From assembly GCF_000177675.1 (NCBI RefSeq), contig NZ_ADGX01000056.1:1-52563 (forward strand): a stretch of DNA of 52,563 bases, given 5' to 3'. Below are positions 1-52,563 of the stretch, piece after piece. This DNA is from Parafrankia sp. EUN1f. Its GTDB lineage: Bacteria; Actinomycetota; Actinomycetes; Frankiales; Frankiaceae. Numbering within the stretch: position 1 is the first letter of the stretch; the number at the start of each line of letters is the position of its first letter. The notes under the pieces are model-generated. The model was given only the letters and a program-made list of their open reading frames with translations. It ran no database searches and was not told the DNA's origin. Both the position numbers and the translations under genes were made by a program.

Positions 1-1
1 C

Positions 2-124
2 GCTCGCTGCCACACCGAGCACTCGGTGGCGGTGACTCCGGCGTGGGCCGTGGGTCCTGACCGAGCCGGATGGTGGCGTGGCGCGGTTCGCCGCGCTCGG
101 TGTTGCCTGCGGTCAGCCGGCTGA
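2..124 (+). CDS. map: Methionine aminopeptidase, C-terminal fragment (cut by window start)
   Basis: Frame 2 is open from the window edge to a TGA at 122-124. It reads HTEHSVAVTP near its start, which resembles the conserved C-terminal strand of type I methionine aminopeptidase (EHTVAVT-like), the enzyme that removes the initiator Met from nascent proteins. The position directly before infA matches the usual actinobacterial order secY-adk-map-infA. The residues after this motif are Arg/Trp-rich and not recognisable, so the true stop could be masked by a sequence error. The call rests on about 10 residues plus synteny, hence the modest confidence. Confidence 0.5.
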   Translation, partial: ARCHTEHSVAVTPAWAVGPDRAGWWRGAVRRARCCLRSAG

Positions 125-247
125 CGCCCCGACCGGCTGACCCCGCGCGGCCGCCGGGACGACACGGCCCGCGGACGCCTCGACGGGTTGGTCGCCCGGG
201 ATGGTCGACGGTCACGAGGGCGCCGGCTGAGGTCGGCGGGCCCCCTG

Positions 248-277
248 TTGGCCCTTGACGAGCCGGGCACGTACACT
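248..277 (+). promoter_or_regulatory. Candidate sigma-70-type promoter for infA operon
   Basis: TTGGCC at 248-253 and TACACT at 272-277 are separated by 18 bp, followed by a 5' leader of about 155 nt before infA. The spacer also contains TTGACG (255-260), but that is too close to the -10 box to be its partner. The rest of the 125-441 interval shows no credible coding sequence. Confidence 0.4.
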
Positions 278-441
278 CAGGAGTCGACGGTCTCAAGCGT
301 TGTCGGTGTTCGTCGTTCACACGGCGGGCCCGCGCAGTGACCTGGCGCGATGAGCTCGCGTGGCGCTCTCTGGGGTGCGGCGCCGGTCCATACGGGTCAG
401 GGTCCGTCATCCCAAGCGTCGACGTCAGGACAGCGGAGGAC

Positions 442-663
442 ATGCCGAAGAAGGACGGGGCCATCGAGATCGAAGGCCGAGTAGTGGAGCCGCTCCCGAA
501 CGCGATGTTCCGGGTGGAGCTCCAGAACGGTCATCGCGTTCTCGCCCACATCAGTGGCAAGATGCGCCAGCACTACATCCGTATCCTCCCGGAGGACCGG
601 GTGGTGGTGGAGCTCTCGCCATACGACCTGTCCCGCGGTCGCATCGTCTACCGCTACAAGTAG
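442..663 (+). CDS. infA: Translation initiation factor IF-1
   Basis: 73 residues, the normal IF-1 length, starting [19 protein letters not shown] and ending in GRIVYRYK. It is a single S1-like OB fold that binds the A site of the 30S subunit and helps IF-2 and IF-3 select the initiator tRNA. The ATG is preceded by GCGGAGGAC, a good ribosome binding site, which rules out the longer upstream reading. It lies between the end of map and rpmJ, the standard actinobacterial arrangement. Nothing unusual is visible. Confidence 0.97.
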
Positions 664-718
664 TCGTCATCCCACCAGTAAGCGCGGCCCACAGCTGCGT
701 GTGGAGGTTCTCGCGGCC

Positions 719-832
719 GTGAAGGTCAAGCCGAGCGTCAAGAAGATCTGCGACAAGTGCAAGGTGATCCGCCGTCACGGGCGTGTCATGGTCATCTGCG
801 ACAACCTGCGTCACAAGCAGCGTCAGGGCTGA
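719..832 (+). CDS. rpmJ: 50S ribosomal protein L36 (bL36)
   Basis: 37 residues from a GTG start ([19 protein letters not shown] at the N-terminus). GTGGAGG at 701-707 lies 11 nt upstream. The zinc-ribbon ligands C11, C14 and C27 and the His32 position are kept (CDKC, ICDN, RHKQ), so this is the zinc-binding C+ form and not the zinc-free paralogue. It is a late-assembly large-subunit protein. It follows infA by 55 bp, and a structured spacer separates it from rpsM. Confidence 0.96.
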
Positions 833-839
833 TGACTGA

Positions 840-904
840 GCGTTTTCCATCGTAGACCCGGAGCTGCGGCCCCTTGGCCGTGCACCGTGAGATGGAAAAG
901 GCTC
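840..904 (+). repeat. Structured intergenic element, copy A
   Basis: A hairpin-forming element begins 8 nt after rpmJ. TTTTCCATC (843-851) pairs with GATGGAAAA (891-899), and the loop holds CGGCC/GGCCG (867-871/876-880). About 48 of 60 aligned positions match a second element at 32655-32716, after guaB, including the block ACCGTGAGATGGAA. One pair changes from T-A to C-G between copies (844-898 versus 32655-32710). The rest of this spacer (905-1110) holds GGCGGCGGGC/GCTCGCCGCC and GGCAGG/CCTGCC hairpins and no gene. Confidence 0.55.
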
Positions 905-1110
905 ACTGGCGGCGGGCCTGAGCTCGCCGCCGCCAATCGGCAGGTAAGCCTGCCAGCAGAAGCGACACCAGACCGCATCATGCGGTTCCACCCCCGGTCG
1001 GAGGCCGGGGCCTCGTCGACTACGGGCTGATTTCCGCCGTCAAGGCGTGGTCGTCCCGGCGAGGGCGGTGTCGCCCGAGACCTCCGGATGCAGGAAGGAA
1101 CCATCGCGTA

Positions 1111-1491
1111 ATGGCACGCCTGTCAGGTGTCGACCTTCCCCGCGAGAAGCGGGTCGAGATCGCACTGACCTACATCTTCGGGATCGGCCGCAGCCGTTCC
1201 AAGGAGACTCTCGCCGCCACCGGCGTCAACCCGGACACCCGGGTTCGCGACCTCACCGACGAAGAGGTCCAGAAGCTCCGGGAGTGGATCGACGCGAACT
1301 ACCGCGTCGAGGGTGACCTCAACCGCGAGATCAAGCAGGACATTCGCCGCAAGATGGAGATCGGCTGCTACCAGGGTCTCCGTCACCGCCGCAACCTTCC
1401 CGTCCACGGCCAGCGGACGCACACCAACGCGCGTACCCGCAAGGGCCCGCGCCGCGCCATCGCCGGGAAGAAGAAGGCCGGCAAGAAGTAG
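1111..1491 (+). CDS. rpsM: 30S ribosomal protein S13 (uS13)
   Basis: 126 residues, full length. [19 protein letters not shown] at the N-terminus is the helical S13 start, and the Arg/Lys-rich tail ([14 protein letters not shown]...) reaches between the P- and A-site tRNAs. It sits in the small-subunit head and forms bridges B1a/B1b with the 50S. AGGAAGGAACC just upstream is a strong ribosome binding site. It leads the alpha operon (rpsM-rpsK-rpsD-rpoA-rplQ), and the 278-bp structured spacer before it suggests its own transcription start or a processing site. Confidence 0.97.
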
Positions 1492-1582
1492 TCATCGGTT
1501 CTGCTCGGGCCACTTTCGCTTTCGCGCCGGCCCGGGCGTCACGACCGCTGACCGACGACCTCGTAGACGGAGACCACGGGTT

Positions 1583-1987
1583 ATGCCTCCCAAGACACGC
1601 GCCGCCGGCGTCAAGAAAGTCCGGCGCAAGGAAAAGAAGAACGTCGCCCACGGGCATGCTCACATCAAGAGCACGTTCAACAACACGATCGTCTCGATCA
1701 CGGACCCCAGTGGCAACGTGATCTCCTGGGCCTCGGCCGGCCACGTCGGCTTCAAGGGCTCCCGCAAGTCCACCCCGTATGCCGCGCAGATGGCCGCCGA
1801 GAACGCGGCCCGCAAGGCGCAGGAGCACGGGATGCGCAAGGTTGACGTCTTCGTCAAGGGCCCCGGCTCCGGCCGGGAGACCGCGATCCGTTCGCTGCAG
1901 GCCGCTGGCCTGGAAGTCGGCGCGATCCAGGACGTCACCCCCACCCCGCACAACGGCTGCCGCCCGCCGAAGCGTCGCCGGGTCTGA
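1583..1987 (+). CDS. rpsK: 30S ribosomal protein S11 (uS11)
   Basis: 134 residues starting [19 protein letters not shown], with the conserved core [19 protein letters not shown] and the C-terminal signature [17 protein letters not shown]11 forms the small-subunit platform with S18 and contacts the Shine-Dalgarno helix. The frame is open well upstream inside rpsM, but the ATG at 1583 has a GACGGAGAC binding site and gives the family-standard N-terminus. It is 91 bp after rpsM and 35 bp before rpsD. Confidence 0.97.
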
Positions 1988-2022
1988 GCTCCGCGCCAGG
2001 GATACGAGAGAGAAGGACGAGC

Positions 2023-2652
2023 ATGGCCCGTTACACCGGCGCGGACTGCAAGCGTTGCCGCCGCGAGAAGACGAAGCTGTTCCTCAAGGGCAGCAAGTGC
2101 GAGACCCCGAAGTGCCCGATCGAGATCCGGCCGTACCCGCCGGGCGAGCACGGCCGCGGGCGCACCAAGGACTCCGAGTACCTGCTCCAGAAGCGCGAGA
2201 AGCAGAAGTGCGCGCGCATCTACGGGGTGCTGGAGAAGCAGTTCCGGGGCTACTACGACGAGGCGAACCGCCGTGCCGGCAAGACCGGTGACGAGCTGCT
2301 GAAGATCCTCGAGTCCCGGCTCGACAACGTGGTTTACCGGGGTGGCTTCGCGCCGTCCCGCGACGCCGCGCGCCAGGCCGTCCGGCACGGTCACGTGCAG
2401 GTCAACGGGCGCAAGGTCGACATCCCGAGCTACCGGGTCACCGAGAACGACATCGTTGAGATCGCGCCGAAGTCGCGTGAGCTCACGCCGTTCATCGTGG
2501 CCCGTGAGACCGCGGGGACCGGGCGTACCGTCCCGCCGTGGATCGAGGCCATCCCGAGCCAGATGCGGCTGCTCGTCCACTCGCTGCCCGCGCGCCAGGT
2601 GATCGACACCCAGGTGCAGGAGCAGCTGATCGTCGAGCTCTACTCGAAGTAG
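2023..2652 (+). CDS. rpsD: 30S ribosomal protein S4 (uS4), zinc-binding form
   Basis: 209 residues. The N-terminus contains four cysteines (CKRC at 9-12, then CETPKC at about 26-31) in the spacing of zinc-containing (C+) S4. The central S4 RNA-binding domain reads LESRLDNVVYRGGFAPSRDA and continues HGHVQVNGRKVDIPSYRV. S4 nucleates assembly of the 30S body by binding the 16S 5' domain. In some bacteria S4 represses its own operon, but no pseudoknot of that kind was identified here. GAGAGAAGGA precedes the ATG. Confidence 0.97.
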   Translation: MARYTGADCKRCRREKTKLFLKGSKCETPKCPIEIRPYPPGEHGRGRTKDSEYLLQKREKQKCARIYGVLEKQFRGYYDEANRRAGKTGDELLKILESRLDNVVYRGGFAPSRDAARQAVRHGHVQVNGRKVDIPSYRVTENDIVEIAPKSRELTPFIVARETAGTGRTVPPWIEAIPSQMRLLVHSLPARQVIDTQVQEQLIVELYSK

Positions 2653-2659
2653 TCGTGAG

Positions 2660-2690
2660 ATCCGGCGCCGGCCCTGTGTCGGCGCCGGAT
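2660..2690 (+). terminator. Perfect hairpin between rpsD and rpoA
   Basis: ATCCGGCGCCG (2660-2670) pairs perfectly with CGGCGCCGGAT (2680-2690) across a 9-nt loop, 8 bp after the rpsD stop. There is no U-tract, as is common in actinobacteria. It may partially uncouple rpoA from the upstream ribosomal genes. A TACTGT box at 2742-2747 could serve an rpoA promoter, but no good -35 partner is seen. Confidence 0.6.
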
Positions 2691-2842
2691 TCGCGTCGGT
2701 ACCCGGTCCGGGGCTCATCCCGCTCCGTCGGTGACCCGGCGTACTGTTGACAGGCACGGGGATGGACGGATGTCCCTGTGCCAGCCCCGTTGGGGGTCTC
2801 ACGGCGTCATATGGCGGTCGCCGTGTCCGGAAGGAAGATCTC

Positions 2843-3892
2843 ATGCTGATTGCTCAGCGTCCCACCCTCGTCGAGGATCCGATCACGGAGTTCCGGTCAC
2901 GTTTCGTGATCGAGCCTCTGGAGCCGGGCTTCGGCTACACCCTCGGGAACTCGCTGCGCCGCACGCTGCTGTCCTCGATCCCGGGCGCCTCCGTGACGAG
3001 TATCCGGGTGGACGGTGTCCTCCACGAGTTCTCGACGGTCCCCGGGGTGAAGGAGGACGTCACCGACCTGATCCTGAACCTGAAGGAACTGGTCGTCAGC
3101 TCCGACAACGACGAGCCGACGGTGATGTACCTGCGCAAGCAGGGCCCCGGTGACGTCACCGCGGCGGACATCGCCCCGCCGGCCGGCGTCGAGGTGCACA
3201 ACCCCGACCTGCACCTGGCCACCCTCAACGACAAGGGCAAGCTCGAGATCGAGCTGACCGTCGAGCGGGGCCGTGGCTATGTCAGCGCCGCGCAGAACAA
3301 GCAGCCGGGCCAGGAGATCGGGCGCATCCCGATCGACTCGATCTACTCGCCGGTGCTGAAGGTCACCTACAAGGTCGAGGCGACCCGTGTCGAGCAGCGC
3401 ACGGACTTCGACCGGCTCATCGTCGACGTCGAGACCAAGCAGTCGATCTCGCCGCGCGATGCGATGGCCAGCGCCGGCAAGACCCTCGTCGGCCTGTTCG
3501 GGCTGGCTCAGGAGCTCAACGCCGAGGCGGAGGGTGTCGACATCGGCCCGTCCGCGGCGGACGCCGCCCTGGCCGCCGACCTGGCGCTGCCGATCGAGGA
3601 GATGGATCTGACCGTCCGCTCCTACAACTGCCTCAAGCGCGAGGGCATCCACACCATCGGTGAGCTGGTGTCCCGCAGCGAGGCGGATCTGCTCGACATC
3701 CGCAACTTCGGGCAGAAGTCGATCGACGAGGTGAAGACGAAGCTGGGTGCCATGGGCCTGCAGCTCAAGGACTCCCCGCCCGGGTTCGACCCGCGCCAGG
3801 CGGTCGACACCTATGGCACCGACACGTACAACCCGTCGTTCTCCGACCCGTCTGACGACGGTCGCGAGTTCGTCGAGACCGAACAGTACTGA
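2843..3892 (+). CDS. rpoA: DNA-directed RNA polymerase alpha subunit
   Basis: 349 residues. The N-terminal domain (about 1-235) carries the dimerisation motif [15 protein letters not shown], which nucleates beta/beta' assembly. A linker leads to the C-terminal domain (about 260-325), with [19 protein letters not shown] and [16 protein letters not shown], the two helix-hairpin-helix elements that touch UP elements and activators. The start MLIAQRPTL is chosen because GGAAGGAAG (2829-2837) precedes it; the frame is open about 30 codons further upstream without a binding site. The acidic tail ([12 protein letters not shown]) is typical of actinobacteria. Confidence 0.97.
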
Positions 3893-4012
3893 TCCGACCG
3901 TGCGCCCCGGGGCCCCGATTCGGTCGGAGCCCCGGGCGTACGTCGACCGGGAGCCCAGCCGTGCTTCCCGGCGGCGCCCGGAGAACAGCGAAAGGAACGA
4001 GGAGCACCCATC

Positions 4013-4600
4013 ATGCCCACGCCAACCAAGGGCGCCCGGCTCGGCGGTAGTCCCGCACATGAGCGGCTGCTGCTGGCCAACCTCGCCACCGCGCTGTTCG
4101 AGCACGGTGGCATCACGACCACTGAGGCCAAGGCGCGCCGGCTGCGCCCCTACGCCGAGCGCCTGGTCACCCACGCGAAGCGCGGTGACCTGCACGCACG
4201 GCGCAGGGTCATGCGGGTCGTCCGGAACAACTCGGTCGTCCACACGCTCTTCACGGAGATCGGCCCGCGCTACGCGGACCGTAACGGTGGATACACCCGC
4301 ATCGTGAAGCTGGGCCCGCGCCGTGGCGACGCCGCCCCGATGGCGCGCATCGAGCTGGTCGAGGCGCTGACCGTCGGCCAGTCGGCGGTCGCGGAGGCCG
4401 AGCGCGCCCGCGGAACCCGGTTCGCGACCCGCAAGGCGCCGACCGGTGCGACCGCCGAGGCCGCCGACGACCTGAAGAACGAGTCGCCGACCGCCGCCGC
4501 GGTCGCGGCCGAGGCGCAGGCCGCTGACACCGCGCCCGAGGCCGCATCCTCCGAGGCGGTGTCCTCCGACACACAGGGCGACGCGAAGCCGGAGAGCTGA
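4013..4600 (+). CDS. rplQ: 50S ribosomal protein L17 (bL17) with long C-terminal extension
   Basis: 195 residues. The first 120 or so are the L17 core ([32 protein letters not shown]..., [25 protein letters not shown]). L17 lies near the peptide exit tunnel on the 50S. The last 65 residues form an Ala/Glu-rich tail of a kind seen in some actinobacterial L17 proteins, here long and of low complexity. AAAGGAACGAGGAGCACC precedes the ATG. It is the last gene of the alpha operon before a strong hairpin. Confidence 0.96.
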
Positions 4601-4625
4601 GTTCGCACCGCAGTTCGTTCGTAAC

Positions 4626-4664
4626 AGCAGAAGCCCGTCGCCCATGGGGTGGCGGGCTTCTGCT
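4626..4664 (+). terminator. Terminator hairpin after rplQ
   Basis: AGCAGAAGCCCG (4626-4637) pairs perfectly with CGGGCTTCTGCT (4653-4664) around a short inner stem. No T-tract follows. It most likely ends the ribosomal operon transcript, with truA read through or started separately. Confidence 0.75.
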
Positions 4665-4752
4665 CTGCCGCTGGTGGAGCTCCTGATGGAGCTCTGTGAG
4701 CCAGAAGTCCGCGACGATGCTCCCGACGGTTGCACAGGGGGGAGGCCCGCTC

Positions 4753-5580
4753 ATGAACCCGGCCGACGGACTGCTCCGACTAAGGCTGGACCTCGCCTAC
4801 GACGGCACGCCCTTCGCCGGCTGGGCGCGCCAGCCGGGCCAGCGCACCGTGCAGGGCGACGTCGAGGACGCGCTGATGCGGGTGGCGAGGCTGCCAGCGG
4901 TCCGGCTCACGGTCGCGGGCCGCACCGACTCCGGTGTGCACGCGATCGGCCAGGTGGCGCACGTCGACCTTCCCACGGGCACGCCCGTCGGTGGGCTCGC
5001 CCGCAGGCTCAACGGAGTGCTTGACCGCGCGGTCCGGGTGAAGGGCCTCGCTCCCGCTCCGGCCGGCTTCGACGCGCGGTTCTCCGCGTTGTCGCGCCGG
5101 TACGTCTACCGGATCACGGACGCGCCGTTCGGGGCGGAGCCACTGCGCCGGTTCGACACACTGGCCTCCCCGCGCCCGCTGGACGTCCCCGCGATGGCCG
5201 AGGCCGCGTTGCTGCTGCTGGGGGAGCACGACTTCGCCGCGTTCTGCCGGCGACGGGAGGGTGCCACGACGGTGCGGACCCTGCTGCGCCTGGACGTCTC
5301 CCGGGTGGAGGGCGTCATCCTGGCCGACGTCGAGGCGGACGCGTTCTGCCACTCGATGGTGCGCGCGCTGGTCGGGGCGCTCGTGGCGGTCGGAGAAGGC
5401 CGCCGCCGACCGGAGTGGGCGGCCGCCGTGCTCGGCCGGGGCGTGCGTGATTCGGGGGTTACGGTGCTGCCTGCCCACGGCCTGACACTGGTCGAGGTCA
5501 GGTACCCGCCAGACGCGCTGCTCGCGGCCCGGGCCCAGGTGACCCGAGCGGTGCGCGTCCCGACGTCCGCGTCGGGCTGA
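4753..5580 (+). CDS. truA: tRNA pseudouridine(38-40) synthase TruA
   Basis: 275 residues from the ATG at 4753, which has GGGGGGAGG 8-9 nt upstream; an in-frame start 19 codons earlier lacks this support. The N-terminus reads [22 protein letters not shown], and the catalytic motif [11 protein letters not shown] places the nucleophilic Asp at residue 59. Other conserved pieces are [13 protein letters not shown] and [20 protein letters not shown]. TruA converts uridines 38-40 of the anticodon stem-loop to pseudouridine. Its position after rplQ is conserved in many bacteria. Confidence 0.96.
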
Positions 5581-5600
5581 AGCCTGCATGTCGCCGGGCA

Positions 5601-5624
5601 CGCCCCGGCAGAGCTGCCGGGGCG
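5601..5624. terminator. Bidirectional terminator between truA and the convergent membrane protein gene
   Basis: CGCCCCGGCAG/CTGCCGGGGCG is a near-perfect palindrome (5601-5611/5614-5624) with a 4-nt GAGC loop once the inner bases open. It lies between two converging stop codons (5580 and 5652) and can serve both strands. Confidence 0.65.
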
Positions 5625-5651
5625 CCGCGCAGCCTGGCGGGCGCGGGCCGC

Positions 5652-7331
5652 TCAGCGGGTGCTGGCGCTCGCTGTCGGAGCCGGCGCGGGTGACACGGTC
5701 CCGGTCGGGACGGTCCCGGTCGGGGCGGTGCCTCCGGCGCCACTGCTGCTGCCCGCGCTGCCCGCGCTGCCGGTGACCATGCGCTGGGCGATGGGCTCCT
5801 TGGCGATCAGGCCCAGATCGGTGATGGCACTGCGCAGCGGAACGTCGTCGGCCGCGCCCTGGCTGCCGTCGACATAGGCGAGCTGGGTGAGGATCATGTA
5901 GTGGCCGCTCGCGATCGCGGCGCGCCAGGAGTTGTCCCCGTTCGGGCCGGTGATCCGCGCGTCGCGCACCGAACCCTCCGGGATCGGCAGCGGCGCGACG
6001 CCGCCCCTGCGCTCAGCCGCGATGGTGGCCGCGGACTGCGCGGTGCTCTGCTCGTTCAGCACGAACACGGACATCCCCGCGAGCACCTGCTTCTCGCCGG
6101 CCGCGGGCGTACTCAGGTACAACGCCCGGACGAGCTGGGTGCACCGGCCGTCCTTCAGCGTGGTGGTGAGCTCTCCGGTCAGGTCCGGGCAGCCGTCGAC
6201 GACACTGCTGGCGATCCGGGTGTACGTCCGCCCCTGGACGGTGACCTCCTTGTCCGGGAAGAACTCGTTCGAATCCACCGGCCGGGAGTCGGAGCTGGCG
6301 CTGTTGATGAAGTTCGGGTCGACGGTCGGGGTCGCGAGCCTGGGGTCCTCGGTGGCCGAGGTGTCGCCCCTGGTCAGCATGACCACCGCGGCCGCAGCGA
6401 CGAGGGTGAGCACGACTGCGGTCGCCACGGCGACCAGAGCGCGGGGGCGGCGTCGGCGCGGCGTCGGCGCGTACTCCGCCGGGATCCGGAGTCGGCCGGC
6501 CGCCTCCGGCGGCAGCTCGGGTTCTTCCTCGTCGCCCCGCGCGTTCGGGCCGTACTGGTCGTCCTGGTCGTCCCGGGCGGCCCGCTGGCGGCTCAGCGCG
6601 ACCTGCAGACGGGCTGGCCTGGCACGCCCCGAGGCATCGCCGCGGCCGTCCGCCATGGGTGCCTCGCCGCCGGCGGCGGTGCGGGGGCGCGGGCGCGGTT
6701 CGTCCTCGGGGTAGGGCGTGGCCGCGGGGATGGCGAGTGGGCCGGTCGGGTGCTCCGATTCCGGCCCGTCGAAGGCTTCGTCCGCCCCGGCCGGCCGGCC
6801 GGCGGCAGGTGACAGGTCCGCGGTCGTCGCGCCGTCAGGAGCCGCCGGACGCTCTGGCAGCGTCGGCAGCGGGCTGGTCGCGGCCCGGCGATGGAAGGAG
6901 TAGCCCTTCGTCTGCTCAGGGCCCGCCCCGCCGGCCACCGGCTGGCCGCCGGTCGGCGGCCCGATCCGGATGCCGCCGGAGGAGGGCTCCGCGCCCGGCC
7001 AGCCCGCAGCGACCTGGTCGGGCCGGGGGCCCGCGGGCGGATACCCGGCGACCGGGTAGCCCCCCTGCTGCTGGCCGGCGAGGGGATATGCCCCGGTCGC
7101 GTAGGTCGGCATGGGACCGAACAGCGGGTCATCGACCGGTGGGGTCCAGCCGCCGGTCGGTGGCGCGCCGTCGTCAGGCCCTGGCTGGCCGGGCTGCCCG
7201 GACAGGTCGAACGGAGCGGGCGAGCCGGGATCCGACGGCCCGGGCACAGGAACGGCCTGTGGCGCGGGTCCCGGGTAGGGCGGGCCGCCGGCCACTGTGA
7301 ACGACTCGTTGTCCGCGGGTTCGGGTGGCAT
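5652..7331 (-). CDS. Pro/Gly-rich single-pass membrane protein, function unknown
   Basis: 559 residues from an ATG preceded by AGGAGGGCAC. Residues 1 to about 290 are a disordered, Pro/Gly/Ala/Gln-rich segment ending in RRRRPR. A single hydrophobic helix follows at about 297-320 (ALVAVATAVVLTLVAAAAVV), then an extracytoplasmic domain of about 200 residues with two cysteines (VDGCPDL, DGRCTQL) that could form a disulfide. The C-terminus is Ser/Gly/Thr/Pro-rich. The basic residues before the helix predict N-in/C-out. I do not recognise the outer domain. Two other proteins here (34071 and 35827) share this plan without obvious sequence identity. It is a monocistronic gene facing truA. Confidence 0.8.
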   Translation of the reverse strand: MPPEPADNESFTVAGGPPYPGPAPQAVPVPGPSDPGSPAPFDLSGQPGQPGPDDGAPPTGGWTPPVDDPLFGPMPTYATGAYPLAGQQQGGYPVAGYPPAGPRPDQVAAGWPGAEPSSGGIRIGPPTGGQPVAGGAGPEQTKGYSFHRRAATSPLPTLPERPAAPDGATTADLSPAAGRPAGADEAFDGPESEHPTGPLAIPAATPYPEDEPRPRPRTAAGGEAPMADGRGDASGRARPARLQVALSRQRAARDDQDDQYGPNARGDEEEPELPPEAAGRLRIPAEYAPTPRRRRPRALVAVATAVVLTLVAAAAVVMLTRGDTSATEDPRLATPTVDPNFINSASSDSRPVDSNEFFPDKEVTVQGRTYTRIASSVVDGCPDLTGELTTTLKDGRCTQLVRALYLSTPAAGEKQVLAGMSVFVLNEQSTAQSAATIAAERRGGVAPLPIPEGSVRDARITGPNGDNSWRAAIASGHYMILTQLAYVDGSQGAADDVPLRSAITDLGLIAKEPIAQRMVTGSAGSAGSSSGAGGTAPTGTVPTGTVSPAPAPTASASTR

Positions 7332-7821
7332 GTGCCCTCCTCACTCATCCCCCCAGGCCCGCAGCCGGCGAGGCGTCCGATGTCATCGTCGCTGTCGTGA
7401 CGGGTTGGGCCTCGGCTGCGGAACAGTTCTCGACCCTCGCGCGCGGTCGACGCGTCCGGCTGGATCGGGTGAGAATATCCGAACGCGGCATATGCCCATG
7501 TCGGGGCGCTGCTCGGAGGATGTGTGCGGCTGCGGTGCCGTCGCATGCGTTGTCGCGGGGGGCCTGCGGTCCGGTACGACCGATCGCCTGGTAACCTCAA
7601 AGACTGCTGCGGACCTCCAGCCTCGTGCGGATCAGCCCGGTCGATCAGGTCATGCTCAACTGCGTGCTGATTAACTCCATGCTGATGGACTCATGGTGCT
7701 GAGGTCAGCCCATACTTCTGGCAGTGCACCTCGCTCCGCGGTGTTTCGCGCCCCGCGGAGCACAAGCTGGCGACACCCCGACGATCTCCCCTCGAGATCG
7801 TCCGAACGAGAAGGCAGACCT
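7332..7821. other. Divergent spacer and rplM 5' leader
   Basis: 490 bp with no convincing gene. A perfect 9-bp hairpin, GCTCCGCGG (7733-7741) with CCGCGGAGC (7753-7761), lies about 60 nt before rplM in its probable leader and could be an autoregulatory or processing structure. Possible -10 boxes (TAACCT at 7592-7597, CATACT at 7711-7716) lack clear -35 partners. Confidence 0.4.
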
Positions 7822-8265
7822 GTGCGCACGTACCAGCCCAAGCCCGCGGACGTACAGCGCGCGTGGCACGTCATCGATGCCACCGACGTCGTGCTCGGTC
7901 GGCTGGCCAGCCAGGCTGCCCAGCTCCTGCGCGGCAAGCACAAGCCGTACTTCGCCCCGCACATCGACACCGGTGACTTCGTCGTCGTCATCAACGCCGG
8001 CAAGGTCGCGATGACCGGCAACAAGCGCGAGCAGGCCCAGTACCACCGGCACTCGGGCTTCCCGGGCGGTCTGCGCAGCACCTCCTACGGCGAGCTGCTC
8101 GACACGCGCCCGCACGTGATCGTCGAGCGGGCGATCCGTGGGATGCTGCCGCACAACCGCCTCGGTCGTGCGCAGGGCAGCAAGCTGAAGGTCTACGCGG
8201 GGCCGACGCACCCGCACCAGGCCCAGCAGCCCGTCCCCTACGAGATCAAGCAGGTCGCGCAGTAG
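7822..8265 (+). CDS. rplM: 50S ribosomal protein L13 (uL13)
   Basis: 147 residues from a GTG at 7822 ([20 protein letters not shown]...), with AGAAGG at 7809-7814 as binding site. The conserved blocks [38 protein letters not shown] and the signature [13 protein letters not shown] are all present. L13 is an early-assembly 50S protein. It pairs with rpsI 36 bp downstream, the near-universal rplM-rpsI operon. Confidence 0.97.
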
Positions 8266-8301
8266 TCGCGGTTCTGGTTTCAGACAAGGAAGGAACGCGA
8301 C

Positions 8302-8709
<408 letters not shown>

Positions 8710-8752
8710 CGCAGCACCGGCCCGCGGTTTCTCACAGCCCGGGTCGGTGTCC

Positions 8753-8781
8753 CGGCCCGGCAGGTGCATCCTGCCGGGCCG
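8753..8781 (+). terminator. Terminator after rplM-rpsI
   Basis: A perfect 12-bp stem: CGGCCCGGCAGG (8753-8764) with CCTGCCGGGCCG (8770-8781) and a 5-nt loop. No T-tract. Confidence 0.75.
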
Positions 8782-8881
8782 TAGGCGTGCGATTGTCCTT
8801 TGCGGATCTGTCCTTTGCCGATCTCCGCGCGGTGTGCTGACAGCGCCCGCCGGTGCCGTTGCAACCTCAGGGGAGGCCTCA

Positions 8882-10285
8882 ATGGCGAGGCTTTTCGGTA
8901 CCGATGGCGTCCGTGGCGTCGCCAACGCGGACCTGACGGCCCAGCAGGCACTTGAGCTTGCTTCGGCCGCGGTCGAGGAGGTCGCCGCGCGGGACGCCTC
9001 CCCGCAGCAGCCGGTGGACGGCGTACCGGTGGCCCGGGCCGCCTCGTCGGCGGACCACCGCCCTGTCGTCATCGTCGGCCGGGACACCCGCCCATCCGGC
9101 GAGTTTCTCGAGGCGGCGGTTGTGGCCGGTCTGGCCAGCTCCGGTGCCGACGTCGTGCGCATCGGCGTGGTGCCGACCCCGGTGGTCTCCTATGTGGTCG
9201 CGCAGACGGGCGCCGATCTCGGCGTGATGCTGTCCGCGAGCCACAACCCGATGCCCGACAACGGGATCAAGCTCTTCGCCGCCGGGGGCCTCAAACTGCC
9301 CGACGAGGTCGAGGACGCGATCGAACGGCGGATGGCCGGCCCGCTCACCCGCCGCCCGGTGGGAGCAGAGGTTGGTCGGGTCCGTGACGACGTCACGCTC
9401 GTAAACGGCTATGTCGACCACCTGCTCGCGAGCCTGCCCGCCGGGCCGGGCAGCCTGCAGGGCCTGAAGGTCGTGGTGGACTGCGCCCAGGGCGCCGCCT
9501 CCGACCTCGCGCCCCGGGTGCTGCGGGCCGCCGGGGCTGACGTGATCGCCCTGCACGCGGACGGCGACGGCCTGCGCATCAACGACCGCTCCGGCGCGAC
9601 CCACCTGGACAGCCTGCGCGACGCCGTCCGCCTGCACGGCGCGGACGTGGGTATCGCCCACGACGGTGACGCCGACCGCTGCCTGGCCGTCGACGCGCTG
9701 GGTGAGATCGTCGACGGTGACCAGATCCTGGCCATCTGTGCCGTGGCGCTCGCCGAGCGCGGTGAGCTGGGTAACGGCACCGTGGTCGTCACCATCATGT
9801 CGAACCTCGGGTTCCACCATGCGATGCGCGAGGCCGGAATCAACGTGGTCACCACGCCCGTCGGGGACCGCTATGTGCTCGAGGCGATGCGTTCGGGCTC
9901 CTATTCGCTGGGTGGCGAGCAGAGCGGCCATGTCGTCTTCCTGCGCCACGCCGGTACCGGCGACGGGCTGTTGACCGCCCTGCAGGTTCTCGGCCGGATG
10001 GCGGAGAAGGGCCAGCCGCTCGACGAGCTGGCGAAGGTGATGACCAGGCTGCCGCAGGTCCTTGTGAACGTTCGCGGGGTCGACCGGTCGCGGGCCGGGA
10101 CGTCGGAGGAGCTGCGCGCCGCGGTGGCGGAGGCGGAGGCGGAGCTCGGGGGCAGCGGGCGGGTGCTGCTGCGCCCGTCGGGCACCGAGCCGCTGGTCCG
10201 GGTGATGGTCGAGGCCCCGACCGACCAGCTCGCCCGTTCACTCGCGGACCGGCTCGCGGATGTCGTCCAGCGTGCCCTGCGCTGA
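8882..10285 (+). CDS. glmM: Phosphoglucosamine mutase
   Basis: 467 residues starting MARLFGTDGVRGVAN, with GGGGAGGCC upstream. The catalytic phosphoserine is Ser120 in VMLSASHNPMPDNGIK; the Mg-binding loop is DGDADRC; the sugar-binding GGEQSGH and phosphate-binding RPSGTEPLVRVM motifs follow. It interconverts glucosamine-6-P and glucosamine-1-P on the route to UDP-GlcNAc and peptidoglycan. A roughly 20-residue low-complexity insert (about 39-60) separates the first helix from VVIVGRDTRPSGE. It is followed by glmS, so two consecutive steps of the pathway are adjacent. Confidence 0.96.
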   Translation: MARLFGTDGVRGVANADLTAQQALELASAAVEEVAARDASPQQPVDGVPVARAASSADHRPVVIVGRDTRPSGEFLEAAVVAGLASSGADVVRIGVVPTPVVSYVVAQTGADLGVMLSASHNPMPDNGIKLFAAGGLKLPDEVEDAIERRMAGPLTRRPVGAEVGRVRDDVTLVNGYVDHLLASLPAGPGSLQGLKVVVDCAQGAASDLAPRVLRAAGADVIALHADGDGLRINDRSGATHLDSLRDAVRLHGADVGIAHDGDADRCLAVDALGEIVDGDQILAICAVALAERGELGNGTVVVTIMSNLGFHHAMREAGINVVTTPVGDRYVLEAMRSGSYSLGGEQSGHVVFLRHAGTGDGLLTALQVLGRMAEKGQPLDELAKVMTRLPQVLVNVRGVDRSRAGTSEELRAAVAEAEAELGGSGRVLLRPSGTEPLVRVMVEAPTDQLARSLADRLADVVQRALR

Positions 10286-10433
10286 CCTGGCCGGCGCGTC
10301 CTGCGTTGGCGGGCACTCCTGATGCGGATCTTCCAGGCGGATGCGCCAACCCGCTGTGACGGGACGCGCGCGGCTTCCGTCCGACATCCGCGGTGTCCCA
10401 GTGGTCTATGCGCGGTACCCGGACCGGACTGCG

Positions 10434-10446
10434 TACGCTGAGCAAC

Positions 10447-10449
<3 letters not shown>
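10434..10449 (+). promoter_or_regulatory. Leaderless -10 box for glmS
   Basis: TACGCT (10434-10439) ends 7 nt before the ATG at 10447, so transcription should start at or next to the start codon. No Shine-Dalgarno sequence is present before this ATG, which agrees with a leaderless mRNA. Confidence 0.5.
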
Positions 10450-12375
<1,926 letters not shown>

Positions 12376-12429
12376 GGGGACCGTGCCCGGGCCGTGCCCT
12401 GGCAGTGGCTGGGGCACACCCGGGGCCTG

Positions 12430-12474
12430 CGGTACCGGAGCGGAGGCGGGGCTCGCGTTTCCGCTCCGGTACCG
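12430..12474. terminator. Bidirectional terminator between glmS and padR-like gene
   Basis: A perfect 15-bp stem, CGGTACCGGAGCGGA (12430-12444) with TCCGCTCCGGTACCG (12460-12474), lies between convergent stop codons (12375 and 12519). Confidence 0.75.
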
Positions 12475-12518
12475 AGCCAGGCTTTCGGGCGTCGCCTGGT
12501 GGCGACGCCGTCGAACGG

Positions 12519-13409
12519 TCAGCTCAGATCCTTCGTGGGCCGACCGGACGGGTTCCCGTCGCCGTCGCCGTCGGTCGAGCCGGGCTGCGCGGTGCCGGTG
12601 GCGCCCGCGTCACCGCCGGTCTGCGTGGCTGCCTCGGGGCCGGCCGGTTCCCCGGCCAGGATGCGGTACAGGTTCCGACGGGTCTCGGTGAGCAGCTCCC
12701 GGGCCGCGGCGATCTGGCTGGCATCGCCGGCCTGGGCGACCTGCACCACCGCCGCGCCGACCCCGAAGGCCAGGTTCCGCAGCGCGGACACGTCGTCGTT
12801 GGCGCTCGCCGCCGCGGTCTCCCACGGCTTGGGCGCGTCGCCACGGGCCTCGACGTGGGCCCGGCCCGTGTCGGTGAGGTGGAACACCCGGCGCCCGTCC
12901 CGCTCCTCGGCGCGGACCAGGCCCTCGTCGGCGAGCATCGACAGGACGGGGTAGACCGAACCAGGGCTCGGCCGCCACATGCCACCGCTGCGGTTCGCGA
13001 GCTCGCCGATCATCTGGTACCCGTGCATGGGCTCCTCGGCGAGCAGTGCGAGCAGGGCCTCGCGGACGTCACCGCGGCCAACCCTTGCCCCGCGGCCGAA
13101 CCCGGGGCCGGGCGGAAAGCCGCGGCCGAACGGCCAGCCGCCCCCGGGCCCGCCCGGTCCGCCGGGACCGAACGGCCCGCCTGCGCCGCCTCGCCCACCG
13201 CGGCCGCCGCGGCCACCATGCCCGCCACGGTCACCTCGGTCGCGTGGCCCGGGACCGCCATGCATACGGCTGTGGCGCTCACGGGCGGGGTCGCAGTTCG
13301 TTTCGGTGAACGCCGCCTGGTAGGCGGCGTCGATCAGCCGGGAGGCGCCGAACCTGCGCCAACCCTCCCAGCCGGCTTCCCATCCTGGAATCGCGTACGA
13401 ACTCATCAT
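12519..13409 (-). CDS. PadR-family transcriptional regulator
   Basis: 296 residues. The start is one of two adjacent ATGs (13409 or 13406) behind AAGGAGATC. A Gly/Arg/Pro-rich linker (about 50-115, GGRGGRGGRGG) leads to the PadR winged helix (about 120-195), with DVREALLALLAEEPMHGYQMIGEL, the SPGSVYPVLSMLADEGLV recognition helix and a wing ending RRVFHLTDTG. A short C-terminal helix supports dimerisation and a disordered acidic tail follows. PadR proteins usually repress their own gene and a neighbour, and a 10-bp perfect palindrome sits just upstream (13451-13460). The ligand is unknown. The divergent neighbour is a SWIM protein. Confidence 0.88.
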   Translation of the reverse strand: MMSSYAIPGWEAGWEGWRRFGASRLIDAAYQAAFTETNCDPARERHSRMHGGPGPRDRGDRGGHGGRGGRGGRGGAGGPFGPGGPGGPGGGWPFGRGFPPGPGFGRGARVGRGDVREALLALLAEEPMHGYQMIGELANRSGGMWRPSPGSVYPVLSMLADEGLVRAEERDGRRVFHLTDTGRAHVEARGDAPKPWETAAASANDDVSALRNLAFGVGAAVVQVAQAGDASQIAAARELLTETRRNLYRILAGEPAGPEAATQTGGDAGATGTAQPGSTDGDGDGNPSGRPTKDLS

Positions 13410-13447
13410 GATCTCCTTGATCTTTAATCGCGTTGCCTCGCGTAAGC

Positions 13448-13463
13448 TCACGATATATCGCGA
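13448..13463. promoter_or_regulatory. Candidate PadR operator
   Basis: CGATATATCG (13451-13460) is a perfect palindrome; outer positions T13448-A13463 and C13449-G13462 extend the symmetry. This AT-rich motif stands out in a GC-rich spacer and is centred about 45 bp upstream of the padR-like start, where autorepression would act. Confidence 0.55.
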
Positions 13464-13520
13464 GCGGACGCCTGGCAAGGTGGCCTCCCACCTGGCCGGC
13501 GCGCACGTGCGTCGGTTCCG

Positions 13521-13535
13521 TAGGATTAGAGAATG
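13521..13535 (+). promoter_or_regulatory. Leaderless -10 box for SWIM gene
   Basis: TAGGAT (13521-13526) is followed by 6 nt and then the ATG at 13533, with no ribosome binding site between. Confidence 0.55.
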
Positions 13536-14075
13536 ATCATTTCGGCTTCCGAGGGTGACGGCCACGGCGAGGGTGCGGTCACCCCGCTCGAGGCCGCCTT
13601 CGAGGAACGTGCCTGTGCCCAGAGGGCTGGCACGGCCGTCTTCATGGAAGGCGTCAGCCTTGCTCTGCTCGGCCGGGTGGAGCAGCTCCGGATCCGTCCC
13701 ACCAACGCGTCGGGCACCGTCGATGACGACGGTCACCAGCAGGTCAGCCTGGTGGCTGGCGACGATGGCCCAGGCTCGACCTGTACGTGCTCCGACAGTG
13801 TGGGCGGGGTGTTCTGTCGTCATGCCGTAGCGGTCGCCCTGGTTGCCACCGGGTCGGCCGGAATGGCCGACGACGATGACGACGAGGAAGGCCACGGCGA
13901 GGAGCTCTTCGCCGACGATCCCGTGCACGCGGCCATCAGGGTCTTCCTGAGCCGCGTCCCGCGGGCCGAGCTGGTCGAGACACTCCTCGACGCCGCGGAC
14001 GAGAGTGACGCCGTCGCCGACGCGCTCTGGGAAGCCACCGTGGCCTGGCACGGCCGTCAGCACGGGGCTGCCTGA
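13533..14075 (+). CDS. SWIM zinc-finger domain protein
   Basis: 180 residues. The centre shows C-T-C, then eight residues, then C-R-H (CTCSDSVGGVFCRHAVAVAL), which fits the SWIM pattern CxC...CxH followed by a short helix. The N-terminal AFEERACAQRAGTAVFMEGVSLALLGRVEQLRI resembles the segment that usually precedes bacterial SWIM domains. An acidic stretch (DDDDDEEGHGEE) and a C-terminal helical region follow. SWIM domains bind DNA or protein partners; the specific role is unknown. It is divergent from the PadR gene and shares its 123-bp control region. Confidence 0.8.
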   Translation: MIISASEGDGHGEGAVTPLEAAFEERACAQRAGTAVFMEGVSLALLGRVEQLRIRPTNASGTVDDDGHQQVSLVAGDDGPGSTCTCSDSVGGVFCRHAVAVALVATGSAGMADDDDDEEGHGEELFADDPVHAAIRVFLSRVPRAELVETLLDAADESDAVADALWEATVAWHGRQHGAA

Positions 14076-14196
14076 GCGCAGCCCGCGAAGCCGGGTCGCC
14101 GCGCCGACTCCGCTGCCCTGCCGCCGGGCGGGTCGCCGCACCCGTACGGCCGGCCCGGGCGTGCAAGCGGCGTGCCCGAGGCGGGAGCATGGCGCC

Positions 14197-15822
14197 ATGC
14201 TCGAAGCGCACACCGTCGCCGACGTGCGGGCCGCGGAGGCACCGCTGCTTGCCACGCTGCCCGCAGGTGCCCTCATGCAACGGGCTGTGTCCGGATTGGT
14301 GGCCCATGTCGGCCGGCGCCTGGGCCGGGTTTACGGAGCCCGGGTCGTCGTCCTCGCCGGTGGCGGCGACAACGGTGGCGACGCGCTGTGGGCCGGTGCC
14401 CGGCTCGCCGCGCGGGGCGCGGTTGTCCATGCACTGGCACCGGGACGGACCCATCCCGAGGGCACGGCGGCCCTGCTCGCCGCGGGTGGCCGCCTGTACC
14501 GCACCGGTCCGCCCGAGTCCGGCGCACGCGGTGCCGGTTCGGGCGCCGCTGGTTCGCGCGGTGGCGGTTCGCGTGCTGGCGATTCCCGCGGTGGTGCGAG
14601 CCCTGACGGGCTGGGCGGTGACCGGGCCGCGGAGCTGCTCGCCTCGGCGGACATCGTGCTGGACGGTCTGCTGGGTATCGGCGGCCGGGGCGCGCTACGC
14701 GATCCGTACGCGGCGCTCACCCGCCTGACGCCCACCGCGCGCACGGTTGCCGTCGACGTGCCCAGCGGTGTCGACGCCGACACCGGCGCGGTGGCTGACG
14801 GCGCCGTGCGGGCCAGCAGCACGGTCACCTTCGGCACCTACAAGCGGGGCCTGCTGGTGGGACCCGGCTCGACGCACACGGGCCAGGTCGAGCTGGTCGA
14901 CATCGGGCTGGCGCTGCCCGCCGCCGATCTGCGCGCATTGCGGGACGGTGACGTGGCCCGGCTGCTGCCGGTGCCGGTGGCCACCGATTCGAAGTACACC
15001 CGGGGCGTCCTCGGGCTCGTCGGCGGCAGCGACCGCTATCCCGGCGCGGCCGTGTTGGCCGTCGGTGGAGCGTTGCGCGGGGGAGCGGGCTACCTCCGGG
15101 TGGCAGCGCAGGCGCGGGCCGCCGATCACGTCCTGCGCGCGCACCCCGAGGCGGTGGTGACGGTGATCGAGCCCGGGGACGCCGACGCGGCGCTTGGTGT
15201 GGGCAGGGTTCAGGCTTGGGCGATCGGGCCAGGCCTGCCGGCGGACGAGACCACGGGACGGCTCGTGACGGCACTGCTGGAGCGCACCGACGTCCCGTTG
15301 CTGGCCGACGCCGGCGCTTTGGAGCCACTCGCCGCCGTTGTCGCCGACCGGCCCACCCTGCTGCGGGAGCGAACCGCCCAGGACGGGACGAACGAGGTCG
15401 TCCTGACGCCGCACGAGGGCGAATTCGCCCGTCTGGTCGCCACCGCCCTGGGTTGGGACGCCTCCGCTGTGCCGGCCCGCCTCGCCGCGGATCGGCTGGG
15501 CACCGTTCGCCGGGCAGCCGCCGAGCTCGGTGCGACGGTGCTGCTCAAAGGGGACCGAACCATCGTCGCTGGCGCCGGCGGCGAGTCGTTCGTCAACCTG
15601 ACCGGCACGCCGTGGCTGGGAACGGCCGGGTCCGGCGACGTCCTCACCGGGCTGACCGGATCCCTGCTGGCCGCGGGTCTGGCACCGGTGTGGGCGGCCG
15701 CGGCGGGCGCCCACCTGCATGGCCTCGCGGCCGGGCGGGGCCCGCGCCCGCTGGCTGCCAGCGACATTCCGGCACTGCTCACAGCGACCATCGGGGACCT
15801 GCTTGCTAGCGTCGAGGCGTGA
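14197..15822 (+). CDS. nnr: Bifunctional NAD(P)H-hydrate epimerase / ADP-dependent dehydratase
   Basis: 541 residues. The N-terminal YjeF_N epimerase domain (about 1-235) has VVLAGGGDNGGDALWAGARL and AVDVPSGVDADTG. The C-terminal ribokinase-like dehydratase (about 255-540) has GSDRYPGAAVLA, VVLTPHEGEFARL and the catalytic loop GTAGSGDVLTGLTGSLLA. Together they repair hydrated NADH and NADPH. A Gly/Ser/Ala/Arg-rich insert (about 105-144) lies inside the epimerase domain. The start at 14197 follows GGCGGGAGC. The stop overlaps the alr start by 4 nt (GTGA). Confidence 0.94.
   Translation: MLEAHTVADVRAAEAPLLATLPAGALMQRAVSGLVAHVGRRLGRVYGARVVVLAGGGDNGGDALWAGARLAARGAVVHALAPGRTHPEGTAALLAAGGRLYRTGPPESGARGAGSGAAGSRGGGSRAGDSRGGASPDGLGGDRAAELLASADIVLDGLLGIGGRGALRDPYAALTRLTPTARTVAVDVPSGVDADTGAVADGAVRASSTVTFGTYKRGLLVGPGSTHTGQVELVDIGLALPAADLRALRDGDVARLLPVPVATDSKYTRGVLGLVGGSDRYPGAAVLAVGGALRGGAGYLRVAAQARAADHVLRAHPEAVVTVIEPGDADAALGVGRVQAWAIGPGLPADETTGRLVTALLERTDVPLLADAGALEPLAAVVADRPTLLRERTAQDGTNEVVLTPHEGEFARLVATALGWDASAVPARLAADRLGTVRRAAAELGATVLLKGDRTIVAGAGGESFVNLTGTPWLGTAGSGDVLTGLTGSLLAAGLAPVWAAAAGAHLHGLAAGRGPRPLAASDIPALLTATIGDLLASVEA
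15807..15821 (+). promoter_or_regulatory. Possible leaderless -10 box for alr inside the end of nnr
   Basis: TAGCGT (15807-15812), 6 nt, then the alr GTG at 15819. The spacing matches the other leaderless boxes in this window, so alr may have its own promoter in addition to coupling with nnr. Confidence 0.4.
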
Positions 15823-16958
15823 GCCAGTCGCACCTGCCGCGCGCGTACGCGGCCATCGATCTTGACGCTGTTCGCGATTCGGTGGCGGCGCTGGTAGTCC
15901 GGGCACGGAACGCGACGACCATGGCCGTGGTCAAGGCCGACGGTTACGGCCACGGCATGGTGCCCTGCGCGCGGGCGGCGCTGGACGCCGGGGCGGGCTG
16001 GCTGGGCACCGCGTTCCTGGAGGAGGCGCTCAGCTTGCGCGCCGCCGGGATCAACGCCCCGATCTTCTCCTGGCTGGCCGCCCCGGGTGAGCGGCTGGCC
16101 GCCGGGCTTGCCGCCGACATCGACCTGTCCGCGTCGGCGACCTGGGCACTTGCCGAGCTCGCCGCGGCCGCGCGGCAGGTCGGCAGAGCCGCACGAGTGC
16201 ACCTGAAGGTCGACACGGGTCTCGGGCGCGCCGGTGCCACCGCGGAGGACTGGCCGAACCTGTGCGACACGGCCGCGGCCCTGGAAGGGGAGGGGCTCCT
16301 CGACGTCGTCGGGGTCTGGAGCCACTTCGCCTTCGCCGACGACCCCGGGCACCCGACCGTGCAGTCGCAGATCGGTCGGTTCGGTGACGCGATGGACGTG
16401 GCGCGCAAGGCCGGCCTGAACCCGCAGATCCGGCATCTGGCGAACTCGGCGGCGACGCTGATCACCCCGGAGGCGCATTTCGACATGGTCCGCCCGGGCG
16501 TGTCGGTGTACGGCCTGTCGCCCGGGCCCGAGGTCGGGCCGCCCTCGGCGTTCGGGCTGCGCCCCGCGATGACCCTTCGGGCCACCACCGCGCTGGTGAA
16601 GCGGGTCCCGGAGGGGACAGGGGTCTCCTACGCGCACCGGTACACGACGCGCTCCGAGACCAATCTCGCCGTCATCCCCCTCGGCTATGCCGACGGAATC
16701 CCCCGCGCGGCGACCAACACGGCCGAGGTTCTGCTCGGTGGCCGGCGCCGCCGCATCGCCGGCACCGTGTGCATGGACCAGTTCGTGGTGGATGTGGGCG
16801 TCGACCCGGTGGCTGCCGGCGACGACGTCGTGCTTTTCGGGCCGGGCCACCACGGTGAGCCGACCTCTGACGACTGGGCCCGCGTGCTCGGCACCATCAA
16901 CTACGAGATCGTCACCCGGGTCGGCGCTCGAGTCCCACGGGTCTACACCGGAGGCTGA
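15819..16958 (+). CDS. alr: Alanine racemase
   Basis: 379 residues, usual length. The PLP lysine is K39 in AVVKADGYGHG, and the second catalytic base is Tyr271 in GVSYAHRY. Other conserved parts are HLKVDTGLGRAG, WSHFAFAD and the C-terminal beta domain with GTVCMDQFVVDVG. It supplies D-alanine for peptidoglycan, adding to the cell-wall genes nearby (glmM, glmS). GTG start, overlapping the nnr stop by 4 nt. Confidence 0.95.
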   Translation: MSQSHLPRAYAAIDLDAVRDSVAALVVRARNATTMAVVKADGYGHGMVPCARAALDAGAGWLGTAFLEEALSLRAAGINAPIFSWLAAPGERLAAGLAADIDLSASATWALAELAAAARQVGRAARVHLKVDTGLGRAGATAEDWPNLCDTAAALEGEGLLDVVGVWSHFAFADDPGHPTVQSQIGRFGDAMDVARKAGLNPQIRHLANSAATLITPEAHFDMVRPGVSVYGLSPGPEVGPPSAFGLRPAMTLRATTALVKRVPEGTGVSYAHRYTTRSETNLAVIPLGYADGIPRAATNTAEVLLGGRRRRIAGTVCMDQFVVDVGVDPVAAGDDVVLFGPGHHGEPTSDDWARVLGTINYEIVTRVGARVPRVYTGG

Positions 16959-17111
16959 TCCGGCCCGGCGCGCCGACCGGATCGCAGCCCCCGCACAGCC
17001 ATCGGCGGCACCAGCGGCGCTGGCGCCTCAACAGCGCGCTGGCCGCCCCGGTGGCACTTACCGCGTCAGCAGCGGCCGCTGCCGCCCTGTGTCAGCGGCC
17101 GCGGCCGCCGG

Positions 17112-17453
17112 TCAGCAGCCGCAGCCGCCGCTGCCGCAGGAACCGCCGGAACCGCCGTCATGGGAGTGGCCGGTGGCGGCACCACCGAACATCCCACGCT
17201 CCATCCGGCGACGGACCGGCTGCGGGTTGGCCGCACGCTCGGCGGCCTGCTCGATCTCCGCGCGCGTCGTCAACGTCAGCATGACCGGCCCGCCCGCGGC
17301 CGGGGCGGGGCTCGCCGCTCCCGCAGCGCCGAGACCCGAGCCCAGCTCGAGGTCGTCCTCGAGGTCGTCCTCGAGGTCGTCATCGACGTCGACAGCGCCG
17401 CCGCCGTACGCGGGCGACGTCGCCGGCTTGCTCTTGCGCCACCGCAACTTCAC
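17112..17453 (-). CDS. Small protein with acidic repeat and Gly/Cys-rich tail, unknown
   Basis: 113 residues. The GTG at 17453 is chosen because GGGGAGG lies 5 nt upstream; an in-frame TTG 14 codons earlier has no such site. The basic start (KLRWRKSKP) is followed by an acidic direct repeat (DDLEDDLEDDLE), an Ala/Pro stretch, a helix-like EIEQAAERAANPQPVRRRME, and a tail GGSGGSCGSGGCGC with three cysteines plus SHD upstream. The tail could bind metal or a cofactor, but no family is recognised. It converges with alr and is transcribed away from the hydrolase gene. Confidence 0.6.
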   Translation of the reverse strand: MKLRWRKSKPATSPAYGGGAVDVDDDLEDDLEDDLELGSGLGAAGAASPAPAAGGPVMLTLTTRAEIEQAAERAANPQPVRRRMERGMFGGAATGHSHDGGSGGSCGSGGCGC

Positions 17454-17495
17454 GAGGCCTCCCCTGGTCACAACCGCATGGCCCGACGTGTTCAA

Positions 17496-17809
17496 CGCTA
17501 GCGGAGGATCTGGGTCAGGTCCTTATGGATCTTGTTGATCCTCTGTCGTCTTTCTGCCGGGTCGCGCCGGTCCTTCTACTTGCGCGTTTGTGCAGGCCGA
17601 CCGCCTGCGTGGCCGGATCGGACCGGAGTGTCCGACCCGGCGGACGCGTGGCGTGACACCCGGCGGGATGGCACCATCGGGCATACCGGTGTGTCGTGCC
17701 GCTATTGGTGCGCGCGCGACAGTTGGTGTACGCGCGACTTCCGGTGGGCTGGATCCGGCCGGATGGATCCAGTCGAGTGGATCCGGTGGAGTGGAGAGGT
17801 GGGCGGACG
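17496..17809. other. Spacer before hydrolase gene, with GGATCC repeats
   Basis: About 315 bp. CTGGATCC (17749-17756) and GGATCCAG (17765-17772) form a perfect inverted repeat with an 8-bp gap, and a third GGATCC follows at 17780-17785, ending 24 bp before the hydrolase start. This is a possible operator. No gene is supported in the rest. Confidence 0.45.
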
Positions 17810-19051
17810 ATGGTGGGTGTCCCAGCCGCGAGCGGTGGCACCGATGTCGGCGATGCCCCCGGTCGTTCCCACCGCTCCGGCCTGGCCGGGGTACCCGCTG
17901 TCACGGGTGGCGTGGCCCGGGCGGCCGCGCGGGCTGCCGGGGCGGTCGTGGGATCCCGCGCCGCGCGCCGGGGTGGAACCGCCGGCCTCGTCGGCGCGGT
18001 GCTGGCGGCGGGCCTGATCAGCGAGCGGCGTACCGTCCGCCGGCATCGCGCCGTGCCGGATCTACCCGACGATGACGGCGTCGGGCCCATCGGCGGGCGG
18101 GTCTCGACGGTCATCACAGCGTCGGATGGCGTCGCGCTGTATGTCGAGGAGACCGCCCAGGAGCCACGGCCGAGCGCGGCGAACGACGCCGGTGCGCCGA
18201 CCCTGGTCTTCGTCCACGGCTTCTGCGTGAACAGCGACTCGTGGGTGTTCCAGCACCGTGCGCTGCGGGATCTGGGGCCGATGGTGTTCTACGACCAGCG
18301 GGCGCATGGGCGCTCCGGGCCCTCCGAGGCAGGCAACTGCACCATTGACCAGCTCGCCGCCGACCTGCACCAGGTGCTGACCGAGCGGATTCCCACGGGG
18401 CCGATCGTGCTGATCGGTCACTCCATGGGCGGTATGACGATCATGGCGCTGACTGGCACCCATCCCGAGCTGTTCCGGGACAGGGTGGTGGGCGTGGCGC
18501 TGCTGTCGACCAGCGCGGGCGAGCTGCCCCGGCTGACCTTCGGCGTGCCGTCGCTGCTCGCCGGAGGGGTCCATCGGGTGCTGCCGCCACTGCTGGGCGG
18601 CATGCAGCGTGCGCCCGTGCTGTTCGAGCGGGCGCGTCGGCGTGGCAGTGACTTCTCCTGGGAGATCACCCGCCGCATCGCCTTCGGCTCGACCGAGGTG
18701 CCGCCGTCGGTCGTCTCGTTCCTCGAGGAGATGGTCGGGGACACGCCGATCCCGGTGATGGCGGCCTTCATGTCCACCCTCCTCGACCATGACAAGGTAG
18801 CGGCCGTGGCGGGTCTTCGCGGCACCCCGACTGTCATCCTGGTCGGCGACAGTGATCTCATGACACCGGTCGAGCACAGCCGTGTCCTCGCCCGTCTGCT
18901 GCCCGACGCCGAGCTGCGGATCGAGCCCGGTCCCGGGCACGCGATCATGCTGGAATGCCCTGCCGTCACCAACGAGGTCATCCGCGGCCTGGTGGAACGT
19001 GTCCGGGTACCCGCGGCACCGGGTCCCCGGGCAAGTGAGCCCGTGACCTGA
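17810..19051 (+). CDS. Alpha/beta-hydrolase
   Basis: 413 residues from an ATG preceded by GGAGAGGTGGG. An Ala/Gly-rich N-terminus with possible weak membrane affinity (ARAAARAAGAVVGSRAARRGG) precedes the fold: oxyanion motif VFVHGFCVNSD, nucleophile elbow GHSMGG with Ser205, acid in VGDSDLMTP, and base in PGPGHAIMLECP. The substrate is unknown. A hydrolase at this place between alr and tsaE is common in actinobacteria, so it belongs to the conserved string. It looks full length with an intact triad. Confidence 0.88.
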   Translation: MVGVPAASGGTDVGDAPGRSHRSGLAGVPAVTGGVARAAARAAGAVVGSRAARRGGTAGLVGAVLAAGLISERRTVRRHRAVPDLPDDDGVGPIGGRVSTVITASDGVALYVEETAQEPRPSAANDAGAPTLVFVHGFCVNSDSWVFQHRALRDLGPMVFYDQRAHGRSGPSEAGNCTIDQLAADLHQVLTERIPTGPIVLIGHSMGGMTIMALTGTHPELFRDRVVGVALLSTSAGELPRLTFGVPSLLAGGVHRVLPPLLGGMQRAPVLFERARRRGSDFSWEITRRIAFGSTEVPPSVVSFLEEMVGDTPIPVMAAFMSTLLDHDKVAAVAGLRGTPTVILVGDSDLMTPVEHSRVLARLLPDAELRIEPGPGHAIMLECPAVTNEVIRGLVERVRVPAAPGPRASEPVT

Positions 19052-19145
19052 GCGGTAGGCGCCCCGGGGGTGCGCCGCCCGCCGCCCGCGCCGCACCGCC
19101 CGTGCTCCAACCGGCCGGGCCACGACCAGGAACGGACCCGACCCG

Positions 19146-19685
19146 ATGACCACGCCCGCCACGCCCGGCACATCCGCCACGTCGGCGCAGCCGCCTCCCA
19201 CGCCGGTCGCTCCGGAGATCGTGGCCGAGGATCCTGACGGCATGCGGGCGATCGGAGCGCGGCTCGCACCGGTACTGCAGCCCGGTGATCTGATCATTCT
19301 CGACGGTCCGCTGGGCGCCGGGAAGACGGTCTTCGTGCAGGGCCTTGCGGCGGGCCTGGGGGTTCGGGCGCAGGTCACCTCACCGACGTTCGTCCTGGCC
19401 CGAGTCCACCCGGACGGCCGTCTGCCGCTGGTCCACGTGGACGCCTATCGGCTGGGCGGGGTGGCGGAGGTGGACGATCTCGACCTGGACGCCGACCTCG
19501 CACAGTCGGTCACCGTCGTCGAGTGGGGCTCCGGGTTGGTGGAGCAGCTGGCGGGTGCCCATCTGCGGATCGAGATAAGCCGGCCCGCGGGTGACGAGGC
19601 GGGCGAGGTGCGGCGGGTGCGCCTGCGCCCAGCCGGGGCCGACTGGGCGCGGCGTCTGGCCTCGCTCGGCCTGGCGCCGCGCTGA
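19146..19685 (+). CDS. tsaE: tRNA t6A biosynthesis ATPase TsaE
   Basis: 179 residues. Walker A GPLGAGKT is at 54-61, followed by GVRAQVTSPTFVLARV and LVHVDAYRLGG, all typical of TsaE (YjeE). The C-terminal VVEWGSGLVE is also conserved. It binds the TsaB-TsaD complex and powers turnover of threonylcarbamoyl transfer to A37 of ANN-decoding tRNAs. The first 25 residues are a disordered Pro/Thr/Ala tail. tsaB, rimI and tsaD follow after a TetR gene. Confidence 0.95.
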   Translation: MTTPATPGTSATSAQPPPTPVAPEIVAEDPDGMRAIGARLAPVLQPGDLIILDGPLGAGKTVFVQGLAAGLGVRAQVTSPTFVLARVHPDGRLPLVHVDAYRLGGVAEVDDLDLDADLAQSVTVVEWGSGLVEQLAGAHLRIEISRPAGDEAGEVRRVRLRPAGADWARRLASLGLAPR

Positions 19686-19703
19686 CCTGCACGTTCGTCC
19701 CAA

Positions 19704-19732
19704 CCCGCGGAGGCAGCCCCTCCCTCCGCGGG
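19704..19732 (+). terminator. Terminator after tsaE
   Basis: CCCGCGGAGG (19704-19713) pairs perfectly with CCTCCGCGGG (19723-19732), 18 bp after the stop. Confidence 0.65.
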
Positions 19733-20496
19733 CGTTAGCCGGCTTGTGCCATCGGCGGGACCGTGTGGACGTCCGCTCGGCGGGGGACCTGCTCTGGTGC
19801 CCGAGTTCGTCCGAGTCAAAGTCGTCGACCTGTTGGCGTCGGGTGGTCGGCTGCCGCGGTGGGCCGGTCGGTGCTTGCCGGGAGCCGTGCGATGCGGAGA
19901 GGAAGCGCCTCGCGGCGGCGTGCGGCGGCGCGACGCGGGCTACGTCCCGCGGGCGGCGGAGCCCACGAAGTAGTCCATGCCGTGGCGTCCTGAGGGCGCC
20001 CGTCGGCGGCGGATCGGGGGACTGGCCGGCGTCGAGGCCCTCGGATGTGGTGAACCGGGCCGCCCCCGCGGGCGGCGCCCGCCGGCCCGGGGGTGGCCCG
20101 CCGGTGCCGTAGCACCTTTTCGGGTGGGCATGTTCGGGTAAGCGGGAAAGTGATTCCGGGAACATTGGGCCTTCTTGCCGGTAGTTAATCCCTGACGAGT
20201 TCCGGAATGAGGACCGTCACCGCAGGTGAACCATGGCTCAGCCCTCGGTGTCCTAGATCATGTTAAGATCGCGTATCCCCCGGTTAATGCCTGGTCCAGG
20301 CCTGCTCCCATACCGCCTCGCGGCTGGTTGTGTCGCGGCAAGCGGCCCGTAAGGACAAACAGTCAACGTTCCGTAGTTGATGAGTTGTTCCGCTATATTG
20401 GCGGCGTAGGCGCGAAGTTCATGCATGCGGCGGCCCACCCGTGTCATGACCGCGAGAATCCGTTGATGGCCAGTTGTGGCCGTGAGAGGGGCGCGC
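19733..20496. other. Long spacer between tsaE and the TetR gene
   Basis: About 760 bp. The first part (to about 20106) is GC-rich. It contains a 58-codon frame on + (19799-19973, VPEFVRVKVVDLLASGG...) that I cannot support as a gene. From about 20107 the sequence becomes clearly AT-richer (for example TTAAGATCGCG, CGCTATATTGG) and looks like a control region or foreign DNA upstream of the TetR gene. Confidence 0.4.
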
Positions 20497-21432
20497 GTGC
20501 GCAGCAGCACCGCTGTCGACCTTGTAGAGGCTCCGGCTGAGCGCTCGGCCCGGTCCCGCAGGACCCGAAGCGACTTCCTGGCCAGCCGGCGTGACCTTCT
20601 CGACGCGGTGGGGCGACTCCTCGCGCGCAACGGACGCCGTTTCAGCCTGGTGGATCTCGCGGCCGAGGCCGGAGTGTCGACGGCGACCGCCTATCGGCAC
20701 TTCACAGACGTCCACGACGCGCTCGACGTCTACTACCTGCAGCTCATCGACGTCCTGGTGACCGACATCCGAGCCCTGTCGACCGGTGACGACCACCTCG
20801 GCAACTTCGAGGTGGTCTGCGAGGTCTGGGTCCGCTCGGTCGCCCGGTGGGGTCGGGCCGCGGTGCACGTGCGCTCCGCGCAGGGCTACCTCGCCCGGCT
20901 GCGGGGGCAGGACGACCTGGTCTCCAGGCTGCACGAGGTGCTCGCACCGGTGCTGGTCGGGCTGGCCGAGACCGGCTTGCTGCCGCCGCAGGAGGCCGAG
21001 TACGCGGTCCTGTTGTGGGCTTCGGTCTTCGACGAGCGTGTGATCGTCGACCTGCTGGACACTCTCGGCTGGTCGGTGGAGCAGGTCGCGCAGAAGCTCA
21101 CCGCCTCGGCGCTGCGGATGCTCGGCTACACGGGCTGGAGCCCGTTGCGCTCATCGTTCCCGCCGGCGTTGGGTGTTCCCGCGCACAGTCCGGCGGCACC
21201 GCGGATGCCCACCGTTCCGGCGCCCACCGTTCCGGCGCCCACGGTTCCGGCGCCCACCGGCCCGCTGGCGGGCTCCGCTCGCCTGGGCCGTCCGCCGCGG
21301 ACCACGGGCGCTGTCACCTCGTCGGTCCACGGCCGCGCGGGTCTACCGCCGATCGCAGGCCTGCCGTCGATCGGCGTCGATCCGCGGATCCGGCACCGTC
21401 CCTCGGGTGGCCCGGCCCGCCGCAGCCACTGA
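20497..21432 (+). CDS. TetR-family transcriptional regulator
   Basis: 311 residues from a GTG at 20497 behind GAGAGGGG (a GTG 7 codons earlier is the alternative). The HTH lies at about 25-75 (RRDLLDAVGRLLARNG, then DLAAEAGVSTATAYRHF). The ligand-binding helical domain runs to about 215. The last 95 residues are a disordered tail with a 5-residue repeat PTVPA, encoded by a 15-bp tandem repeat. The target is unknown. It sits between tsaE and tsaB, which are normally adjacent in actinobacteria, and is flanked by long AT-richer spacers, which suggests insertion into the t6A cluster. Confidence 0.88.
   Translation: MRSSTAVDLVEAPAERSARSRRTRSDFLASRRDLLDAVGRLLARNGRRFSLVDLAAEAGVSTATAYRHFTDVHDALDVYYLQLIDVLVTDIRALSTGDDHLGNFEVVCEVWVRSVARWGRAAVHVRSAQGYLARLRGQDDLVSRLHEVLAPVLVGLAETGLLPPQEAEYAVLLWASVFDERVIVDLLDTLGWSVEQVAQKLTASALRMLGYTGWSPLRSSFPPALGVPAHSPAAPRMPTVPAPTVPAPTVPAPTGPLAGSARLGRPPRTTGAVTSSVHGRAGLPPIAGLPSIGVDPRIRHRPSGGPARRSH
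21208..21257 (+). repeat. 15-bp tandem repeat in TetR tail
   Basis: The unit CCCACCGTTCCGGCG occurs at 21208-21222 and 21223-21237, then with one change at 21238-21252, plus a partial copy. It stays in frame and encodes PTVPA repeats. Confidence 0.85.
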
Positions 21433-21872
21433 GCCGGGTACACCGAGCCCGGCACACCGGCCGCCGGTCGTCGGCTGGTTGTCCGTTGTGATTTCCCGGG
21501 TCGGCCGGCGGGGGCGGACCGCTCCGCGTGCGGCGGCCGGTCGCGGTTCGTTCACGGCTCGCCCGCGTTCACCGGCGGCGGCTCGCACGGCATTCTCTGA
21601 ATTTCCGCAGATATTCCTGACGGTCATATCCTTTTTTCTGGCCGTGCCGGTGTGCGTGGATGTTCGGAAACGCGCTCCCGGAGGCCGGTGGAAATTCCCG
21701 CGGAAGGCGTCGGCCGGCCCGTGTTTCGGGAGTCGGAGGGAGTCGGGGCAGACGCTCGGAGGTCCTGGTGCGCCGGCGGTCGGGCAGATGGTTCGGGTAC
21801 GGATCGATCGGGTGCCCGGACGCCGGGCGTGCCGGGCGCCAGGGGCGTCCGGCGGGTCCGTAGGCTGGACAG
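21433..21872. other. Spacer between the TetR gene and tsaB
   Basis: 440 bp without a supported gene. The part at about 21590-21660 is AT-rich with a T6 run (TCCTTTTTTCTGG), unlike its surroundings. The tsaB -10 box lies at the right end. Confidence 0.4.
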
Positions 21873-21875
21873 ATG
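21861..21875 (+). promoter_or_regulatory. Leaderless -10 box for tsaB
   Basis: TAGGCT (21861-21866), 6 nt, then the ATG at 21873. The block TCCGTAGGCT is identical to that before guaA. Confidence 0.55.
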
Positions 21876-22676
21876 CTGGTCCTGGCGCTGGACACCTCGA
21901 CGGCGGCCTGCACGGTCGCGCTGGTCGAGCTGGGCGCACCGGCCTCGGCGGCTGTCGGGTCGGGGCCCGAGCGGGTGCTCGCGGAGAGATCCGCGTGGGA
22001 CGCCCGCCGCCATGGTGAGCTGCTGGCGCCCATGATGAGCGCCGTCCTCACCGAAGCCGGGGTCCGGCCGCCCGACGTGGCCGCGGTCGTCGTCGGCGTG
22101 GGCCCGGGGCCCTTCACCAGCCTTCGGGTGGGCATGGTGACCGGGTCGGCCTTCGCAGCGGCGCTCGGTATCCCGGCACACGGCGTCTGCTCGCTGGACG
22201 GCATCGGCCTCGGGACCGCGGGCCCGGTGGGGGTCGTGACCGACGCCCGCCGTCGTGAGGTGTTCTGGGCCCGCTACCAGGACGGAACGCGCCAGGGGGA
22301 GCCTGCCGTCGGCGCGCCCGCCGCCGTCGCGGCGGATCTGCTCGCGGCAGGGGTGCGCCGGGTGGTGGGTCCCGGTGTCGCGCTGTATCCCGAGGCCTTC
22401 GCCTCCTTCGAGCCCGTGACGCCCCTCGTCGGTGAGTCCGGCCAGCCCGGCCAGCCCGGTCATGCCGGTCCGGCCGGTGAGTCGATCTGTCCGGCGCCGC
22501 CGCTCCTCGTCCGGGTCGCGGCGGCGGCCATCCTCGATGGCCGTGCACCGGGACCGCTGGTGCCGCTCTACCTGCGGCGGCCCGACGCGGCCGAGCCTCG
22601 TCCGCCCAAGTCCGTCACGGCGGCAACGGAGGCTGGGGCCGTCGCCCCGGCGGCCGCCGGGGCGACGGCGGGTTGA
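21873..22676 (+). CDS. tsaB: tRNA t6A biosynthesis protein TsaB
   Basis: 267 residues. MLVLALDTSTAACTVAL and VVVGVGPGPFTSLRVGMVTG are the ASKHA-fold signatures of TsaB; the conserved block with DARRREVFWARY follows. TsaB is the scaffold partner of TsaD in bacterial t6A synthesis. A Gly/Pro/Gln-rich insert (GQPGQPGHAGPAG) lies at about 187-200, and the C-terminus is Ala-rich. A leaderless start is likely (TAGGCT plus 6 nt). The stop overlaps possible rimI starts. Confidence 0.94.
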   Translation: MLVLALDTSTAACTVALVELGAPASAAVGSGPERVLAERSAWDARRHGELLAPMMSAVLTEAGVRPPDVAAVVVGVGPGPFTSLRVGMVTGSAFAAALGIPAHGVCSLDGIGLGTAGPVGVVTDARRREVFWARYQDGTRQGEPAVGAPAAVAADLLAAGVRRVVGPGVALYPEAFASFEPVTPLVGESGQPGQPGHAGPAGESICPAPPLLVRVAAAAILDGRAPGPLVPLYLRRPDAAEPRPPKSVTAATEAGAVAPAAAGATAG

Positions 22677-22681
22677 CCGCG

Positions 22682-23227
22682 GTGGCTGTGAGTCCGTCTC
22701 CAGGCACCGGCGACGTCGACCTGCTGCCCATGCGCTGGTGGCATCTGGCCGGGATCGCATCGATCGAGCGGCGGGTCTTCGACCTCGATCCGTGGTCGGC
22801 CGAGCTCTTCTGGTCCGAGCTTGCGCAGGGTGACAGCCGGAACTATCTGGTGGCGGTCTCGGCCGGGTCGATCGTCGGATATTCGGGTCTCGCCCTTCAG
22901 GGGGACGAGTCCTACATCCAGACCATCGGTGTCGTGCCGGAGATGCGTGGCCGGCGTCTCGGAGCCCGGCTGATGATCGCCCAGCTCCGGGAGGCTCGCC
23001 GTCGTGGCGCGCGCAGCTGCGGGCTGGAGGTCCGGACGGACAACGTCGCGGCCCGAGCGCTGTACGCCGGCCTGGGCTTCGTGGATCTCGGTGTCCGCCG
23101 GGGCTACTACCAGCCTTCGGGCGGGGACGCGTATGTCATGAGGGCCCGCCCGATCGACACCGTCGGGTACGGGGCGTTGCTGGACCGCATCGAGGCCGCG
23201 ATCGCCCGGGACAGGGCGGCATCGTGA
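22682..23227 (+). CDS. rimI: Ribosomal protein S18-alanine N-acetyltransferase RimI-like
   Basis: About 181 residues. It has the GNAT fold with acetyl-CoA site [15 protein letters not shown] (Q/RxxGxG/A type), [19 protein letters not shown] and [15 protein letters not shown]. RimI acetylates the N-terminus of S18 in E. coli; in actinobacteria it sits between tsaB and tsaD, as here. The start is unclear: TTG at 22673 overlaps the tsaB stop, while GTG at 22682 or 22688 are more usual codons. No strong binding site decides. Confidence 0.9.
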
Positions 23228-23228
23228 C

Positions 23229-23270
23229 GGTTCGCGCCTGGGCGGTGGTTCGTACCTGGGCGGTGGTTCG
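23229..23270 (+). repeat. 18-bp tandem repeat before tsaD
   Basis: GGTTCGCGCCTGGGCGGT (23229-23246) and GGTTCGTACCTGGGCGGT (23247-23264) plus a partial third GGTTCG lie just after the rimI stop. They differ at two positions. No function is apparent. Confidence 0.75.
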
Positions 23271-23321
23271 CTGGGTGGCCGGTCGCGCGTCGGCGTCGCC
23301 GGTGGTGGTGGGAGGCAAAGG

Positions 23322-24344
23322 ATGACGAGCAGGGACAGCCCGCTCGTGCTTGGCATCGAGACGTCCTGCGACGAGACCGGAGTCGGCCTGGTCCGTGGCG
23401 GGGTCCTGCTCGCCGACGCGCTCGCGTCGTCGGTCGACGAGCATGCCCGCTACGGAGGTGTCGTACCCGAGATCGCGGCCCGCGCGCACCTGGAGGCGAT
23501 GGTCCCGACGATCGAGCGGGCGCTGGGCCAGGCCGGCCTGCGGCACCGTGATGTGGACGCCGTCGCGGTGACAGCTGGACCGGGGCTGGCCGGGGCACTG
23601 CTGGTGGGCGTCGCGGCGGCGAAGGCGTACGCGCTCGCCCTCGGCGTCCCGCTGCACGGCGTGCACCACCTCGCCGCCCACGTCGCCGTGGACACGCTTG
23701 AGCACGGCCCGCTGCCGCGTCCGTCCGTGGCACTGCTGGTCTCCGGGGGGCACAGCTCGCTGCTGCTGGTACCCGATCTCGCGACCGAACCGGTGGTGCC
23801 GCTCGGTGCCACGGTGGACGATGCCGCGGGCGAGGCCTACGACAAGGTCGCTCGCCTGCTCGGCATGCCGTTCCCGGGCGGTCCGCCGATTGACGCGGCG
23901 GCCCGGGCGGGACGGGCGGACATCCCCTTCCCCCGGGCCAAGGCCGGGGACGGAACCTTCGACTTCTCCTTCTCCGGCCTCAAGACCGCCGTGGCGCGCT
24001 GGGTCGAGGCACGGCGGCGGTCCGGGGAGCCGGTGCCGGTGGCGGACGTCGCGGCGTCGTTCCAGGAAGCGGTCGCGGACGTGCTGACCGCGAAGGCGGT
24101 CGCCGCCTGCCGCGCCCATGGCGTCGACACGCTGGTGATCGGCGGCGGTGTCGCCGCGAACAGCCGGCTGCGGGCGCTTGCGGCCCTGCGGTGTGAGGCC
24201 GCGGGCATCACCCTGCGGGTGCCGCGGCCGGGCCTGTGCACCGACAACGGCGCGATGGTGGCCGCGCTCGGCTCGCTGCGGGTGGAAGCAGGTGTGGCAC
24301 CGTCGTCGCTGGAGCTTGCGGCGACCTCCGCTCTGGCGCTCTGA
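23322..24344 (+). CDS. tsaD: tRNA N6-adenosine threonylcarbamoyltransferase TsaD
   Basis: 340 residues, standard length. [14 protein letters not shown] begins the ASKHA fold. The metal-binding HHLAAH is at 115-120, [15 protein letters not shown] follows, and the C-terminal [11 protein letters not shown] provides the Asp ligand. TsaD transfers the threonylcarbamoyl group to A37 of tRNA together with TsaB and TsaE, both encoded just upstream. AAAGG precedes the ATG. A bidirectional terminator follows. Confidence 0.96.
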
Positions 24345-24392
24345 GCGGATCTCTGGATGGCCACGGCGCCAGGGCGACTGCGAGGTTCCGCC

Positions 24393-24423
24393 CGGATCGC
24401 GGTCCTGCCTGGACCGCGATCCG
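24393..24423. terminator. Bidirectional terminator between tsaD and azoR
   Basis: A perfect 13-bp stem, CGGATCGCGGTCC (24393-24405) with GGACCGCGATCCG (24411-24423) and a 5-nt loop, between convergent genes. Confidence 0.75.
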
Positions 24424-24456
24424 CTGACGGAAGGTCCGGTCTGTGGCGGCGACGGC

Positions 24457-25095
24457 TCAGCCGCTCGTGGCGCGGCGCCGGGCGGCCTGCTCGGCGGAGT
24501 CGAGGGAAGCCGCGAAGAGGTCCTTGAACTCCGCGAGCGCCGGGTTGACCGGCGCGAGGGTCATCACGACGGTGATGAACTCGATGTTGTCGGCGCCGAG
24601 GGCTTCGAAGGCGTGCCGCAGGTAGGGGACCTGGTGGTCCCAGCCCTCCTTGGGTGTGCCGGGCGCGTAGGAACCGCCCTGCGCGGTCACGACGGTGACC
24701 TTCTTGCCGGCGAGCACACCGCCACCGGCCTCACCGGGCGTGGTGCGCCCCATGACGATGATCTGGTCCAGCCAGGCCTTGATCGTCGACGGGTACGAGT
24801 AGTTGTACATCGGGACGGAGACGACGTACTCGTCCGCCTTCTCGACCTCGCCGAGGTACTCCTCGCGGACCCGCACGGCCTCGGCCTGCTCCGGGGTGAG
24901 CTGCTCGGGGTCGGTGTAGCCGCTGGACACCAGCGTCCAGCTCAGGTGCGGGGGAGGGGTGGCGGCCAGGTCGCGGTGCGTTACCGAACCTTCCGGGTTG
25001 TGCTCGCGCCAGGCCTCGACGTAGGCAGCGGCGACGCTTCGGGAGACCGAGCCCTCCGGCGCAAAGCTGGAGTCGACGTGAAGCAGATTGGGCAC
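24457..25095 (-). CDS. azoR: FMN-dependent NADH-azoreductase / quinone reductase (AzoR-like)
   Basis: 212 residues from GTG, with AAGGAG 7 nt upstream. Flavodoxin-like fold: LLHVDSSFAPEGSVSRSVAAAYVEAWRE binds the FMN phosphate, VSVPMYNYSYPSTIKAWLDQI is the AzoR signature, and TAQGGSY lines the isoalloxazine ring. These enzymes reduce quinones and azo compounds by two electrons and often respond to electrophile stress. It is divergent from a MarR regulator, the usual partner for such genes. Confidence 0.9.
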   Translation of the reverse strand: MPNLLHVDSSFAPEGSVSRSVAAAYVEAWREHNPEGSVTHRDLAATPPPHLSWTLVSSGYTDPEQLTPEQAEAVRVREEYLGEVEKADEYVVSVPMYNYSYPSTIKAWLDQIIVMGRTTPGEAGGGVLAGKKVTVVTAQGGSYAPGTPKEGWDHQVPYLRHAFEALGADNIEFITVVMTLAPVNPALAEFKDLFAASLDSAEQAARRRATSG

Positions 25096-25294
25096 CAGGA
25101 AACTCCTTGATCGTCATTGGATGGATCGGGGTGGCTGGCCCGGAGGGCCGTGGCCGGCGCTCGCGCGGCGAGGAACGACTGGCGACGGGCTCCCGGGCAG
25201 ACGCGGACACGTCGCCTGGGCGGCTCCGCGCCGGCATGGCCTGCCTCTGCCTCTGCCTCCGCCCTGCCACCTGTCGCGTAGATGTCCATGCAGA

Positions 25295-25336
25295 TGATTG
25301 CCCCGTAAAATAATCTGTGTCAACACCTATCTGTGT
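25295..25336 (-). promoter_or_regulatory. azoR promoter with overlapping direct repeat
   Basis: On the minus strand, TTGACA (25323-25318) and CAATCA (25300-25295) are spaced 17 bp. The + strand shows ATCTGTGT twice (25313-25320 and 25329-25336), 16 bp apart, covering the -35 box. A MarR dimer bound here would block azoR. This is an AT-rich island in GC-rich DNA. Confidence 0.45.
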
Positions 25337-25378
25337 GTCAGACGAGTTGTTGATGATCGGCTAGGTAACTGGTCGGGG

Positions 25379-25393
25379 TACTGTGTGAGCGTG
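25379..25393 (+). promoter_or_regulatory. Leaderless -10 box for marR-like gene
   Basis: TACTGT (25379-25384), 6 nt, then GTG at 25391. Confidence 0.45.
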
Positions 25394-26125
25394 GAGCGGT
25401 CGTTGGGTGGTGCCTCTGTGGCGCCTTCGTCGGCCGATGCGCGGGGTCCGGAGCCGGCTGCGGAGCGGCTGGAAGCCGGCCTGGCTGCTGGTGGCTCCGC
25501 CTGTGCTCCACGCGATGACTGCGGCTCGGCGGGTGGCGCCGACCTGGATCTGCCCGTCAGCGTGCGCCACGACCTGCGGTGGATCGTCGGCCAGATCCAC
25601 CACGGCTACCTGGCGGCCTCGGTGGCCGCGGTCGGTGGGCTCCCCGGTGGCATGAAGGGGTTCTACGTCCTCGAATCCGCGGTCGAGGGGGTGGCCCACA
25701 ACCAGATCGAGGTGGCCCGCCGCTTCAACATCGACCGGACCGTGATGGTGCGGCTCATCGACGAGATGGAGCGCGCCGGGCTGGTGGAGCGGCGTCCGGT
25801 GCCGACCGACCGGCGGGCGCGGATGATCGTCGCCACGGAGCTGGGTATCGGCGAGTACCACCGGGCGCGGGGCGCGTTACGTGCCGTTGACGACCATGTC
25901 CTGGCGCCGCTGGCACCCGCGGACCGGGATGCCTTCGTCGCCTTCGCGCGCCTCGTCTCGGAGCATCTGGTCGCGATGGACCCGACCAAGGGTGCCGCGG
26001 CGTGTGTGACAGCCGAGGCGACGATGAGGGCCGAGGTGACGATGAGGGCCGAGGTGGCCAACGGTGGCGGTGCCTGCGAGCCGACCCCTGACGCCACCGG
26101 TGGCGGGCCCCAGGCGCGGGGATGA
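25391..26125 (+). CDS. MarR-family transcriptional regulator
   Basis: 244 residues from the GTG at 25391; upstream in-frame codons have no better signal. After about 50 disordered residues, the winged helix (about 65-160) shows GMKGFYVLESAVEGVAHNQIEVARRFNIDRTVMVRLIDEMERAGLVERRPVPTD with its breaks at typical MarR positions, and a wing RRARMIVAT. The Ala/Glu tail contains the repeat TMRAEV. It probably controls the divergent azoR and itself. The stop overlaps the next gene by 4 nt (ATGA). Confidence 0.88.
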   Translation: MERSLGGASVAPSSADARGPEPAAERLEAGLAAGGSACAPRDDCGSAGGADLDLPVSVRHDLRWIVGQIHHGYLAASVAAVGGLPGGMKGFYVLESAVEGVAHNQIEVARRFNIDRTVMVRLIDEMERAGLVERRPVPTDRRARMIVATELGIGEYHRARGALRAVDDHVLAPLAPADRDAFVAFARLVSEHLVAMDPTKGAAACVTAEATMRAEVTMRAEVANGGGACEPTPDATGGGPQARG

Positions 26126-26409
26126 CCACCTGGATGTGGGAGGCCCGGGCGGCCCAGGGTCGGGTGGCCGACCTCGAGGCCTGGGCCTGGGTCGCCGTGC
26201 GTGGCCAGGAGGCCGAGATCTATTTGGGGCGCGGGGCGTCGTCGGGTCTTGTTGTGATCCTTCTGCACATCGGTGGCGGTGGTCTGGAAGCTGACACGGT
26301 CGGGCCGCCGTTGCCGGACCCGCCTGTCGGGCTGGTGACGGGCACGGTGCACGCCTGGCAGTTCGAGCGGGCCGATCCCCGTCTTGACAGATCCGACCGT
26401 GTTGGTTGA
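26122..26409 (+). CDS. Conserved-type small hypothetical protein
   Basis: 95 residues, starting [21 protein letters not shown], with an ATGA overlap with the marR-like stop that implies translational coupling. The Trp-rich N-terminus, the middle [11 protein letters not shown] and the later [10 protein letters not shown] suggest a small folded alpha/beta protein, possibly of the dimeric ferredoxin-like type, but I do not recognise a family with certainty. It ends 20 bp before the groES control region. Codon use is like its neighbours. Confidence 0.6.
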
Positions 26410-26458
26410 CGTCCGTGGTGCGGGTGCTAAGTTGGCACTCGGCACTTGCGAGTGCCAG
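26406..26458 (+). promoter_or_regulatory. groES promoter with CIRCE operator
   Basis: TTGACG (26406-26411), a 16-bp spacer and TAAGTT (26428-26433) form the promoter. It is overlapped by TTGGCACTC-N9-GAGTGCCAG (26432-26458), a CIRCE inverted repeat with two symmetrical changes from the consensus TTAGCACTC. HrcA repression of groES-groEL is the established role of CIRCE. Confidence 0.85.
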
Positions 26459-26536
26459 CGACAGGCGCCTGTTCACCCGCGACGGCAGGCCGCCAGGGTC
26501 GCTCTCTCATCCAGCGAAGGAAGGGGGAGGTCGATC

Positions 26537-26845
26537 GTGACGACCACCGCCACCAAGGTTGCAATCAAGCCGCTCGAGGACCGGATCGTCGTCCAGCCTT
26601 CGGACGCCGAGACGACCACCGCGTCCGGCATCGTGATCCCGGACACGGCGAAGGAGAAGCCCCAGGAGGGGACTGTCCTGGCCGTGGGCCCGGGTCGTTT
26701 CGAGGACGGCAAGCGCGTCCCGCTCGACGTCAAGGTCGGCGACGTCGTGCTCTACAGCAAGTACGGCGGCACCGAGGTCAAGTACTCCGGCGAAGAGTAC
26801 CTGGTGCTCTCCGCCCGGGACGTCCTCGCGATCATCGAGAAGTAG
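26537..26845 (+). CDS. groES: Co-chaperonin GroES
   Basis: 102 residues from the GTG at 26537, behind AAGGGGGAGG. Conserved parts are [18 protein letters not shown], the mobile loop [20 protein letters not shown], and the tail [15 protein letters not shown]. It caps the GroEL ring during protein folding. It is preceded by CIRCE and followed by groEL 123 bp downstream. Confidence 0.97.
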
Positions 26846-28618
<1,773 letters not shown>

Positions 28619-28675
28619 CCCGTCCCGGCAGCAGCGGGTCGCCCACCCGCCGGCACCGGCGAGGTAGCACCGTGG

Positions 28676-28714
28676 CCGAGGCCCGGTCGGTCATCAGGAC
28701 CGGCCGGGCCTCGG
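28676..28714 (+). terminator. Terminator after groEL
   Basis: CCGAGGCCCGGTCGG (28676-28690) with CCGGCCGGGCCTCGG (28700-28714), 15 bp with one G-T pair. The remaining spacer to 29046 holds a 15-bp direct repeat CCGGTGTGCACGAGC (28735-28749 and 28756-28770) and no supported gene. Confidence 0.75.
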
Positions 28715-29046
28715 TCGTTCTCCGGTGGCGATCGCCGGTGTGCACGAGCGCCACCCCGGTGTGCACGAGCAAGGTCGCGCCGGACGCCACCCGGGTCGGG
28801 CACCCGACACCTGATCACGGGGCGCTCACCCGTCGCGGGTGGTCGCCGGGGATGGGTGGTGATGTCCGAACAGGGGGCGGTCAATCGGCCAGCTGAGGGC
28901 CGGGGAGTGCTTCTGCGGCAGGGGTGCTTCTGGAGCAGGGGAGGCCTCTGGGGGCCATGGGGTCCCTGCAGACGCGAGATCCCCGGGTCCGTCCTGGCGT
29001 GGCAGGGGACGGGCCCGGGGATATCGGTACTCGGTGATCGAACCTT

Positions 29047-29379
29047 TCAGCAGGCCGGTGCGAGACCGGGCCGCGCCGTCGTGTGACGGGCCGCGCCTCG
29101 CCGGGTGCGCCCGGTCAGGACGGCCTCCCGTTCGGACTCACTCATTCCACCCCAGACGCCGTACGGTTCCCGGGCCGCAAGGGCATGCTCTCCGCAGGCC
29201 CGGATGACCGGACAACGTGCGCAGATGGCCTTCGCCGCGGCTTCCCTCGCGGCTCGGGCCGGGCCGCGCTCGCCCTCGGGATGGAAGAAGAGCTCGGTGC
29301 TCTCGCCTCGGCAGGCGCCGTGGAGCTGCCACTCCCACTTCTCCGCACCGGGGCCTGGAAGTCGTCGGACGTCGGTCAT
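29047..29379 (-). CDS. WhiB-family Fe-S transcription factor, WhiB3-like
   Basis: 110 residues. Four cysteines (C23, C53, C56, C62; CRG, ICARCPV, ACGEHAL) fit the [4Fe-4S] ligand pattern, followed by the turn EPYGVWGGMSESERE and a basic DNA-binding tail TGRTRRGAARH. The N-terminus LPGPGAEKWEWQLHGACRG and FFHPEGERG strongly resemble mycobacterial WhiB3, and the location between groEL and guaB also agrees. WhiB proteins bind the primary sigma factor and sense redox or NO. AAAGGGGGGG lies upstream of the ATG. Confidence 0.92.
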   Translation of the reverse strand: MTDVRRLPGPGAEKWEWQLHGACRGESTELFFHPEGERGPARAAREAAAKAICARCPVIRACGEHALAAREPYGVWGGMSESEREAVLTGRTRRGAARHTTARPGLAPAC

Positions 29380-30017
29380 AGGTCTGACCCCCCCTTTCGA
29401 CCTGAGCGGCTGGCGCCGCGACTACCCGGTCACCGTAGCCGCCCGCCGTCGACTGGAGATCTTGGAATTTCACCCGGTCGGCCGGCGCCGCGCCCCCGCT
29501 GCCGCCCGCTTTGCCCGGCATCTGGTCTGCCTGGCATCTGGCCACGGGTGGACCACCGCGGTGTGATCCGCGCCTGGGCGGCCGTGGCCCGCACGTGGAC
29601 GGACGACGGCCGTCGGTGGCGCCGGCAGGGAACACGAGGACGGCACGACCAGGTCTGACCCGTGGACGTCCGACCGCCGGCACCGACGACGACACGAGAC
29701 CACCATCGATCACGGGTGCCTCGCGCTCCGCCGGCAGCATCGACCTACCCGCCAACCGGTCGCTAACACGAGCCGACGTCGAACACGAGCCGACGCCGGG
29801 ATTCGCCTGACTTGCCGGGAGAGGTTCGCCTGGGAGAGCACGAGCTGCTCAGGGCATGCGCGCATGCCCGCCTGGCCTGGCCAGCGCGGACGAAGGGTCG
29901 CCTGGCATCTGTGCCGGCCAGGACAGGGCCCGGCCGGCATGCGGCATCGGTCGGCACGGGCTGTCTGGCCACGAGGCCCGCCAGCACGGCCGCCCGCTCA
30001 GCGGACGACTGAGCCCG
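29380..30017. other. Spacer between WhiB and DUF5319-like gene
   Basis: About 640 bp with no supported gene on either strand. AACACGAGCCGACG occurs twice in tandem with a 3-bp gap (29765-29778, 29782-29795). In other actinobacteria a sigma-factor gene can lie in this neighbourhood; none is visible here, nor a clear remnant. Confidence 0.4.
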
Positions 30018-30425
30018 TCACCGCGTGTCCGCCTCGGACGCGGTGGAGGCCTCGTAGGCGCCATCCGCGAATCCGCGTGCGTAATCCCAGCTCACGTAGC
30101 AGGCGGGATCCGGAGCGTAGGCGGGCTCATGCACCCGGGTGCGACCCTCGTCGAGGAGGTGCCGCAGGTTCCCGGCAAGCAGGTCCCAGTCGAAGTAGTG
30201 CGGCTCGGCGCACCCCTCGCAGTCGACGACAAGTCCCCGGAAGCCACGCGGTTCGAGCAGCGTCCGGAAGACGTCGAGGTCGCCCAGCTCGGCGAGGATC
30301 TCTTCCCGCTCACGGAGGGACAGCGGTTCAAGCAGGTCCAGATCCTCGGCGGAATCGAGCTGCGCGAGCTCGGCCGCCGGGTCCTCGGGGTCGCCCGCGA
30401 AGGGGTCGAGGGGCTCGTTGCTCAC
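30018..30425 (-). CDS. DUF5319-like acidic protein
   Basis: 135 residues from the GTG at 30425. It is acidic, with an N-terminal MSNEPLDPFAGDPEDPAAEL, a helical LREREEILAELGDLDVFRTLL, then the core GLVVDCEGCAEPHYFDWDLLAGNLRHLL with a CxxC pair next to a His, and a C-terminal DYARGFADGAYEA. This resembles the actinobacterial family of unknown function found beside guaB and whiB genes. The CxxC suggests metal binding. On the minus strand TAGCGT (30438-30433) lies 7 nt before the start, indicating a leaderless transcript. Confidence 0.8.
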   Translation of the reverse strand: MSNEPLDPFAGDPEDPAAELAQLDSAEDLDLLEPLSLREREEILAELGDLDVFRTLLEPRGFRGLVVDCEGCAEPHYFDWDLLAGNLRHLLDEGRTRVHEPAYAPDPACYVSWDYARGFADGAYEASTASEADTR

Positions 30426-30432
30426 GAGGAAC

Positions 30433-30438
30433 ACGCTA
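30433..30438 (-). promoter_or_regulatory. Leaderless -10 box for DUF5319-like gene
   Basis: TAGCGT on the minus strand, 7 nt before the GTG at 30425; no ribosome binding site is present. Confidence 0.5.
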
Positions 30439-32651
<2,213 letters not shown>

Positions 32652-32716
32652 GCCCTTCCACCGTCGATTCGGACCTGCGGCATCCCTGACCGTGGACCGT
32701 GAGATGGAAGAGGCTC
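32652..32716 (+). repeat. Structured intergenic element, copy B
   Basis: It begins right after the guaB stop. GCC plus CTTCCA (32652-32660) pairs with TGGAAG-A-GGC (32705-32714), the A being bulged. It is related to the element at 840-904 (about 80% identity), with a compensatory C-G pair where copy A has T-A. Downstream, CCTGCC/GGCAGG forms another stem before guaB3. Confidence 0.55.
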
Positions 32717-32820
32717 GTGATCCAGGCGCCTGTCCAGCATCGTTCCTGCCGCGGCCGGCTGTCCGTCTGGTAGGCAGGGTGGTTGGCGTAACTACTTAGT
32801 TGACCAGGAGGCCGGACGCG

Positions 32821-33951
32821 GTGGCTGACGTCGAGATCGGTATCGGGAAGAACGCGCGGGTGGCCTACGGCCTGGACGCCGTGGGCATCGTTCCGTCGCG
32901 ACGAACCCGCGACCCAGCCGACGTCTCGCTCGGCTGGGAGATCGATGCCTACCGCTTCGGGCTTCCGATCGTCGCGGCGGCCGCCGACGCGGTCACCTCG
33001 CCCGCGTCGGCGATCGCTCTCGGGCGTCTAGGTGGGCTCGGGGTGCTGCACCTGGAAGGCCTTTGGACCCGGCACGAGGATCCCGAGCCGCTCCTGGCCG
33101 AGGTGGCGGCGCTCGGCGCCGAGTCCGGTGCGGTCGCCGCCACCCGGCGTCTGCGTGAGCTGTACGCCGCACCTGTGCAGCCCGAGCTCATCGGCGCGCG
33201 TCTGCAGGAGATGCGGGAGGCCGGGGTCGTCACGGCGGCCGCGCTGCGGCCGCAGAAGCTGCGGTCCCTGTGCCCCTATGTGGTGGCTGCCGGCGTCGAC
33301 CTCCTGGTCGTCCATGGCACGGCGGTGTCGGCGGAGCATCAGTCGCGTCGTACCGAGCCGCTCAACCTGAAGCAGTTCATAGGACAGCTCGACATTCCGG
33401 TGCTGGTCGGCGGCTGTGCGTCCTTCTCCACGGCGCTGCATCTGATGCGTACGGGGGCGGCCGGTGTGATCGTCGGAGTCGGCGGCGGGCTGGGTGACGA
33501 CACCGCCTCAACCCTCGGAATCGGTGTACCGCTGGCGACGGCGATCGCCGACGCGGCGGGTGCGCGAATGCGCTACCTCGACGAGTCCGGTGGTCGTTAT
33601 GTCCACGTCATCGCCCACGGCGATCTCCGTACCGGCGGGGATGTGGCGAAGGCGGTGGCGTGCGGAGCAGACGCCGTCATGGTGGATTCGCTGCTCGCGC
33701 AGGCGGTGGACGCTCCCGGCCAGGGCGCGGCCTGGTCGATGGAGATCCTTCATTCGGACCTGCCTCGTGGGCGTTGGGCACCGGTGGCGACGTCACACTC
33801 CGTGGCGGAAATTCTCACCGGCGGTGGTGGCACGGCCGAGGATGGTGTGGCGAACATCGCCGGAGCGCTGCGCGTGGCGATGGCCACAACGGGCTACGCG
33901 ACGCTGAAGGAATTCCAGAAGGCAGAGGTCATGATCGCGGCCGGAGGCTGA
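32821..33951 (+). CDS. guaB3: GuaB3-family IMP dehydrogenase-related protein
   Basis: 376 residues from GTG with CAGGAGG upstream. MADVEIGIGKNARVAYGLDAVGIVPSRRT-type N-terminus and HVIAHGDLRTGGDVAKAVACGADAVMVDSLLA show the IMPDH/GMP reductase barrel, without CBS domains. At the place of the catalytic GPGSxCxTR loop the sequence is VGVGGGLGDDTASTLGI, with no cysteine. GuaB3 proteins accompany guaB across actinobacteria; the biochemical role is not settled, and loss of the cysteine argues against simple IMPDH activity. Confidence 0.9.
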   Translation: MADVEIGIGKNARVAYGLDAVGIVPSRRTRDPADVSLGWEIDAYRFGLPIVAAAADAVTSPASAIALGRLGGLGVLHLEGLWTRHEDPEPLLAEVAALGAESGAVAATRRLRELYAAPVQPELIGARLQEMREAGVVTAAALRPQKLRSLCPYVVAAGVDLLVVHGTAVSAEHQSRRTEPLNLKQFIGQLDIPVLVGGCASFSTALHLMRTGAAGVIVGVGGGLGDDTASTLGIGVPLATAIADAAGARMRYLDESGGRYVHVIAHGDLRTGGDVAKAVACGADAVMVDSLLAQAVDAPGQGAAWSMEILHSDLPRGRWAPVATSHSVAEILTGGGGTAEDGVANIAGALRVAMATTGYATLKEFQKAEVMIAAGG

Positions 33952-34070
33952 GCGGGCCAACAGGGGTGGGGCCGATGGCGCGTGGCGCCCACGCTGTCGA
34001 CCCGGGCGCCTTGCGCGCGGTTCGTCGTGGCACCCTGGGATCCGTCCGTCTCCGGATCGAAGGATGACCG

Positions 34071-35597
34071 ATGCGCCTCGACGAGAACGGCCGCTGGGTC
34101 AGCGACGACGGCGCCTACGTTTGGGACGAACCCGCCCAGACCTGGCGGCTGGTGAACGCTGCGCCGCGTCCTGACGTGCCCGCGGCGGGTCCCTCAGCGC
34201 CCGAGGGAACCGCCGCTGGTTGGCGTGCCGAGGCCGCGCGCCCCGTTGCCGGCCACGCGGTGGGCGCCGCGGGCTCTGTGGTCGCGGCAGGTGAGAGCAC
34301 TGCGGCCTTCCGTTCCCGCGTGGCGGATGCGACGTCCGCGAGTCCGGTCACCCGCATGTCCATCGATGCCTGGACCCCGCCCGAGGCGGGCCCGACCGTT
34401 CCCGCGCCCGACCGCGCGACACCGACCGGTCCGATCTTCACCGGTGAGGCGTATACCGGGCCGACCCGGACTGCCTCGGCCTTCTCCGGCTACGGGAGCT
34501 CGACCGATGCGCCGCGTGTCGGTGGGAGTCCCGCGGAGGTCGTGGGTACGAATCTGGTGAAGCCCGGACCAGCCAGTGCCGATCCGATTCAGGTCGATCC
34601 GGTCCGTGTCGATCCGATACGCACCGACCCGATCGTCCGTGTCGACCCGGTCGTCAGCGTCGATCCGACTCACACCGATCCGGTCCGGTTCGACCAGGCG
34701 CGCGGCGACCAGGCGCGGGGCGACCAGGCGCGGGGCGCGCAGGGTGACAGCGGGCCGCGTCGCTCGGACGGTGCGGGCGCGGATCCGGTCCGGGTCGGTG
34801 GCGACAGCACAGATCCGCTTCCCCTGCCCACAGGATCCCAGGGCGCCGGCGGCGGGTCCGCCTGGGCGGTGCCGGAGATCGCGCGTGATCCCGCCGAGAA
34901 CACCGATGGCATTCCCCGGCGCACCGCGCCCGTCCGGCCGACGTCGACGACAGGCCCGGACGTGCGCCCGGACCCCGCCTCGGATCCGGGCGACGAATGG
35001 ATTCCCGACGCCGACGGCTGGTACGGCACCTCGGACACGCCCGGCGGCCGTGATCCCGGCGATGGCCGGGAGGGTCGTGACCGTGCGGCGGCGCGGCGGC
35101 GTGGGACCAGGCCTCGTCCGGTGGGCGTGCTGGACCCGCATGGAGACTGGGAGGCGGGCGGCGAGGACGGCGAGCCCGGCTTCGACGGCGCTGTCGTGGG
35201 CGGGGTCGATCCGGCGCCGGGTCTCGCGGGCCTGACCGGGTGGATCGCGGCGATGCTGCGTCGGCCGACGGCGATCGCGATCGCGACCGCCGTCGTGCTC
35301 GTCGTCGCGCTCGGGGCGGCCGGATTCATCGTCCTGGGGGGCGGTGACGACAAGAGCGCAACCGCCACCAGCTCCGCCGTACCGGAGGGTCGCTACGACA
35401 CCACGGTCCGTCAGACCTACATTGACGCCTGCCTCGGTGTCAGCAACGGCAACGAGCGTTACTGCACCTGCACGCTGCAGAAACTGGAGGACAAGTACAG
35501 CCAGGAGCAGTATCTGGCCTTCAGCCGAGATGTCGAGTCCGAGGACTCCCAACGCATCGTGCGCGAGGTCTACACGGCCTGCCGTACGCTGCGGTGA
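34071..35597 (+). CDS. Single-pass membrane protein with Trp-motif N-terminus and Cys-rich outer domain
   Basis: 508 residues. The N-terminus ENGRWVSDDGAYVWDEPAQ resembles short Trp beta-hairpin motifs seen at the start of actinobacterial membrane proteins. Residues 30-390 are disordered, with a run of V/I-D-P repeats (VDPVRVDPIRTDP) and three DQARG repeats. The TM helix is at about 400-423 (AIAIATAVVLVVALGAAGFIVL). The outer domain of about 75 residues has four cysteines (DACLG, YCTC, TACR) and helices LQKLEDKYSQEQYLAF, likely disulfide-bonded. The function is unknown. ATCGAAGGATGACCG precedes the ATG. Confidence 0.82.
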   Translation: MRLDENGRWVSDDGAYVWDEPAQTWRLVNAAPRPDVPAAGPSAPEGTAAGWRAEAARPVAGHAVGAAGSVVAAGESTAAFRSRVADATSASPVTRMSIDAWTPPEAGPTVPAPDRATPTGPIFTGEAYTGPTRTASAFSGYGSSTDAPRVGGSPAEVVGTNLVKPGPASADPIQVDPVRVDPIRTDPIVRVDPVVSVDPTHTDPVRFDQARGDQARGDQARGAQGDSGPRRSDGAGADPVRVGGDSTDPLPLPTGSQGAGGGSAWAVPEIARDPAENTDGIPRRTAPVRPTSTTGPDVRPDPASDPGDEWIPDADGWYGTSDTPGGRDPGDGREGRDRAAARRRGTRPRPVGVLDPHGDWEAGGEDGEPGFDGAVVGGVDPAPGLAGLTGWIAAMLRRPTAIAIATAVVLVVALGAAGFIVLGGGDDKSATATSSAVPEGRYDTTVRQTYIDACLGVSNGNERYCTCTLQKLEDKYSQEQYLAFSRDVESEDSQRIVREVYTACRTLR

Positions 35598-35826
35598 GAG
35601 TGTCCGTGTACAGTGTGATGATCCCGTTTACGGCCGGTTCACGTCTTATCGGTTCGGCGGCTCCCTGGGGGCCGTGGGAAAGGTCGTGGCCACATTCGCG
35701 GTCGCAGTCATGGCCTCACCGACGAGGGCGGTCGATGAGCGGAATCAATGAGGCGACAACGATGGGCGCGGGCTTGGCGCTGGCACGTGAGCCCAACCCT
35801 CGTGGCGGCAGGCGGGTGATTGATCC

Positions 35827-38800
35827 GTGACAGCAGGCAGCACGGACCGACCAACCGGCGGTCGTCGCGACGATGACTTCTTCGCCGTCGAACGTGTCGG
35901 GGAGCCGGAGGAGTCGACCACCTACCGGCCGCCCGCGACCGCGGACGTCGGCTGGGATGTCACACCCTGGCGGGACGTCGACCGCGATGTGAGCGGTAGT
36001 TCCCCGCTGACAGGTGGTCCGGTCGTCGATGGTCCGATCGTCGGCGGGCCCATGGTCTCCGGTGGCGCATCGCCCGGTGGTGGTTCCGCGGTCGACGGCG
36101 GTCCTGTGGTCGGTGGCGCCGCACCTCGCAGTAGTGATCCGTTCGATGTCAGCTCCACCTGGAGCGGTGGCGTGCCGGCGGTCGACGTCGGAGCCGTCCG
36201 ACCGGATCTCGACCCACAGCGGCCGGCCACCGGCGGATTTCCGGTGCCGCCGAGCTACGGGCCGGCGACACAGACGTATGTCGAGCCGACACCACCACCG
36301 CGGTACCCGACGGAGAGCGGGGCCTTCCCGCCGGTTCGTCCGATCAGCCCCGACACCGGATCGGTGCGTATCGGCGGCCCGGACCCGAGCACATCCTCGC
36401 GGGGCTGGCTTCCTGCCGGTGACAGCACCGGTTCGTCGGGTGGACTCAACCCCGCCACTGGAAGCTTCGCTCTTCCGTCGGCCTATCCGGCACGTCCCGC
36501 GGAGCACCCCGCGCCTTTGGACGGGCCGGGCCGCGGCGGCGAACAGGCCGGATACAACGGCTACCAGCCGCCTCGTCCGAACACGTCCGACCTGGCGCCG
36601 CCACAGGCGCCGAGCGGGCCGAGGAGCGGTGCGCCGCTGCGGCTCGATCAGACGGGTGGTTTTCCCAGGCCGGTGACCGGCTACCCGGCGCGGCCCGACA
36701 GCGGTGCCGGGGCCGGCACGGCTGGTACGGCTGGTACGGCGGGGCAGAACACCGTGGACCCGTGGAACGGGCACGGGTCGGGTTCGGGGCAGCAGATGGG
36801 TGCGTCGCTGCCGCCCCGCCAGACTTCACCGACCGGTGGTCATTCTCGGCAGGGCCCGCCGACCGGCGGTCACCTTCGGCAGGTCCCGCCGACCGGCGGC
36901 CAGCTGGGCCGCGATCCGCTGACCGGTGACCGTCCGCGGCAGGGCCCGCCGATCGGCGGGCATTCCCAGTCGTCGCAACGACCTCACGACGGCTACCAGG
37001 GCCGTGCTGACCCGGGCTGGAGTCAGCACACGCCGGCGCCGGCTGCCGGCCAGTACGGTTCGGCCGGCCTGGAGACGAGCTACCGTCTGGGCGGTCCGGG
37101 CGGCTACGGCACCGACCCCGGAGCCGTTCACGGGCCGAGCGGATTCTCCCCGACCCGCGGTGCACCGACCGGTGGCCCGTCGACCGGTGGCCCGTCGACC
37201 GGTGGCCCGTCGACCGGTGGCGGGGCGGCCGCTCCCCCTGTCGGGAGCACTCCTGCGCGCCCTCTGGCGGCGCAGGCCCCCGTGGCGACGTCCGGTCACC
37301 ATCCCGCTGTCGGGCGGTCCGCACCAGGCACACCGCCGCCTCGTTCCAGTCCGGCGGGCCTTGACCCCGGACCTACGGGGCTGCCCGGTCAGACGGCGTT
37401 GCCCGGTCAGACGGCACCGTCCGGGCCGTGGCGTACGCCGGCGGCACGCCCGGCGGTCGAGGACACCATCACCACGGGACGTCCGCCATACACAGGGGGT
37501 GTTCCGGCGCTGCCGCCGGGGCGTTCCGGCGGGGCGGGCCCGGAGTCGGGCGTGGTCTCCTCGCCCCCGGCGCCGCGGCCGGATGCCGGAGCCGGAACCG
37601 GTCCCCGGGCGGCAACGAGCCCGAAGGCCGGCCCGGTGACCAGGCCGGGCAGGGAACGGCGTCCCGAGAGCGCGGTCGAGATGACGTCGCTGGTGACGCG
37701 TCGTGGGCGAGGTGGAGGTACGCCCGACGCGAGCGATGATTCCGGGTGGCAGCCGTCCCGGTCGGTACGCCGGACGGGCGCACGGGGAGTGCCGGCTGAC
37801 CGTCGGCGCACCCCGAATCCGGTGACGGACACCAACAGCCTGCAGGCGGTCTCCGCGCCTTCGCAGCGGCGAGGCCCCGGGCGTTCCGAGGAGAGCCCCG
37901 CCGACGCGGCCCCCACCGGTCGGTTCCGCGCGGCACGCGCGAACAAGGCCGCCAGCGGTGCGCCGGAGGTTGAGGATCCGCCGTCACCCAATCGCCGGTC
38001 GGCGGCGCGCGGTGCCGGCAGAGCCAGCCGCGACGGCGACGGCGCGGGCCTGGCAGGCAGGTCACGGGGGGATTCCGCCGACAGCGTCGACAGCCGGGGT
38101 GGCCACGGCGAGACCGGCCGTGGCAGCCGTGGCGGTCGTGGCCGTGATGCCGGCACGGCCGGTGGTGGCGGTCGTGCCGGCGCCGCCAGTGGCAGCGGAA
38201 GCGTTAGCGGTAGCGGCACAGCCCGTGGCGGCGCCGCCGCCGATCGGCGCGGGACGCGTGCGGTCGGGGTGCTGGAACCTGCGGATTTCGACGACGAGCC
38301 GGACGAGCCGAGCCTGCCGCAGGACCGGCTGGCCTGGCTGCGGCACGGGTGGATCGGCCCGCTTGGTATCGCGCTGGTGGTTTCGCTGCTTGTCGTCGGC
38401 CTCTACACCGTGCTCGTCGGCGGTGGCGGGGAAAAATCGCCGCAGGACGCGGCGACGGCGAATCCCAGCCCGGCGACGCAGGTCGCGACCTCACAAGAGG
38501 CGATCGCGGGAAAGGCCATGGTCAACGGCACCTGGCGGTGCCGGCTGCAAAATGAGAGCGCCACTAATGGCGACATGCTTGGTGACGTGCTCCCGGATGT
38601 GCTCGTCGTCCCTGCGGCAGGGCTGACATACACGTGGAACGATACGCCGGGAACGTACACGATATCGCCGTCTGAGGGCGACCGGTCGGGTTCGACGATC
38701 TCTCGGGTCGAGTTCACCAGCGGTCCGCTCGCCGGGGTGCCGGCCGATCATCTCCTCTCCGAAATGAACAGTGGCGCGGCCCAGGGAACGCTCTACCTGC

Positions 38801-38853
38801 AGCCCGTGGCGAACGATCCGAGCAAGCCGCGTCGGTACTGCTACGTGAACTGA
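35827..38853 (+). CDS. Large Pro/Gly-rich single-pass membrane protein
   Basis: 1008 residues from a GTG with GGCGGGTGAT upstream. Residues 1-840 are low complexity, with several short repeats: GGP(S/I)-rich near 60, PPTGGH/L/Q units near 340-380, GGPST x3 near 455, PGQTA x2 near 520, and Arg/Gly/Ser-rich 610-815. One TM helix follows at about 843-866 (GIALVVSLLVVGLYTVLV), then an outer domain of about 115 residues with two cysteines (NGTWRCRLQ, RRYCYVN). The function is unknown. The plan repeats that of the upstream gene (34071), which ends 229 bp earlier, so the two may act together at the envelope. Confidence 0.8.
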   Translation: MTAGSTDRPTGGRRDDDFFAVERVGEPEESTTYRPPATADVGWDVTPWRDVDRDVSGSSPLTGGPVVDGPIVGGPMVSGGASPGGGSAVDGGPVVGGAAPRSSDPFDVSSTWSGGVPAVDVGAVRPDLDPQRPATGGFPVPPSYGPATQTYVEPTPPPRYPTESGAFPPVRPISPDTGSVRIGGPDPSTSSRGWLPAGDSTGSSGGLNPATGSFALPSAYPARPAEHPAPLDGPGRGGEQAGYNGYQPPRPNTSDLAPPQAPSGPRSGAPLRLDQTGGFPRPVTGYPARPDSGAGAGTAGTAGTAGQNTVDPWNGHGSGSGQQMGASLPPRQTSPTGGHSRQGPPTGGHLRQVPPTGGQLGRDPLTGDRPRQGPPIGGHSQSSQRPHDGYQGRADPGWSQHTPAPAAGQYGSAGLETSYRLGGPGGYGTDPGAVHGPSGFSPTRGAPTGGPSTGGPSTGGPSTGGGAAAPPVGSTPARPLAAQAPVATSGHHPAVGRSAPGTPPPRSSPAGLDPGPTGLPGQTALPGQTAPSGPWRTPAARPAVEDTITTGRPPYTGGVPALPPGRSGGAGPESGVVSSPPAPRPDAGAGTGPRAATSPKAGPVTRPGRERRPESAVEMTSLVTRRGRGGGTPDASDDSGWQPSRSVRRTGARGVPADRRRTPNPVTDTNSLQAVSAPSQRRGPGRSEESPADAAPTGRFRAARANKAASGAPEVEDPPSPNRRSAARGAGRASRDGDGAGLAGRSRGDSADSVDSRGGHGETGRGSRGGRGRDAGTAGGGGRAGAASGSGSVSGSGTARGGAAADRRGTRAVGVLEPADFDDEPDEPSLPQDRLAWLRHGWIGPLGIALVVSLLVVGLYTVLVGGGGEKSPQDAATANPSPATQVATSQEAIAGKAMVNGTWRCRLQNESATNGDMLGDVLPDVLVVPAAGLTYTWNDTPGTYTISPSEGDRSGSTISRVEFTSGPLAGVPADHLLSEMNSGAAQGTLYLQPVANDPSKPRRYCYVN

Positions 38854-39133
38854 GTGGTTCCAGGCCGGCCCGGCGGCTGCCCGACGGAGCGCACGCTGAT
38901 GAGTGCGTGCACCCGCTGTGCAGAATGCGAGTGCGAGGGCTGAGTATCGATGCTTCGCGGATCGCGGCACAGATCATTGTTGGCGGCACGGATCGAACCT
39001 GCTGCACTCCGTGAGGGCTTTCGGTAGAAGTCCGACATAAGGGGCCGCCTGGCCCACTGGCGTTCGCGGCGGAGTTGGAGTGGGATGGACCCGGTGAATT
39101 CCATTTTTTGGTCATGCGGCAGGATCGTGTGTC

Positions 39134-40606
39134 ATGTTCTGGTCTGACCGCGTTGCGGGTGCCAGGCGGCGGGACGCCGCCCAGGAGGTCTCGAGCAACG
39201 GAGGTGCCGACCTCCCCGATTCGATCGGATCGGCGCCGGACACGGCACCGCCGGTCCAGGCTGGCCCGCGGGTCGAGACGCGTCCGGAGGGCTGGCGGCT
39301 GGTTGATCGTCGCGGCATTCTCAAGGCGGCCGGGATGGCCGCGGCCGCGGCGCCCGCGGCGACCCTGCTGGCGGCCTGTGGCGGTGGTTCCGGCGGCGGC
39401 GAGGCCCGCAAGGTGCGCATCGGCATGGTCAGCCCGCGCACCGGGGCGTTGCGAAGCTACGCCGATGTGGACTCCCACGTCGTCCAAAGCATGAACACCA
39501 TCTTCGCCGACGGCACCCGGGTCGGGCGTAACACGCTACCGGTGGAGATCTTCGTCCGGGACGGGCAGTCCGACCGGAACCGTGCGGCCGCGGCCGCGGC
39601 CGATCTGATCTTCGTCGACAACGTGGACATCGTCCTGGTCGGCGGCGGCGCGGACAACGTGAACCCGGTGTCCGACGTCTGTGAGGCGCAGGGCGTTCCC
39701 TGCCTTTCGACCTCGGTGCCCTGGGAGGCGTGGTTCTACAGCCGTGGCGGCAAGGCCGAGACACCGTTCTCCTGGACGTACCACGTCTACTGGGGGATGG
39801 CGGAGCTCCGGGGGGCCTACCGGGCGATGTGGCGGGCGCTCGACGTCCCGCACACCGTCGCCCTGCTGCTCCCCAACAACCAGGAGGGCGAGGCCTTCAA
39901 CAACTCCGCCTACGGGTTGTCGAAGCTCACGGACGATGGTTTTCAGATTGCCGGTACGCACCGCTACAACGTCGGCGACCAGTCGTTCGGTGAGTTCGTC
40001 AACGGTATCGTCTCCAACAAGGTGTCGATAGTCGCCGGCAACCCGAGCATCACCGACTTCTCGGCCTTCTGGAAACTGCTCAACGAGAGGGACTACAAAC
40101 CGCACATCGTCACCCTGTCAAGCACCCTCCTCTTCCCGACGGATGTGGAGGCGCTCGGTCTCGCGGCCGACGGGTTCACGACGGAGGTCGGTTGGTCGCC
40201 CAAGTTCCAGTACCGCAGCTATCTGACGAAGCGGACGGCCGAGGAACTGGCCAACGAGTTCGACATGGGTACCTGGTCCCAGCCGCTCGGCTTCATCCAT
40301 GCACTGTTCGAGATCGTCGCGCAGGCGCTCGAGAGCGTCGACTCCATCGATGACCGCAGTGCGGTTGCCGCGGCGATCGCCGGAGTGCAGGCGAGCACGA
40401 TCATTGGCAACGTCAGCTTCAACAACGCCCCGAACACCGGAATCCCCAAGAACGTCGCGACCGTTCCGCTGGCCGGCGGGAAGTGGACGAAGCAGCAGTC
40501 CTCCAGCGTCCCCTATGCCCTGCATGTCGTCGAGGCCAACGGGCTGACTCTCGCCCCGGATTCCGACAGCACCCGGATGGTCGACCTGCAGAGCATGAAC
40601 ACCTGA
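39134..40606 (+). CDS. Tat-type lipoprotein, ABC transporter substrate-binding protein (urea/amide/branched-chain amino acid type)
   Basis: 490 residues. The signal region lies unusually far in: DRRGILKAAG with twin Arg at 59-60, a hydrophobic Ala stretch and lipobox LLAAC with Cys82. The mature part is a type I periplasmic-binding fold: KVRIGMVSPRTGALRSYA, IFVRDGQSDRNRAAAAAADLI, VLVGGGADNVNPVSDVCEAQGVPCLST, and a later SFSWTYHV-like segment. It resembles amide/urea-binding proteins of the Peripla_BP_6 group. No permease or ATPase genes are adjacent, so it is an orphan binding protein or a sensor. A start downstream of codon 1 is possible. Confidence 0.85.
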   Translation: MFWSDRVAGARRRDAAQEVSSNGGADLPDSIGSAPDTAPPVQAGPRVETRPEGWRLVDRRGILKAAGMAAAAAPAATLLAACGGGSGGGEARKVRIGMVSPRTGALRSYADVDSHVVQSMNTIFADGTRVGRNTLPVEIFVRDGQSDRNRAAAAAADLIFVDNVDIVLVGGGADNVNPVSDVCEAQGVPCLSTSVPWEAWFYSRGGKAETPFSWTYHVYWGMAELRGAYRAMWRALDVPHTVALLLPNNQEGEAFNNSAYGLSKLTDDGFQIAGTHRYNVGDQSFGEFVNGIVSNKVSIVAGNPSITDFSAFWKLLNERDYKPHIVTLSSTLLFPTDVEALGLAADGFTTEVGWSPKFQYRSYLTKRTAEELANEFDMGTWSQPLGFIHALFEIVAQALESVDSIDDRSAVAAAIAGVQASTIIGNVSFNNAPNTGIPKNVATVPLAGGKWTKQQSSSVPYALHVVEANGLTLAPDSDSTRMVDLQSMNT

Positions 40607-40630
40607 CCGGTGGCCTACAGCTGACTGGTG

Positions 40631-40672
40631 TGGCGGTGGGCCGCGGCTCGGTGGAGCCGCGGCCCACCGCCA
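40631..40672. terminator. Perfect 19-bp hairpin after the binding-protein gene
   Basis: GGCGGTGGGCCGCGGCTC (40632-40649) with its exact complement at 40654-40671, one further T-A pair outside and a 4-nt loop. Confidence 0.8.
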
Positions 40673-40722
40673 TCAGGATGGCTTTGCGCTCGTCCGCTTT
40701 CCGCCATTTCGAGAAGGTCCAC

Positions 40723-40774
40723 GACAACGGCGTGGGGGCGCTCCCGTGATCGGGAACGCCCCCACGCCGTTGTC
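40723..40774. terminator. Second long hairpin before the conservon end
   Basis: GACAACGGCGTGGGGGCG (40723-40740) pairs perfectly with 40757-40774, and TCCCG/CGGGA continues inside after one mismatch. It probably ends the cvn operon read from the opposite strand. Confidence 0.8.
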
Positions 40775-40813
40775 AGTGCCGGGCACCGGGCCCGCGAATC
40801 CGTCGTCCGCGGG

Positions 40814-41410
40814 TCAGGTCCGCGCCGCCGCGCGCGACATGGTGTGCTCGACGACGGCGATCAGCGCGCTCTTGGTGGAGTCGCGGTTGCGCGCGTCGCA
40901 GGTGATGATCGGCACGGCCTGGCTGATCTGCAGCGCCTCCCGCACATCCTCGATGGAGTGCCGAAGGACGCCATCGAAGCAGTTCACCCCGATGACGAAG
41001 GGAAGCTGACGCTGCTCGAAGTAGTCGACCGCCGCGAAGCAGTCCGCGAGGCGCCGGGTGTCCGCCAGCACGATCGCGCCGATCGCACCCCGGACGATGT
41101 CGTCCCACATGAACCAGAACCGGTACTGCCCGGGGGTCCCGAACAGATAGAGGATCAGGTCCTCGTCCAGGGAGACACGGCCGAAGTCCATCGCCACGGT
41201 CGTGGTGGTCTTGTCAACGAGATGAGTGAGGTCGTCGACATGTGCGCCGGCCTCGGTCATGACGGCCTCGGTGCGCAGCGGGACGATCTCGGACACGGAG
41301 CCCACGAACGTCGTCTTGCCGGCGCCGAACCCACCCGCCACCACGATCTTGACAGACGTGGTGGCGACGGCGGAGTTGACCCGTCTGTGGTCAGAGCTTT
41401 CGAAGGCCAC
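40814..41410 (-). CDS. cvnD: Conservon GTPase CvnD (MglA-like)
   Basis: 198 residues from a GTG overlapping the end of cvnC by 20 nt. The P-loop is GGFGAGKT at 26-33, and LGTPGQYRFW-like YLFGTPGQYRFWFMWD is the G3 equivalent. The position of NKxD reads GVNCFDG, so the guanine-specificity motif is changed to NCFD. In Streptomyces conservons, CvnD is a GTPase that works with roadblock protein CvnB and sensor CvnA in a G-protein-like circuit affecting development and secondary metabolism. Last gene of the operon. Confidence 0.92.
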   Translation of the reverse strand: MAFESSDHRRVNSAVATTSVKIVVAGGFGAGKTTFVGSVSEIVPLRTEAVMTEAGAHVDDLTHLVDKTTTTVAMDFGRVSLDEDLILYLFGTPGQYRFWFMWDDIVRGAIGAIVLADTRRLADCFAAVDYFEQRQLPFVIGVNCFDGVLRHSIEDVREALQISQAVPIITCDARNRDSTKSALIAVVEHTMSRAAART

Positions 41411-41750
41411 TGAGAACCCTTTCGAGCAACGCGAGATCCGGCGCCTCATCGCGGTCCGGCTGCTGGTGGACGCGGACGAAGCCTTCGTCCGCCATGTCGC
41501 CTACCAGGACGCGGGCGACCCCGAGAGGCACCCTCAGACCGGCGGCGATCTCAGCGATTGACCGCACCTGCCGGCACATGGCAGCGATGGTCTGCTGCTC
41601 CAGGTTGAGGCTTAGTGCCCGCTCCTCACCGAGCGGGGTTGTGAAGACGAGTGCCTCTATGGCGAGCTCGTAACGGGACCGAGTCCGCCCACCGGTCATC
41701 GCATAGGGGCGGACGACCGGTCCGGGCGCGTTCTCGGGATCGATGCTCAC
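41391..41750 (-). CDS. cvnC: Conservon protein CvnC (DUF742)
   Basis: 119 residues from GTG. VVRPYAMTGGRTRSRYELAIEALV is the DUF742 start, followed by a winged-helix-like region EQQTIAAMCRQVRSIAEIAAGLRVPLGVARVLVGDM in the usual breaks and the basic end LLERVLSGLRKL. The exact role is unknown; it is always found between the roadblock and GTPase genes of conservons. It starts 25 bp after cvnB. Confidence 0.93.
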   Translation of the reverse strand: MSIDPENAPGPVVRPYAMTGGRTRSRYELAIEALVFTTPLGEERALSLNLEQQTIAAMCRQVRSIAEIAAGLRVPLGVARVLVGDMADEGFVRVHQQPDRDEAPDLALLERVLSGLRKL

Positions 41751-41775
41751 CCTGACTCCCTGGACCTACCCACAT

Positions 41776-42198
41776 TCACCGCGGAAGCGTTCCCTGCAGC
41801 TCGGCTCGCAGAGCCGGAGTGAGGACGTCCTTGGCACGGGTGACGAGCAACGCCATCTCGTAGCCGACAAGGCCGATGTCGCAGGACGGCGCGGCGAGTA
41901 CCGCCATGCTGGCCCCGTCGCTGATGGCCATGATGAACAGGAAGCCGAGTTCCATCTCGACGACGGTCTGCGTCACGGCTCCGGCCTCGAACACCCGGGC
42001 GGCGCCGCCTGTGAGGCTCACCAGCCCAGAGGCGACCGCAGCGAGCTGGTCGGCCCGGTCCCGGGGGAAACCGTCCGAAACAGCCAACAACAGTCCGTCG
42101 GCGGAAACCACCACGGTGTGGGCGACGCCCGGAACCCGGTCAACAAAGTTGTTGATCAACCAGTTGAGGTTCTGAGCCTCGGTACTCACGGGTGTCAC
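41776..42198 (-). CDS. cvnB: Conservon roadblock/LC7 protein CvnB
   Basis: 140 residues. AQNLNWLINNFVDRVPGVAHTVVVSADGLLLA is the roadblock signature, then DQLAAVASGLVSLTGGAARVF and VVEMELGFLFIMAISDGASM. It is homologous in fold to MglB, the regulator of the MglA GTPase, and so is the probable GTPase-activating partner of CvnD. The GTG start overlaps the cvnA stop by 4 nt. A second GTG three codons in (42189) is possible. Confidence 0.93.
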   Translation of the reverse strand: MTPVSTEAQNLNWLINNFVDRVPGVAHTVVVSADGLLLAVSDGFPRDRADQLAAVASGLVSLTGGAARVFEAGAVTQTVVEMELGFLFIMAISDGASMAVLAAPSCDIGLVGYEMALLVTRAKDVLTPALRAELQGTLPR

Positions 42199-45100
42199 CG
42201 TTCCTCCTGCGCGTCACGTCGGGGGTTCCTCGTGGTGTCGACTCCGACATCACGTCCCTGCCGCACGCCCTGGTAGAAGCTGGCGAGCCGTCCACCGACA
42301 GCCTCTGGCGAGCGTGTCGTCGGCTCGGGGGGACGCCGGCGGGGCGCTGGTTCGGCGCTGCCGGGCACGAGATGGGTCATGGGAACTCGAACCGGAAGTC
42401 CGGACCGTGTGGTGCCGCCGGTGCTGGGCTGACGGAGCTGCTCCGCGGCCTTCCAGCCCTCGTCACCCGCGGAAGACCAGGAGCCGTCGGCGGTCTGCCC
42501 GGCGGCCGGCCCGGTGGGGGTCAGGCGCTGCGGCCCGGTCTGCGGCATCGGCCGCGGCGCCTGTGCCGCCGCGGGTGCCGGAATCCCGGCCCCTGGGCGG
42601 CGCATCCCCCGAGCGGGGGATTCGAGAAGGGGTTCGCCCCGCGTCGGTACCCGCGGTGCGGCCGCCGGTGGCATACCCGGGCGGGCTGGTGCCTGCGGCT
42701 GGGCCCGCCGCGGCAGGGGCGTCCCCAACACCGATGCGGCCGCCGCTCCGGTCATGCCCTGACCGCGGACAGGGCCCGGCCGGACCGGGGCCTGCTGGAC
42801 CGGGGCCTGCTGGACCGGGGCCTGCTGGCCGTCGGCGGGCTCGGGTGTCCTGCGCTGGAACCAGGCCGAGACCGAATCGAAGATCGGCGTGGTGAGGGCG
42901 TCGTCCCCCTCCTGCTCGTCCGCGACGATCTCGCCGGTGTCCTCTCCGCCCCCGAAGGCGGACCGGGCGAGCGGGCCGCTCTGCGTCGGGTCCACCCCCC
43001 GGTTGCTCCGGAAGGCCGCGGCGAGGTTCGGGCCGGTCTGGGGGAACGCGTCGTTCGGTTCGGGGCTGGGTCGGCTGGGCGCGCGGTTGAAGACCCCGCC
43101 CGGCCGCTGCAGAGCGTCGGTGTCCGGCTCGCTGTACATCTGGGTGGGGCCGGTGACCGGCCCGACGGGCAGCGGACCGGAGGGCGGTGCCTCGTCGTAG
43201 CGGCCATCCATGAGGGGAAAGCCGCCGGTGTCCGTGGAGAAGCCACCGGTGTCGAGGGAGTAGCCGCCGGTGTCCGTGGAGAAGCCACCGGTGTCGGCGA
43301 GGTCCGGGCCGGGCTCCGGTGCCTGCTCCAGCTCACGTCGCCCCGTTGGAGGCGCGTAGGCGCGGGGCTGCTCGCCGGAGCCCGGCCCGCCGTAGCCGGC
43401 GCCGTCGCGGTAGGGCAGCGGAAGCGGACCGGAGTTGAAGGCCTCCAGGGAGAACTCGCCGGAGTCCTCCGGGCCGCGCCCGTGCATCGGGTAGGAGCCG
43501 GTCGAGTCGCCGCCGCCTGGTTCGGCACCGGCGGGAGCCCGGTCAGAGGTGTTGTCCCGGTAGCCGCGGGGGTCACGCGCGTACTGGCCGTTGCGGTCGG
43601 ACCGGTCCGACCGGTCCGACCGGGAGCCGTCGAACAGCGACGCCCCGCCGGGGGTGGCGAAGCCTCCGGTCGCCGGCGGCCCGAAACCGGGGTCCCGGGC
43701 GAGCCCGTTGCTGGCGGGCGCGAACGAGGAGCCGCCGGCCGCCGAGGCTGCCGCTGGATCGACGACGGGGCTGAAGTTCGTGGTCTGCAGGCCTGCTCCC
43801 AGCCCGTTGCGCTCGGGGGCGGGGGAAGGGCGTTCCCGCGGGCGGGAGGGAGGGCGGGGCTGGCGGCGGCATCCCGACCACCCGTGGCCGGGCTGAGGGC
43901 CGCCGGGCGCGGGCCGCCCGGGACGGCGCCGCTGTCACCGGTGACCAGTTTCGCGGGCAGCCGGACAACCGCGGTGATGCCGCCGGAGGCGGACTCGCGC
44001 AGCTGGACGCGGATGCCGTGCCGGCTGGCCAGCCGACCGACGGCGAACAGACCCATGGTCCGGGAGACGGAGACGTCGACGACCGGCGGATTGGCGAGGC
44101 GGTCGTTGACCCGCTCGAGCTCCTTCGCGGGCATGCCGATGCCCTGGTCCTCGATCTCGATCATGGCGCCGGCGCCCGGGCCGAGTGAGTGGCTGGAGAC
44201 CAGGACGTCCGTGACCGGTGGGGAGTAGGACGTGGCGTTCTCGAGCAGCTCGGCGATCAGGTGGACGACGTCGCTCACACCGCTGCCGGCGATGGAGACC
44301 GGCGCGGCACCGGTCTGCTTCACCCGGGTGTACTGCTCCACCTCGGAGATGGCCGCGAGGACGACCTCGTTGACCGGGACGGGGTGGGTCCACCGCCGCG
44401 CGGTGTCCGTGCCGGCGAGAACCAGCAGCGACTCGTTGTTCCGCCGCATACGGGTGGCGAGGTGGTCGAGCTTGAAGAGGTTGGCGAGCTGGTCCGGGTC
44501 CTGCTCACGGTTCTCCAGATCGTCGATCAGGCGGAGCTGCCGCTCGACGAGTCCCTGGCTTCGCCGGGAGAGGTTCACGAACATCGCGTTGACGTTGTTC
44601 CGCAGGACGGCCTGCTCGGAGGCGAGCCGGACCGCCTCCCGGTGGACCGCGTCGAACGCCCGCGCGACTTCACCGATCTCCTCGTCGGAGTCGATACCGA
44701 TCGGCTCGACGTCGTCGTTGAGGGTCTGATCACTGGAGTCGCGCAGTCGGCGGACGGCGTCGGGCAGCCGGCGGCCGGCGACGTCGAGTGCGGCCGTTCG
44801 CAGCGAGAGCAGCGGCCGGACCAGCGACCGGGCGACGACCACGGCCGCCAGCAGGGCGCTGGCGAGAATGAAGACGATCAGCAGACCGGAGAGCAGCGCG
44901 CCGCGCTGAATGCTGCCGCGCAGCTCGTCCACCCGATTGTCGATGTCGTCGAGCAGGGTGACGTCCACCTCGGAGCTGAGGTTGATCCATTCCTGGGTGG
45001 CTCGCGCCCACTTCTCCGACGGCGGAGACGCGAGCTTTTGGCCGGTGGTGGCCTCGAGTATCTGCTCCGTGTAGAGATCAGTGCTCTTGATGTCCAGGCT

Positions 45101-46021
45101 CTCGTCGGGGTTGAGCTTCTCCCGGAAGCGGGCGAGCTGAGCGGGAGTTGCGTCTTCCTCGAACGCACGGACCAGCTCGATCCGCTGTGAGTGAGCGGTG
45201 AGGAACTCGCGGTAGTCGTCGGTCGAGAATGGATCAGCGCTCAGGATGACGCTGTACGCGAGGGTCTGCGTCGTCGCGATTTCCTCGTTCGCGCGAACGA
45301 GGTGATCGGCGGCGTTGACGCTGCGCAGCAGCGCCGGATCGTCATTTCCCTGGGGGATCAGGACCACCAGATCGATCAGGGAGGTGATCAGGGGTGAATA
45401 GGCGGCGCGCACCGAGCTCGGGTCCGCCATGCTGGTGCTGGCCTTGCGCAGGTTGGCCAGATGGCCCAGGGCGTTGGTGGTGTCACGCAGCGAGTTGCGG
45501 ACCTCGGGCCCGAAGGACCCCTCGTGCCGCTTGACGATGTTCTGGTAGCTGGTGAGCGCGTCGTTCGTCGCCGTCTGCCGGGCGGCCACGGAGGCCACGG
45601 CACTGCTCCCGCTGCCGCCACCGCTGCTGCTGCCGCTGGAGGCGATCCTGCCGGCGGTGTAGGTCCGCTCCTCCTGCAGGGCGTGGACGAGGGTGGACGC
45701 CGATCGGTTGATCTCGATGAGGTCGCGGATCCGGTTGACGTCCCGAGTGCTGGTCAGCACGGAGGCCGCCTGGATCGAGGAGTTGACCAGGATGGCCACG
45801 ACGGGCACGGCGAGAATCGCGATCAGCTTGGTGCGTACCCGCCAGTTGGTCGGGTCGGTCACCGTCTGACGAAGGCCGCGCCCACCGGCTCGTTCCGGTC
45901 GTGGCGGCGTCGGGGGCTGGTCGCCGTGGTGTCCGTTGTCTTCCACGGACGAACCAGCGGCAGCCATGGGCGGCTGGTCTGTGGCCATGCCCGTGCTGCT
46001 GGCCATCGGTTGTCTGCGCAC
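42195..46021 (-). CDS. cvnA: Conservon sensor kinase-like protein CvnA, frameshifted
   Basis: The GTG at 46021 is preceded by GAAGG. TM1 (AILAVPVVAILVNSSI) and TM2 (GLLIVFILASALLAAVVVA) flank a nitrate/nitrite-sensing-type helical outer domain. A HAMP-like segment, the DHLATRMRRNNESLL helix and an ATPase domain follow (IAELLENATSYSPP; IEIEDQGIGMP; GLFAVGRLASRHGI). After RLPAKLVTGDSG the first frame loses sense. The family C-terminus (SVSAWFQRR, GLPVRVPMTHLVPG, AVGGRLASFYQGVRQGR) continues in another frame, requiring one extra base between about 43940 and 43800. The run G5-C-G5 at 43815-43825 is the likeliest place. The Pro-rich tail has TDTGGF and QQAPV repeats. Confidence 0.85.
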
Positions 46022-46431
46022 GTACCTTCGCAACCTCTCCGCCAGCCTCCCGGAACAGGTCGTACCAGGATGGCTCGGTATCGGGCCCGGATGTCCCTCA
46101 CAACGCACCTTAGCGGGACGTAGTGAGCATCCGAAAGGCGCCCACCGTACGCCCGTTGTGGGTCACGGGCCAGTTGTGGGCGGTTTGCGCCCGAGTTTGT
46201 CACCGATGCCCATCTCGGTGGGCACTGTGGGTCGAGCTGATCCATGGGTTGGCCGCATCGATCGCGGGTGAGGACGTTCATGGACCTTTCGATCGGATCA
46301 CGCATCACGGTCTTCGCGAGTCCTTCGCCGGTCGGTTCGTCCGGACGAGCCGAAGACGTCTCCAATGTGCCGCCGCCGGGCGGCGCGCGCCACCCGGCAC
46401 GCATCCGCGTCGGCGTCCGTAGGCTTGATGA
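46022..46431. other. Divergent control region of the conservon and guaA
   Basis: About 410 bp, no gene. On the minus strand TAAGGT (near 46112) could be a -10 box for the cvn operon. GTTGTGGG occurs at 46154-46161 and 46173-46180. The guaA -10 box lies at the right end. Confidence 0.35.
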
Positions 46432-46434
46432 GTG
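46420..46434 (+). promoter_or_regulatory. Leaderless -10 box for guaA
   Basis: TAGGCT (46420-46425), 6 nt, then GTG at 46432; TCCG precedes it as at tsaB. No ribosome binding site. Confidence 0.55.
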
Positions 46435-48035
46435 AACGAGTCACCTCGTGGCAGCTATGGCTCCACCGATGCACATCCCGGATACGACACCGTTCTTGTG
46501 ATCGACTTCGGTGCGCAGTACGCCCAGTTGATCGCTCGCCGTGTGCGTGAGTGCCATGTGTACTCGGAGATCGTCCCGTGGGATATGCCGGTCGCGGAGA
46601 TCCTGGCTCGCCGTCCGGCAGCGTTGATCCTTTCGGGCGGCCCGAAGTCGGTCTACTCGCCGGGCGCCCCGCGGGTCGATCCGGCCCTCTTCTCCGCCGG
46701 GATCCCGGTCCTCGGGATCTGCTACGGCCACCAGGTGATGGCCCAGGCGCTGGAGGGGACGGTCGCGCGTACCGGCACCGCCGAGTACGGGGCGACCCGC
46801 CTGCAGGTGAGCGACCCCGGAGTGCTCTTCGACGGGCTCGCCGTCTCCCAGCAGGTGTGGATGTCCCACGGTGACTCGGTGACGGCGGCGCCCCCCGGGT
46901 TCAGGGTGACGGCATCGACCCCGTCGACGCCGGTCGCGGCGTTCGAGGATCCCGATCGTCGCCTCTACGGCGTGCAGTTCCATCCCGAGGTCGTCCACAG
47001 CGAGCGGGGGATGGACGTCCTGCGTCACTTCCTGCTGGCGGGAGCGGGCTGCCGGCCGTCCTGGACGATGCTCAACATCGTCGACGAGGCGGTTGCCGCG
47101 GTGCGCAAGCAGGTGGGCGGCGGTCGCCTTATCTGTGGTCTGTCTGGCGGCGTCGACTCGGCGGTGGCGGCCGCGTTGGTGCAGCGGGCCGTCGGGGATG
47201 CGTTGACCTGCGTGTTCGTCGACCATGGCCTGCTCCGGGCGGGGAGGCCGAGCAGGTCGAACGCGACTTCGTCGCCTCGACCGGCGTCGAACTGGTGCAT
47301 GTGAAGGCGGCCGACCGGTTCGCGGCGGCGCTGGCCGGTGTCACCGATCCCGAGCAGAAGCGGAAGATCATCGGCCGTGAGTTCATCCGGGTCTTCGAGG
47401 AGGCCGCCCGGGAGCTCGACGCGCGGGCCGAGGCCGAGGGCGCCAGGATCGGATTCCTTGTGCAGGGCACGCTGTATCCCGACGTCATCGAGTCCGGCTC
47501 ACCGACCGCGGCAAAGATCAAGTCCCACCACAATGTCGGTGGCCTTCCCGACGACCTGCAGTTCGCGCTGGTCGAGCCACTGCGCACGCTTTTCAAGGAC
47601 GAGGTCCGCCACCTCGGCGAGGAGCTCGGGCTTCCCGAGGAGATCGTCTGGCGCCAGCCTTTCCCCGGGCCCGGGCTCGCCGTGCGGATCATCGGAGAGG
47701 TGACGCCCGAGCGGCTCGACATCGTGCGCGCCGCCGACGCGGTGGTCCGCGAGGAGATCCGCCGGGCCGGGCTCGACCGCGAGATCTGGCAGGTCTTCGC
47801 GGTGCTGCTCGCGGATGTTCGATCAGTGGGGGTCCAGGGTGACGAGCGGACCTACGGTTGCCCGGTGGTTCTTCGTGCCGTGACCAGTGAGGACGCGATG
47901 ACGGCCGACTGGGCCCGGCTGCCTGCCGCGTTGCTGGAGCGCATCAGCAACCGGGTCGTCAACGAGGTGCCGCAGGTGAACCGGGTCGTCTACGACATCA
48001 CGTCGAAGCCGCCCGGCACGATTGAGTGGGAGTAA
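46432..48035 (+). CDS. guaA: GMP synthase (glutamine-hydrolysing), frameshifted
   Basis: The glutaminase domain has [20 protein letters not shown], the nucleophile in [13 protein letters not shown] and HPEV. The ATP pyrophosphatase P-loop is [15 protein letters not shown]. After [12 protein letters not shown] the frame breaks at 47240-47247 (GCGGGGAGG): one more G gives [20 protein letters not shown] and then open sequence to PGTIEWE, about 534 residues in all, the family length. As given, the first frame stops at 47302-47304. All domains are otherwise intact, and the enzyme makes GMP from XMP, so this is probably a sequencing undercall rather than a dead gene. Confidence 0.9.
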
Positions 48036-48047
48036 GGCGATCGGTTT

Positions 48048-48079
48048 CGGTGTAGCCGGCTGGTCCGCCGGCTACACCG
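48048..48079 (+). terminator. Terminator after guaA
   Basis: CGGTGTAGCCGGC (48048-48060) pairs perfectly with GCCGGCTACACCG (48067-48079). Confidence 0.75.
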
Positions 48080-48642
48080 CCGGACCGTCGACGGCGGCCT
48101 CGGCGCAAGGTGTTGGGAGTTACATGTCCCTATATTGCCGTCAGGTGTCGATCCTCGTGGGTTTTGTGTCGTTTCGTGGCTGTTTGTGGGTTCGCAGTGG
48201 CCCGCCGACATGGCGATGGGCGCCGAAGCATTCCGCGGATGTCCGTCTGGAGGCTCTCCGGGGGTCGACCTCGGTGCGGACTTCATAGGCCTTGTCCGGC
48301 CTAGTCCGGTGCCATCGTGAGCCACCCGCGCTCGGTCGAGACATAGGTTTGGGTGCGCTGGCGGAAGGTATTCCGCTCGGATGTTCGAGGCGAGTTCATA
48401 CGATCCCGGCGGCCGGTGTTTTGTGTCGGGGAGTTGCCGCTCGGTGGCAATAAACCTCGGATGCGATCCGGCGATTCCCCGTGGGGAACATAACGAACCG
48501 GACATTACGGATATTTAGTGGAGTATGACAGTGCTGTCTTCGGCTCACAACGGCGATCCCGTCGGAGTGGAACCGCCCGGTGTCGGGCTGGTCGCGGACG
48601 GCTCTGTCGCCCGGACGAAGCGTCCCCTGCCGGCCGGCCGGT
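48080..48642. other. AT-richer spacer downstream of guaA
   Basis: About 560 bp of lower GC than its surroundings. TTCCCC-GT-GGGGAA (48475-48488) is a perfect palindrome. A 60-codon frame starts at 48525 behind GTGGAG and ends at the same stop as the leader peptide (48707); it could be an alternative, longer leader. No other gene is supported. Confidence 0.4.
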
Positions 48643-48671
48643 TTGACTACGTCCGCGCCGCGGCGCACTCT
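48643..48671 (+). promoter_or_regulatory. Promoter of the threonine dehydratase leader
   Basis: TTGACT (48643-48648), a 17-bp spacer and CACTCT (48666-48671). The predicted start is 6-7 nt on, at the GTG of the leader peptide (48678). Confidence 0.5.
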
Positions 48672-48677
48672 AGAGGT

Positions 48678-48707
48678 GTGCCGCTGTTCCTCATGGTGAT
48701 TACGTAG
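48678..48707 (+). CDS. Candidate leader peptide of a threonine dehydratase attenuator
   Basis: GTG followed by codons for Pro-Leu-Phe-Leu-Met-Val-Ile-Thr and a TAG stop, nine residues. Leu, Val, Ile and Thr are the substrate and end products linked to threonine dehydratase and branched-chain amino acid synthesis. The stop codon touches the first base of the following hairpin, as expected for ribosome-controlled attenuation. It would be translated from a leaderless transcript. It is also the last part of a longer in-frame reading from 48525. Confidence 0.6.
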   Translation: MPLFLMVIT

Positions 48708-48768
48708 GCGCGCGACGCCCGAGAGGGTCGCGCGCCAAGCCCTTCCGCCCATCGGCGGGGGGCTTTTT
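48707..48768 (+). promoter_or_regulatory. Attenuator: two hairpins and T-tract before threonine dehydratase
   Basis: Hairpin 1: GGCGCGCGAC (48707-48716) with GTCGCGCGCC (48727-48736). Hairpin 2, the terminator: AAGCCC-TT-CCGCC (48737-48749) with GGCGG-G-GGGCTT (48754-48765), ending in TTTTT (48764-48768). GAGGG (48723-48727) can instead pair with CCCTT (48740-48744), disrupting both. This is the only terminator with a real T-tract that I found here. Confidence 0.65.
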
Positions 48769-48822
48769 CGTTTGCCGCGGCCGCAGGGGTGAGGTGGCCG
48801 CCGAGCCACCAGGAGAGTGTCG

Positions 48823-50217
48823 ATGACATCACCATCCGTAAGAAGGCCGCCGGCTGACGGCGCCGGGTCCTCCCGCGCGGACGACCCGACCGACGCCGAC
48901 GGCGCCGGAGAACGCCAGGGCGGGGCAGCGGGGGCCCTCGCCCGGATCAGTCCGCAGTCAGCCGTGCCGGCGCCGGAACGCGCCCGAGGCCCGCTGCCCG
49001 CCCACCGCTCGTCCGGTGGGCGCACCGCTCCCCGTGCCCGCGGTTGTGACGCGGCCGGGCTGCGTCCCGCCGGCCTGCCTGCCAGCTCGGGGCTGGCTGG
49101 CACCACTGGCCTGGCTGGCAGCTTCGGCCTGTCCGGTGGTCCTGTCCGCTCTGGCGTTTGCGGCCTGCCGGTCGACCTCGCCGAGGTCACCGCGGCCGCC
49201 GGGTGGCTGGGCGGTGTGGCGCGCCGTACCCGGGTCGTGCCGGCGGCCGGGAGTCTGACCGGGCATGTCGGTGCGCCGGTCTGGCTCAAGTGCGAGCACG
49301 AGCAGCACACCGGTTCGTTCAAGTTGCGGGGCGCGTTCAACCGGATCGCGACCGCGGGGCCGCGGGCACGCGCGCGGGGAGTCGTCGCGGCGAGCGCCGG
49401 CAACCACGCCCAGGGCGTCGCCTTCGCGGCGGCTCACTTCGGCGTCGCCGCGACCATCTTCGTGCCCGAGGGTGCGAACCCGGCCAAGGTCGCGCGTACC
49501 CGCGCGCTGGGCGCCCGCGTCGAGCACGTGCCGGGAGGCGTCGACGCCGCGCTGAGAGCCGCCGACGCCTTCGCCGCCGCCAGCGGTGGGCTGCTGGTCC
49601 ACCCGTTCGACGACGTGGCTGTCATCGCGGGCCAGGCAACGATCGGGCTGGAGCTCCTGGAGCAGGTGCCGGAGCTTTCGACAGTGATCGTCGGGGTGGG
49701 TGGTGGTGGTCTGCTGAGTGGTCTGGCGGTGGCGCTCAGGGGCCTGCGGCCGGACGTTCGCGTGATCGGTGTCCAGGCAGCCGCCGCGCCGGCGTTCGCG
49801 TCGTCCTTTCACACCGGCCGCCGCCTGGTCGTCCCACCGGGCGCTCCCGGTACCGGCACGGGCTCCGGCACCGATGCCTGCCAGGCCGGGGCAGCCACGG
49901 GAACCGTGGCCGACGGCATGGCGGTCGGCGCGCCCGGCCGGCTTACCCTGGCACTGGCCGAACGGCTGGTGGATGACGTCGTCACGGTCGACGAGGACGC
50001 GTTCTGGGAGGCGATGGTCGCGCTGCGGCGGTCGGGCCACCGGGTGGAGCCCGCAGGAGCCGCCGGTGTCGCGGCCCTGCTGCGGATGCCCCGGCTCGCC
50101 CACGGCGCCACGGCGGTGGTGCTCTCCGGCGGCAACCTCGACCCCGCGGTGGACGCGAGGGTGGCCGCGCTCGCGGCCGGCGCGTCCGCGGGCGCTCGGA
50201 CGAACGCGCCTGGGTGA
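48823..50217 (+). CDS. ilvA: Threonine ammonia-lyase (threonine dehydratase), PLP-dependent
   Basis: 464 residues from the ATG at 48823, behind AGGAGAG. The first 110 residues are disordered, with Gly-Leu repeats (SGLAGTTGLAGSFGL). The catalytic fold has PLP Lys167 in HTGSFKLRGAFNR, SAGNHAQGVAFAA, and the phosphate loop VGVGGGGLLSGLAVAL. There is no C-terminal ACT domain, so no direct allosteric feedback by isoleucine is expected; the upstream attenuator may replace it. A Gly/Thr/Ala insert lies at about 340-363. Serine/threonine racemase or catabolic dehydratase are alternatives, but the leader's Ile/Val/Leu/Thr codons favour isoleucine synthesis. Confidence 0.88.
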   Translation: MTSPSVRRPPADGAGSSRADDPTDADGAGERQGGAAGALARISPQSAVPAPERARGPLPAHRSSGGRTAPRARGCDAAGLRPAGLPASSGLAGTTGLAGSFGLSGGPVRSGVCGLPVDLAEVTAAAGWLGGVARRTRVVPAAGSLTGHVGAPVWLKCEHEQHTGSFKLRGAFNRIATAGPRARARGVVAASAGNHAQGVAFAAAHFGVAATIFVPEGANPAKVARTRALGARVEHVPGGVDAALRAADAFAAASGGLLVHPFDDVAVIAGQATIGLELLEQVPELSTVIVGVGGGGLLSGLAVALRGLRPDVRVIGVQAAAAPAFASSFHTGRRLVVPPGAPGTGTGSGTDACQAGAATGTVADGMAVGAPGRLTLALAERLVDDVVTVDEDAFWEAMVALRRSGHRVEPAGAAGVAALLRMPRLAHGATAVVLSGGNLDPAVDARVAALAAGASAGARTNAPG

Positions 50218-50363
50218 CCGCGTCCGGGGTGAAAGCGTCCGGACCCGAGCGCCGACCCGCGGGCCGAGCATGGAAGTGTCGGACCCGCCCGGCATCATGG
50301 CGCTGTGGTTGACCTGGCCACCGCGTCGGGCGGTTCGTCCGTCGAACGTACGATCGAGGTCTG

Positions 50364-52563
50364 ATGAGCACTCTTTTCGACGACACCTTTGGCCCTGAAT
50401 CGCTGGTCGACGGTCTGGCGCCCCTTGGCGGTGCGGGCTCGCGGGAGGGCGCGGCGGCCGGCGGCGGTGCGGCGCGCGGCGGGGCCGCCGGCGGCGGTCG
50501 GGCGTCGGGCGACTTCGGCCCGGCGGTGCTCGAGGCCGGAGCGGGTCGCCCCAGGCCGCCTCGTCTCGACCCGGGCGAACTGCTGGAGGGGCTCAACCCG
50601 CAGCAACACGCGGCGGTGGTGCACGCGGGCGCGCCGTTGCTCGTCGTCGCCGGTGCGGGCTCGGGCAAGACCCGGGTGCTGACCCACCGCATCGCCTACC
50701 TGCTCGCGGCGCGTGGCGTGCGGCCGGGCGAGATCCTCGCGATCACGTTCACGAACAAGGCCGCAGGGGAGATGAAGGAGCGCGTCGAGGCGCTCGTCGG
50801 CGGGCGGGCCAGAGCGATGTGGGTGAGCACGTTCCACTCGGCCTGCGTGCGCATTCTGCGTTCGGAGGCGGCGCGGCTCGGATTCGCCTCCTCCTTCTCC
50901 ATCTACGACGCGGCGGATGCCCAGCGCCTGCTCACGTTGGTCACCCGCGATCTCGACCTCGACCCCAAGCGCCACACCGCCAAGGCGCTCGCGGTGGCGA
51001 TCAGCGCTCTGAAGAACGAGCTCGTCGACTGGGAGACGGCCCGGGACCGAGCCGCGAGCCACATCGAGCGAACCGTCGCCGAGGTGTACGCCTCCTACCA
51101 GCAGCGGCTCGCACAGGCGAACGCGCTGGACTTCGACGATCTGATCATGATGACGGTCAACCTGCTCCAGGCGTTCCCCGACGTCGCCGAGCACTACCGG
51201 CGGCGGTTCCGCCACGTGCTCGTCGACGAATACCAGGACACCAACCATGCCCAGTACGTCCTCGTCCGCGAGCTGGTCGGCCGCCCCGGCCCGGCCGGGA
51301 GCGCGGGGGCGGGATCGGGTGCGGCGGAGGGCCAGCCCGGCACGGGCGGCGACGAGGGCGCGGGGCCGGCGGGAGCAGGCCACGGCGGCGGCGGTCCGGT
51401 CCCCGCCTCCGGGGCCGTACCGCCGGCGGAGCTGTGCGTGGTCGGGGACGCCGACCAGTCGATCTACGCCTTCCGCGGGGCGAACATCCGCAACATCGTC
51501 GAGTTCGAGCAGGACTACCCGAACGCGGCTGTCATCCTGCTGGAGCAGAACTACCGGTCCACCCAGACGATCCTCTCCGCGGCGAACGCGGTGATCGCGC
51601 GCAACGCCCAGCGCAAGGCGAAGCGCCTGTGGTCCGATGCCGGTGACGGCGAGCGGATCGTCGGCTTCGTCGCCGACAACGAGCACGACGAGGCCGCCTT
51701 CGTCGCGGAGGAGATCGACCGCCTCAGCGACGACAAGCTCGCCCGGCCGGCGGACGTGGCGGTCTTCTACCGGACGAACGCCCAGAGCCGAGTGTTCGAG
51801 GAGATCTTCATCCGGGTCGGGCTGCCGTACCGGGTGGTCGGCGGCGTCCGGTTCTACGAGCGCCGCGAGATCCGTGACCTGCTCGCCTACCTGCGGGTGC
51901 TGGCGAACCCGACGGACACGGTGAACCTGCGGCGGATTCTCAACGTTCCGCGCCGCGGGATCGGTGACCGCGCCGAGGCGATGATCTCGGCCTTCGCGGA
52001 GCGCGAGCGCATCCCGTTCGCCGACGCGCTCGCCCGGGTGGACGAGGTGCCCGGGGTGGCGACCAGATCGGCCCGGTCGGTCCGGGACTTCGTGGCGCTG
52101 CTGGGCGATCTGCGTGACCTGCTGCCGAGCGGCCCGCTGGCCGTGATCGAGGCCGTGCTGGAGCGGACGGGCTATCTCTCCGAGCTCGTCGCGGAGGACA
52201 CCATCGAGGCCCAGGGGCGGGTCGAGAACCTGCGGGAGCTCGTCGGGGTGGTCCAGGAGTTCACCGAACGGCGTCCCGACGGCAGCCTGGCCGAGTTCCT
52301 GGAGCAGGTCTCGCTCGTCGCGGACGCGGACCAGATCCCCGACGACGACGGCTCCGACGGCGTCGTCACGCTGATGACGCTGCACAGCGCGAAGGGTCTG
52401 GAGTTCCCGGTCGTGTTCCTCACCGGGCTGGAGGACGGTGTCTTCCCACACCTGCGCACGCTCGGGGATCCGACCGAGCTGGAGGAGGAACGGCGGCTGG
52501 CGTATGTGGGTGTCACCCGGGCCAGGGCACGGCTGTACCTCACCCGGGCCCAGGTCCGCAGCG
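50364..52563 (+). CDS. pcrA: UvrD/PcrA-type DNA helicase (cut by window end)
   Basis: 733 residues are present; the frame is open to the edge. The N-terminal 75 residues are Gly/Ala-rich. Helicase motifs are in order: Q-motif LNPQQHAAVVH, Walker A AGAGSGKT at 96-103, ITFTNKAAGEMKERV, Walker B VDEYQDT at 287-293, GDADQSIYAFRGA from about 361, EQNYRST, and VTLMTLHSAKGLEF, then EEERRLAYVGVTRAR. It is an SF1A 3'-5' helicase for repair and replication. A Gly/Ala/Pro-rich insert of about 50 residues (305-357) separates motifs II and III, which is unusual. The missing end should hold the C-terminal tail. Confidence 0.95.
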   Translation, partial: MSTLFDDTFGPESLVDGLAPLGGAGSREGAAAGGGAARGGAAGGGRASGDFGPAVLEAGAGRPRPPRLDPGELLEGLNPQQHAAVVHAGAPLLVVAGAGSGKTRVLTHRIAYLLAARGVRPGEILAITFTNKAAGEMKERVEALVGGRARAMWVSTFHSACVRILRSEAARLGFASSFSIYDAADAQRLLTLVTRDLDLDPKRHTAKALAVAISALKNELVDWETARDRAASHIERTVAEVYASYQQRLAQANALDFDDLIMMTVNLLQAFPDVAEHYRRRFRHVLVDEYQDTNHAQYVLVRELVGRPGPAGSAGAGSGAAEGQPGTGGDEGAGPAGAGHGGGGPVPASGAVPPAELCVVGDADQSIYAFRGANIRNIVEFEQDYPNAAVILLEQNYRSTQTILSAANAVIARNAQRKAKRLWSDAGDGERIVGFVADNEHDEAAFVAEEIDRLSDDKLARPADVAVFYRTNAQSRVFEEIFIRVGLPYRVVGGVRFYERREIRDLLAYLRVLANPTDTVNLRRILNVPRRGIGDRAEAMISAFAERERIPFADALARVDEVPGVATRSARSVRDFVALLGDLRDLLPSGPLAVIEAVLERTGYLSELVAEDTIEAQGRVENLRELVGVVQEFTERRPDGSLAEFLEQVSLVADADQIPDDDGSDGVVTLMTLHSAKGLEFPVVFLTGLEDGVFPHLRTLGDPTELEEERRLAYVGVTRARARLYLTRAQVRS

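Follow-up and report, generated by a model that had tools for sequence, protein, structure and literature searches.

A putative isoleucine-sensing leader of ilvA in the Frankia family has counterparts upstream of cimA in other actinomycetes

The ilvA locus and its leader

The window, by which we mean the whole 52,563-nucleotide stretch of Parafrankia sp. EUN1f DNA analysed here, carries an ilvA gene preceded by a compact leader, the features of which are collected in Table 1. The two promoter hexamers are separated by 17 bp, and a GTG at position 48678, 6 nt past the -10 hexamer, opens a short reading frame (GTG CCG CTG TTC CTC ATG GTG ATT ACG TAG) whose stop codon occupies positions 48705-48707. 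Hairpin 1 starts at the G of this TAG and folds with about -23 kcal/mol, while the terminator hairpin folds with about -20 kcal/mol. An initial annotation of the region had described the promoter, the leaderless GTG geometry, the nine-residue reading frame, the stop codon at the base of hairpin 1 and the T-tract terminator, and all of these are present in the sequence, with the transcript start being a prediction. The stretch delimited there folds more stably than 200 of 200 shuffled sequences (z -3.3). In a consensus scan of positions 46000-51000, no promoter (0.2 expected) and two terminators (2.0 expected) were found; the element does not stand out by single-sequence consensus scans alone, and it is regarded as more than a chance arrangement because it is conserved across 32 distinct leaders of the family (see below).

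Table 1. Features of the ilvA leader region and their conservation among the distinct leaders of the Frankia family
Feature	Position in window	Strand	Remark
-35 hexamer TTGACT	48643-48648	+	TTGAC in 32/32 distinct family leaders
-10 hexamer CACTCT	48666-48671	+	CANNNT at 17-18 bp in 32/32; start codon 6-7 nt on in 32/32
Predicted leaderless leader ORF, MPLFLMVIT-stop	48678-48707	+	in-frame counterpart in 32/32
Ile codon ATT, probable sensing codon	48699-48701	+	ATT in 32/32
Hairpin 1, beginning in the stop codon	48707-48736	+	basal helix 100% paired in 32, nearly invariant
Terminator hairpin, directly 3' of hairpin 1	48737-48765	+	helix 95.8% paired; linker 0-2 nt in 32/32
U-tract TTTTT	48764-48768	+	TTTTTT in 26/32 leaders
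Two mutually exclusive hairpins, terminator-to-RBS interval	48777-48810	+	pairings 48777-48782/48796-48801 and 48793-48798/48805-48810
Shine-Dalgarno sequence AGGAGAG of ilvA	48811-48817	+	GGAG-like in 31/32, exception L123
ilvA, threonine ammonia-lyase without ACT domain, 464 aa	48823-50217	+	PF00291 only

The next gene upstream, which we take to be guaA, lies on the same strand and ends about 640 nt before the leader GTG. In the window it consists of two overlapping reading frames in different frames (46432-47304 and 47295-48035, together 46432-48035), which is a frameshift or a sequencing error in the draft genome. A near-perfect inverted repeat (48660-48684) spans the -10 hexamer and the leader start codon; it was considered as a DNA operator and rejected, as by eye it is intact only in the window and one other (L003) of the six leaders of the genus.

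A domain search of the IlvA protein at E 0.001 returned PALP (PF00291) only and no C-terminal ACT-like domain, in agreement with the initial annotation; the domain by which a feedback-inhibited IlvA is recognised was thus not found. The best NCBIfam model, ilvA_1Cterm (TIGR01127), scores 281 bits, below its cut-off of 378.75. The start of ilvA had initially been placed at GTG 48817; we take it to be ATG 48823, since this codon is conserved in relatives.

The leader is conserved in the Frankia family

The IlvA search covered 35 genomes of the family, in 34 of which the protein was found at E 1e-60; an order-wide search gave the same 35 genomes. We read 34 leaders, from family genomes and from the loci of Frankia sp. 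AiPs1 and F. canadensis, whose leaders are identical to those of two family genomes, leaving 32 distinct leaders, all of them upstream of ilvA. Leaders were picked by a pattern that demanded ATT as the Ile codon of Met-x-Ile; all loci matched it (34/34), so that none dropped out. The initial annotation had made its reading depend on conservation of the peptide and hairpins in relatives, and a covariance model (R1), built from 24 leaders including that of the window, indeed matches 33 of the 35 family genomes, in five of the seven genera, at E 3.4e-14 or better. In the two other genera (loci L137 and L138), a leader of this kind was neither recognised by eye nor matched by the model below E 1. 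One leader (L157, genome G011), which lies near a contig end in a genome without an ilvA match at E 1e-60, was kept outside the detailed reading.

Among the 32 distinct leaders, the spacing between the promoter hexamers is 17 bp in 19 and 18 bp in 13, and the start codon follows the -10 hexamer by 6 nt in 24 and by 7 nt in eight. Only the Met and Ile residues of a Met-x-Ile motif are constant in the peptide. The Ile codon is invariably ATT; by comparison, four ORF stretches of the window contain 44 Ile codons, two of which are ATT. The residue before the stop position is Thr in 27 leaders, Asn in three and Ser in two, with the Thr codon varying at its third base, and Leu and Val residues vary. 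Thus, from the initial reading, which matched the Leu, Val, Ile and Thr residues of the peptide to the pathway, only the Ile part stands. Because the Ile codon is kept and those for Leu, Val and Thr are not, we regard isoleucine as the likely signal.

The peptide has nine residues in 25 of the 32 leaders, and in four genomes an in-frame expansion leads to 14, 24, 24 and 34 residues. The reading frames of L125, L126, L136 and L134 are longer by 15, 25, 15 and 5 codons, and the additional codons are partly repeats (e.g. QPLGR/RPLGV). In three of the 32 leaders the stop codon is lost (TAG to TGG), giving peptides of 13, 13 and 15 residues, with the reading frame entering hairpin 1. Most family leaders contain only one Ile codon; all five leaders of one genus, presumably Protofrankia, contain two or three (MPQHIMIIN and similar). 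The distance from the end of the Ile codon to hairpin 1 is 4-5 nt in all 32 leaders.

Could the hairpins be a mere terminator of the upstream gene, taken above to be guaA, with the short reading frame being incidental? The gene's position on the same strand in the window would fit this, as would the short distance from its end to the promoter in Frankia sp. AiPs1 and F. canadensis. However, a promoter with a fixed spacing to the GTG precedes the terminator in 32 of 32 leaders, the gene ends far upstream in the window, the ATT codon and the reading frame are conserved, and the same layout is found before another gene, cimA, elsewhere (see below). We consider this explanation the least probable of those weighed here, to the point of being nearly negligible.

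Pairing and covariation in the hairpins

In hairpin 1, the inner part varies widely in length among the 32 leaders while its folding is kept. Three of the six pairs of the terminator helix have changed on both sides, as read from an alignment (A3, plain MAFFT) in which a few rows are visibly out of register. Covariation in both hairpins had been suggested as a test in the initial annotation; the base of hairpin 1 is nearly invariant. Across hairpin 1, the terminator and the hairpin that follows, 98.1% of the alignment cells are paired, compared to 39-59% with slid partners, and the covariation score was reached by one of 500 shuffles. Counts of further pair types showed no excess over shuffles (422 of 500 reach the same number). 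Rfam returned no match at gathering score in the window and 14 related loci, and a T-box, a riboswitch or another Rfam family was rejected on this basis.

The two hairpins between the terminator and the ribosome-binding site have 98.0% and 96.9% of their cells paired. Their conservation beside the ribosome-binding site and their mutual exclusivity could be taken to mean that the leader acts on translation of ilvA or on mRNA stability through positions 48777-48810 rather than on termination, and polycysteine leaderless reading frames are cited for translational attenuation in mycobacteria in PMC13236596. However, a terminator with a U-tract is present in all 32 leaders, and the two hairpins show only one-sided changes, covariation not being found, so that they were rejected as a proven switch; control at this level seems very unlikely to us. 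A long pairing of the first leader codons with the post-terminator stretch, seen in two folds, was likewise dropped, as by eye it does not recur in other genera.

Two further observations concern this interval. The sequence TTGC[CT]GCGG directly follows the U-tract in 32 of 32 ilvA leaders (48772-48780 in the window), and such a conserved sequence downstream of a terminator is unusual. In L123 (genome G030), the ribosome-binding site and start region are swapped, after the second post-terminator hairpin, for an unrelated sequence with an inverted repeat.

Folding of the terminator arm at different ribosome positions

For each ribosome position, we compared the paired fraction of the terminator arm with that obtained after shuffling the upstream RNA, using equilibrium folding only, which is blind to kinetic or protein-assisted switching. 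With the ribosome released, 0.14 of the arm is paired compared to 0.46 in the shuffled controls (real above control in 0/32), and the corresponding values for 40 cimA leaders (see below) are 0.08 and 0.33. With the ribosome at ATT, an antiterminator was not found: 0.24 of the arm is paired compared to 0.43 (real above control in 1/32), and the terminator still forms at equilibrium with a mean pair probability of 0.95; cimA leaders with the ribosome at Ile gave 0.31 for both real and shuffled RNA. With the ribosome at the stop codon, fully masking hairpin 1, the values are 0.44 and 0.43 (17/32 above control), and 0.32 and 0.30 for cimA leaders.

As a positive control, the same test revealed the antiterminator in five of six E. 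coli attenuators. For thrL, leuL, trpL, ilvL and pheL, 0.60-0.83 of the arm is paired at most regulatory codons, compared to 0.32-0.57 in shuffled RNA, and 0.00-0.09 once the ribosome is placed on the stop codon; hisL is marginal (0.17-0.58 compared to 0.41-0.50). The E. coli "released" values start after the stop codon, without the first leader segment, and are not comparable. The five positive leaders resemble the ilvA leader in placing pathway-product codons and a terminator before the operon, and differ from it in the antiterminator. In addition, these E. coli leader peptides start from a Shine-Dalgarno site, for which the ilvA leader would leave no room if transcription starts where the promoter puts it.

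The initial annotation had assumed class I attenuation, in which stalling of a ribosome at Ile would release the 3' strand of the hairpin 1 stem, and this strand would then pair with the 5' strand of the terminator stem as an antiterminator. By eye, many of the sequences allow short GGGU/GCCC-type pairings of hairpin 1 with the terminator, and antiterminators are proposed for the leaders of Corynebacterium ilvBNC (PMC11857589) and M. tuberculosis ilvB1 (PMC13236596). Moreover, with hairpin 1 fully masked, close to half of the arm is paired on average. However, this value is no higher than in shuffled RNA and the value for the Ile stall is lower than its control, in a test that, within equilibrium folding, detects the E. 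coli antiterminators; a mutually exclusive antiterminator at the stall was not found at equilibrium. We therefore hold the classical mechanism to be unlikely. As arm pairing falls below shuffled RNA upon release and does not rise above it at the stall, while the E. coli controls are positive, the folding model suggests selection for insulating the terminator from upstream pairing and no visible selection for an antiterminator.

The same leader type precedes cimA in other actinomycetes

cimA encodes citramalate synthase, the other entry to isoleucine. Scanning 393 genomes of the class, including the 33 family genomes with the element, R1 found matches at E 0.01 or better in 132. We fetched 60 matches, three of them in family genomes; by gene motifs that we wrote ourselves, 39 lie before cimA, 11 before ilvB and 10 before other genes, the latter including cimA genes that the motifs miss and three genes (at L216, L235 and L236) that we take from motifs to be leuS-like. 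These three leaders have the same layout with Leu codons, and since two of them end in LLLT-stop (L216, MRRPLLLT; L235, MARFLLLT), Thr before the stop codon is not specific to ilvA.

TIGR00977 detects cimA in 107 of the 138 genomes of the class that were searched. Of these, 97 lie outside the Frankia family, and 95 of the 97 could be scanned upstream (G106 is without upstream sequence and G059 without the motif). In 40 of the 95, we found a short reading frame with at least two Ile among its four C-terminal residues, together with a hairpin at the stop codon and a terminator, as against one of 285 shuffled sequences and none of 95 reverse complements. Requiring at least one Ile gave 48/95, 12/285 and 2/95, respectively; the scan criteria were fixed after cimA leaders had been viewed. 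The peptide has 8-9 residues in 37 of the 40 positive leaders, the last Ile is followed by a single codon and then the stop codon in 34, and 35 have a [CT]ANNNT at 6-8 nt upstream of the start; ATT outnumbers ATC by 57 to 32. Examples are MTYRLLIIGRRAG in Acrocarpospora macrocephala, MFYGLLIIGRRAG in Microtetraspora niveoalba and MRTAIIIL in Demequina gelatinilytica. In several genomes the reading frame runs on through the 5' arm of hairpin 1, much as in the published S. lividans ilvB leader.

A second covariance model (R2), built from 31 scan-positive cimA leaders of other families and containing no Frankia-family sequence, matches 32 of 32 ilvA leaders of the Frankia family at E 1e-10 to 1e-3; for four with a long hairpin 1 (L124, L133, L134, L135), the best match covers the 3' part only. 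In the 9.35-Mb host genome, the sole R2 match at E 1 or better is the ilvA leader locus (1.9e-7). Outside the family, R2 matches 78 of 96 cimA loci at E 0.001 (47 of the 65 on which it was not trained) and leaves 18 without a match at this threshold. Within the family, none of 15 cimA loci from 14 genomes was matched at E 1. A position-based count gave 76 of 97 non-family and none of 10 family cimA genes, in a sample of 136 genomes, two short of the 138. Because a model built from cimA leaders recovers all 32 ilvA leaders, matches most cimA loci outside the family and matches none in the 14 family genomes, a single leader type appears to sit on ilvA in the Frankia family and on cimA elsewhere.

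Negative searches help to delimit this distribution. R2 had no match among eight cimA upstream regions of the family or among 21 ilvA loci from other actinomycetes, and at E 1e-4 it did not detect one family genome (G008) that R1 finds. With R1, 34 loci from outside the genera that carry the leader, most of them actinobacterial ilvA loci, gave no match below E 0.1. Of 21 named genomes searched for the leader, 16 were without a match; these 16, chosen for their ilvA, are all presumably Microbacteriaceae. cimA itself is present in the Frankia family, above cut-off in 33 of 35 genomes. In eight upstream regions of these family genes (L194-L199, L201, L202), no leader reading frame or U-tract is evident, and eight family cimA loci (L194-L201) gave no Rfam match at E 0.1. 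A GC-rich block, CGTCGCGCG..CCGG...CCGG..GCGCGTG, lies before family cimA and is conserved by eye in most of L194-L199, L201 and L202.

Relation to described leaders

Leaderless leader peptides are described in PMC8079986 for S. lividans ilvB, leuA, leuS, trpE, trpS, metN and thrS, with MRTRILVLGKRVG as the ilvL peptide, and the ilvB, leuS, trpS and leuA elements are described in PMC1262725. Leaderless translation of an attenuator peptide, which the initial annotation had singled out as special, is thus not unusual in Actinobacteria (PMC8079986, PMC11857589). Among the open-access papers listed highest in our literature searches, with parts of PMC2965389 and PMC4833913 included, none was found on a leader peptide before actinobacterial ilvA or cimA. 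In PMC1262725, the word ilvA is absent from the main text, and threonine operons are reported to have no conserved RNA structure upstream.

Actinobacterial ilvB leaders (S. lividans, PMC8079986; C. glutamicum ilvBNC, PMC11857589; M. tuberculosis ilvB1, PMC13236596) share with the ilvA leader a short reading frame, branched-chain codons, hairpins and a terminator, and in S. lividans and C. glutamicum the reading frame lies at or beside the transcript start, as is predicted for the ilvA leader. Unlike these leaders, that of ilvA has another target, Ile as its constant codon rather than an Ile/Val/Leu mix, mostly 8-9 residues, a gap of only 0-2 nt between hairpin 1 and the terminator, and an antiterminator was not found in it. 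A three-hairpin model is given for C. glutamicum ilvBNC (PMC11857589). Streptomyces leuS and leuA leaders, as described in PMC1262725 and PMC8079986, likewise combine a codon run with hairpins, and leuS also a terminator, but their codons are for Leu, and for leuS the authors report a classical antiterminator. The ilvB-OMG and ilvB motifs (PMC10272879) contain an upstream reading frame rich in branched-chain and Thr codons, as in the ilvA leader, but sit before ilvB, while the ilvA leader matches no Rfam family. For the related ilvB leader of S. coelicolor, PMC1262725 reports that replacing the codons presumed to be regulatory was without effect; by analogy, this result would count against an Ile-sensing model.

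A model for attenuation

An open reading frame with end-product codons, a terminator before the gene and a gene of the same pathway (ilvA in 32/32; cimA for the related leaders), by which an attenuator in the broad sense is recognised, are all found here. Starting from the promoter geometry, the conserved reading frame and Ile codon, hairpin 1, the terminator and the link to the isoleucine pathway that the sequence comparisons show, we infer the start site, leader translation, isoleucine response and read-through step as follows. Transcription would start at or beside the GTG, and a ribosome would start on the 5' end. When isoleucine is plentiful, the ribosome would read ATT, terminate at TAG and leave; hairpin 1 would then fold, the adjacent terminator arm would stay free, and the terminator would form and stop RNA polymerase before ilvA. 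When isoleucine is short, the ribosome would wait at ATT, which ends 4-5 nt short of hairpin 1, and cover the base of this hairpin, such that more polymerases would read through into ilvA. The position of the ribosome on the base of hairpin 1 may well matter, as suggested by the nearly fixed distances between the Ile codon, hairpin 1 and the terminator. Several observations weigh against the model: the folding test revealed no antiterminator, most family leaders have a single Ile codon, the stop codon beside hairpin 1 is lost in three of 32, and further pair types do not exceed shuffles. On balance, we consider it quite probable that the leader is a ribosome-sensed transcription attenuator of ilvA responding to isoleucyl-tRNA.

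A wider proposal is put forward tentatively, with more doubt than confidence. Actinobacteria might hold a large, undescribed family of isoleucine leaders that attenuate without an antiterminator, in which hairpin 1 would serve as a ribosome-gated insulator stacked on the terminator, masking of its base would let polymerase pass, and the device would have been exchanged between cimA, in most of the sampled lineages, and ilvA, in the Frankia family. If there is truly no antiterminator, the leader would depart from the textbook switch and, at about 90 nt, would be a very compact system for studying how a stalled ribosome prevents termination.

What is new is a leader type shared by ilvA in the Frankia family and cimA in other actinomycetes. 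It assigns putative isoleucine control to an IlvA without the usual feedback domain, in the plant-associated Frankia family. Because a very similar leader precedes cimA across actinomycetes, this control seems to be tied to the entry into the pathway and not to a gene family.
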